Shown here piece by piece: positions 1 through 42,525 of a stretch of 42,525 bases of DNA. Numbering within the stretch: position 1 is the first letter of the stretch; every line of letters starts with the position of its first letter. Source of the DNA: Hyphomicrobiales bacterium (GTDB taxonomy: Bacteria; Pseudomonadota; Alphaproteobacteria; Rhizobiales; Rhizobiaceae); NCBI GenBank assembly GCA_011087605.1, contig JAALLE010000028.1, forward strand, positions 1 through 42,525. The letters are read 5' to 3'. Below the pieces are notes generated by a model. That model was not told the origin of the DNA. It worked only from the letters and a program-made list of their open reading frames with translations, and ran no database searches. The position numbers were made by a program, and so were the translations under genes.

Positions 1-52
1 CGTCTGATGGGCCGTCTATAAAAGCATCAGGTTGGGGTAGCTGGGTAGTTAC

Positions 53-309
53 AATATTTTCGGTGACATGGCGCTGATTGAGGAACTGCATCAGCCGCAG
101 GTGGGCATTGTGCCGATCGGTGATCGTTTCACCATGGGGGCGCCGTGGCGGCTTTGGCCTGCAAGCGCTATTTCAACTTCAAAACAGTTGTGCCTTGCCA
201 TTATGGTACATTCCCGCTGATCGACCCCAATGCCGATAAATTCGTTGAGGCGATGGACAATCACGAATCGGTACGCGTTGCGACCATTGGAGAGCCGATG
301 TCGGTTTAG
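53..309 (+). pseudogene. UPF0173 metal-dependent hydrolase, 3' fragment with frameshift
   Basis: This is the C-terminal part of a metallo-beta-lactamase-fold hydrolase of the UPF0173 family; the substrate is unknown. Reading from base 53 gives [12 protein letters not shown] and then IGDRFTMG, a family hallmark. The frame then shifts at the G run 136-140. The next frame (from 142) continues [22 protein letters not shown] and a C-terminus ending at TAG 307-309. One missing G in the run would restore a continuous [10 protein letters not shown] segment, so a sequencing error is as likely as a true mutation. The 5' part is missing: upstream of base 53 the frame has a stop (38-40) and the sequence no longer resembles the family. 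The family assignment is fairly secure; intactness in the genome cannot be judged here. Confidence 0.65.
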
Positions 310-572
310 AAGGACTATATTCGGACAATTGTTACTCGGCGTGACATATCGCACGGAGTAAATGTCTGGCGATGGCTAATCTGATCTCATTCAACCAATC
401 AGAATGGGAACAGGACAGTGAAAAAACACCTCATAGCCATGACAGTCTTTACACTTGTCCCTGGAACTCTGAGCGGTGGCACCCGTGCACCAGACAAATA
501 TATTGGGGATTTACGCGTCGTCGACTCGCGGTTAGAACGGGCGCAGAAATTTAGCTCCGGGAAAGCCCCCCA

Positions 573-860
573 ATGTCAGTTGATACAGCCACAGTCAAAC
601 GTGTCGCAAAACTATCCCGCATTGCCATCACAGATGAACGTGCCGAAAGCATGCAGTCTGAACTGAATACGATCCTTGGATTTGTAGAACAGTTACAAGA
701 AGTGGATGTTGAGGGTGTAGAGCCCATGACATCCGTTGTTGATATGGTGATGCGCAAGCGCCGCGATGAAATTAGCGACGGTAATAAAGCCGAAGATGTC
801 ACCGCCAATGCACCCATGAGTGAAGATAATTTCTTTATGGTGCCAAAGGTGGTGGAGTAA
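573..860 (+). CDS. gatC: Asp-tRNA(Asn)/Glu-tRNA(Gln) amidotransferase subunit C
   Basis: This 95-residue protein is the small stabilising subunit of the GatCAB amidotransferase, which converts Glu-tRNA(Gln) and/or Asp-tRNA(Asn) to the amidated forms in the cytoplasm. The N-terminus has the usual [12 protein letters not shown] helix, then [15 protein letters not shown], the [10 protein letters not shown] segment and a C-terminus ending FFMVPKVVE, all typical of GatC, and the length is normal. The ATG at 573 is supported by family alignment; the ribosome-binding site is weak. It lies 144 bp upstream of gatA and is probably co-transcribed with gatA and gatB. Confidence 0.95.
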
Positions 861-1004
861 ATCCCAAACATTGGAACCCGAGTTGCCGCTGTTGGCGGTG
901 GCGTAAAAATTTCATCCTGGACAACAATTTCCTTTCGTCACCCAGCTGTTGCACAGAACTCCGCACAGTCCCGCCGTGGCGATATTTAGAAAACTGCAAG
1001 AATA

Positions 1005-2498
1005 ATGACCGATCTGACCAAACTGACAATTGCGCAATTGCGAGACGGCTACAAAGCCAAGGAATTTACCTCCGTTGAGGCGACACAGGCCTATGTGGAT
1101 GCAATTGACGCCCACAACGCCGCCTTTAATGCATATATTGCAGTAACGCCGGACATAGCGCTGAAACAGGCAGCGGCGGCTGATGCAAAAATTGCATCTG
1201 ACAATGCCGGTAAGCTGGAGGGAATCCCGGTCGGCATCAAGGATCTGTATTCGACCCGTGGTGTTCACACCCAAGCATGTTCCCATATTCTGGACGGATT
1301 TAAGCCCCGCTATGAAGCAACCGTCACACAAAACATGTTTGACGATGGTGCGGTGATGTTGGGCAAACTGAACATGGATGAATTCGCCATGGGTTCTTCC
1401 AACGAGACTTCCTATTATGGTGCAGTCACCAACCCGTGGAAGCGGGAAGGGGAGCGCACAGATAATGGCACCGCGCTGGTGCCCGGTGGTTCTTCGGGTG
1501 GCTCGGCTGCTGCTGTCGCAGCCCATCTTTGTGCCGGGGCCACAGCATCTGATACGGGCGGATCAATTCGCCAGCCGGCTGCGTTTACCGGAACCGTGGG
1601 AATGAAGCCAACCTATGGTCGTTGTTCGCGTTTTGGTATGGTGGCGTTTGCCTCGTCACTGGATCAGGCTGGTCCGATCAGCCGGGATGTGCGCGATGCC
1701 GCGATCATGCTCGGCTCAATGGCCAGCGCAGACCCCCGTGATACAACTTGTGCAGATTTGCCAGTGCCGGATTATGAGGCGGCGATTGGCAAAAGCATCA
1801 AGGGCATGCGTGTTGGCATTCCAAGTGAATACAGACTTGACGGCATGCCCGATGAAATCGAGCAGCTTTGGGAGCAGGGCAAAGCCATGTTGCGCGATGC
1901 CGGGGCAGAAATCGTCGACATTTCGCTGCCCCACACCAAATACGCTCTGCCAGCCTATTATATTGTGGCGCCTGCTGAAGCCTCTTCCAATCTGGCCCGC
2001 TATGACGGTGTTAAATATGGTCTGCGCGTCGACGGTAAGAATATTGAAGAAATGTATGAAAACACCCGCGCGGCGGGATTTGGTGAAGAAGTCAAACGCC
2101 GCATTCTGATTGGCACTTATGTGCTGTCGGCCGGCTTTTACGACGCCTACTACACCCGTGCACAGAAAGTGCGCACCTTGATCAAACGGGATTTCGAGCT
2201 GTGTTTTGATGCTGGCGTCGACTGTATCCTGACACCGGCAACACCGTCCGCAGCTTTTGCCATTGGTGATAAGGAAATGGCCGCCGATCCGGTCAAAATG
2301 TATCTCAATGATGTTTTCACCGTAACCGTCAATATGGCCGGCCTGCCGGGCATTGCCGTTCCTGCGGGTCTGGACAATCAAGGTCTGCCGCTTGGACTGC
2401 AGCTTATCGGCCGCCCATTTGAAGAGGAAACGCTGTTTCAGGCTGGTTCCGTCATCGAGGCGGCGGCCGGACACTTCCTTCCTGAAAAGTGGTGGTAA
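1005..2498 (+). CDS. gatA: Asp-tRNA(Asn)/Glu-tRNA(Gln) amidotransferase subunit A
   Basis: GatA is the amidase-signature subunit that hydrolyses glutamine to supply ammonia to GatB. The 497-residue length is normal. The catalytic Ser-cisSer-Lys triad is visible: Lys79 in GIPVGIKD, Ser163 in [11 protein letters not shown], and Ser187 in [11 protein letters not shown], with the same 24-residue spacing between the serines as in characterised GatA. The 144-bp interval after gatC holds no other gene that I can see. The start ATG follows a weak purine tract (GCAAGAATA). Confidence 0.97.
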
Positions 2499-2558
2499 TT
2501 CGAAAATCCACTTCCTCAAGGCAAATAGAATTTCAAGCACAGGATTCAGCTGAACAAA

Positions 2559-4055
2559 ATGACCGGACTTGTTGATACCCGCACGCCAAACCCCAAAAAC
2601 TTCTTTCCCGGAGACGATCACGACTGGGAACTGGTTATTGGGTTGGAAGTGCATGCCCAGGTTACCTCAAACGCCAAACTCTTTTCCGGTGCCTCCACCG
2701 AATTTGGCAATGAGCAAAATGCCAATGTGTCGCTGGTTGATGCGGCCATGCCGGGCATGCTGCCGGTAATCAACGAGGCATGTGTTCGTCAGGCCGTAAA
2801 AACCGGTTTGGGGCTCAATGCCCAGATCAATAATCGCTCGGTGTTTGACCGCAAGAACTATTTTTATCCGGATCTGCCACAAGGCTACCAGATTTCCCAA
2901 CTGTACCACCCCATTGTCGGGGAGGGCGTGGTTACTATTCAGGTCGGGCCGGACAAGCAGGGCCAGTTTGAAAGCGTTGAAATTGGAATTGAGCGTCTGC
3001 ATCTTGAGCAGGATGCTGGAAAGTCGATGCATGATCAGCATCCAACTATGAGCTTTGTTGATCTGAACCGCTCGGGTGTTGCGCTGATGGAGATCGTCTC
3101 CAAGCCGGATATTCGCTCGATAGATGAAGCCAAGGCCTATATAACCAAATTGCGCTCGATCCTGCGCTATCTTGGCACTTGCGACGGCAATATGGATCAG
3201 GGCTCGATGCGTGCCGACGTCAATGTTTCGGTGCGTAAACCCGGCGGAGAATTCGGCACGCGGTGCGAAATCAAAAACGTCAACTCTATCCGTTTCATGG
3301 GTCAGGCAATCGACTATGAAGCACGGCGTCAGATTGATATTCTGGAAGAAGGCGGCACGATTGATCAGGAAACCCGCCTGTTTGATCCAAACAAGGGCGA
3401 AACCCGTTCCATGCGGTCCAAGGAAGAGGCGCATGACTACCGCTATTTCCCTGATCCAGACTTGCTTCCCCTGGAATTTGATGACGCCTATGTGGACCAA
3501 ATTCGCGCCGAACTGCCGGAATTGCCCGACGCCAAACGCATCCGCTTCATGGACGAAGGTCTGTCAGAATATGATGCTTCGATTCTTGTTTCAGACAAGT
3601 CGATCGCTGACTTTTTTGAAAAAGTGGTGGAAGGCCGCGATGCTAAAGTATCCGCAAACTGGGTCATCAATGACCTGCTCGGCGCGTTGAACAAGGCGGG
3701 AAAAAGTCTTGAAGAGTCTCCTGTATCTGCAACTCAATTGGGAGGCATTATCAACCTCATCAAAGATGGTACGATCAGCGGTAAGATTGCCAAGGATTTG
3801 TTTGAGATCGTCTGGAATGAGGGTGGTGACCCGGCGAAAATCGTCGATGAGCGTGGCATGGCACAGGTAACCGACACCGGAGCGATCGAAGCTGCCGTTG
3901 ATGAGATTATCGCCGCAAATCCTGATAAGGTGCAGCAGGCAATTGAAAAGCCCAACATGATCGGTTGGTTCGTCGGGCAGGTGATGAAGGCAACCGGAGG
4001 CAAAGCCAATCCGCAAGCCGTCAATGAGTTGCTGCGCAAGAAAATTAATGGCTAG
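2559..4055 (+). CDS. gatB: Asp-tRNA(Asn)/Glu-tRNA(Gln) amidotransferase subunit B
   Basis: GatB is the kinase/amidotransferase subunit that phosphorylates the tRNA-linked carboxylate and transfers ammonia to it. At 498 residues it is full length. The signature [20 protein letters not shown] is near residue 25, followed by the [19 protein letters not shown] motif near residue 95, [15 protein letters not shown] near residue 170, and a C-terminal YqeY-like helical tail (from about residue 350) used for tRNA binding. It follows gatA by 60 bp, completing the gatC-gatA-gatB cluster. Confidence 0.97.
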
Positions 4056-4092
4056 CCCGTTTTCGGACCAATTTTAAGCAGGAGTATTTCAG

Positions 4093-4914
4093 ATGAGCAC
4101 TTCCGAAATATCCGCCACTGAAAAGGCTACTTTCCACCGCGATGGTGTTGTGGTTCTGCACGACGTGCTCAGTCCACAATGGCTGGACCGACTCGCAGAT
4201 GCCATCAAGAAAAACCTGGCAGATCCAGGCCCGTTTGGAAAAAACCACGCCGAAGAAGGTGGTGCCTATTTCGGCGACTATGTGAACTGGCAGCGCATTC
4301 CCGATTTTATCAACGTGGCAAAATCGGGACCATTGGGTCAGGTAGCCGGAGAACTGATGGGTGCCAAACAGGTTCAATTCTTTCATGAGCACGTTCTGGT
4401 CAAGGAACCCGGCAACAGTTCCGCCACGCCATGGCATCAGGACATGCCCTATTATTGTGTGGACTGCCCAAAAACTGTCAGTCTTTGGGTGCCGCTTGAC
4501 CCGGTTGGTCGCTCCGAAAGCCTCAATTTTCTAAAAGGCTCGCATTTGGGGAAAACCACCTACATGCCGCGGCGCTTCAAAACACTGGAACCACTGGAAG
4601 GTGATACGACGCAATATCAAGCGTTTCCACCAATTGACGAATACAGCGACAAAATCGCCTCATACGCGGTTAATCCCGGTGATGTTCTGGCGTTTGATTT
4701 TCACACCCTGCACGACGCACCCGCCAATCCGACGGACACGCGTCGCCGGGCGATCAGTTTTCGGTTTGTCGGCGAAAATGCCCGTTATGTGACCCGCCCC
4801 CACGACGTCTCACCGCCGTTCCCGGAATTGGGCCTGAAGTTGTATATGAACGACCCGTTGCCGGAAGACTGGTTCCCAACAGTGTGGGAAAAGCCCGGCG
4901 CCCGCCACTCCTGA
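4093..4914 (+). CDS. Phytanoyl-CoA dioxygenase (PhyH) family oxygenase
   Basis: This 273-residue protein belongs to the PhyH branch of Fe(II)/2-oxoglutarate-dependent oxygenases. The iron facial triad is readable as His115 and Asp117 in TPWHQDMPYY and His207 in FHTLHDAPAN, with an arginine cluster at about residue 217-219 (TRRRAISFRF) available for 2-oxoglutarate. The ATG at 4093 has a good ribosome-binding site (AGCAGGAG). The gene is 37 bp downstream of gatB but is probably functionally unrelated; it converges on the reductase at 4925 with a 10-bp gap. Substrate is unknown: PhyH homologues act on acyl-CoAs, ectoine and many small metabolites. Confidence 0.85.
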   Translation: MSTSEISATEKATFHRDGVVVLHDVLSPQWLDRLADAIKKNLADPGPFGKNHAEEGGAYFGDYVNWQRIPDFINVAKSGPLGQVAGELMGAKQVQFFHEHVLVKEPGNSSATPWHQDMPYYCVDCPKTVSLWVPLDPVGRSESLNFLKGSHLGKTTYMPRRFKTLEPLEGDTTQYQAFPPIDEYSDKIASYAVNPGDVLAFDFHTLHDAPANPTDTRRRAISFRFVGENARYVTRPHDVSPPFPELGLKLYMNDPLPEDWFPTVWEKPGARHS

Positions 4915-4924
4915 ATAAAACGGC

Positions 4925-5803
4925 CTATTTGCCGGTTGCTTCCAGCCGGGCGAGCAGAGCGCTTGTATCCCAGCGACTGCCGCCCATGCGCTGAATTTCA
5001 GCGTAGAACTGGTCAACCAATGCAGTAACCGGTAGCGAAACGCCTTGTGCATTGCCTTCTTCCAAACAGATCGCCAGATCCTTGCGCATCCAGTCGATGG
5101 CGAAGCCGTGCTCATAATCACCGGCATCCATGGTGGTGTGGCGGTTTTCCATCTGCCAGGAACCAGCCGCGCCCTTGGAAATCACGTCGACCACTTTGGC
5201 GATATCGAGACCCGCGGCCTTGCCAAGATGTATGGCTTCTGAGAGGCCCTGAACCAGTCCGGCAATGCAAATCTGGTTCATCATTTTGGTGAGTTGTCCG
5301 GCCCCGACATCCCCCATCAAACCAACCATGCGCGCATAGCATTCAATCACCGGCTTGGCTGTGTCGAAAGTCGCCTGATCACCACCAACCATGACGGTCA
5401 AAATGCCGTTTTCAGCGCCTGCCTGGCCGCCGGATACGGGGGCATCGAGGAAGCCAAATCCCTTTTCGCCAGCAACCGCATGGAGTTCTCTGGCAACATT
5501 GGCAGAGGCCGTTGTGTTATCGACAAAAATCGCCCCCGGCTTAATCGCCTGGAAAGCCCCATCATCGCCGATTGTTACTGATCGAAGGTCATTATCATTG
5601 CCAACACAGCAGAAAATGAAGTCTGCGTCCTTGGCGGCGGCCGCCGGTGTGGTTGCGAAGTCTCCACCATATTCGGCAGCCCATTTTTCGGCCTTTGCAG
5701 TGGTGCGATTATAGACGGTAACGTCGTGGCCGCCTTTGGTTTTCAGATAACCCGCCATGGGATATCCCATCACGCCCAATCCAATAAATGCAGTTTTTGC
5801 CAT
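4925..5803 (-). CDS. NAD(P)-dependent 3-hydroxyisobutyrate dehydrogenase-family reductase
   Basis: This 292-residue beta-hydroxyacid dehydrogenase belongs to the family of 3-hydroxyisobutyrate dehydrogenase, tartronate semialdehyde reductase and GLYR1-type enzymes. Features are the N-terminal Rossmann motif FIGLGVMGYPMAGYL (residues 6-20), the substrate loop DAPVSGGQAGAENG (about 120-133), and the catalytic Lys173 with Asn176 in GQLTKMMNQI. The ATG at 5803 has an AAGGA ribosome-binding site. The exact substrate cannot be fixed from sequence; semialdehyde or 2-hydroxymethyl acid reduction is likely. Confidence 0.85.
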   Translation of the reverse strand: MAKTAFIGLGVMGYPMAGYLKTKGGHDVTVYNRTTAKAEKWAAEYGGDFATTPAAAAKDADFIFCCVGNDNDLRSVTIGDDGAFQAIKPGAIFVDNTTASANVARELHAVAGEKGFGFLDAPVSGGQAGAENGILTVMVGGDQATFDTAKPVIECYARMVGLMGDVGAGQLTKMMNQICIAGLVQGLSEAIHLGKAAGLDIAKVVDVISKGAAGSWQMENRHTTMDAGDYEHGFAIDWMRKDLAICLEEGNAQGVSLPVTALVDQFYAEIQRMGGSRWDTSALLARLEATGK

Positions 5804-5887
5804 GGGTTTGATCCTTCGATATTTTTGGTTTTCTCGTTTGTAAGTATGCGGCTTGATGGGTCAACCGCAGAAAATGGTTTTGTCGGT

Positions 5888-7168
5888 TCAAAATCCGCTA
5901 AAGGGCAAAAATGATACCGGTTCACCCTGTTTGAGTTCTGTAACGTGTTCTGGAATCTCGATCAGCCCGTCTGATTCCCGCAGCGAGGAGATAAGTCCGG
6001 AGCCGTCTGAGTGATATTTGTGAAGGCTCAGATCGCCATTTTCATCAGGGACCAACTTGCCGCGCAGAAACTCTCGTCTGTCAGGCTTTTTTTTGGCAAT
6101 CGAAAAACCGGCGGGAATCCTATAGCGCACAGGTGTTGGCCACTCACTTCCAGCCAGACGAAGCAACGCTGGTTGCGTATAGAGCAAAAAGCAGACCATA
6201 GCTGCCACCGGATTGCCAGGCAGGCCAAAAAACAAGCAATCGCCCTGATCCGAGGGACGCTTTAACTGGCCGAATATCATCGGTCGGCCGGGTTTAATCG
6301 CCAATTGCCACAGGTGACGTTTGCCCAATTTGTCGAGGGTCGAGACCATGTGGTCTTCCGTGCCACGAGAGGCGCCACCTGTGGTGATAATGACATCATG
6401 TTGCTCCGCGGCATCGCGGATGGCTGCCTCGGCCAGATGAGCCTCGTCGCGGATAATGCCGAGAAGCGAGATTTTCACCGGCAAATGTTGGCAAAGTGCA
6501 TGGATCAACGGCTGATTTGCATCATAAACTTCACCGGGCCGCAGCGGGTCTGAACTTTCGCCGGGCACCCGCATCTCGTCTCCGTTGGAAAAAAGCGCCA
6601 CCTTCAGGCGCTTGCAGACTGGTATCTGATCAATTCCGATTGAAGCTATCGCGGCCAGATCGGCAGCGGAAAGCCGCTTTCGTTTTTCGACCACCCGTGC
6701 ACCGACTTTCAGATCTTCGCCCTTCAGGCGGCAATTGGCGCCATTCTTCAATCCGGTTGGAATTTGCACCTTGTTGTCTTGCAAATCGCAGTCTTCCTGC
6801 ATGGCGACGGTCTGGGCGCCCGCCGGCATCGGGGCTCCCGTAAAAATGCGCACCGCCGTGCCGGGAACAAGTTCTGCGGGGTCGAGATCACCGGCGGCAA
6901 TGCGGCCAGAAAGCGGCATTGGCTCGGCGGTTTGATCAGCGCTGTTGAAGGCATATCCGTCGACCGCAGAGTTCGTGTGAAGAGGAACTTCGTGTGGGGC
7001 CAGAATATCTTCAGCCAGCACTCGGCCAAGTCCTGCGCTGGCGGCAATCACTTCCTCACCCACCATGGGCGTCAGACGCTGCTGCAACAAATTCAGCGCC
7101 TCATCATGACGCAACCGATCCTTGTCGTGCAAAAAGCAGTCATTGATCAGGGACGGGATGTTGGTCAT
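5888..7168 (-). CDS. moeA: Molybdopterin molybdenumtransferase MoeA
   Basis: MoeA inserts molybdate into adenylylated molybdopterin, the last step of basic Moco synthesis. The 426-residue protein shows the N-terminal AEDILAPHEVPLHTNSAVDGYAF segment split across residues 51-73, the PAGAQTVAMQEDC loop, and the central MoCF-binding domain with VIITTGGASRGTEDHM and KPGRPMIFG. GGASRGTEDH replaces the commoner GGVSVGEAD form. It is the last gene of the fdhD-mobA-mobB-moeA operon, and its ATG overlaps the mobB stop as ATGA (7165-7168), which implies translational coupling. Confidence 0.95.
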   Translation of the reverse strand: MTNIPSLINDCFLHDKDRLRHDEALNLLQQRLTPMVGEEVIAASAGLGRVLAEDILAPHEVPLHTNSAVDGYAFNSADQTAEPMPLSGRIAAGDLDPAELVPGTAVRIFTGAPMPAGAQTVAMQEDCDLQDNKVQIPTGLKNGANCRLKGEDLKVGARVVEKRKRLSAADLAAIASIGIDQIPVCKRLKVALFSNGDEMRVPGESSDPLRPGEVYDANQPLIHALCQHLPVKISLLGIIRDEAHLAEAAIRDAAEQHDVIITTGGASRGTEDHMVSTLDKLGKRHLWQLAIKPGRPMIFGQLKRPSDQGDCLFFGLPGNPVAAMVCFLLYTQPALLRLAGSEWPTPVRYRIPAGFSIAKKKPDRREFLRGKLVPDENGDLSLHKYHSDGSGLISSLRESDGLIEIPEHVTELKQGEPVSFLPFSGF

Positions 7169-7674
7169 GTTCTGACACCGGAAATCTGGATTATGAAATC
7201 GGCGATCGTCGTTATGTCATTCAAGTCAAATTGCGGCTTGTCACACTCTTCAAGTTGGGTGTCGGAGGCCACTGCGACGATGCCGGTATGGGTTTGCCAC
7301 AGCGGCGTCTCTTTGGCTGCGTCCTGTCGCACCGCCTCCAGTTTTTGAATATTGGCATTTTTGTAACCCTCAACCAGAATGAGGTCGCAGGGGCCTAGCT
7401 TGGCAACCATGGTCTGGAGACTGGGTTCCTCGGAATCAGTGGTGTTTTCATGCATAATTACCCACCGCTTTGAAGATACCAGCGCCACTTCGTGGGCACC
7501 GGCCTGGCGGTGGCCGAAGGAATCCGTTCCTTTCTGATCGACCGAAAAATTATGATGCGCGTGCTTTATCGTACTGACCGTCAGACCCCGTTTGGTAAAT
7601 TCCTCCACCAGCCCACAGACAAGAGTTGTTTTGCCGGAATTTTTCCAGCCGACGATCCCAAAAACCCTATTCAA
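7165..7674 (-). CDS. mobB: Molybdopterin-guanine dinucleotide biosynthesis protein MobB
   Basis: MobB is a GTP-binding P-loop protein that assists MobA in making the MGD form of the cofactor. I place the start at TTG 7674-7672, which gives 169 residues beginning MNRVFGIVGWKNSGKTT, with the P-loop at residues 9-17. An AAGGAA ribosome-binding site lies 7 nt upstream, inside the end of mobA, and the genes overlap by 8 bp. The open frame runs much further upstream, but that part is only the antisense-free shadow of mobA and has no MobB similarity. A later VEGYKN motif and the ATGA junction with moeA support the assignment. Confidence 0.88.
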   Translation of the reverse strand: MNRVFGIVGWKNSGKTTLVCGLVEEFTKRGLTVSTIKHAHHNFSVDQKGTDSFGHRQAGAHEVALVSSKRWVIMHENTTDSEEPSLQTMVAKLGPCDLILVEGYKNANIQKLEAVRQDAAKETPLWQTHTGIVAVASDTQLEECDKPQFDLNDITTIADFIIQISGVRT

Positions 7675-8290
7675 CGCGCAATTCCTTCGCCATGTCTTCT
7701 GCTGCCTCAAGGTCTTCAGGCGTATTGATATTAAAAAACGGATCGCTGTTCGGTTTGTCAAAATTGACACTGTGGAGCGAATAACGGTTGGCGAATTCCA
7801 AAATCTTTCGCTTGTCCTCGGCCACCAGAAAATGCTCCAGATCGTCCGCCAGGTGGATTGGCCAAAGCCCGAAGACGGGATGAATTCGCCCCATGCTGTC
7901 GGCCATAGCAATATCGCCCGACTGACGCACGGCATTTTGCAGTTCTTGAACCAGATTGTTTGGCAAAAATGGCGTATCGGCGGCGGCGGAAACCAGATGG
8001 GTAACGCCATTCAGCGTTGCTGCCCATCTCATTCCGGCAAGAATTCCGGCAAGCGGGCCGACAAATCCTTCAACTGTATCCGCCAAGACAGGCAGATCCA
8101 AAAATTCAAACCGCGTCGGGTCGCCATTGGCGTTGAGGGCCAGGTGGCTGGTTTGCGGATGCATCGCATCGGCCACCCAGGCCACCGGATGTTTGCCAGC
8201 CAGTTGCAGCAGGCTTTTTTCATTGCCACCCATGCGTCGCGACAATCCACCAGCAAGAATAACTCCGGCAATGTTCATGGCTTTATTCAT
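7667..8290 (-). CDS. mobA: Molybdenum cofactor guanylyltransferase MobA
   Basis: MobA transfers GMP from GTP to Mo-molybdopterin, producing the bis-MGD cofactor used by DMSO-reductase-family enzymes such as formate dehydrogenase. The 207-residue protein starts with VILAGGLSRRMGG and EKSLLQLAG, the nucleotidyltransferase loop (the usual DK is NEK here), and has AAADTPFLP as the metal-binding Asp segment and INTPEDL near the C-terminus. The start ATG overlaps the fdhD stop as ATGA (8287-8290). A second in-frame ATG four codons later is also possible. Confidence 0.95.
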   Translation of the reverse strand: MNKAMNIAGVILAGGLSRRMGGNEKSLLQLAGKHPVAWVADAMHPQTSHLALNANGDPTRFEFLDLPVLADTVEGFVGPLAGILAGMRWAATLNGVTHLVSAAADTPFLPNNLVQELQNAVRQSGDIAMADSMGRIHPVFGLWPIHLADDLEHFLVAEDKRKILEFANRYSLHSVNFDKPNSDPFFNINTPEDLEAAEDMAKELRVE

Positions 8291-9114
8291 TTTGTCTCAT
8301 CAAATTCGATTCGTTCTTCACCCGCCAATACCGTGAACCTTTTGCCGCGCGCGCGACCGATCAGCGTCAGACCGGATTGACGGGCCAATTCAACGCCCCA
8401 GGCAGTAAATCCGGATCGGGAAATCAATATTGGAATGCCCATCATGACAGTCTTTATCACCATTTCACTGGTCAGACGCCCGGTGGTGTAAAATATCTTG
8501 TCAGCGGGATCGGACTTGTTGACCGCCATCCAGCCGGCAATCTTGTCCACTGCGTTGTGGCGTCCCACATCTTCCATATAAACCAATGGTTTGTCGCCCT
8601 GACACAGGACGCAACCATGGATCGCACCAGCTTCAAGATAAAGGCTGGGAGTTGTGTTTATCTGATGCGTCAGCCGCCCGAGCCAGGACGTTTTAAGCTT
8701 TGCACTGCCGGATAGTTTGATGTCATCAAAAGCGTCAATAACATCGCCAAACACGGTGCCCTGGGCGCATCCGGATGTGCGAACTTTTTTCTTCAGTTTC
8801 TCCTCAAACCGGGTTTCAAAATCAGTTCGCACAATGACTACGCCCAATTCGTCATCATAGTCGATTTTCGATATCGGATCGCTGGGCTTCAACATATTCT
8901 GATTGATCAGATAGCCCAATGCGAGCAGGTCAGGGTGGTCTCCAATCGTCATCATAGTGACGATTTCCTGGCTGTTGAGATACAGGGTCAAAGGGCGTTC
9001 GGTGACGACGCGCAGGTCGACACTTTCGCCTTGCTCATTAATGCCGGTGACCGCGGCAGAGAGGCGTTCATCATTCGGTGCGGGACCCAGTAGCAGTTTG
9101 TGGCTGTCGCTCAT
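8287..9114 (-). CDS. fdhD: Formate dehydrogenase accessory sulfurtransferase FdhD
   Basis: FdhD carries sulfur from a cysteine desulfurase to the bis-MGD cofactor of formate dehydrogenase. The 275-residue protein shows ERPLTLYLNSQ near the N-terminus, TIGDHPDLLALGYL, HGCVLCQG, MEDVGRHNAVDKIAG and YTTGRLTSEM, all diagnostic. The swinging-loop motif reads TSGCAQGT: Cys116 is present, but the position three residues later, a cysteine in E. coli FdhD, is Gly119. It is the first clear cofactor gene of the operon. No formate dehydrogenase structural gene is present in the window. Confidence 0.95.
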   Translation of the reverse strand: MSDSHKLLLGPAPNDERLSAAVTGINEQGESVDLRVVTERPLTLYLNSQEIVTMMTIGDHPDLLALGYLINQNMLKPSDPISKIDYDDELGVVIVRTDFETRFEEKLKKKVRTSGCAQGTVFGDVIDAFDDIKLSGSAKLKTSWLGRLTHQINTTPSLYLEAGAIHGCVLCQGDKPLVYMEDVGRHNAVDKIAGWMAVNKSDPADKIFYTTGRLTSEMVIKTVMMGIPILISRSGFTAWGVELARQSGLTLIGRARGKRFTVLAGEERIEFDETK

Positions 9115-9145
9115 CTGATCTTTCTACGGAAAAACCTGATGCGGT

Positions 9146-10366
9146 TCAAACGGCATTTTGGCGTGCGTTGAAATACATCGCGGCAGCAATCGCGGCACCG
9201 ACGAATGATGCCAGGAACATCAGCACATAAAGCGGCAATGCCTGGTTTTCGATGGTGATCAACATGCCCGAAAGAGTGGCAATCAACGCGCCGCCGCCAA
9301 TCTGGAGAAACCCGCCGAGCCCCGATGCAGAGCCGGCCAGATCAGGACGGACACTGACAGCACCGGCATTGGCATTGGGCAAAGTCATGCCGTTGCCGAC
9401 GCCAACCAAGATCATCGGGTAAAACAGAAAGCCAATTTGAGGTTCCAATGTCATCATCAAAAACAACGACAACGATACACCGATACAGACGATGATGCCG
9501 CCATAAATCATCATTGCTTCGATCCCCAGGCGTTCTGAATATTTTCCTGACAGAAAATTGCCAAAAATGTAGCCGACCGCGACCGTGGCGAAATATAGTC
9601 CAAGTACCGATGGTGATACGCCCACCACTTCTGTACCGACAAATGGTGCCCCGCCCAGAAACGCGAAATAGGCACCTGAAGAAGCGGTCGAACACAGTAA
9701 ATAACCCCAGATCATCGGCTCGCGCAGAAGCGATCCGTAGTCGGCGATGCGTTTGCCAATGGGAGTTTCAACCGGTGGGAACGTTTCTCCCAGATCGAAA
9801 TATATCAGCAGCAACAGGCAGGCGCCGACGACAAACAGGATCACGAATGGTGCTCTCCATCCATATAACTCACCGACATAGCCGCCAATTGTCGGACTGA
9901 TCATCGGAATGATTGCCATTGCCATGGTGACGTAGCCGATCATGCTGGCGGCTTTTGAGCGATCGTAGAGATCGCGGATGATCGCCCGGCTGAGCGCCAC
10001 GGAAGCAGCCGCTGTGGCCTGCAAGACCCGTCCGAAAAGCAGCATCTCAATGGAGTTCGCAAAGATGCAGATGAGGGTGGCAATCAAAAATATAGCCGAA
10101 GAAGTCAACAGGACTGGGCGACGGCCATAGCGGTCTGCCAGTGGGCCAATAAATAATTGGGTAATTGCGATGGACGCGAGATACAGCGTCAAAACATATT
10201 GAGAAGTAGCGGGCGTCGCGCCCAGATCAGCGCCAATCGCCGGCAGCATTGGCAGGAAAATGTTCATCGCCGCCACGGATGCGCCTGCCATCAAAACAAG
10301 CGTCGCAATATGTGGCGGTGTCCTGTGGGGTTTGGACTTATTGTCAGATCGAAATGTGCTGGACAT
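9146..10366 (-). CDS. Bcr/CflA-family MFS drug-resistance transporter
   Basis: This 406-residue inner-membrane protein has about 12 hydrophobic segments and the major-facilitator loop GPLADRYGRRPVLL near residue 78, followed by the Bcr/CflA-type sequence GRVLQATAAASVALSRAIIRD. Members export drugs or small metabolites such as cysteine or sulfonamides; the substrate here is unknown. It lies only 31 bp upstream of fdhD on the same strand, so it may be the first gene of the Moco operon, but a functional link is not established. Confidence 0.9.
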   Translation of the reverse strand: MSSTFRSDNKSKPHRTPPHIATLVLMAGASVAAMNIFLPMLPAIGADLGATPATSQYVLTLYLASIAITQLFIGPLADRYGRRPVLLTSSAIFLIATLICIFANSIEMLLFGRVLQATAAASVALSRAIIRDLYDRSKAASMIGYVTMAMAIIPMISPTIGGYVGELYGWRAPFVILFVVGACLLLLIYFDLGETFPPVETPIGKRIADYGSLLREPMIWGYLLCSTASSGAYFAFLGGAPFVGTEVVGVSPSVLGLYFATVAVGYIFGNFLSGKYSERLGIEAMMIYGGIIVCIGVSLSLFLMMTLEPQIGFLFYPMILVGVGNGMTLPNANAGAVSVRPDLAGSASGLGGFLQIGGGALIATLSGMLITIENQALPLYVLMFLASFVGAAIAAAMYFNARQNAV

Positions 10367-10415
10367 TAAACGGCACCGGGGGAGGGAATAGTTTTGATAC
10401 GCCTCGGTGTGCAGG

Positions 10416-10479
10416 AGTTCCAGTCAGAAAATGAATATTTTCAAGCTGGGGGCTGGCCAGGTTGATCCTGACTGGAACT
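10416..10479. repeat. Perfect 12-bp inverted repeat with 40-bp spacer
   Basis: AGTTCCAGTCAG (10416-10427) and CTGACTGGAACT (10468-10479) are exact reverse complements. The structure lies in the gap between the MFS gene start (10366) and the stop of the 51-residue gene (10509), both on the minus strand. It has no T run, so it is not a standard intrinsic terminator; it could be an mRNA processing or stability element, or a DNA-binding site. Confidence 0.6.
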
Positions 10480-10508
10480 GGGGAGGAATGGTGATTCAAA
10501 AAATTTTG

Positions 10509-10664
10509 TTAGGCATCCGACAATTCGTCGGTATCGGCTCGGCGACCAAAAACAGTATCTATGATGGAATACATTGCTTTACTGCGTTCGACTCGAGCCC
10601 GGCGCATTCCGCCTTCAATCATATCATTGGAAATACGTGGGAAATTTGCTTTTGTCTGTTTCAT
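10509..10664 (-). CDS. Small conserved-looking protein, 51 residues, function unknown
   Basis: A 51-residue ORF begins at ATG 10664-10662 with a good ribosome-binding site (GAAGGA, about 7 nt upstream), which favours this start over the longer open frame. The protein is charged, with a central helix RRARVERSKAMYSII and an acidic tail ending DTDELSDA; there is no signal peptide. The Arg/Ala-rich helix is reminiscent of short alphaproteobacterial DUF1127-like proteins, but the DUF1127 motif itself is absent. It is divergent from the LysR gene, a typical regulator-target arrangement. Function is unknown. Confidence 0.6.
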   Translation of the reverse strand: MKQTKANFPRISNDMIEGGMRRARVERSKAMYSIIDTVFGRRADTDELSDA

Positions 10665-10763
10665 TTTGATTTCCTTCGATTGGTTTGTTCGGGATGTTTG
10701 CCCGTCCAACTGAAAATATGAAAATGCGCCCCCTTTGACAAACGCGAATTTTACGTTCATCAG

Positions 10764-10779
10764 TTCAAAAAAATTTGAA
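10764..10779. promoter_or_regulatory. Putative LysR operator palindrome
   Basis: TTCAAA-AAAA-TTTGAA is a perfect 6-bp inverted repeat with a 4-bp AT spacer. It sits 12 bp upstream of the LysR start codon, in the divergent intergenic region. LysR-type regulators bind dyads containing T-N11-A and usually control themselves and the divergent gene, so this is a reasonable candidate. Assignment is inference. Confidence 0.45.
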
Positions 10780-10791
10780 GTGAAATTTGGA

Positions 10792-11739
10792 ATGGCCTAT
10801 CGACTGCCTTCGCTAAATTCGTTGCGTGCCTTTGAAGCTGCGGCGCGATTGCTGAGCTTTCAAAAGGCGGCGGAGGAGCTATTCGTGACGCCGTCTGCGC
10901 TGAGTTATCAAATTCGCCAGTTGGAAGAATATATCGAGACACCATTGTTTAATCGGCTTAACCGGGCAGTCACACTTACTGAAGCGGGCCGCCGGCTTTA
11001 TCCCGGTGTGCATGATGGCTTTGAAAGCCTTCAGGGGGCGGTTCGAACAGTGGAACACAGTCGGCAAAGCAATGTGCTTGTTGTATCCAGCGGTCCGGCG
11101 TTTGGAGCCAAATGGCTGGCCCCGCGTGTTTACCGCTTTGTTGATGCCCATCCTGACATCGAGTTGCGCATTGCCGCCAGTTTGAAATTGACCGATTTCA
11201 ACACCGATGAAGTCGACGTGGCTTTGCGATTTGGTGAGGGAGATTATCCTGGACTGTTTGCAGAGCCGCTTTTCGACGAACTTGCCCTACCTCTCATTAG
11301 TCCAGACTTGGTTGACAAATTTGGTGGCACATTCGGGCCAGAGGATCTGGCGAAGGTGACACTTCTGCACGACGATGCAAGCAGTTTCACAACAGAAGTG
11401 GTTGATTGGACCAACTGGCTGGAACAAGAGGGTTTGGGACATATTGATGGGACAAAGGGGCCTCGATTCAACCACGCCGACCATGGTCTCGACGCTGCGG
11501 TAGACGGGGCAGGAATAGTGCTGGGGCGGTTGTCGCTGGCAATGCGTGATATTCGATCCGGTCGTCTGGTTGCGCCCTTTGACACCTATGTCAAAGCCAC
11601 CGTCGGATTTCATTTCGTGGTGCCGCCCAGCAGCTTGGACCTGCCACATGTGGCAACATTTTATAAATGGCTGCGGGCTGAAGCAGATGCAGAAATTCAG
11701 GAAGTTTCCAAATTCCTGGCGACCAAACGCTCGCGATAA
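10792..11739 (+). CDS. LysR-family transcriptional regulator (GcvA/AmpR-like)
   Basis: The start at ATG 10792 gives 315 residues beginning MAYRLPSLNSLRAFEAAARL, the standard start of the GcvA/AmpR branch. The winged helix-turn-helix covers roughly residues 6-64 (SFQKAAEELFVTPSALSYQI is the recognition region), followed by a two-lobed effector domain with VVSSGPAFGAKWLAPR and DVALRFGEGDYPGL. The open frame extends 19 codons upstream, but that part overlaps the operator palindrome and lacks family similarity. It probably regulates the divergent small gene. The 3' end overlaps the convergent EamA gene by 43 bp. Confidence 0.92.
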   Translation: MAYRLPSLNSLRAFEAAARLLSFQKAAEELFVTPSALSYQIRQLEEYIETPLFNRLNRAVTLTEAGRRLYPGVHDGFESLQGAVRTVEHSRQSNVLVVSSGPAFGAKWLAPRVYRFVDAHPDIELRIAASLKLTDFNTDEVDVALRFGEGDYPGLFAEPLFDELALPLISPDLVDKFGGTFGPEDLAKVTLLHDDASSFTTEVVDWTNWLEQEGLGHIDGTKGPRFNHADHGLDAAVDGAGIVLGRLSLAMRDIRSGRLVAPFDTYVKATVGFHFVVPPSSLDLPHVATFYKWLRAEADAEIQEVSKFLATKRSR

Positions 11740-12608
11740 AATGTGAACAGTCCACTGCCGACAATGATGACAGCGCCGATCATAGAGATCGTGTCGGGAA
11801 CATCTCCGAAAATGAAATAGCCGAGCAGCAATGCCCAGATCAGGATAGAATAGCGAAACGGGCTGACAAAACTGACTTCGCCGTCGCGCATGGCCAGAAT
11901 TGAAAAGATGTAGCCGACCGTGAGAATGGCTGCAGCGCCGGATAAAACAGCCAAGTGGTATGGACTGACCGGCTGCCAGGGTTCAAACGCGCTGCCGATT
12001 GCTCCCATCAGGGCGATTGCGATTGCAGTTACCAGACTCACCAGAAGGGAAGGGGTGGTGCGTGGCATTTTACGTGTGACCAGATCACGCATAGTGATGA
12101 ACAGGGTTGAAATGACTGCATAGACCGCAAAGTAGTTAAAGCCGTCTGTACCTGGTTTGATGATCAGCAACACTCCAAGAAACCCCACCAAAATGGCCCC
12201 ATAACGTCTCCAGCCAACGCTTTCTCCAAAAAACAAGGCTGCACCTAAAGTAATGGTCAACGGCAGCAACTGCAGCACTGCTGTTACGTTGGCGATGGGC
12301 ATTTCAAACAGCGCAGAGAGGAAAAAATACGTGCCGCCGGCTTCACCCAGCGTTCGCAACACCACGGTTGGGTGCCTAAGCGCATTGAAGATGCCACCCT
12401 CGACTTTAAACGCCCCCATATAGGCGCAAAGTAAGGTCATGAAGCTGGTGGCGAAAATTCCCCGCACCAAGATGGCTTGAAAAAAAGACAGATCAGTAGA
12501 AACAAGTTTCATCAACGTGTCGTTGAATACGAAACCGGCCATCGACAGCATCATGAAAATGGCGCCAAGGGCGTTGGAGCTGAAATTTTGGGCAGAAGGT
12601 TTGTTCAT
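11697..12608 (-). CDS. EamA-family (drug/metabolite superfamily) permease
   Basis: This is a roughly 303-residue inner-membrane permease with about ten transmembrane segments arranged as two EamA repeats; examples are ALGAIFMMLSMAGFVF near the N-terminus and the second repeat from YFAVYAVIST. The preferred start is ATG 12608 (MNKPSAQNF). The longer frame beginning at 12659 would start inside the intrinsic terminator of the neighbouring gene. Substrate is unknown: homologues export amino acids, nucleosides or S-adenosylmethionine. Its last 43 bp are antisense to the end of the LysR gene. Confidence 0.88.
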   Translation of the reverse strand: MNKPSAQNFSSNALGAIFMMLSMAGFVFNDTLMKLVSTDLSFFQAILVRGIFATSFMTLLCAYMGAFKVEGGIFNALRHPTVVLRTLGEAGGTYFFLSALFEMPIANVTAVLQLLPLTITLGAALFFGESVGWRRYGAILVGFLGVLLIIKPGTDGFNYFAVYAVISTLFITMRDLVTRKMPRTTPSLLVSLVTAIAIALMGAIGSAFEPWQPVSPYHLAVLSGAAAILTVGYIFSILAMRDGEVSFVSPFRYSILIWALLLGYFIFGDVPDTISMIGAVIIVGSGLFTFYRERLVARNLETS

Positions 12609-12646
12609 CGCCAATCGGTGACGATTATTGCGCAAAAGGTCAAAAG

Positions 12647-12681
12647 AAAAAGCACGCAATGGCGTCCATTGCGTGCTTTTT
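12647..12681 (-). terminator. Intrinsic terminator of the L,D-transpeptidase gene
   Basis: Arms GCACGCAATGG (12652-12662) and CCATTGCGTGC (12666-12676) form a perfect 11-bp stem with a 3-nt loop, extended by A/T pairs. On the minus strand the stem is followed by TTTTTCTTTT. It lies 20 bp beyond the stop of the L,D-transpeptidase gene. The A-stem-T symmetry also allows some plus-strand activity. Confidence 0.92.
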
Positions 12682-12701
12682 TTGGTGTCGTTAGGGAATA
12701 G

Positions 12702-13340
12702 TTAGTGGCGGACGATTACCCGTGCGCCGACTTTTACCCGCTGATACAGATCTTCGACATCATCATTTGCCAGTCGGATACACCCGGAAGACATTGCCTT
12801 GCCGATTGTCCAGGGCTGATTGGTGCCGTGAATACGATAAATCGTCGAACCGATATACATGGCGCGTGCGCCCAATGGATTGTTGGGGCCACCGGCATAA
12901 TATGATTTCAATTGCTGACCGGTTTCGCGCTTTACCCGAGCGATCATGACTGGTGGTGGAGACCAGCTGGGCCATTCGGCCTTGCGGGTAACACGATGTT
13001 TGCCCTGCCACTGGAAACCGTCCCGGCCAACGCCAATGCCATATTTCAGCGCCTTGCCTCGTTTTGTCACATAATATAGCCGACGTTCGGACGTATCGAC
13101 GACAATCGTACCGACCGGATAGCTGCTGTCAAAGCTGACCTTGCGTTTGCGAATAGGTGATTTATTTGACGCGTAACGTCTGGTCAGCGGCTTTGAGCCC
13201 TTTTTCCAGGTACGTGTCGAATAATCAAACCAACGGTCTCCGCTGCTTGCGTAGACGCTCGTTGGAATTGTGAAGGTTGCTGCCAGCGCAGCCGCGAAAC
13301 CGCAAAGTGCGGCTCTGATCGCAGTCTTTCGAATTTTCAT
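12702..13340 (-). CDS. Periplasmic L,D-transpeptidase (YkuD domain)
   Basis: This 212-residue enzyme forms 3-3 peptidoglycan cross-links or attaches proteins to peptidoglycan. A signal peptide covers about residues 1-31 (cleavage after SVYA). The YkuD domain occupies about residues 76-211, with VVDTSERRLYYV at its start and the active-site pattern IHGTNQPWTIG, SSGCIRLAN: His171 and nucleophile Cys187. The ATG at 13340 has a clear GGGAGAA ribosome-binding site; the upstream extension of the frame is not a signal peptide. It ends at an intrinsic terminator. Confidence 0.93.
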   Translation of the reverse strand: MKIRKTAIRAALCGFAAALAATFTIPTSVYASSGDRWFDYSTRTWKKGSKPLTRRYASNKSPIRKRKVSFDSSYPVGTIVVDTSERRLYYVTKRGKALKYGIGVGRDGFQWQGKHRVTRKAEWPSWSPPPVMIARVKRETGQQLKSYYAGGPNNPLGARAMYIGSTIYRIHGTNQPWTIGKAMSSGCIRLANDDVEDLYQRVKVGARVIVRH

Positions 13341-13431
13341 TTTGGATTCTCCCAGCGTGTTCTTACTCATCATCGCAGGCCCTACATCTTGTGTCTGTGA
13401 CTTCTTGCACAATATGAAAACGAGTCGCCCT

Positions 13432-13466
13432 TGCACTTTTATAGTTCGTAAAACTACAAAAGTGCA
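13432..13466. repeat. 15-bp near-perfect inverted repeat upstream of the L,D-transpeptidase
   Basis: TGCACTTTTATAGTT (13432-13446) and AACTACAAAAGTGCA (13452-13466) are inverted repeats with one mismatch and a 5-nt CGTAA loop. The element lies about 92 bp upstream of the L,D-transpeptidase start and 103 bp beyond the fumarase stop. It has no T tract, so an operator or mRNA element is more likely than a terminator. Confidence 0.6.
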
Positions 13467-13495
13467 CTGAAAATTGATCCAATTAAGGGAAAATT

Positions 13496-13513
13496 GATGA
13501 CGATTACGTCATC
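13496..13513. promoter_or_regulatory. Palindromic candidate operator GATGACG-N4-CGTCATC
   Basis: GATGACG (13496-13502) and CGTCATC (13507-13513) form a perfect 7-bp inverted repeat around ATTA. It is in the same 228-bp intergenic interval as the longer hairpin and is about 155 bp upstream of the L,D-transpeptidase. The dyad looks like a dimeric regulator site; I cannot name the regulator. Confidence 0.4.
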
Positions 13514-13568
13514 TGCTTTATGAGTTGCCCCGCAAACGAGCAGATACGCCGTCGAGTGATGCGGGATA

Positions 13569-15221
13569 CTAGCCTAGATTCAATTCCTGGAAGAAGTCAT
13601 TGCCCTTGTCGTCGATGACGATGAATGCCGGAAAATTCTCTACTTCGATCCTCCAAACCGCCTCCATGCCAAGCTCCGGATATTCCACGACTTCCACTTT
13701 TTTGATGCAGTCCTGCGCCAATCTCGCAGCCGGTCCACCAATCGAGCCAAGATAGAATCCGCCATGCTGCTTGCAGGCGTCGCGTACCTGTCGTGACCTA
13801 TTGCCCTTGGCCAACATCACCATTGAACCGCCGAACGACTGGAACTGGTCGACAAATGAATCCATTCTGCCGGCGGTGGTCGGGCCGAATGATCCCGAAG
13901 CCATGCCATCGGGAGTCTTTGCCGGACCGGCATAATAAACCGGATGATCTTTCATATATTCAGGCATGTCTTCGCCTGCTTCCAACCGGGCCCGAATCTT
14001 GGCATGCGCCAGGTCACGGGCAACAATTATCGTTCCATTCAAGGCCAACCGCGTCTTGACCGGGTGTTTGCTCAGTTCAGCCAGAATATCCTTCATCGGT
14101 TGTTGCAGGTCGATATTCACCACGTGGCTGGTAAATTCTGATTCGTCGATGTCAGGAATATATTTCGCCGGATCGGTTTCCAGCGCTTCCAGAAAAACAC
14201 CCTCGCTGGTGATTTTACCAATGGCCTGGCGATCAGCAGAGCACGAAACGCCAAGTCCGATTGGAAGCGATGCACCATGGCGGGGCAAACGGATAACCCT
14301 CACGTCGTGGCAGAAATACTTGCCACCAAATTGAGCGCCAACGCCCATATTCTGAGTCAGTTTGTGAATTTCGGATTCCATTTCCACATCACGAAAGGCG
14401 TGGCCGGTTTCAGAACCCTGCCGGGGCAGGCTGTCGAGATAACGGGTTGACGCCATTTTGACAGTCTTCAGATTTTGCTCTGCCGATGTTCCGCCAATAA
14501 CGATAGCCAGGTGATAGGGAGGGCAGGCGGCGGTTCCCAGGGTGAGGATTTTCTCCTGCAGAAAATCGATCATTCGGTCATGAGTTAAAAGTGATGGTGT
14601 GCCCTGATAGAAAAACGTCTTGTTGGCCGACCCACCGCCCTTGGCGATGAACTGAAACTTGTAGGCATCCTCGCCTTCGGAATAAATGTCGATCTGGGCC
14701 GGCAGATTGTTCTTGGTGTTTTGTTCCTCGAACATTGAAATTGCGGCAAGTTGCGAATAGCGCAGGTTCTTTTTGAAGTAGGCGTCCATCACGCCCTGAC
14801 TTATGGCGTCTTCGTCAGCCCCGGAGGTCAATACGGCGCGTCCGCGCTTGCCCATGACAATAGCTGTTCCTGTGTCCTGGCACATGGGCAATACACCACC
14901 GGCGGCGATATTGGCGTTTTTCAAAAGGTCAAATGCCACGAAACGATCATTCGGCGTGGCTTCCGGGTCATCAAGAATGGAGGCCAACTGGGCCAGATGT
15001 CCGGGTCGCAACAGGTGATTGATGTCCGCAAAAGCCTCTTCTGCCAACAGGCGAATGGCTTCCGGGTCGATCTTCAAAAACGATTTGCCATCAATCTCAA
15101 TAGTACTGACATATTCGTCGGTCAGCTTGCGATAGGGCGTTGTGTCTTCGCCCAGCGGGAACAATTCGACATGGTTTGAGATTGGCGATTTTTGTGCGGT
15201 CATGAGCAGGGTTCCAGACAT
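13569..15221 (-). CDS. Fumarate hydratase, class I (iron-sulfur)
   Basis: This 550-residue enzyme interconverts fumarate and L-malate and is of the oxygen-sensitive [4Fe-4S] type rather than class II FumC. The three cluster cysteines are readable as Cys114 (LPMCQDTGT), Cys233 ([11 protein letters not shown]) and Cys327 ([11 protein letters not shown]). The N-terminal alpha domain and C-terminal beta domain are fused in one chain; [13 protein letters not shown] and [12 protein letters not shown] mark the latter. The ATG at 15221 has an AGGAAAGG ribosome-binding site; a TTG lies one codon upstream. Confidence 0.95.
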
Positions 15222-15399
15222 CAATTACCTTTCCTTATCGCCTGCATGGGGGCGTGTTCAAGGCGGATTATCAATGGAAATGGAGATTCCGGCGGCAGCG
15301 ATTGGTTTAATTGGATAAATATCTGTCACACGGATTTGACTTGAACAAAACCTGTGCCTTTAGTGATGCCAGGATGAATGCAAAAGATGGGCACGGTTC

Positions 15400-15819
15400 A
15401 TGGTTTCCTTTGATCGAGAACTTTTACGGCAGCGTGAATCCGATGCCTCGTTTCCTGCCCGCAGCGCAGTGGCTTATTTCCTGTTCATGGTGATGCCATC
15501 TGATGGCCATCAACATCCCCATGAGCATCAAAGACTGGCTCGAATATTGAGCGATGACTTTGATCTTAAGGAAGCGCAGGTGGAAGATCTAATCGATCAC
15601 GCCAGCGGCCATGCTTTTAACGATGAAGTCATGCAGCAACTGGCCAAAATATTGTTGGCTGAGCTGGAGCGTGAAGAACTAATCGATCTGATTTCTCACA
15701 TGTGGGAAATGGTTTTTGCCGATGGTCGCATGCACGAAACCGAAGTGACATTTGTCGAACGGGTCGCCAAGCTGCTGAAATTTACGCAAGAAGAAGTGAC
15801 CCGGGCGATGACGCTTTGA
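15400..15819 (+). CDS. TerB-like (tellurite resistance TerB family) protein
   Basis: This 139-residue, mostly helical acidic protein has a TerB/DjlA-N-like fold. A first helical half contains SAVAYFLFMVMPSDGHQ, and the second half has HMWEMVFADGRMHETEVTFVE split across residues 105-125, the Asp-Gly-x-x-x-x-x-E repeat typical of TerB. TerB proteins bind metals at acidic clusters and are often membrane-associated, but no ter operon is nearby. It converges on the phosphatase gene with a 26-bp gap. Specific function is unknown. Confidence 0.75.
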   Translation: MVSFDRELLRQRESDASFPARSAVAYFLFMVMPSDGHQHPHEHQRLARILSDDFDLKEAQVEDLIDHASGHAFNDEVMQQLAKILLAELEREELIDLISHMWEMVFADGRMHETEVTFVERVAKLLKFTQEEVTRAMTL

Positions 15820-15845
15820 ATGAAAGGCACGCCCGCTGGTGATGC

Positions 15846-16529
15846 TCAACTTTTGGACAGGTCCGATACTGCAGCACCAAGCTCATCGAAATGAGAAATA
15901 ATTCTGTCGGGATTTAACTCCTCAACCGGCACATCGCTATAACCAAAATCGACGGCAATTACCGGCATGTTGGCGGTTTGTGCGGCGGCAATATCGTTGA
16001 CGCTGTCGCCGACCATTATGCAATGTTCTGGTGAGACATTGGCCAGATTTGCAGTTTCGATCAGGTGTTGGGGATCGGGTTTTTTAACTTCAAACGTATC
16101 GCCGCCGGTAATCACCGGGAATCTGTTGGCTTCACCGAGTTGCTCCAGCAGTTTGCGGGCAAGACGCTCATATTTGTTGGTGCAGACTGCCAGTTGCCAA
16201 CTGTCCTCGCTCAATTTGTCCAAAGCTTTCAAGGTGCCGGGAAAGAACACTGTTTCATCCGACAAATTCTGTTCATAGAATTCAACAAACCGGTCCAGCA
16301 GGTGTTTATGAATCGCACCGCCGACTTCCAGCTCACGGCCGTGGAAGTGAAAGGCTCTTTCGATCATTTGCAGTGCGCCCTTGCCCACAACATGGCCGAC
16401 ATCTTCCATTGAAATATGTGGCAGTCCTTCGGTTGCGGTGGCTTTGTTGAGGGCAGGAATCAGATCGCGATTGCTGTCGACGAGAGTACCGTCGAGGTCA
16501 AAAATGACCAGGCGTGGGGTAGTTGTCAT
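15846..16529 (-). CDS. gph: HAD-family phosphoglycolate phosphatase
   Basis: This 227-residue HAD hydrolase is probably 2-phosphoglycolate phosphatase, which salvages 2-phosphoglycolate from DNA repair or oxygenase side reactions. Motif I is [12 protein letters not shown] (nucleophile Asp11, acid/base Asp13), motif II AVCTNK, motif III lysine in [10 protein letters not shown], and motif [15 protein letters not shown] helical cap domain lies between motifs I and II. It is divergent from rpiA. The HAD family is certain; the exact substrate is inferred from the closest-looking subfamily. Confidence 0.85.
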
Positions 16530-16616
16530 GGAAGAATCGTTTCATCGGGGGATTTTGAGGTTAATTACATCATATTGGGATGGTGTGCATCCACCTGCCG
16601 TGGTACCGGCGGCATT

Positions 16617-17321
16617 ATGAGCAAAAATCTAAAACAAATTGCCGGAATTGCTGCGCTGGACTTTGTCGATGACGGCATGAAGCTTGGCATCGGCACAGGA
16701 TCCACCGCTGAAGCATTCATCGAAGTCCTTGCAGAAAAGGTTGCGACCGGGCTTTCCATAATCGGAGTTCCCACATCGGAACGCACCCGTATCATGTGCG
16801 AAAAACTGTCGATTCCGCTAACAACGCTGGATGAAACGCCGCATCTTGACCTGACCATTGACGGGGCCGATGAAATCAATCCGCAGCTTGCGTTGATCAA
16901 GGGCGGCGGTGGCGCATTGCTGCGGGAGAAAATTGTCGCGGCTGCATCCGATGATATGTTGGTGATTGCCGATGACAGCAAACTTGTTGACCCTCTGGGC
17001 GCTTATCCGCTGCCAATTGAAGTCAATCCATTTGGATTGTTGGCCACGCGTCAGCTGATTGACCGGTGTGCAGGCAATCTTGATCTTTCCGGAACTCTGA
17101 AATTACGCATGGACGCCGCGGAGCAACCCTACTTGACCGATGGTGGACATTACATCGTTGATGCATCTTTTGGCCGTATTGTCGATCCAGAAGCACTTGC
17201 GGTTGCGTTAAATGCGATTCCTGGAGTTGTCGAACATGGACTATTTACCGGTCTGGCCAGTCGCGCAATAATATCGAGTGAAAGTGGTGCTCGCATTGTA
17301 GAAGCTGCCGTGCGACCCTAA
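16617..17321 (+). CDS. rpiA: Ribose-5-phosphate isomerase A
   Basis: RpiA interconverts ribose 5-phosphate and ribulose 5-phosphate in the pentose phosphate pathway. The 234-residue protein begins at ATG 16617 ([10 protein letters not shown]). It has [13 protein letters not shown] (about 24-36), [11 protein letters not shown] (about 80-90) and [12 protein letters not shown] (about 94-105), which supply the catalytic Asp, Lys and Glu residues. The open frame runs 67 codons further upstream but lacks similarity and overlaps the divergent gph gene. The ribosome-binding site is weak. Confidence 0.95.
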
Positions 17322-17391
17322 ATAGTATTGATTGATCCAACGGATCGCTCAACACACAATAAAAATTAAAGAATCTGGAGCCTGAGCCCAC

Positions 17392-17880
17392 ATGTTTGTC
17401 AAATCCGTTATTTGTTCCGTTACGCTCGCGTTGACGGTTTTTGCGACCCCGAGCTTTGCCCAGGAACACACAGAAGCCCATTTGTCCAAAGCCCGAGAAG
17501 CAATTGAGGCGACCCGAGCAACAGATTCATTCGATGCCATATTGTTTGATGCGTCCGCACAACTGAAAAACCTGCTGACCCGCGACAGCCCCGATCAGGC
17601 GGAGCGAATTTCAAATATCGTCGATGAAGAAGCTATCGCACTGGCACCGCGTCGCGCTGATCTTGAGCTGGAAGCGGCCCGACTGTTTGCCAATTCTTTC
17701 GACGAAGCCGAGCTTCAGGCGCTGGCGGACTTTTTCAACACGCCAACCGGTACAAAGTATCTCAAAGCGACCCCGGTATTGGCGCGTGAATTGGGCAAAG
17801 CTGCCCGAATTTGGGCAAACGGCATCAATAGAGATTTGGCCGCCAACTCCACGAAAAAACTTACTGCCAGCGGCAACTGA
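17392..17880 (+). CDS. DUF2059-domain exported protein
   Basis: This 162-residue protein has an N-terminal signal peptide of about 23 residues (cleavage after PSFA) followed by a single helical DUF2059 domain, in which ELQALADFFNTPTGTKYL is the characteristic segment. The family is periplasmic and uncharacterised. The neighbours rpiA (70 bp upstream) and gor (119 bp downstream) on the same strand match an arrangement I associate with Rhizobiales. Confidence 0.8.
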   Translation: MFVKSVICSVTLALTVFATPSFAQEHTEAHLSKAREAIEATRATDSFDAILFDASAQLKNLLTRDSPDQAERISNIVDEEAIALAPRRADLELEAARLFANSFDEAELQALADFFNTPTGTKYLKATPVLARELGKAARIWANGINRDLAANSTKKLTASGN

Positions 17881-17890
17881 CTTGCGGTGC

Positions 17891-17958
17891 CGCTGCTCGC
17901 CGCTGCCCGCCGCTGCCGGCGGGGATGGCGACGATGGCGGCGATGGCGGCGATTGCGA
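17891..17958. repeat. Back-to-back short tandem repeats (3 x 10 bp, then 4 x 9 bp)
   Basis: Three 10-bp copies related to CGCTGCCCGC (17891-17900, 17901-17910, 17911-17920) are followed by four 9-bp copies related to CGATGGCGG (17923-17958, two of them identical). The block lies between the DUF2059 gene and gor and ends about 40 bp before the gor start. It is far more G+C-rich than its surroundings and is a candidate slipped-strand variable spacer. Confidence 0.75.
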
Positions 17959-17999
17959 TGACGGCAAGCATTTTTGGGCAAATGTGACAGGAAATTCCC

Positions 18000-19391
18000 A
18001 TGGCATATGACTACGATTTATTCGTCATAGGTGGCGGATCGGGTGGCGTTCGGGCCGCCAATCGAACAGCCGCACTCGGTCACAAGGTCGGGGTTGCCGA
18101 AGAAAGCCGTTTTGGCGGCACCTGCGTGATACGCGGCTGCGTACCCAAAAAGCTTTATGTATATGCCTCCACCTTTCATGAGCATTTTGAAGATGCTGCC
18201 GGTTATGGCTGGACGGTCGGTGAAGCCAGTTTCGACTGGAAAAAACTGGTCACCAACAAGGAGGCGGAAATTACCCGTCTTGAAGGCCTCTACAAAAAAG
18301 GATTGAACGCCAATCAGGTGGACGTGTTAGATACACGCGCCGAATTGCGGGGGCCCCATGATATCTGGTTGAGCGCTGAAAACCGGATGATCACAGCCCA
18401 GCGCATCCTGATTGCCGTTGGTGGAACACCCAATCGCCACACATCGCTTGAAGGGCACGAGCTGGGAATAATCTCTGACCAGGCATTTGATCTCAAGGAA
18501 TTGCCGAAAAGTATCCTGATATCCGGCGCTGGTTATATCGCCGTTGAATTCGCCGGTATTTTTAACGGTTTGGGTGTGGACACAACGATTGTCTATCGCG
18601 GTCCTGAAATCCTGCGTGGCTTTGATGATGATGTGCGTGAATTGCTGCACGAAGAGTATATAAAGCGCGGTATTCGTATCATTACCGAACAGCAAATAAG
18701 CAAGCTGGAACTGGGCGACCACGACAAGCGAAAAGCCACGCTTTCGGGCGGTGAAGTTCTGGAGGTGGATCAGGTGATGTTTGCCCTCGGTCGTTTGCCA
18801 CTGACTGACAGTCTCGGACTGAATATGGCTGGCGTTGCCACGGATGATCGTGGCTATATCAAGGTTGATGACTATTCGCGCACCAATGTTGATCACATCT
18901 GGGCAGTGGGGGATGTGACCGACCGGGTTCAGCTGACTCCGGTGGCGATCCATGAATCGATGTGTTTTGTGGCGACCGAATTTCGCGATGATCCCCAGCA
19001 ACCGGATCATGAGATGATCCCAACGGCGGTGTTCTCGCACCCGGAAATCGGCACTGTTGGTATGACAGAGGCGGAGGCCGGACAGAAGTTTGAGAAACTG
19101 AATGTGTTTCGGGCGAACTTCAGGGCGATGAAACACACCATGTCCGGGCGCGACAGCCGCATGCTGATGAAGCTGATCGTGGATGTCGCAACCGACAAGG
19201 TGATCGGCGCTCACATTTTGGGACCAGACGCTGGCGAAATGGCCCAGATATTGGCGATTCCAATGAAAATGGGCAGTACCAAAGCCGACTTCGACCGTAC
19301 CATGGCGCTTCACCCTTCTGCGGCTGAAGAATTGGTAACAATGTATGAACCTACCTACACTGTTGAAAACGGTGTGCGGATTGGAGCGTAA
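18000..19391 (+). CDS. gor: Glutathione-disulfide reductase
   Basis: Glutathione reductase reduces GSSG with NADPH in the cytoplasm. The 463-residue flavoprotein has an N-terminal FAD motif FVIGGGSGGVRAA, the redox-active disulfide Cys42-Cys47 in GGTCVIRGCVPKKL, a second dinucleotide motif SGAGYIAVEFAGIF, the FAD-binding IWAVGDVTDRVQLTP, and the C-terminal dimer-interface catalytic histidine in LHPSAAEELVTM. Length is normal. The start has an AGGAAA ribosome-binding site just after the tandem-repeat block. Confidence 0.95.
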   Translation: MAYDYDLFVIGGGSGGVRAANRTAALGHKVGVAEESRFGGTCVIRGCVPKKLYVYASTFHEHFEDAAGYGWTVGEASFDWKKLVTNKEAEITRLEGLYKKGLNANQVDVLDTRAELRGPHDIWLSAENRMITAQRILIAVGGTPNRHTSLEGHELGIISDQAFDLKELPKSILISGAGYIAVEFAGIFNGLGVDTTIVYRGPEILRGFDDDVRELLHEEYIKRGIRIITEQQISKLELGDHDKRKATLSGGEVLEVDQVMFALGRLPLTDSLGLNMAGVATDDRGYIKVDDYSRTNVDHIWAVGDVTDRVQLTPVAIHESMCFVATEFRDDPQQPDHEMIPTAVFSHPEIGTVGMTEAEAGQKFEKLNVFRANFRAMKHTMSGRDSRMLMKLIVDVATDKVIGAHILGPDAGEMAQILAIPMKMGSTKADFDRTMALHPSAAEELVTMYEPTYTVENGVRIGA

Positions 19392-19518
19392 GTGACACAT
19401 GAGGCAGCAGGCTCGGTCCAGTTGAACCGGTACTTGCATTGTTTTGTTTGTCCGTGCCATGAGGGGAGAAACTTCAATTCGACCCTGTCGGGCGGCAAGC
19501 CTGGCCAAAGACCGCGCG

Positions 19519-20655
19519 ATGAAATCTGACACGGTGAGACTGCAACAACAGATTCCAGCTCGCTGGGGCGTGCCGAATACTGCCGGCGTTTCCATCCCGC
19601 ACGAGCTGACCTTCGATGATGTCTGCTACGATATCGAAGACGCGCCAATTCTGAAAAATGTTTCGCTGACTGCGCCTTCTGGCTCGGTAACCTGTTTGCT
19701 GGGGCCGTCGGGTTCCGGCAAAACCAGTCTCTTGCGGATTGCAGCTGGAATGCAGCGCCAGACGGCGGGGCGGGTTCTGCTCGATGACCGTGAAATCTGT
19801 GGCGACAAGATATTCATGCCGCCTGAAAAGCGTGGCATTGGCCTGGTATTTCAGGACTATGCGCTGTTTCCTCACTTGAACATTTTGGACAATGTTCTGT
19901 TCGGACTGCGTCACCTTGGACGCGAGGCGCGCATGGAGCAGGCCGGGAAGATGCTGAACCGGGTTGGTCTGGCGGACCGGGCCAGCGATTTTCCGCACAA
20001 TCTGTCCGGTGGAGAACAGCAAAGGGTGGCTCTGGCCCGGGCGATGGCCCCAAGACCCGGAGTTCTGCTGATGGATGAGCCGTTTTCCGGTCTTGATGCG
20101 CGATTGCGCGATATGATGCGTGATGAAACGCTGGGAATATTGCGCGAAACACGGGCCACTTCAGTCATCGTCACTCATGACCCAGAAGAGGCCTTGCGTA
20201 TGGGAGATCAGATTGCACTGTTGAACGAAGGCAGGCTGGAACAGGCGGGCAGTGGGCAGGATCTCTACTACAAGCCCAACAGTCTGTTTGCGGCGGGTTT
20301 CTTTTCCGAACTGAACATTTTCGCGGGCCGGGTAACGCAAGCTGCAGTTCAGACACCATTGGGCCGAATAGAGGCTGGTGAATTCAGCAACGGAGACGAC
20401 GTCGTTGCAGCCATTCGAGTGGGTGCAATTGAAATTGCTAAATCATCGGGTGAGGGCAGTGGCGTGCCGGGGCGTATTTTGTCGATGAATTTTTCTGGTG
20501 ACCATAACCATCTGAACGTCGGGATCAGCGGATACGACACGCCGATACGTACTCGCGTGGCGGTCGGTTCGGAAGTGATTCATCACCTTCAGGTGGGTGA
20601 TGATGTTGTGCTTACTCCGAAAAAACACGGCGCATTTGTATTTTCGGCTGGATAA
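19519..20655 (+). CDS. Iron(III)/spermidine-type ABC transporter ATPase, orphan
   Basis: With the start at ATG 19519 this is a 378-residue ATPase of the MalK/FbpC/PotA type: Walker A GPSGSGKT (62-69), Q-loop VFQDYALFPH, signature LSGGEQQRVALARA, Walker B LLMDEPFSGLD, and a C-terminal TOBE-like region (from about residue 270) with ILSMNFSGDHNHLNV. FbpC-like Fe3+ uptake is the closest impression. No permease or binding-protein gene is adjacent, so it is an orphan. The start is uncertain: the frame is open from 19444, and another ATG is at 19459; none has a strong ribosome-binding site. Confidence 0.85.
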   Translation: MKSDTVRLQQQIPARWGVPNTAGVSIPHELTFDDVCYDIEDAPILKNVSLTAPSGSVTCLLGPSGSGKTSLLRIAAGMQRQTAGRVLLDDREICGDKIFMPPEKRGIGLVFQDYALFPHLNILDNVLFGLRHLGREARMEQAGKMLNRVGLADRASDFPHNLSGGEQQRVALARAMAPRPGVLLMDEPFSGLDARLRDMMRDETLGILRETRATSVIVTHDPEEALRMGDQIALLNEGRLEQAGSGQDLYYKPNSLFAAGFFSELNIFAGRVTQAAVQTPLGRIEAGEFSNGDDVVAAIRVGAIEIAKSSGEGSGVPGRILSMNFSGDHNHLNVGISGYDTPIRTRVAVGSEVIHHLQVGDDVVLTPKKHGAFVFSAG

Positions 20656-20679
20656 GTCGCAAATTGACCCCATATCTGA

Positions 20680-20726
20680 CGCAACATGGGTGCATTCATT
20701 CGATGCACGACTTTTGGTGTGTTGCG
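20680..20726. promoter_or_regulatory. Nested stem-loop upstream of tatA
   Basis: CGCAACA (20680-20686) pairs perfectly with TGTTGCG (20720-20726), and inside it GTGCAT (20690-20695) pairs with ATGCAC (20703-20708). It is about 90 bp upstream of tatA and 25 bp after the ABC ATPase stop. It lacks a T tract, so it could be a leader structure or processing site rather than a terminator. Confidence 0.4.
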
Positions 20727-20814
20727 ACGCGGCAAAGCTTTGGCTAGGTTGCGTCAAATTAAATATTTCAGGTTTTGGCGATAGAAGTGCCAAGGCCAAA
20801 TAGGAGCTGGACAT

Positions 20815-21033
20815 ATGGGACAAATTGGCATTTGGCAGATTGTAATTATTGCAGTGGTTGTCGTGTTGCTTTTTGGCCGGGGCAAGATTTCCGATCTGAT
20901 GGGTGATGTTGCTAAGGGCATCAATTCCTTCAAGAAAGGCCTCAACGATACTGAGGAAGAAGTCGCCGACAAAATTGAAGACGGCAAGGATAAGGTCGTT
21001 GACGCTGTCAACGAAAAAACCAAAACCAGCTAG
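20815..21033 (+). CDS. tatA: Sec-independent protein translocase TatA
   Basis: TatA oligomerises to form the conducting element for folded twin-arginine substrates in the inner membrane. The 72-residue protein has a single N-terminal transmembrane helix ([16 protein letters not shown]), the conserved hinge [12 protein letters not shown], an amphipathic helix [14 protein letters not shown] and a charged tail. It is the first gene of tatABC, with an AGGAGC ribosome-binding site. Confidence 0.95.
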
Positions 21034-21093
21034 GTGAATTTGCCCCTTCGACGCTTGATGTAATGACCCTTTCGACACGCTTGGAGCCTGGCC

Positions 21094-21846
21094 TTGTTTG
21101 ATATCGGCTGGACGGAAATGCTGGTGGTGGCTGTTGTGGCCATATTGTTTGTTGGCCCGAAAGAGCTGCCGGCAATGCTGCGCACGTTTGGCAAAAGCGT
21201 CAAAAAAATCCGTGCACTGGCTGGAGATTTCCAGCGTCAGTTTGATGATGCATTGAAAGATGCCGAACTGGATGGCGTGAAGAGCGCCATTGACGATGTG
21301 CGCAAGCTCGACCCGACCAAGCAGATCAAGGATAAGCTGAACCCTCTGAAGTCTGAACTTGATGAGGTCAAAGGCTCCGTCGAAAAGGCAACCGATTACG
21401 ATGCTGACACCTTGTTTGATGAGAGCAAAGCGCCGGAATTAGATCCGCCCGTTGAGATTGACGTGGAAGCGGCGCTGGAAAAACAGCGCAAGGCAGAAGA
21501 AGAGCAAGCCAAGTTGCCACCAAGTTCCGGCGTCAATGCGGTTCCCGGTTTCGGCGGGGCTCCTGGAAAAACTTCTGCCAAAAACTCAGCTGCACCGAAA
21601 AAATCATCAAAAACAAAGGCTACGGCTCAAAAGGCATCGGCCACAAAAGCCAAAGCAAAGGTCGCTCCGGCTAAGGCCAAGGCTAAGAAACCGGCCGCGC
21701 GGTCCGGTAAGGACAAGGCGCCAGCGGCGAGCAAAACCGCTGCCAAGAAAGTTGCGACCAGGAAGCCAGCCACTGAGCGACAAGCTGCGCAAAAGCCAGC
21801 TGCCAAAAAAGCCACCGCTAAGGCGACCAAGAAGGCCAAGGCATGA
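21094..21846 (+). CDS. tatB: Sec-independent protein translocase TatB
   Basis: TatB forms the twin-arginine receptor complex with TatC. The protein starts at TTG 21094 (MFDIGWTEMLVVAVVAILF), which aligns exactly with the TatB N-terminus and has a GGAG ribosome-binding site. One transmembrane helix is followed by VGPKELPAMLRTFGK and an amphipathic helix. At 250 residues it is long: about the last 90 residues are a lysine/alanine/proline-rich, histone-H1-like low-complexity tail. The stop overlaps tatC as ATGA. Confidence 0.93.
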   Translation: MFDIGWTEMLVVAVVAILFVGPKELPAMLRTFGKSVKKIRALAGDFQRQFDDALKDAELDGVKSAIDDVRKLDPTKQIKDKLNPLKSELDEVKGSVEKATDYDADTLFDESKAPELDPPVEIDVEAALEKQRKAEEEQAKLPPSSGVNAVPGFGGAPGKTSAKNSAAPKKSSKTKATAQKASATKAKAKVAPAKAKAKKPAARSGKDKAPAASKTAAKKVATRKPATERQAAQKPAAKKATAKATKKAKA

Positions 21847-22625
21847 GCGAAGCAGATATTGAAGAAAGCGCCGCGCCGCTGGTCGAACACCTCATTGAGC
21901 TGCGCCAGCGTCTGATCAAGGCTTTGATCGCGGTATTTATTGTTTTTATTGTCGCATTCATTTTCGCTGACCAGATTTTTCAAATTCTGGTCATCCCTTA
22001 CGAAAGGGCGGCCGGGGAAAATCAGAACCTGAAACTGATTTTTACTGCGCCCCAGGAATACTTCTTTGCTCAGTTGAAAATTGCCCTGTTTACCGCGCTG
22101 TTTATCGCGTTTCCGGTAATTGCCGCGCAAATCTACAAATTTGTTGCTCCTGGTTTGTACAAGAATGAACGTCAGGCGTTTTTACCGTTTTTGATTGCGA
22201 CCCCGATATTGTTTTTCATGGGGGCATCGTTGGTGTTCTTTGTTGTCATGCCGTTGGCGATGACCTTCTTCCTATCGATGCAGCTGACAGGTCCGGAAGT
22301 GACCACCACCATCGAACTGCTGCCCAAAGTCAGCGAATATCTGGGGCTGATCATGACGCTGATCTTTGCCTTCGGCCTGGTGTTTCAAATGCCGGTGGTC
22401 ATTTCGCTTTTGGCCCGAGCCGGGCTGGTGAGTGAGCAAGGGCTGAAGAGCAAGCGCAAATATGCGGTGGTTTTGACTTTTGTGGCTGCGGCGGTTCTGA
22501 CCCCGCCTGATCCGGTAAGCCAAATCGGCCTTGCAGTTCCGACATTGCTTCTCTACGAACTGTCCATCTATGCCACCCGACTCATTGAGCGGAAACGGGC
22601 CGCGCAGGAAGCCTCTGCCACCTGA
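21843..22625 (+). CDS. tatC: Sec-independent protein translocase TatC
   Basis: TatC recognises twin-arginine signal peptides. This 260-residue polytopic protein has six hydrophobic segments. Family motifs are the N-terminal PLVEHLIELRQRLIKAL, LIFTAPQEYFFAQLKIALF, the FVAPGLYKNER loop, and AAVLTPPDPVSQIGLAVP before the last helices. The ATG overlaps the tatB stop by 4 bp, completing tatABC. Confidence 0.96.
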   Translation: MSEADIEESAAPLVEHLIELRQRLIKALIAVFIVFIVAFIFADQIFQILVIPYERAAGENQNLKLIFTAPQEYFFAQLKIALFTALFIAFPVIAAQIYKFVAPGLYKNERQAFLPFLIATPILFFMGASLVFFVVMPLAMTFFLSMQLTGPEVTTTIELLPKVSEYLGLIMTLIFAFGLVFQMPVVISLLARAGLVSEQGLKSKRKYAVVLTFVAAAVLTPPDPVSQIGLAVPTLLLYELSIYATRLIERKRAAQEASAT

Positions 22626-22677
22626 TATTCCGCACTTTTTCGTTACCGGTGGATTGGCAACAATTATGGTCGTCTAA

Positions 22678-23958
22678 ATGTTTGATATCAAATGGATACG
22701 AGAAAAACCTAAAGCTTTTGATGAAGCTATGAACTTGCGAGGTCTACCCCCGCAGGCGGAATCGCTGGTTCAGCTCGACGACAATCGCAGAGCTCATATC
22801 TCAAAACTGCAGGAAGCTCAGGAAGAGCGCAACCGCGCATCAAAGGAAATTGGCAAGGCCAAGGGTGCCGGTGACGAAGAGGCGGCTCAAAAGGCCATCG
22901 CCGAAGTCGCCAAACTGAAGTCCTTTCTGCAAACTGGCGAAGAAGAAGGAAAAACCCTGTCGAAGGCGGTGTCGGACGCTTTGTCTGTGCTGCCCAACAT
23001 CCCTTATGAGGATGTGCCGGTTGGTGAGGATGAGGACGACAATGTCGAGATTCGCCTGGTCGGCGACAAACCAGTACTGGATTTCGATCCCAAGGAACAT
23101 TTTGAGTTGGGCGAGGCGCTCGGCCAGATGGATTTCGACACGGCAGCAAAACTGTCTGGCAGCAGGTTTGTTCTCCTAAACAATGGCCTGGCACGTCTGG
23201 AACGGGCTTTGGGCCAATTCATGTTGGACCTGCACACTACGGAACATGGTTATGCCGAGGTTTCACCGCCGGTATTGGTGCGCGAGGAAGTTCTGTATGG
23301 TGTCGGCAATCTTCCTAAATTTGAGGAAGATCTGTTCAAAACCACCGACGGACGCTGGATGATTCCAACATCAGAGGCGCCATTGACCAACATTGTGCGT
23401 GAGGAAATTGTTCCCGCCGACTATCTGCCGCGCCGATATACAGCGCTGACAAACTGCTTTCGGGCAGAGGCGGGTTCGGCAGGTCGTGACACGCGTGGAA
23501 TGTTGCGCCAGCATCAATTTTCCAAGGTTGAGCTTGTTTCGATCACCGATGCTGAAAGTTCAAATGCCGAGCATGAACGCATGTTGTCGTGTGCGGAAGA
23601 AGTGCTGAAGCAGTTGGGGCTGCATTATCGTGTGGTAACACTATGCACCGGCGATCTTGGTTTCAGTGCCCACAAGACCTACGACATTGAAGTCTGGTTG
23701 CCGGGACAAAACGCCTACCGGGAAATCTCGTCCTGCAGCGTATGTGGCGATTTTCAAGCCCGCCGCATGAACGCCCGTTACCGCGTTGAGGGCGACAAGC
23801 AATTGCGCTATTGCCACACGCTGAACGGTTCGGGCATCGCAGTGGGGCGGGCATTGATTGCGGTGATGGAGAATTTTCAAAATCAGGATGGTTCGATCAG
23901 AGTGCCGCAGGTTCTGGGACGATATATGGGTGGAATTACCCGGATTGAATCTAACTGA
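22678..23958 (+). CDS. serS: Serine-tRNA ligase
   Basis: SerRS charges tRNA(Ser) (and tRNA(Sec)). The 426-residue protein has an N-terminal antiparallel coiled-coil arm (about residues 30-105) and a class II catalytic core with motif 2 ([20 protein letters not shown], then HQFSKVEL) and motif 3 ([19 protein letters not shown]). It begins 52 bp after tatC and its TGA overlaps the surE ATG (TGATG), so tat, serS and surE are probably one transcript. Confidence 0.97.
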
Positions 23959-24716
23959 TGCGGATATTGCTGACCAATGATGATGGCATCCACGCGCATG
24001 GATTGACTGCTCTGGAGCAGATTGCGCGCACGCTTTCTGATGATATCTGGATCGTTGCCCCAGAGACCGATCAAAGTGGTTTGGCACACTCGTTGACCCT
24101 GAACCACCCTTTGCGGGCGCGCGAAGTTGGCGAAAAGAGCTTTGCCGTAACCGGAACGCCTACCGATTGTGTGATCATGGGTGTGCGTCAACTGGTTGAC
24201 GGACCGGTGGACCTTGTTCTGTCGGGCGTCAATGCGGGTCAAAATGTGGGTGACTACGTAACCTATTCAGGTACAGTTGCTGGAGCCATGGAAGGGACGC
24301 TGCTGGGCATCAAATCTATTGCTTTGTCGCAATCCTATAATTTTGACGGTTCGCGGAATATTCCCTGGGAAACTTCGGAAAAACTGGCGCCTGAACTGTT
24401 GGCAAAACTGATTGATGTCGACCTGCCAAAAGACACGTTGATCAACGTCAATTTTCCCAATTGTCCTCCTGAAGAAGCCAGGGGGCACGCTATTGTGACG
24501 CAGGGCAAGTTTGAACATGGCTTGGGGATCGGCGAGAGGGCTGACGGTCGCGGTCATCCTTACTACTGGCTGGAATTCATTGGCAAACCTCCGATCCATC
24601 AACCGGGGACGGACATTGATGCGTTGGTCAATAATCAGATTGCCGTCACTCCGGTCCGAATGGACATGACCCACCATCAAATTCTTGATAGGCTCAGCCA
24701 GGAATTGGGAGGATAG
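23958..24716 (+). CDS. surE: 5'/3'-nucleotidase SurE
   Basis: SurE is a metal-dependent nucleoside monophosphatase of stationary-phase survival. The 252-residue protein starts [16 protein letters not shown], with the metal ligands Asp8 and Asp9, followed by [19 protein letters not shown], the [20 protein letters not shown] phosphate-binding region, and [13 protein letters not shown]. It is coupled to serS and precedes pcm, the same surE-pcm-nlpD order known from E. coli. Confidence 0.95.
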
Positions 24717-24720
24717 ATTT

Positions 24721-25377
24721 GTGAGCAATCAGGGTCATTCATTTCCCGAGGCCATTGTGGCCCTGATGCTGAGATTGCGTGAGATTGGAATTGTTGATCA
24801 GAATTTCGTCAAACTCATCGAATCCGTACCGCATGAACAATTCGTCCCGGCGCGGTATTTTGATCAGGCATGGAAACCGCAAACCTTGCCAATGGCCTGC
24901 GGCCAAACCATGTTGCCGCCCGAAATGACCATCCGGCTGGTGGACGCGCTTAAAGTCGAACCATCGCATTCAATATTGGAGATCGGCACCGGTAGCGGTT
25001 ATCAGACCGCGCTGCTCGCCCGACTTGCCAAAAAGGTGTTTTCCGTAGATCGCTATCACGTGCTGCTGGAAGCGGCCAAAGACCGTCTGGGGCGGTTGGG
25101 GCTGACCAATGTCACTATGGTCCAGGCCGACGGTTCGTCAAATCCGGTCGGGCAAGGGCTTTATGATCGAATAATTATCGACTCATCGTTTGAATCAATG
25201 CCACGGTTTTTGCTTGAACAACTGGTTTCCGGCGGCATTGCGGTCACGGTTATCGGCCCCCCGGGCGGGCAACAAATGGCCGTGCGGTTGACCAAGGTCG
25301 GTAGCCGGTTTGACCGCACGGATTTATTTCCCATTCATTGCAATCCGCTGGAGCAGGGCATCGCAAAGGCTCTTTGA
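24721..25377 (+). CDS. pcm: Protein-L-isoaspartate O-methyltransferase
   Basis: Pcm methylates L-isoaspartyl residues using S-adenosylmethionine, starting their repair. I place the start at GTG 24721, with GGGAGGA upstream, giving 218 residues. Motifs are VPHEQFVPARYFDQAW, the isoaspartate-binding QTMLPPEM, SAM motif I LEIGTGSGYQTALLA and YDRIIIDSSFESMPRFLLEQL. The upstream extension of the frame overlaps surE and has no similarity. Confidence 0.93.
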   Translation: MSNQGHSFPEAIVALMLRLREIGIVDQNFVKLIESVPHEQFVPARYFDQAWKPQTLPMACGQTMLPPEMTIRLVDALKVEPSHSILEIGTGSGYQTALLARLAKKVFSVDRYHVLLEAAKDRLGRLGLTNVTMVQADGSSNPVGQGLYDRIIIDSSFESMPRFLLEQLVSGGIAVTVIGPPGGQQMAVRLTKVGSRFDRTDLFPIHCNPLEQGIAKAL

Positions 25378-25417
25378 AGTATTTTGTTGCATGGTTCCTC
25401 GTAACCATTTGGTTAGC

Positions 25418-25432
25418 TTAACCGCAGATTAA
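25418..25432 (+). promoter_or_regulatory. CtrA binding box TTAA-N7-TTAA
   Basis: TTAA at 25418-25421, seven bases (CCGCAGA), then TTAA at 25429-25432 followed by C. This is the alphaproteobacterial CtrA consensus, and the fuller form TTAACC-N5-TTAAC is matched. It ends 51 bp before the nlpD-like start codon, a position compatible with activation near -35. A 14-bp palindrome (TAACCA-TT-TGGTTA, 25402-25415) lies immediately upstream. Confidence 0.7.
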
Positions 25433-25483
25433 CGTTGATGGGTTCTAATCACGGACCAGTATTGAGTAGTCCGTGGAAGAGTT

Positions 25484-27052
25484 ATGCGTACCAACATTCT
25501 CGCGCGACGGTTTAGCGCGCTATCGAAAGCTTCATCCCTTGTTGTTCTGTTGAGCTTTGCAACAGCCTGTAGCAACGACGTCATGCGTCTGGATACGTTG
25601 ACAACGGCGTCGATCACCAACACTTCCAATCAAAGTCAGATCATTGGCGATCGGCCAACTCGGTTATCGAACTATGGTGATGAATATGATCCTCGCCAGC
25701 CCAACATTCACGTGGCCAAGCGCAGCGGCGGTGATAGCGGCGACGGTGGCGGTTATCGTCCACAAAGCAGCTATTCAAAACCTGGGCGCTATGCCTCTTT
25801 GAAGGTCACTCCTCCTTCACAATCTCCGACAATAAACCGCTCGGCATTACCACCTGTCGAATCCAGCCAGCCAATGCCGCAGCGCACCGCAAAAACTCAA
25901 CCCATCGTATTGCAACCACGGCAATCTCGGGTTGCTCCGCTGCGGGTAAACAACACCGACAGCATCGTCACGGGCGCTGTGACGGACGAACCAAAAACCA
26001 CCAAGTCGATCGGTTGGGACTCATCAAAAGGCACACGGGTCACCGTCAGATCCGGTGAAACCCTCTACAATCTGTCACGTCGCTATGGTGTGCCGGTTTC
26101 AGCAATCATGAGCGCCAATCAGATCAGCGATGCGAATTCGGTTGAGGCCGGAAAACAGATATTGATTCCGACCTACAATTATTCCAGCAAAGCACCGATT
26201 TCAGCGCCGGATAATCATCCAATTACCAAGGCATCGCGGGCTTCTCGCGGTTTTCAGGGACAACCTCGTGGTCGCGTCGCTGTCCCCAAAGTGCGCACCG
26301 CCAATGTCGCCAGCCAACCAAAAACCGCCACTGTTCAAGCGCAGCCCAAACTTGCTGCAACCGGGCAAACTTCGCACTATGTCGTCAAATCCGGCGATAC
26401 ATTGTCAGGCATTGCCTATCGCACTGGTGCGTCAATGGCCGCCATTCGGGCGAGCAACAATATGAGCGACAATACGGTGCGGCTTGGTCAGACTCTGATT
26501 ATTCCTGCAGCCGGTACAGTTGTTCAACCCGAACTCGATACAACTCGGACCGGAAGCATTCCCGCATCGAATACAAAAACACGGACCATCAAGCAGGTTG
26601 ACTCGAACTCAAATCAATCTGTTGCCAGCATAACGCCTGCAAAGCAAACGGCCACTCAGCCGGTTGTCAACAAAAGTGCTGCTTTCCGTTGGCCTGCTGA
26701 AGGACGTGTCATTTCCAAGTTCGGTGAACGATTGGGATCCGGTACCAATGACGGCATAGATATTTCAATGCCCATCGGCACGCCGGTAAAAGCCAGCCAG
26801 AAGGGCACAGTCATTTATGCCGGATCGGAACTGGAAGATTTCGGCAATCTCATCCTGGTCAGCCATAACAATGGCTGGGTCTCGGCCTACGCCCATTCCA
26901 GCGCAAATCTTGTGCGTCGGGGTCAGAAAGTGGCGCGCGGTCAAACGATCGCCAAGTCCGGTCGCAGCGGCAATGCGGGTGTTCCAAAGCTTCACTTTGA
27001 GCTGCGCAAGGATTCAAACCCGGTCAACCCGTTGAAGCATCTCGATCGCTGA
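25484..27052 (+). CDS. nlpD: NlpD/DipM-like LysM and LytM (M23) lipoprotein
   Basis: This 522-residue outer-membrane lipoprotein probably acts in peptidoglycan remodelling at division. The signal peptide ends in a lipobox, LSFATAC (cysteine near residue 29). LysM domains lie at about 184-232 (VRSGETLYNLSRRYGV) and 297-344 (VKSGDTLSGIAYRTGA), joined by Pro/Gln/Thr-rich linkers. The M23 domain is at about 402-520. Its metal site is degenerate: the first motif reads N422-DGID, where active enzymes have His, and the last motif reads KLHFEL with Lys for the first His. This is the pattern of E. coli NlpD, an amidase activator rather than an enzyme. It follows surE-pcm, as in E. coli, and is preceded by a CtrA box. 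Confidence 0.9.
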   Translation: MRTNILARRFSALSKASSLVVLLSFATACSNDVMRLDTLTTASITNTSNQSQIIGDRPTRLSNYGDEYDPRQPNIHVAKRSGGDSGDGGGYRPQSSYSKPGRYASLKVTPPSQSPTINRSALPPVESSQPMPQRTAKTQPIVLQPRQSRVAPLRVNNTDSIVTGAVTDEPKTTKSIGWDSSKGTRVTVRSGETLYNLSRRYGVPVSAIMSANQISDANSVEAGKQILIPTYNYSSKAPISAPDNHPITKASRASRGFQGQPRGRVAVPKVRTANVASQPKTATVQAQPKLAATGQTSHYVVKSGDTLSGIAYRTGASMAAIRASNNMSDNTVRLGQTLIIPAAGTVVQPELDTTRTGSIPASNTKTRTIKQVDSNSNQSVASITPAKQTATQPVVNKSAAFRWPAEGRVISKFGERLGSGTNDGIDISMPIGTPVKASQKGTVIYAGSELEDFGNLILVSHNNGWVSAYAHSSANLVRRGQKVARGQTIAKSGRSGNAGVPKLHFELRKDSNPVNPLKHLDR

Positions 27053-27073
27053 TTTGACGAGTTTGAAACCGGT

Positions 27074-27958
27074 TTAATTGAGGCTTTTGCCGAGCCTTCC
27101 GGCCAGATCGACTACATACTGCCAGGCCACCCGTCCGGACCGACTGCCGCGGGTGGTCGACCATTCCAGCGCATCGCCGCGGATTTCTTCAAGTTCGACA
27201 CCCAAATTGAAATGGTCAACGTATCCGGCAACCATCGCCAGATAATCATCCTGGTTGCATTTGTGAAAACCTAGCCAGAGACCGAATCTGTCCGAGAGGG
27301 AAACTTTTTCTTCAACCGCTTCGCTGGGAGAGATCGCGGTAGACCGTTCATTTTCGATCATGTCTCTCGGCATCAGATGCCGACGGTTGGACGTCGCATA
27401 AAAAATGGCATTTTCCGGCCGTCCTTCAACACCCCCGTCCAGCGCCGCCTTGAGCGCTTTGTAGCTCGTGTCGTCCTGATCAAATGACAAATCATCGCAA
27501 AACAGGATAAATCGATAATCGCTGTCGCGAATGAGACCAAGCAGGTCCGGCAGGCTGTCGATGTCTTCCCGGTGGATTTCAATCAGTTTCAACGGGTGAG
27601 ATCCGGTAGGCAGATCAGAGTTGATTGTCGCGTGCGCCGCCTTGACCAGTGAAGACTTACCCATGCCACGGGCACCCCATAACAGGGCATTGTTGGCTGA
27701 ATGCCCCTGGGCAAACCGGCGGGTATTTTCAATCAGTATGTCTCGAACCGTATCAATCCCTTTCAAAAGCACCATTTCCACGCGATTTACTTTTGGAACC
27801 GGCTGCAAATATTGGCTGGAAGCGTTCCAGACAAAGGCGTCTGCCACATCGAGATCGAGAGCAGGTTGGGCTGCAGGAACGGCGCGTTCCAGCAGGCTGT
27901 TAAGCTTGTCGAGCTTGTCGTTGAGGAGCGATATCGGATCGGAAGGTGTTTTGGCCAT
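27074..27958 (-). CDS. DUF815-family P-loop ATPase
   Basis: This is a roughly 294-residue AAA-like ATPase of the DUF815 family. The Walker A motif is LLWGARGMGKSSLVKA and the Walker B-like segment is FILFCDDLSFDQDD; YATSNRRHLMPRDM is a conserved sensor-like motif and SDRFGLWLGFHKC follows it. The start is ATG 27958 or, five codons earlier, ATG 27973. The family is widespread and has no established function that I can cite. It is convergent with the nlpD-like gene (21 bp apart) and divergent from yajC. Confidence 0.88.
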   Translation of the reverse strand: MAKTPSDPISLLNDKLDKLNSLLERAVPAAQPALDLDVADAFVWNASSQYLQPVPKVNRVEMVLLKGIDTVRDILIENTRRFAQGHSANNALLWGARGMGKSSLVKAAHATINSDLPTGSHPLKLIEIHREDIDSLPDLLGLIRDSDYRFILFCDDLSFDQDDTSYKALKAALDGGVEGRPENAIFYATSNRRHLMPRDMIENERSTAISPSEAVEEKVSLSDRFGLWLGFHKCNQDDYLAMVAGYVDHFNLGVELEEIRGDALEWSTTRGSRSGRVAWQYVVDLAGRLGKSLN

Positions 27959-28012
27959 TGTAAAGTGCTGCAAATTTCGTGTTGACCGGCTCTAACACGG
28001 TCTGGGAGGAAG

Positions 28013-28111
28013 GTGAAGAAAGTGATTGGCTGTTTCGCATTGATCGCAACAATCGCCGCATCTGTTATTGCATTGGGGCGCGTGATGACTATATTCCGCG
28101 CAATGTTTTAG
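28013..28111 (+). CDS. Possible very small hydrophobic protein upstream of yajC
   Basis: GTG 28013 (or GTG 28022) opens a frame of 32 (or 29) residues reading MKKVIGCFALIATIAASVIA and ending RAMF at TAG 28109-28111. It has two lysines and then a transmembrane-like stretch. A strong purine tract (GGGAGGAAGG, 28004-28013) precedes it and suits the GTG at 28022 best. The candidate yajC promoter lies within it. It may be chance; no homology is recognised. Confidence 0.25.
   Translation: MKKVIGCFALIATIAASVIALGRVMTIFRAMF
28068..28095 (+). promoter_or_regulatory. Candidate sigma-70 promoter for yajC-secDF
   Basis: TTGCAT (28068-28073), a 16-bp spacer and TATATT (28090-28095) resemble a housekeeping promoter. 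It lies 62 bp upstream of the yajC start codon in the divergent DUF815/yajC interval. Support is by consensus only. Confidence 0.4.
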
Positions 28112-28157
28112 GCGCTTATCCCGCGCCCTCGTGAATCAACCAAAATAGAGGCTTATC

Positions 28158-28586
28158 ATGTTTATCACTCCTGCTTACGCGCAAACAGCCGGTGGAGCCG
28201 GTGGCGGCATCCTGGAGCTTCTGTTCCCATTGATATTGGTTGGCGGCATCATGTGGTTCCTGGTCATCAGGCCACAACGCCAACAGCAGAAAGCTCGCAC
28301 TGAAATGCTGTCGAATGTTCGCCGCAATGACACAGTTGTGACCGGCGGTGGATTGGTTGGCAAAGTAACCAAGGTTATTGATGACGCGGAAGTCGAAGTG
28401 CAGATCGCGCCCGATGTCAAAGTGCGGGCCTTGCGGTCAATGCTGGCCGATGTACGTGTCAAGGGTGATGCGCCCAAAAATGACAATGCCAAGCCTGCAA
28501 AAAGCACCAAAACGAAGCCGGCAGCGAAGTCGACGACGAAGGCTGCCAAGGCTGCCAAGGCTGACAAAGCTGACGACAAAAAATAA
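28158..28586 (+). CDS. yajC: Sec translocon accessory protein YajC
   Basis: YajC associates with SecD/SecF at the inner-membrane translocon. The 142-residue protein starts MFITPAYAQTAGGAGG, has one transmembrane segment at about 18-37 (ILELLFPLILVGGIMWFLVI) and the diagnostic RPQRQQQKARTEML, then NDTVVTGGGLVGKVTKV. The last 40 or so residues are a Lys/Ala-rich tail, unusual compared with the ~110-residue E. coli protein. It begins the yajC-secDF group. Confidence 0.94.
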   Translation: MFITPAYAQTAGGAGGGILELLFPLILVGGIMWFLVIRPQRQQQKARTEMLSNVRRNDTVVTGGGLVGKVTKVIDDAEVEVQIAPDVKVRALRSMLADVRVKGDAPKNDNAKPAKSTKTKPAAKSTTKAAKAAKADKADDKK

Positions 28587-28594
28587 GTCTGGAT

Positions 28595-28610
28595 TGGAAC
28601 GCTCGTTCCA
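28595..28610 (+). terminator. Short hairpin between yajC and secDF
   Basis: TGGAACG (28595-28601) and CGTTCCA (28604-28610) form a perfect 7-bp stem with a two-base loop just after the yajC stop. There is no T tract, so at most it attenuates or stabilises the upstream message rather than separating yajC from secDF. Confidence 0.3.
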
Positions 28611-28615
28611 TTCCA

Positions 28616-28667
28616 AATTATCTGGCCAAATTATCTGGCCGAACCATCTGGCCGAACCATCTGCCCA
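28616..28667. repeat. Four tandem 13-bp repeats upstream of secDF
   Basis: Units at 28616-28628, 28629-28641, 28642-28654 and 28655-28667 follow the pattern AA(T/C)(T/C)ATCTGGCC(A/G), with one G-to-C change in the fourth; a degenerate fifth piece (ATCTGG) follows. The array ends 23 bp before the secDF start, so copy-number change would alter leader length and possibly translation. Confidence 0.8.
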
Positions 28668-28690
28668 ACCTCATCTGGAGCGCCTGACGC

Positions 28691-31264
28691 ATGTTGCATT
28701 TTACACCCACCAAGATGATTGCCATTCTTGTGGCCGTGTTGTTCGGCGTCTTGCTCGCCTCGCCCAATCTGTTTTCGCAATCGACGTTGGACGCATTGCC
28801 AAGCTGGATGCCGAAAAATCAGGTATCGCTGGGCCTTGATCTTCAAGGTGGTGTGCATCTGCAGGTAAAAGTTCAGCAGTCTGATATTGCAGAAGAGCGA
28901 CTTGAAAACCTTGAAAGTGATGTGCGCTCTTTGATGCGGGATCGCACTCAGGGCCCATTGGGATATAGCGGCATTCGTGCTGTGGGCAACAAAGTCACCC
29001 TGCGCTTGCTGAAACCGGAAGATGCGACGGCTGCCAAGGAACGCCTGGCGACCCTGCTGACGCCGGTTGTGCCGACAGGTACGCTGCTTGGTGGTCTGGG
29101 AATTGTTGAAGTTGAACAGACCGAACTGTCTGTCGGGGTTCTGGAATTCACACTGACCGAAGAGGGCATTGAAGAACGTCTGCGTTCTGCCGTTTCCCAG
29201 TCCATTGAGGTCATTCGTCGCCGGGTTGATGAATTGGGCACCACTGAACCGATCATTCAGCGACAAGGTGTTGACCGGATTATCGTTCAGGTTCCAGGGT
29301 TTGATGATCCCGAGCGCCTTAAAGAAGTTATCGGAACCACCGCCAAGCTTGGGTTTCATGAAGTCAGCGACACGATGAGTGCTGCTGACGCGCTGGCCAA
29401 CCGTCCACCTGTTGGTTTCAAGGTCATTCCGACATCTGATGAGGAAAGCGGCGAAGCCAATGTGTTGATCGAAAAAGCACCGAAAATTCCGGGCGAGGGG
29501 CTCGTAGATGCACAGCCCGGTTTTGATCAGCGGACCAATGAGCCGATCGTAACTTTCCGCTTTGACAACAAGAATTCCCAGCGCTTTTGTAAATACAGCT
29601 CCGCCAATGTCGGCAAGCGCTTTGCGATTGTGCTGGACGACACCTCCATATCGGCGCCGGTCATCCGGGACGCGATTTGTGGTGGTTCGGGGCAAATTTC
29701 GGGCAGTTTCACGGCCCAGTCCGCCAATGATCTGGCGGTGTTGATGCGTGCTGGCGCGCTGCCGGCCGAGATCACATTTGTTGAAGAAAGAACCGTTGGT
29801 CCGGGCCTTGGCCTTGATTCCATCAATGCTGGTAAAACTGCCTCAATGGTTGCCGGCGTTCTGGTCGTCGTCTTCATGCTGCTGGCCTATGGAACGCTGG
29901 GCATCATTGCCAATATCGCACTGGCTGCGAATATTATCATCATCGGCTTACTGTCGGTTATCGGCGCCACGCTGACGTTACCCGGTATTGCCGGTATTGT
30001 TCTCACGATGGGTATGGCGGTTGACGCCAACGTGTTGATTTACGAGCGCATTCGCGAAGAAAGACGGTCAGGGCGGTCACTCGTTCAGGCGATTGATACA
30101 GGCTTTCGTCAGGCACTTGGCACCATCCTTGACGCCAACATCACCACGCTGATTGCGGCCTTTATCCTGTTCTATCTAGGCTCCGGTCCGATCAAGGGAT
30201 TTGCGGTCACATTGGCTATTGGTATTGTAACCTCAGTGTTCACCGCCTTTACCCTGACGCGCCTGTTGGTGACACTGTGGCTGCGCTATCTGCGCCCCAA
30301 GGAATTGCCAAAACGATTCATAAAGCTGGTTCCGGCCGGCACCCAGTTGGCGTTCATGATCTATCGCAAATTGTCATTCCCGTTGTCAGCAGTGTTGCTG
30401 GTTGGTTCACTCGTGATGTTCGTTGCTGTGAACCTGAACTACGGTATTGATTTTCGTGGTGGTACGCTGATTGAGTATAAGTCCAAGTCGGCCGTGGCTG
30501 ATCTCGGTGATATTCGTGGCCGCCTTTCCGATCTCAATCTTGGCGATGTGCAGGTTCAGGAATTTGGCGCACCAGATGAAGTGTTGATCCGCATTGAGAG
30601 TCAGGGTGGTGGTGACAATTCAGAGCAATCGGCATTGGCTAAAGTGCGCGATGTTATGGACGATGATCACACGTTCCGGCGACAGGAGGTTGTCGGACCA
30701 ACGGTGTCAGGCGAACTCGCACAAGCTGGTACAATTGCGGTTATCGCGTCATTGTTGGCGATCATGGTCTATATCTGGTTCCGTTTTGAATGGCAGTTTG
30801 CCTTGGGCGCTGTCGCCGCCACATTGCACGATGTGATCCTGACGATTGGCATGTTTGCCGTGTTGCAACTGGAATTCTCGCTGTCATCTATTGCGGCAAT
30901 ATTGACCATTGTCGGCTATTCGCTGAACGACACGGTGGTGGTGTATGACCGAATACGTGAGAATCTGCGAAAATATAAGAAGAAGCCGATCCGCGAGCTG
31001 CTCGACATGTCGATCAACGATACATTGTCGCGTACCGTGCTGACATCTGTCACCACCTTGCTGGCATTGCTTGCGCTTTATTTCCTCGGTGGTGAGGTAT
31101 TGCGAGGATTTACCTTCGCAATGATCTTCGGCGTGTTGATCGGTACCTATTCATCAATCTTCATCGCGGCTCCGGTTCTGATCCTGTTCAAGCTTCGTCC
31201 GGGCGCCATGGATCGCTCAGACCCATCTCCTTATTCCGGTCAGGAAGCTCAGGAAGTCAAATAA
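28691..31264 (+). CDS. secDF: Fused protein translocase subunit SecDF
   Basis: SecDF uses the proton-motive force to pull substrates through SecYEG. At 857 residues this is SecD and SecF in one chain, a fusion also seen in Rhizobiales and Bacillus. The SecD part (about 1-540) has VSLGLDLQGGVHL near residue 45, a periplasmic P1 domain, and GMAVDANVLIYERIREE near residue 440. The SecF part (about 560-845) has NYGIDFRGGTLIEY and GYSLNDTVVVYDRIREN, carrying the equivalent TM4 Asp. Twelve transmembrane segments are expected. Confidence 0.96.
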   Translation: MLHFTPTKMIAILVAVLFGVLLASPNLFSQSTLDALPSWMPKNQVSLGLDLQGGVHLQVKVQQSDIAEERLENLESDVRSLMRDRTQGPLGYSGIRAVGNKVTLRLLKPEDATAAKERLATLLTPVVPTGTLLGGLGIVEVEQTELSVGVLEFTLTEEGIEERLRSAVSQSIEVIRRRVDELGTTEPIIQRQGVDRIIVQVPGFDDPERLKEVIGTTAKLGFHEVSDTMSAADALANRPPVGFKVIPTSDEESGEANVLIEKAPKIPGEGLVDAQPGFDQRTNEPIVTFRFDNKNSQRFCKYSSANVGKRFAIVLDDTSISAPVIRDAICGGSGQISGSFTAQSANDLAVLMRAGALPAEITFVEERTVGPGLGLDSINAGKTASMVAGVLVVVFMLLAYGTLGIIANIALAANIIIIGLLSVIGATLTLPGIAGIVLTMGMAVDANVLIYERIREERRSGRSLVQAIDTGFRQALGTILDANITTLIAAFILFYLGSGPIKGFAVTLAIGIVTSVFTAFTLTRLLVTLWLRYLRPKELPKRFIKLVPAGTQLAFMIYRKLSFPLSAVLLVGSLVMFVAVNLNYGIDFRGGTLIEYKSKSAVADLGDIRGRLSDLNLGDVQVQEFGAPDEVLIRIESQGGGDNSEQSALAKVRDVMDDDHTFRRQEVVGPTVSGELAQAGTIAVIASLLAIMVYIWFRFEWQFALGAVAATLHDVILTIGMFAVLQLEFSLSSIAAILTIVGYSLNDTVVVYDRIRENLRKYKKKPIRELLDMSINDTLSRTVLTSVTTLLALLALYFLGGEVLRGFTFAMIFGVLIGTYSSIFIAAPVLILFKLRPGAMDRSDPSPYSGQEAQEVK

Positions 31265-31678
31265 TTGGCGGGGCGCGGCGGCGGCAGGTCAGGGGAAGCA
31301 GGACTGGTAATCCGTCCGGCACATTTTCCCGGTCGTGCACCAGTCGATACCTACGGTAATGGCGGCTTTCGATTTGCAGAAATGTCCCACAAGGGCAGCA
31401 TATTATGCCTGCCCAGCGGCATATATGGCTGGTCGGCAGTCACGCCTGAAGACATAAGTCTGGATACGTTTCAGCGGGTGCTTGGAGAAACCGGGCTCGA
31501 ACTGGTGCTCGTGGGAACCGGAAAAGACCTTGTTCCCTTGCCGGCAGGTTTGCGCGAAGCTCTGGCTGCCAGGGACATACGGGCAGATCCGATGAGTACC
31601 GGTGCCGCCGCACGAACTTTCAACGTGTTGCTGGCCGAAGGCCGGGCTGTGGGTGCCGCTTTGCTAGCGGTAGACTAG
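31265..31678 (+). CDS. Mth938-like domain protein (NDUFAF3 homologue)
   Basis: This 137-residue protein has the Mth938/DUF498 fold, with IRPAHFPGRAPVDTYGNGGF, MSHKGSILCLPSGIYGW and LVLVGTGKDLVPLPAGLR. The eukaryotic homologue NDUFAF3 is a mitochondrial complex I assembly factor, and its bacterial relatives lie next to sec genes; a role in respiratory complex assembly is therefore inferred. The start is TTG 31265, directly after the secDF stop, with AGGAAG 8 nt upstream, which implies translational coupling. The first dozen residues are Gly-rich and unlike relatives, so a slightly later start cannot be excluded. Confidence 0.85.
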   Translation: MAGRGGGRSGEAGLVIRPAHFPGRAPVDTYGNGGFRFAEMSHKGSILCLPSGIYGWSAVTPEDISLDTFQRVLGETGLELVLVGTGKDLVPLPAGLREALAARDIRADPMSTGAAARTFNVLLAEGRAVGAALLAVD

Positions 31679-31681
31679 ATC

Positions 31682-32521
31682 ATGTCGGGGCAAATCAATT
31701 TGGAAGATGCTGCCCACTGTCTGACTTTGCTAAAGTCTCAGGCCACCGATTTTTATCTGGCGGACCTGCTGCTGCCGGAAAACGGTCGCAACGCGATCAT
31801 CGCGCTGCACGCATTCCATGTTGAAATCACCAATATCACCTTGTCCGGTGGAGAGCCGATGGCGGGACAGTTGAGATTGCAATGGTGGGTTGAGGTTCTG
31901 CAGGGACAAAGGCGTGACGAGGGGATGGGACATCCCGTCGCCCGGGCGCTGCTGCAGGTGATTGACAATTATCGACTGCCGATAGCGGGGTTTGAGGCAA
32001 AGCTGGAGGCGCATATATTTGACCTTTATCAGGATCCGATGGGCACCAGAACCGATTTCGAAGCCTATCTGGGCGAAACCCGCAGCTGCCTGTTCCAATG
32101 GGCCGGGTTGATCCTGGGGGCCAGCGCCAACGCAGATCTGGCGAATGCCAGCGGCCACAGCGGTGTGGCTACCGGGATTGTCGGCGTGTTGGAAAATATT
32201 GGCCACAGCCACAATCGAGGCCAGGTCTATGTTCCGGACGAATTACTGGCAGCAATCGGCATGTCACCAGAGCAGTTCTTGGCGGCACCAACTGAAAAAC
32301 ACCAGGATGTCGTTGGCGGATTGATTGATCTGGCGCACGAACACCAGATGAAAGCCCTTAATGCCGTGCAAGGGCTTGCACCTGAATGCAGAAGGGCTTT
32401 CAAGCCACTGGCCTTGGTGCCGCTTTACCTGAAAAACGCCGAAAAGGCTGGACTGGAGATATTCAAGCGGGGATCATCGCCGTCACAGATGCGAAAACAA
32501 TGGGCATTGTGGCGATTTTGA
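31682..32521 (+). CDS. Squalene/phytoene synthase-like protein (NDUFAF6-like)
   Basis: This 279-residue helical protein has the trans-isoprenyl diphosphate synthase fold: FYLADLLLPENGRNAIIALH at the N-terminus, LRLQWWVEVLQG, and FDLYQDPM. The Asp-rich catalytic motif expected near residue 45 is replaced by HAFHVEITNI, so prenyl synthase activity is doubtful. The same degenerate domain is found in NDUFAF6, a mitochondrial complex I assembly factor. It starts 3 bp after the Mth938-like gene, so two homologues of complex I assembly factors are adjacent. True enzymatic function cannot be excluded from sequence. Confidence 0.8.
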   Translation: MSGQINLEDAAHCLTLLKSQATDFYLADLLLPENGRNAIIALHAFHVEITNITLSGGEPMAGQLRLQWWVEVLQGQRRDEGMGHPVARALLQVIDNYRLPIAGFEAKLEAHIFDLYQDPMGTRTDFEAYLGETRSCLFQWAGLILGASANADLANASGHSGVATGIVGVLENIGHSHNRGQVYVPDELLAAIGMSPEQFLAAPTEKHQDVVGGLIDLAHEHQMKALNAVQGLAPECRRAFKPLALVPLYLKNAEKAGLEIFKRGSSPSQMRKQWALWRF

Positions 32522-32614
32522 ACGTCTCGATTGGCACTTTTTTAACGGGTTGTGACCTAAAATCTGTGCCGGGTCAGGGGGGCATTCAATTTTATCTTCT
32601 TCGTGGAGAAGCCC

Positions 32615-33007
32615 GTGGACAAGCCAATTGAAGAGTGGAAACGTCGATTTCGTGGTATGGAAGCCATAACCCTTCTTAATGCCTGGTCGGCAAAGGCCGA
32701 GGTAGACCTTTCCTGGACTCAGGAATGTAATTTTCACGCAGCCGTTGCCCATCGCTTAAAACAGATCGGTAATATGGCGATTGATCTTGATGAAGATGTG
32801 CGTTTGGAACTCGTTGTTCACGCCAATTCCATCCTCAATCGGTTGAAATTTGATCTGCGCAATGAGCCGCAGAAAATGGCCATTGTTGAGGCTTCCATTG
32901 CTGAATGGGATGGTTATTTCCAAAAGTTCGGTAGTCGAACTGCTCGCTATTACATGTATGAGCAAGGTGTCATCGATGAACTGGGCGATCGTCTGATGAG
33001 TGCATAG
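32615..33007 (+). CDS. Uncharacterised 130-residue protein
   Basis: A 130-residue, helical, charged protein is read from GTG 32615 (VDKPIEEWKRRF), which has GGAG 6 nt upstream; another GTG is 12 bp earlier and an ATG at 32657. It has no signal peptide or transmembrane segment. Visible features are MEAITLLNAWSAKAEVDLSW, RLELVVHANSILNRLKFDL and a Tyr-rich SRTARYYMYEQGV. I do not recognise the family. It follows the NDUFAF6-like gene by 93 bp on the same strand and converges on trmFO. Confidence 0.65.
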   Translation: MDKPIEEWKRRFRGMEAITLLNAWSAKAEVDLSWTQECNFHAAVAHRLKQIGNMAIDLDEDVRLELVVHANSILNRLKFDLRNEPQKMAIVEASIAEWDGYFQKFGSRTARYYMYEQGVIDELGDRLMSA

Positions 33008-33028
33008 AGCCGGTCACGGCTCCAAATT

Positions 33029-34444
33029 CTATTGAGCTGCCTCGACTGCGCTGGATTGCTGCAACCAGGTATCAACATCGGATAGGGCGCGCGATGTCAC
33101 GGCCAGTTTTTTGGCCGCACCCTTTTCCTTGCCACGCCAGCGCCCCTGATGTCCTTCCGGCTTGGTAATTGTGACTGGCGGAAACAGACCAAAATTGACG
33201 TTCATCGGTTGGAAGGATTTTTTACCCATTCCTTCTTCATAGGCGATGTGCCCCTTGGTGATGTGGTTGAGCAGGGCGCCAAAGGCCGTGGTTTCCGGTG
33301 GCAGGCTTGGCGTGAGACCGGCTGATTCCTCGGCCACAAAACGGCCGGTCAGCAATCCAATCGCCGCCGATTCAACATAACCCTCGCAGCCCGTGATTTG
33401 GCCTGCAAACCGTACCTGCGGGCGCGATTTGAGGCGCAGGGTCTCGTCCAGCAGGTTGGGCGAATCAAGGTAGGTATTGCGATGCAATCCACCCAGGCGG
33501 GCAAATTCGGCATTTTCCAACCCCGGAATGGTCCTGAACACTTCTACTTGTGGGCCATATTTCAGTTTGGTTTGAAACCCGACCATATTGTAGAGCGTGC
33601 CAAGTGCATTGTCCTGACGCAGCTGAACCACAGCATAGGCCTTGATATCGGGCTGGTGGGCATTGGTCAGACCCATCGGCTTCATCGGTCCATGACGCAA
33701 GGTTTCGCGCCCCCGCTCGGCCATCACCTCGATTGGCAGGCAACCGTCGAAATAGGGAACATTCTCCCATTCCTTGAAGTCAGCCTTCTCCCCCCCAATC
33801 AAGGCATCGATAAAGGCCTCATACTGGTCGCGGTCCATCGGGCAATTGATATAATCCTTGCCAGTGCCGCCGGGGCCAACCTTGTCGTAACGTGACTGGA
33901 ACCATGCGGTGTCGAGATCGATGGAATCGAAATGCACAATTGGCGCAATCGCGTCAAAAAACGACAGGGCGTCCTGACCTGTTTCATTGGCTATGTCGTC
34001 TGCCAGTTGTGGGGCAGTCAAAGGTCCGGTCGCAACAATCGACGATCCCCAGGATTCTGGGGGAAGACCGGGAACCTCTTCGCGGGCAATGGTGATATTG
34101 GCTTGAGATTCCAACGCCTGAGTAACCGCGGCAGAAAACCCTTCGCGGTCGACCGCCAACGCTGAGCCCGCCGGCACTTTATGTTGGTCGGCACAGGACA
34201 TGATCAGCGAACCGGCGCGTCGCATTTCCTCATGCAACAGACCCACAGCGTTGGCCGAGGAATCGTCGGAGCGGAAGGAATTGGAACAAACCAGTTCTGC
34301 CAGACCATCGCCCTGATGGGCATCGGTCCCCCGAACGGGGCGCATTTCGTGGAGAATCACCTCCAGCCCGCGTTGGGCTAGCTGCCAGGCGGCTTCAGAA
34401 CCGGCAAGGCCTCCGCCGATCACATGTATTGGTTTTTTGCTCAT
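33029..34444 (-). CDS. trmFO: Methylenetetrahydrofolate-tRNA-(uracil-5-)-methyltransferase TrmFO
   Basis: TrmFO makes 5-methyluridine at position 54 of tRNAs using methylenetetrahydrofolate and FAD. The 471-residue protein begins at ATG 34444 ([20 protein letters not shown]), so the FAD-binding motif sits at the very N-terminus as in relatives. Further motifs are [12 protein letters not shown], the central [14 protein letters not shown] and [17 protein letters not shown]. The frame is open 13 codons further upstream, but this part is not conserved. It is divergent from the lipoprotein gene. Confidence 0.95.
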
Positions 34445-34616
34445 GGTCGTCGGCTTAAACCCGCTTGCTGTGCGTTTCAACATTATTTATGTGCAGCATG
34501 CATATCATTTTCACCACAAAGTGAGGGTGAAAGAGATTTACCCAACGGTTGATTGTGCAATATTGCGCCAGCGTGGAAGGGAACCGGATTTGTCATTAAG
34601 TTTTGCCAATCACTTT

Positions 34617-35258
34617 ATGCGGCCAGTATTCTCGGTAGCCATTGCGCAGCGTCTGGTTGGTGCGGTGGCCGTGAGTGTGCTTTTGGCGGCCTGTTCGGGA
34701 ACTGTTCCAAAGGCCGGATCAACGGCAGGTGCCACCTATGCAGCGCCAACTGAAACACTGACCGTGTGTTCGGGATATGGTTGTATTATCAAGGACAAAT
34801 TGAATTTTGACGATTCAGTTGATCAAAACCTTCAGAAAATTATGGAAGATGGCGGTGCTTCGGCAGCAGCGGAGCGCCAGGCCCTGAGGAAGGCGATTGC
34901 CTATATGGAAACCGCTTCGCGTAACCAGTTGCGATTTGCGCGGGATGTGGAGTTTTCCTATCAAAAGAATGCCAAAAAACGCGGCCAGATGGACTGTGTT
35001 GATGAGTCGCTCAACACGATTTCTTATCTGAAGTATCTTCATGCCCGTGGTTTGCTGATCCACCACCGACCCTTGTCGCTATATGCTGAGCGGGGCCTTT
35101 TGGTTGATGGGCGATACCCGCATAAATCAGCCAGAATGCGTGATAGGCAAGGGGTCGACTGGGCGGTCGACAGCTGGAAGACGGCCAATGGTGGCGAGCC
35201 GGAAATATTCCTGCTGGCCACGTGGTACAAAGACAATAACGACGCGTCTAACTATTGA
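34617..35258 (+). CDS. Lipoprotein with a possible Cys-His-Asp triad
   Basis: The 213-residue protein has a lipoprotein signal peptide with lipobox VLLAAC (Cys26). The mature part is soluble: FARDVEFSYQKNAKKRGQMD, then CVDESLNTISYLKYLHARGL, YPHKSARMRD and WAVDSWKTANGGEPEIFLL. The order Cys127 (MDCVDES), His169 (RYPHK) and Asp185 (AVDSW) is that of papain- or transglutaminase-like cysteine hydrolases, an inference from residue order only. The start is ATG 34617; a TTG at 34590 with a GGAAGG tract upstream is an alternative. Function is unknown. Confidence 0.75.
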   Translation: MRPVFSVAIAQRLVGAVAVSVLLAACSGTVPKAGSTAGATYAAPTETLTVCSGYGCIIKDKLNFDDSVDQNLQKIMEDGGASAAAERQALRKAIAYMETASRNQLRFARDVEFSYQKNAKKRGQMDCVDESLNTISYLKYLHARGLLIHHRPLSLYAERGLLVDGRYPHKSARMRDRQGVDWAVDSWKTANGGEPEIFLLATWYKDNNDASNY

Positions 35259-35286
35259 AATCAGGCTATTGAAATCTGGGATTTCA
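35252..35286. repeat. Direct repeat and small hairpin at the lipoprotein gene end
   Basis: CTATTGAAATC occurs at 35252-35262 (including the stop codon) and again at 35266-35276. The second copy forms a hairpin, TGAAATC (35270-35276) with GATTTCA (35280-35286). No T tract follows on the plus strand, so termination is possible but unproven. Confidence 0.45.
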
Positions 35287-35296
35287 CATACAAAAA

Positions 35297-35330
35297 AACG
35301 CTCGCTGCGGGAGGAGGTGCAGCGAGCGTT
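35297..35330 (-). ncRNA. CUCCUCCC-loop hairpin 3, with intrinsic terminator
   Basis: Arms AACGCTCGCTGC (35297-35308) and GCAGCGAGCGTT (35319-35330) form a perfect 12-bp stem. On the minus strand the 10-nt loop is ACCUCCUCCC and the stem is followed by a run of seven U, making this both a CcsR/cuckoo-type hairpin and the terminator of the DUF1127 transcript. The motif is complementary to Shine-Dalgarno sequences. Confidence 0.8.
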
Positions 35331-35338
35331 CTATTTGC

Positions 35339-35373
35339 GGTTCAGCTGTTTTTGGGAGGAGAAGAGCTGAACC
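35339..35373 (-). ncRNA. CUCCUCCC-loop hairpin 2
   Basis: GGTTCAGCT (35339-35347) and AGCTGAACC (35365-35373) are perfect 9-bp arms. The minus-strand loop reads CUUCUCCUCCCAAAAAC, carrying the same CUCCUCCC core as its neighbours although the stems differ in sequence. No U tract follows it, so it is probably released by processing from a common transcript. Confidence 0.72.
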
Positions 35374-35379
35374 TCTTTC

Positions 35380-35406
35380 AGCCGATAATGGGAGGAGTGA
35401 TCGGCT
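35380..35406 (-). ncRNA. CUCCUCCC-loop hairpin 1 (closest to DUF1127 stop)
   Basis: AGCCGAT (35380-35386) and ATCGGCT (35400-35406) are perfect 7-bp arms; the minus-strand loop is CACUCCUCCCAUU. It begins 12 bp beyond the DUF1127 stop codon and is the first of three such hairpins. Confidence 0.7.
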
Positions 35407-35417
35407 TGAAGCTGTGT

Positions 35418-35564
35418 TTAGCGGCGTGAAGCGCGCTGTGCGATGAATGGGATATCACCGCGTGTGATACCAAGATCATCCAACTCACGGTTGGAAAGGC
35501 TGCTGAGTTCTTTGCGTGTCTGACGAACGCGGTTCCAAGTACGGATGTTTCCAAGAATATCCAT
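35418..35564 (-). CDS. DUF1127-domain micro-protein, 48 residues
   Basis: A 48-residue protein is read from ATG 35564-35562, with a GAAGGA ribosome-binding site 7-8 nt upstream, to TAA at 35418. The sequence includes RTWNRVRQTRKELSSLSNRE and then LDDLGITRGDIP, the canonical DUF1127 core (LSNRELDDLGI). DUF1127 proteins are Arg-rich and RNA-associated; CcaF1 of Rhodobacter sphaeroides is a DUF1127 protein affecting sRNA maturation and RNA turnover, and its gene is co-transcribed with CcsR sRNAs. The same arrangement follows here: three CUCCUCCC hairpins and a terminator lie immediately downstream on the same strand. Confidence 0.9.
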   Translation of the reverse strand: MDILGNIRTWNRVRQTRKELSSLSNRELDDLGITRGDIPFIAQRASRR

Positions 35565-35771
35565 AATCAAATTCCTTCAAAGGATGTCAGCGCTTCTGGC
35601 TGACCGGGTTGCTCGAAACGTCAATTGTTCCGTTGACAAACAAATAGGATGTTGGCGGATTTTTACGAGCGCAAAGACTGCATGTGAGCCATGCAAAAAT
35701 TGCAAGCCGGCACACAATTCGACCACAAGCATTAATAGTCGAACTGGTTGGCGACAGGTCGGGTTTGGAGC

Positions 35772-38741
35772 TTACTCTGCAGCCTGCAGCGGTCCTGATT
35801 TTTCATCCGCCTGACGTGCCAGAAGAGCTTTCAGGAAATGTCCGGTATAAGACCGCTCTTCCCTGGCAATATCCTCCGGCGTGCCTGCGGCAACGATTTC
35901 ACCGCCGCCATCGCCACCTTCAGGGCCCAGGTCGAGCACCCAGTCTGCGGTCTTGATAACTTCCAGATTGTGTTCAATCACAGCGACCGTATTTCCGGTA
36001 TCAACCAGTTCGTGAAGAACTTCCAATAGCTTGGATACATCGTGAAAGTGCAGTCCAGTCGTCGGTTCATCCAAGATGTAAAGCGTGCGGCCGGTGGCGC
36101 GTTTGGACAATTCCTTGGACAGTTTTACCCGTTGCGCCTCTCCACCCGACAGAGTTGTCGCTTGTTGGCCAATCTTGATGTAATCGAGACCCACTCGACG
36201 CAGCGTTTCCATTTTGTCGCGCACTGAGGGTACTGCGGCAAAGAATTCGCAGCCTTCTTCAACCGTCATATCCAGAACATCGGCAATTGATTTGCCCTTA
36301 AACTGCACTTCCAGCGTCTCGCGATTGTAGCGCTTGCCAGAGCAGACATCGCAGGTGACATAAACATCGGGCAAAAAGTGCATTTCAATCTTGATAACAC
36401 CGTCGCCCTGACACGCTTCGCAGCGCCCGCCCTTGACGTTGAACGAGAAACGACCGGGATTGTAACCCCTTGCCTTGGCTTCTGGCAGACCGGCAAACCA
36501 CTCCCTGATCGGCGTAAACGCTCCGGTATAAGTTGCCGGATTGGAACGCGGTGTACGGCCAATCGGGGATTGATCGATATCGATTATCTTATCGAGGTGT
36601 TCCAGTCCCTCAATGCGATCATGGGCGGCCGGGATATTGCGGTTTTTATTAATATGCCGCGCAGCCGCCTTGTAGAGTGTTTCGATCAGGAAGGTGGACT
36701 TGCCACCTCCGGAAACTCCGGTAACTGCGGTAAACGTGCCGAGTGGAATTTCGCCGCTGATTTTTTTCAGGTTGTTGCCACGGGCGCCAACCACTTTGAT
36801 CTTGCGCTGCTTGTTGATTTTGCGACGTTGTTTGGGGATGGCAACTTCCATGGCGCCGGACAAATATTTGCCGGTCAGGGAATCCTTGCAGGCCATGATG
36901 TCTTCGGGTGAGCCCTCGGCAATAATCTCGCCGCCATGAATGCCGGCGCGAGGTCCGATATCGACGACATGATCGGCCGTCAATATGGCGTCTTCGTCAT
37001 GTTCAACCACAATCACCGTATTTCCCAGATTGCGCAGATGCTGGAGTGTTTCCAAGAGTCGTGCATTGTCTCGCTGATGCAGGCCTATCGACGGTTCATC
37101 CAACACATAGAGCACGCCTGTCAGGCCTGACCCAATTTGAGATGCCAGCCTGATGCGCTGGCTTTCGCCGCCCGACAATGTTCCCGAATTGCGCGACAGG
37201 GTCAGATAATCCAGTCCCACATCGTTGAGAAACTGCAGGCGCTCGCGAATTTCCTTGAGAATGCGCACCGCAATCTCGTTTTGCTTGTCATTGAGCCTGT
37301 CGGGCAGGTCGGCAAACCAGATATTGGCCTGCTTGATCGACAATTCGGCGACTTCGCTGATGTGCTTTTTGTCGAGCTTTACAGCCATTGCCTCTGGCTT
37401 CAGCCGGTATCCCTCACAGGCCATGCAGGGCATGCGGGACATGAATTTTTCGATTTCCTCACGCATCCACGAACTGTCGGTTTCCCGCCAGCGACGCTCC
37501 AGATTGCCAATCACGCCTTCAAATGGCTTGGTGGTTTTATAGGTGCGAAGGCCGTCATCATATTTGAATTCAATAGACTTCTTGCCCGTGCCGTAAAGCA
37601 CCGCCGTATGGGCATCAGCCGTCAGATCCTGCCATTTGTCAGATATCTTGAAATTATAGGCCCGTCCCAATGCTTCAAGTGTCTGGGCATAATAGGGTGA
37701 CGAATTGTTGGACTTTGACCAGGGTGCAATTGCTCCCTTGTTCAGGGGCTGAGTCGGATCGGGTACCACCAGACTTTCGTCTATTTTCTGCTGGGTACCA
37801 AGACCGTCACAGGATGGGCAGGCGCCAAATGGGTTGTTGAACGAAAACAGCCGCGGTTCGATTTCTGGAATCGTAAATCCGGAGACCGGGCAGGCAAATT
37901 TTTCGGAAAATATAAGCCGCTCATGGGCTTCATTCTTCGATTTGTTTTTTGAACCACCGGCGGCCGTTTCAGAAGCGGGCAGGGGCCTGTCGGCAAGTTC
38001 AGCAATTGCCATGCCGTCTGTCAGCCGCAAGGCCGTTTCCAGTGAATCAGCCAACCGGGTGCTCATATCTTCACGCACAACAATTCGGTCGACCACGACA
38101 TCGATGTCGTGTTTGTACTTCTTGTCCAGTTCCGGCACGTCGGCGATCTCGTAGAATTCACCATCCACCTTGACCCGCTGGAAGCCTTTCTTCATCAGCT
38201 CGGCAAATTCCTTTTTGTATTCGCCTTTGCGGCCCTGAACGATTGGTGCCAACAGATAAAGTCGAGACCCTTCTTCAACCGCCATCACACGATCAACCAT
38301 CTGACTGACGGTCTGGCTCTCGATTGGCAATCCTGTGGCCGGAGAATAGGGCACGCCGACCCGGGCGAATAACAGCCGCAGATAGTCGTAGATCTCGGTC
38401 ACCGTACCGACCGTGGAGCGCGGGTTCTTGGAAGTGGTTTTCTGTTCAATCGAGATGGCCGGAGAAAGGCCATCAATTTGATCAACATCCGGCTTCTGCA
38501 TCATTTCCAGGAATTGACGGGCGTAGGCCGACAGGGATTCCACATACCGCCTCTGGCCTTCGGCATAGATTGTATCAAAGGCAAGTGAAGACTTGCCTGA
38601 CCCAGACAGGCCAGTCATCACGATCAGACTGTCGCGCGGCAGGTCAATATTCACATTTTTCAAATTGTGCTCACGCGCACCGCGCACCGAAATGACCTTG
38701 TCATCGGGTTTCATTGAAAGGGACTTGGATTTCGGTGCCAT
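35772..38741 (-). CDS. uvrA: Excinuclease ABC subunit UvrA
   Basis: UvrA is the damage-recognition ATPase of nucleotide excision repair. From ATG 38741 it has 989 residues; ATG 38714 and ATG 38801 are alternatives, and none has a strong ribosome-binding site. The core starts [20 protein letters not shown]. Two ABC modules are visible: Walker [13 protein letters not shown] and [12 protein letters not shown], signatures [16 protein letters not shown] and [16 protein letters not shown]. The large zinc-finger motif CEACQGDG...CDVCSGKRY is intact. The other zinc site reads [12 protein letters not shown]: the second cysteine of the usual CPxC is Ser. It is divergent from ssb, with an SOS box between. 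Confidence 0.96.
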
Positions 38742-38882
38742 GTTACTACTTTTAATTTGGCCTGCGAGATTGACTTCATATGTGGGCTTGTCGGGGCCCA
38801 TGTCCAGACCCGACAGCTCAATTCACAGGAAGCCAATAATACGCGTTGTTGCAGGGATTGCCATTGAGTCGCGTACCATCTA

Positions 38883-38897
38883 GAACATTACATGAAC
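38883..38897. promoter_or_regulatory. Alphaproteobacterial LexA (SOS) box GAAC-N7-GAAC
   Basis: GAAC (38883-38886), seven bases (ATTACAT) and GAAC (38894-38897) match the direct-repeat LexA operator of alphaproteobacteria (GTTC-N7-GTTC on the other strand). It lies in the divergent uvrA/ssb region, 142 bp from the chosen uvrA start and 132 bp before ssb. Damage induction of uvrA is the expected outcome. Confidence 0.85.
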
Positions 38898-39029
38898 ATT
38901 TGACATTGAAACAAGTGGTGGAAAACCAAATTCTGTCAGCATCAAGCCTGCAAAAGCTGGTTTTACACGCCTATGTTGATTTGAACATGGATAGCGGCGC
39001 AATGGCGGACCGCAAAGAGGAGTAGAGTT

Positions 39030-39533
39030 ATGGCAGGAAGTGTCAACAAGGTCATTCTGGTCGGCAATCTGGGCGCAGACCCGGAAATTCGCCGCACACA
39101 GGATGGGCGCCCTATTGCCAATTTTTCGGTGGCCACGTCAGAATCCTGGCGCGATAAAAATACCGGAGAGCGACGGGAAAAAACCGAATGGCATCGTGTC
39201 GTGTGCTTTAACGAGGGCCTCTGCAAGGTCATCGAGCAATATGTCAAAAAAGGCTCCAAGGTTTACATTGAAGGTCAGTTGCAAACCCGCAAATGGCAGG
39301 ATCAGAGCGGCCAGGACAAATATACGACAGAAGTGGTTCTGCAAGGCTTCAACGGTAATCTGACAATGCTCGACAGTCGCAACCAGGACGGCGGCGGCGG
39401 CGGTGGCTATGGCGGCGGCGGTAACGATTACGGCGGCGGCGGCGGCGGTGGCGGCGGTAGTCAAAGCGGCGGTGGTGGCGGATTCCCCGGCGGCGGTGGC
39501 GGCGGTGACATGGACGACGAGATTCCGTTTTAA
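39030..39533 (+). CDS. ssb: Single-stranded DNA-binding protein
   Basis: SSB binds ssDNA during replication, recombination and repair. The 167-residue protein has an N-terminal OB fold (about residues 1-112: [20 protein letters not shown], then [13 protein letters not shown] and [16 protein letters not shown]), a linker very rich in Gly with Tyr-Gly repeats (about 120-160), and the acidic C-terminal tip DMDDEIPF that recruits partner proteins. A GAGGAG ribosome-binding site precedes the ATG. The linker DNA is a GGC/GGT microsatellite-like tract. Confidence 0.97.
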
Positions 39534-39559
39534 ACCCCGGCGAATGCAGGCCAACAACA

Positions 39560-39581
39560 GGGGGTGGAATTCAACACCCCC
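39560..39581 (+). terminator. GC-rich hairpin after ssb
   Basis: GGGGGTG (39560-39566) and CACCCCC (39575-39581) form a perfect 7-bp stem around an 8-nt loop, 26 bp after the ssb stop. No T tract follows, so it may be a weak or factor-assisted terminator or a 3'-end stabiliser. Confidence 0.4.
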
Positions 39582-39628
39582 AATCCCGCCCAACATTGAG
39601 GCGGTTGATTGCTCCACAAAGGTAAAAC

Positions 39629-40297
39629 ATGGCATCCCTGTTTGAACGTCTGAAATCAGATTGTGCTGATGACTGGCGGGACTACACGCACCATGAATTT
39701 GTTGAAAGTCTTGGCAGGGGCGACCTGCCATCGGCCGCATTCCAGGATTATCTGGTGCAGGATTTTCTGTTCCTGATCCAGTTTGCCAGAGCCTATGCTC
39801 TGAGCATCTACAAAAGCCGCTCGCTGGCAGAAATGCGCGGCGGACTGGACGGATTGAAGGCGATCATGGATGTGGAAATGGACCTTCACATCCGCATGTG
39901 CGACCGTTGGGGACTGGACGCTGTTGATCTGGAAAAGGTGCCGGAAAAATCCCAGACAGTCGCTTATACGCGCTTCGCGCTCGATGCCGGCAACGCGGGC
40001 GACCTGCTGGATCTTTATGTTGCGTTGGCGCCCTGCATGATCGGATATGGTGAAATTGGCGCGCGTCTGGCGGATCAGCAAGGCGATGATAATACTTACG
40101 CGGAGTGGATCAATGAATACGCCTCGCCGGAATATCAGGAACTCGTGAGTGCAACGATTGCCAATCTCGACGAACTGGCCGCCGTGATGATGACTGAAGC
40201 CCGCTATCCGCAACTCAAGTTACTGTTTGCAGCGGCGACCCGCCTTGAATCCGATTTTTGGCAAATGGGCCTCGACGCAGCGGCATCTGAGGCATGA
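39629..40297 (+). CDS. tenA: TenA-family aminopyrimidine aminohydrolase (thiaminase II)
   Basis: TenA hydrolyses aminopyrimidine breakdown products of thiamine so the HMP ring can be salvaged. The 222-residue all-helical protein has the active-site residues of the TenA_C class: Asp45 (YLVQDFLFLIQF), Cys136 with Tyr140 (LAPCMIGYGEIG) and Glu207 (TRLESDFWQMGL). The start follows ssb by 95 bp. Its stop overlaps the next gene as ATGA. I see no thiamine (TPP) riboswitch upstream. Confidence 0.9.
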   Translation: MASLFERLKSDCADDWRDYTHHEFVESLGRGDLPSAAFQDYLVQDFLFLIQFARAYALSIYKSRSLAEMRGGLDGLKAIMDVEMDLHIRMCDRWGLDAVDLEKVPEKSQTVAYTRFALDAGNAGDLLDLYVALAPCMIGYGEIGARLADQQGDDNTYAEWINEYASPEYQELVSATIANLDELAAVMMTEARYPQLKLLFAAATRLESDFWQMGLDAAASEA

Positions 40298-40707
40298 AAC
40301 AGGCTCTTGCCCATATCAGTCTTGTTGTGAACGACTATGATGCGGCAATTGATTTTTACTGCAACAAACTGAACTTCGAGCTTCTTGAAGACTCCTATCA
40401 GCCGGAACAGGATAAGCGCTGGGTTGTGGTGCGACCACCAGGCTCCAATGGCGCCAGCATTCTGCTGGCACGTGCCTCAAATCCACAACAGAGTACGTTT
40501 GTTGGCAACCAGTCCGGTGGAAGGGTGTTCCTGTTTCTGGCGACCGATGATTTCCATCGCGACCATGCTCAAATGGTCTCCGACGGCGTCAGTTTTGTGC
40601 GCGAACCCAAAGTGATGGATTATGGCACGGTCGCGGTTTTCGAGGACCTGTACGGTAATTTGTGGGATTTGGTTCAATTTGCCGAAGGTCACCCTCAGGC
40701 GCTGTGA
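40294..40707 (+). CDS. Glyoxalase/VOC-fold protein
   Basis: This 137-residue protein has the vicinal-oxygen-chelate fold: AHISLVVNDYDAAIDFYCNK at the N-terminus and a second module ending VAVFEDLYGNLWDLVQF. The metal-ligand positions (His7, Glu near the C-terminus) are compatible with metal-dependent enzymes, but substrate is unknown. It is translationally coupled to tenA by a 4-bp ATGA overlap and converges on the CDF gene with a 2-bp gap. Confidence 0.85.
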   Translation: MKQALAHISLVVNDYDAAIDFYCNKLNFELLEDSYQPEQDKRWVVVRPPGSNGASILLARASNPQQSTFVGNQSGGRVFLFLATDDFHRDHAQMVSDGVSFVREPKVMDYGTVAVFEDLYGNLWDLVQFAEGHPQAL

Positions 40708-40709
40708 AC

Positions 40710-41672
40710 CTATTCTTCGCTCTCCTGCCGGCGCAGTTCGGCAGCGCGAGCCACTTCCTCGGCGTGATGCTGGGCGCTCTGAACCTCAATAAACAGACGT
40801 TTGACCACCGGAAAACGTTCCTTGATGGCCATTTCCAGATCAGTATTGGTGCGTTCGACAACGCCGGCCGGCACTTCGTCGTTATAGTCCACGCTCAATG
40901 CCAAAAGCACATCATTGGGGCCGCGATGCAAGGTACGAATTTCATTGAGCGCGATGATGGCAGGTTGCCGTCCCACCAAATCGCGGATGTCATCAACGAT
41001 TTCGGGCGCCGCCGCTTCTCCGATAAGCAGGCCCTTGGTTTCCAGAGCCAACAACAAGGCGGTACCGGCAAGGATCACCCCAATAAGGATGGAAGCAACA
41101 CCGTCGATCACCGGGAGGTTGAAGGTTACGGAAATCCAGATGCCGATTAACGCGACGACCAGACCCAGCATGGCGGCCGTATCTTCAAACAACACGGTGA
41201 AAATCGTTGGGTCCTTGGATTCCTGCACCGCCTGAAACAAACCCTTCTTGCCCTGGGTCGAACTGAATTCGCGGTAGGCGATCCACCAGGCGAACCCCTC
41301 AAACACCATTGCCAGCACCAAAATGATGTAGTTGATGGTTGGATTTTCGACCGGGTGCGGATGCAGCACCTTTTCAATGCCGTGATAAACTGAAATGCCA
41401 GCGCCGATCGAAAAGATTAGAATGGCGACAATAAATGCCCAGAAATAGATCTCTGAAGCATATCCAAAAGGGTGTTTTTCATCGGCTGGACGCTTTGAGC
41501 GGGCAATCCCGTAGAGCAGCAGGCTCTGATTACCCGTATCAACCAGTGAATGAATGCCTTCCGACAGCATGGCAGATGATCCGGTTAACGCAGCGCCAAC
41601 AAATTTGGCCACCGCAATCAAGCCATTGCCTATCATGGCCGCGTAAATGACCTTCTTTGACCCCGATGCCAT
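40710..41672 (-). CDS. Cation diffusion facilitator family transporter
   Basis: This 320-residue inner-membrane antiporter probably exports Zn2+ or related divalent cations. It has about six hydrophobic segments. The metal-site pattern is GIHSLVDTGNQ with His41 and Asp45, and a second one at LFEDTAAMLG; a soluble C-terminal domain covers about residues 215-320. The HSLVDTGNQ variant resembles the ZnT9/SLC30A9 branch. The ion specificity is not deducible. Confidence 0.9.
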   Translation of the reverse strand: MASGSKKVIYAAMIGNGLIAVAKFVGAALTGSSAMLSEGIHSLVDTGNQSLLLYGIARSKRPADEKHPFGYASEIYFWAFIVAILIFSIGAGISVYHGIEKVLHPHPVENPTINYIILVLAMVFEGFAWWIAYREFSSTQGKKGLFQAVQESKDPTIFTVLFEDTAAMLGLVVALIGIWISVTFNLPVIDGVASILIGVILAGTALLLALETKGLLIGEAAAPEIVDDIRDLVGRQPAIIALNEIRTLHRGPNDVLLALSVDYNDEVPAGVVERTNTDLEMAIKERFPVVKRLFIEVQSAQHHAEEVARAAELRRQESEE

Positions 41673-41766
41673 GTGTTCACCTGTCTTTGAGATGTCAGTT
41701 GCTCTGTACCGTGCTAGAAAAGATGTGACCGGATTGCAATCACGTTTCTCTATTCAAGGATCACTC

Positions 41767-42123
41767 ATGAAAAGCTTTTTTGCCCTCGTTTTGGCCTTCA
41801 CCGTCTCATCTGCCTGGGCTGGAGAGGTGGATGTGACCGATGTAAAGATGCGCAAAACCGGGCCAAACACCTATCGATTCGATGTCACGCTGAAACACGC
41901 GGATACCGGATGGGATCATTATGCCGATAAATGGCAGGTAGTTGGTCCAGATGGAACCGTACTGGGCACCCGCGTTCTGGCCCATCCACACGTCAACGAG
42001 CAACCATTCACTCGATCGCTGGGCGGTGTGAAAATCGCCGATGGAATTGATAAGGTTGTGATTCGTGGTGGTGACAGCGTGCACGGATTGGGTGGGGTGG
42101 AAATCACTGTGGCAATTGACTAG
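41767..42123 (+). CDS. Small exported protein of unknown function
   Basis: A 118-residue protein from ATG 41767 (AAGGA ribosome-binding site 8 nt upstream) has a signal peptide of about 18 residues (cleavage SAWA/GEV) and a short beta-rich domain. Visible conserved-looking motifs are HADTGWDHYADKWQV and LAHPHVNEQPFTRSL, rich in His and aromatic residues and possibly metal-binding. Similar small proteins occur in Rhizobiales and Rhodobacterales; no function is known to me. It converges on and overlaps the MarC gene by 4 bp. Confidence 0.8.
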   Translation: MKSFFALVLAFTVSSAWAGEVDVTDVKMRKTGPNTYRFDVTLKHADTGWDHYADKWQVVGPDGTVLGTRVLAHPHVNEQPFTRSLGGVKIADGIDKVVIRGGDSVHGLGGVEITVAID

Positions 42124-42474
42124 CCAATCAACGCGGTAACCCCGTCAATGACAAACTGAACCGACAGGGCCGCCAAAATGATCCCGAGCAAACGGGTCAT
42201 GATGATTTGCACCGTGTCGCTGATAAACCGGTTCATCCGGTCGGCCAGCAGCAGCGACAGGTAGACGATCAATCCCATCGAGCATAGCACGCCAATCAGA
42301 GCGAAGCGGTCAACCGGCCAGGAAAACTCGCTGGCCAGCAGGATCGATGCAGAAATCGCGCCTGGACCGGCAATCAGTGGTATTGCCAGCGGGAATACCG
42401 CCATCGACTGCAGTTCATTTTGGGAAATGATTTTTTCTGCCGCTTCGCCCTTACGCTCGGCACGTTTTTCAAAC
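42120..42474 (-). CDS. MarC-family integral membrane protein, 5'-truncated
   Basis: This is the C-terminal portion of a MarC-family protein. MAVFPLAIPLIAGPGAISAS is the family hallmark, followed by three to four transmembrane segments ending VQFVIDGVTALIG. The frame continues past the internal ATG at 42404 towards the window end (reading ...FEKRAERKGEAAEKIISQ), so 42404 is not the real start. At about 42475 recognisable coding sequence stops where the terminal inverted sequence begins. MarC was once thought to be a multiple-antibiotic-resistance protein; its role is unclear. Confidence 0.85.
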
Positions 42475-42525
42475 GTAACTACTCAGCTACCCTATTTCTG
42501 CTGCCATTAGGTGCGACAATTTGAT

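Follow-up and report, generated by a model that had tools for sequence, protein, structure and literature searches.

A conserved DUF1127 micro-gene and three-hairpin alpha-r14-type RNA behind a predicted LsrB/VtlR-type box in a Rhizobiaceae genome

Alpha-r14 RNAs have been described as three-hairpin molecules (PMC10746234, PMC7143759), and the loops of one of them, NfeR1 of Sinorhizobium, are reported to be redundant in blocking ribosome-binding sites and to silence ntrB (PMC10746234). NfeR1 is reported to be activated by LsrB, which binds TGCA-N6-GCAT in its promoter (PMC10746234). VtlR is reported to bind before the small gene atu1667 and before abcR1 at a box given as GCAT-N3-TG-N3-T (PMC7486931), and a further report, quoting CAATGCAGCCATGCA as the box, lists AbcR2 and three DUF1127 proteins as the main VtlR targets in Brucella (PMC12595884). 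Going by these reports, the VtlR box before DUF1127 genes and the LsrB box before alpha-r14 RNAs are already known, each separately. Short DUF1127 genes with CcsR-like RNAs are likewise in print as the CIN1 locus, for which PMC10253847 cites Reinkensmeier and Giegerich 2015. The partners reported for DUF1127 proteins are RNA or sensor kinases (PMC12501420): CcaF1 reportedly binds RNA and assists the maturation of the CcsR RNAs encoded in its operon (PMC10253847, PMC12501420), and YjiS of Salmonella, as told in PMC12501420, showed no RNA binding. A DUF1127 gene with such RNAs is a described kind of locus, to which the locus analysed here adds a well-conserved further member where both box contexts meet. 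The accessible parts of the literature surveyed make no mention of an LsrB/VtlR box before a CIN1 micro-gene and RNA, nor of such hairpins in phasin 3' untranslated regions (UTRs); Reinkensmeier and Giegerich 2015 and Grutzner et al. 2021 may contain either.

We analysed a 42,525-nt stretch of DNA, hereafter the window, which is one of the 177 contigs of a 4.19-Mb Rhizobiaceae genome. On its minus strand uvrA ends with its stop codon at 35772, followed after a 207-nt gap by the short open reading frame that an earlier note on this DNA had read as a DUF1127 micro-gene, a reading that Pfam confirmed (PF06568, 55.5 bits against a cut-off of 23.3). As in CIN1 loci, this short gene lies directly upstream of the RNA on the same strand, its stop codon separated from the RNA by 3 nt (Table 1). 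AGGA stands upstream of the start in all 11 other loci listed in the upstream alignment. The gene looks translated and the protein is under purifying selection, with dN/dS of 0.03-0.13 in all 10 comparisons with same-genus genes, in several of which dS exceeds 1. The nearest DUF1127 proteins come from Rhizobiaceae metagenome-assembled genomes.

Table 1. Features of the DUF1127-RNA locus, in positions of the window
Feature	Position	Strand	Basis
LysR box of predicted LsrB/VtlR type (TGCA-N6-GCAT core, 35691-35704)	35678..35704	-	Weight matrix and alignment
Putative -10 element CTATTT	35642..35647	-	Alignment; transcription would start near 35635
Shine-Dalgarno AAGGA of DUF1127 gene	35573..35577	-	From sequence
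DUF1127 micro-gene, 48 aa, ATG start	35418..35564	-	Open reading frame and Pfam
ar14 (alpha-r14 / cuckoo-type) three-hairpin RNA	35293..35414	-	RF02344 match
Hairpin 1, 7 bp, CTCCTCCC at 35390-35397	35380..35406	-	Hairpin search and covariation
Hairpin 2, 9 bp, CTCCTCCC at 35354-35361	35339..35373	-	Hairpin search and covariation
Hairpin 3, 12 bp (14 counting T-tract pairs), CTCCTCCC at 35309-35316, intrinsic terminator	35295..35332	-	Hairpin search and covariation
Run of seven T, transcript end	35292..35298	-	From sequence

Downstream of the gene, the three hairpins with a common loop core and a final T tract that had been described earlier were all found, with CUCCUCCC in the loop of each, spacers of 6 nt between hairpins 1 and 2 and 6 nt between hairpins 2 and 3, and the T tract after hairpin 3. 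Elsewhere in the window neither strand held a hairpin with CTCCTCC in its loop and at least 6 bp in its stem; 200 dinucleotide shuffles held a mean of 0.51 such hairpins and never two within 60 nt. The fold energy of 35288-35417 on the minus strand was -51.3 kcal/mol (z = -8.0), a value that none of 200 shuffles reached. The proposed kinship with cuckoo-type RNAs also stood: the Rfam ar14 model (RF02344) matched over its full length (model positions 1-123 of 123) at 75.5 bits against a cut-off of 58.8, and the RNA has the three hairpins, the anti-Shine-Dalgarno motif unpaired in every loop and the variable stems of that family. The covariance-model search suggested in the earlier note for cuckoo/CcsR RNAs was thus positive for ar14 and negative for CcsR1 (RF02791), for which the scores were 20.7 and 15.0 bits against a cut-off of 65.3; a CcsR1 identity was dropped on these scores. 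A generic promoter and terminator scan was uninformative, hairpin 3 lying outside its loop limit.

Comparison with related genomes, also suggested earlier, showed both loops and paired stems to be kept across 12 same-genus loci. Of 15 same-genus genomes, our own included, 12 have a DUF1127 gene immediately ahead of the three-hairpin RNA; 11 of these were recovered by the CTCCTCC hairpin finder and the twelfth is G004, whose drifted loops fall outside the finder's motif. In G007 the array stands at a contig start, and G008 and G014 gave no ar14 match. Of the 12 DUF1127 loci listed, 7 have uvrA upstream, a count in which G009 supplies two loci and G004 is left out. The aligned arrays number 12, one per genome (G000-G003, G005-G007 and G009-G013), excluding the second G009 locus and G004. 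Across these, 20 of 28 base pairs of the window structure had changes on both sides against a shuffled mean of 11.4 (7/7 pairs in hairpin 1, 6/9 in hairpin 2 and 7/12 counted in hairpin 3), and 88.2% of cells were paired, against 29.7-44.9% when the partner was slid by 1-3 columns. The expectation that stems diverge while loops persist held, through such compensating pairs and in mean pairwise identity, which was 0.937 in loops, 0.593 in stems and 0.500 elsewhere, a loop value that adding G004 would lower. RNAalifold run unguided recovered hairpins 1 and 3 and missed hairpin 2, which counts against the reading we prefer below, as does G004, where none of the three loops reads CTCCTCC at the expected place, so that the loops are not strictly kept. 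The G004 locus itself (L084, G004:C5:81618-83428, minus strand from 1192) retains the three stems with loops drifted from CTCCTCCC, and its LysR box still scores 22.7 bits.

Most of the 12 aligned loci share the block TGCA-N6-GCAT-(A/G)GCT-N4-TGC upstream of the DUF1127 gene, the departures being L068 and in part L025. Scored with a matrix built from 9 same-genus loci, excluding the window and its near twin, the window box reached 30.9 bits and was the best site of the whole window, the next best scoring 11.5. TGCA-N6-GCAT is exact in this box, and the VtlR form GCAT-N3-TG-N3-T fits except that TG is TC. Seven of the 12 aligned upstream sequences have CTATTT. Its spacing from the box agrees with the published layout of the NfeR1 promoter (PMC10746234); this putative -10 element has a poor -35 region and was not flagged by a generic sigma-70 scan.

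The box was also found beyond the training set, at a limit of 15 bits that was set after the window scores were seen. The ar14 sample contains 27 loci in which DUF1127 immediately precedes the RNA. Ten of them had served in training or are the window or its twin; among the remaining 17, the box lies upstream of DUF1127 in 10 and within the gene in none. No box of at least 15 bits was found in the other seven, which counts against the preferred reading. For named DUF1127 genes (the 45 beyond the seven closest, one of which did not qualify), a box in the 250 nt upstream was found at 15 of 27 with hairpins and 8 of 17 without (shuffles 0.02 per set); control stretches about 850 nt downstream gave 0/42 and the opposite strand of an upstream stretch 2/42. 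Because the box also precedes 8 of 17 hairpin-less genes, it follows DUF1127 as much as it follows the RNA. Within this genome the box precedes DUF1127 in the window and on contigs C58 (22.2 bits) and C113 (21.5 bits) and is absent at five others scanned; the C58 and C113 genes carry it without arrays, a further point against the preferred reading. Since the box is either upstream of DUF1127 or absent, and never inside the gene, no such box is left for the RNA alone where DUF1127 comes first. Taken with the boxes close to ar14 RNAs that have no DUF1127 found upstream (counted below), this is what one would predict of a box that drives both micro-gene and RNA at loci where the two are joined. 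A promoter of the RNA's own inside the DUF1127 gene was thought unlikely because no LysR box lies inside the gene in any of the 17 test loci, a test that covers box-type promoters only. The position of the window's single LysR box fits co-transcription of DUF1127 and the RNA and, as it precedes the gene, makes the RNA probably a 3' UTR product.

We found ar14 RNAs well beyond the genus. Among relatives, 33 of 61 exceeded the ar14 cut-off, comprising 32 of 37 from the same family and 1 of 24 from other families of the order. In a sample of the class our own genome was the only one of 289 over the cut-off among the matches listed, with at most 11 candidates scored per genome among these. Of 14 named loci scored with Rfam, which were chosen from 52 for having arrays, 12 exceeded the cut-off, with the L146 match preceding the gene; these included Paracoccus, Salipiger and Labrenzia, on account of which a restriction of ar14 to one family was dropped. 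Within 700 nt downstream of the 52 named DUF1127 loci and on the same strand, at least one hairpin was present in 34 and at least two in 28, the seven closest loci having two or three each; none of the 52 had downstream hairpins on the opposite strand, and the L152 sequence stops too soon after the gene for a fair count. Two or three hairpins also lie upstream of DUF1127 in 12 of the 52, where they probably belong to a neighbouring array. At nine loci (L120, L125, L130, L131, L140, L143, L144, L146 and L148) loop hairpins lie within 700 nt on both sides of DUF1127, which suggests an array-gene-array order.

Larger arrays were seen as well. Six to nine hairpins within 700 nt were counted at L149-L151 and L153 (Paracoccus, Salipiger, Cribrihabitans and Thioclava); CcsR1 was rejected for these four arrays as none gave a match over the cut-off, and L151 (6 hairpins) and L153 (8 hairpins) match neither the ar14 nor the CcsR1 model. 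In G034 (L065/L031, G034:C23:266663-267184), four head-to-tail ar14 units with twelve TCCTCC motifs follow one DUF1127 gene, the first unit scoring just below the cut-off. The other DUF1127 genes of our own genome, eight of the nine, were set aside as further CIN1 loci: seven were listed without a loop hairpin, and at the eighth (L039) the single hairpin, of 6 bp, does not share the strand of the gene. Among 65 ar14 matches over the cut-off, DUF1127 was found within 150 nt upstream of 28 and within 700 nt of 7, five of which are later tandem copies already counted, and was not found upstream of 30. Three of these 30 follow a phasin gene and one begins a contig; for 13 of the 30 a box stands no more than 200 nt from the RNA, where shuffles gave 0.04.

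These distributions bear on three other explanations. The hairpins might merely stabilise or terminate the DUF1127 mRNA without acting in trans, as the terminator-like hairpin 3 with its T run, the 28 matches with DUF1127 close upstream and the retention of stems with drifted loops in G004 would allow. We consider this improbable: a stabiliser would need stems and not a common loop sequence, whereas the loops are far better conserved than the stems, and the 30 matches without DUF1127 found upstream, 13 of them near a LysR box, also speak against it. The loops might instead bind a protein, either a C-rich RNA binder or the DUF1127 protein itself, for titration or for timing its own synthesis, with mRNA pairing secondary. 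The RNA binding and maturation role reported for CcaF1 (PMC10253847, PMC12501420) would suit this, as would the twelve loops behind one DUF1127 gene in G034; the same 30 matches, the pairing through three redundant loops reported for NfeR1 (PMC10746234) and the absence of RNA binding told for YjiS in PMC12501420 speak against it and leave it a slim chance. The third, put forward in the earlier note, is that three separate CcsR-like sRNAs are cut from the array, as CcsR1-4 are from the ccaF1 3' UTR in Rhodobacter (PMC8625941, PMC10253847), but the low CcsR1 and full-length ar14 scores, the three-hairpin form described for alpha-r14 RNAs and spacers of just 6 nt make it unlikely and leave it unsupported, the family pointing to one three-hairpin RNA.

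The reading we prefer, and hold to be probable, is that of one LsrB/VtlR-activated transcript carrying DUF1127 and an alpha-r14 RNA whose redundant loops pair with ribosome-binding sites. Its parts, their conservation and covariation, the Rfam membership and the box with its position are established in this analysis, and we infer the activator, the co-transcription, the processing, the targets and the role of the protein. An LsrB/VtlR-type regulator would activate one transcript of about 345 nt, from about 35635 to 35292 on the minus strand, with the DUF1127 micro-gene on it and the alpha-r14 RNA in its 3' part, and cleavage right after the stop codon would release a stable three-hairpin RNA of about 120 nt. 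In each of its loops CUCCUCCC resembles the ribosome's own anti-Shine-Dalgarno. The three loops would act redundantly, blocking the translation of transport and metabolism mRNAs by pairing with their strong ribosome-binding sites of GGAGG type, as is reported for NfeR1 in Sinorhizobium. The micro-protein from the same transcript may act separately, via RNA or a sensor kinase.

By analogy with NfeR1, the RNA likely pairs with translation starts, and anti-Shine-Dalgarno pairing, anticipated in the earlier note, gains support from its family as the likely mode. Candidate sites with GGGAGGAG 3-11 nt before an ATG occur 11 times in the genome, against 3 for the reversed pattern, and nine of the 11 open frames of at least 145 codons, one of them only from a TTG. 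Pfam searches on six of these nine returned an ABC permease, an NMT1-like solute-binding protein, a Na+/H+ antiporter subunit, a PNPOx-type oxidase, a TIM-barrel protein and an aminotransferase, so that transport parts make up three of the six candidate target proteins scanned. This would fit the transport bias told for NfeR1 without proving it, and the list is weak because strong Shine-Dalgarno sites would be enriched in any case. Autoregulation through the DUF1127 start was rejected, as the loops pair there at -4.4 to -5.6 kcal/mol, weaker than the random-stretch median of -7.2.

Contig C165 (L164, C165:1-6000) holds a candidate gene for such a regulator: a LysR gene stands there after trxB and a gene that by eye is dienelactone-hydrolase-like, and is followed by a one-mismatch box (19.2 bits), an arrangement that speaks for the preferred reading. 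Beyond the box is a stretch that folds with CTCCTCCC in a stem and gave no Rfam match at E 0.1. This contig end thus has the look of an LsrB/VtlR gene accompanied by an AbcR-like RNA. For the LysR protein the LsrB/VtlR label draws only on domain content, the neighbouring trxB and the box, which counts against the preferred reading, and among the 25 NCBIfam equivalogs listed none reached its cut-off.

Phasin genes carry related hairpins. In this genome a two-hairpin CTCCTCCC array starts at a phasin (PF09361) stop codon (L002, 1501-1586, minus strand; C150:67301-67386) and scores 38.4 bits against ar14, below the cut-off. In 12 of 54 phasin genes from this genome and its same-family relatives, a hairpin of this kind falls in the stretch running from 25 nt before to 220 nt after the stop, against 0.2 in shuffles, which suggests that the phasin 3' UTR is a second kind of host mRNA for the hairpin module. 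At L097 (G001), near 792 on the minus-strand reading, a CTCCTCCC hairpin lies before the phasin start, likely in the 5' untranslated part; such 5' hairpins number at least 1 in 54, with start codons assigned automatically and wrong for at least L097.

A broader proposal, for which we put the chances a little under even, is that one LysR-type box defines a regulon of anti-Shine-Dalgarno RNAs across the Rhizobiaceae and beyond, with the module set in several kinds of "nest": stand-alone genes that have the box nearby, DUF1127 3' UTRs with the box before the protein gene, and phasin 3' UTRs without the box. If this is true, the DUF1127 nest couples two known LsrB/VtlR branches, micro-protein and RNA, on one transcript, and the phasin nest would link the same RNA output to carbon-storage granules. 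The locus offers a testable link: LsrB/VtlR is reported to activate alpha-r14/AbcR RNAs and, separately, small DUF1127 genes, and one transcript would yield both here. It also bears on the function of DUF1127 proteins, because protein and anti-Shine-Dalgarno-like RNA would be made together.

Compared with known systems, the locus resembles alpha-r14 RNAs (RF02344) such as NfeR1 of Sinorhizobium meliloti in its three hairpins, each with a CCUCCUCCC-type loop, its divergent stems and a TGCA-N6-GCAT box in the promoter, but NfeR1 is reported to have its own promoter (PMC10746234), whereas the window's only such box precedes the DUF1127 gene. Like CIN1 loci such as ccaF1-CcsR1-4 of Rhodobacter sphaeroides, it has DUF1127 followed at once by CCUCCUCCC-type hairpins and one terminator. 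It differs from ccaF1-CcsR1-4 in encoding 48 aa rather than 71, in having one three-hairpin ar14 RNA rather than four CcsR RNAs, in its sub-cut-off CcsR1 score, and in a LysR-type box where RpoHI/RpoHII promoters are reported (PMC10253847), this last counting against the preferred reading. With the VtlR/LsrB targets of Agrobacterium and Brucella it shares the same box class before DUF1127 (atu1667 and the Brucella genes, as reported in PMC7486931 and PMC12595884) and, with the VtlR/LsrB systems of AbcR RNAs and small DUF1127 proteins more generally, a LysR gene near trxB adjoining a one-mismatch box in this genome. Unlike those Agrobacterium and Brucella targets, the micro-gene and an anti-Shine-Dalgarno RNA here apparently share one transcript.
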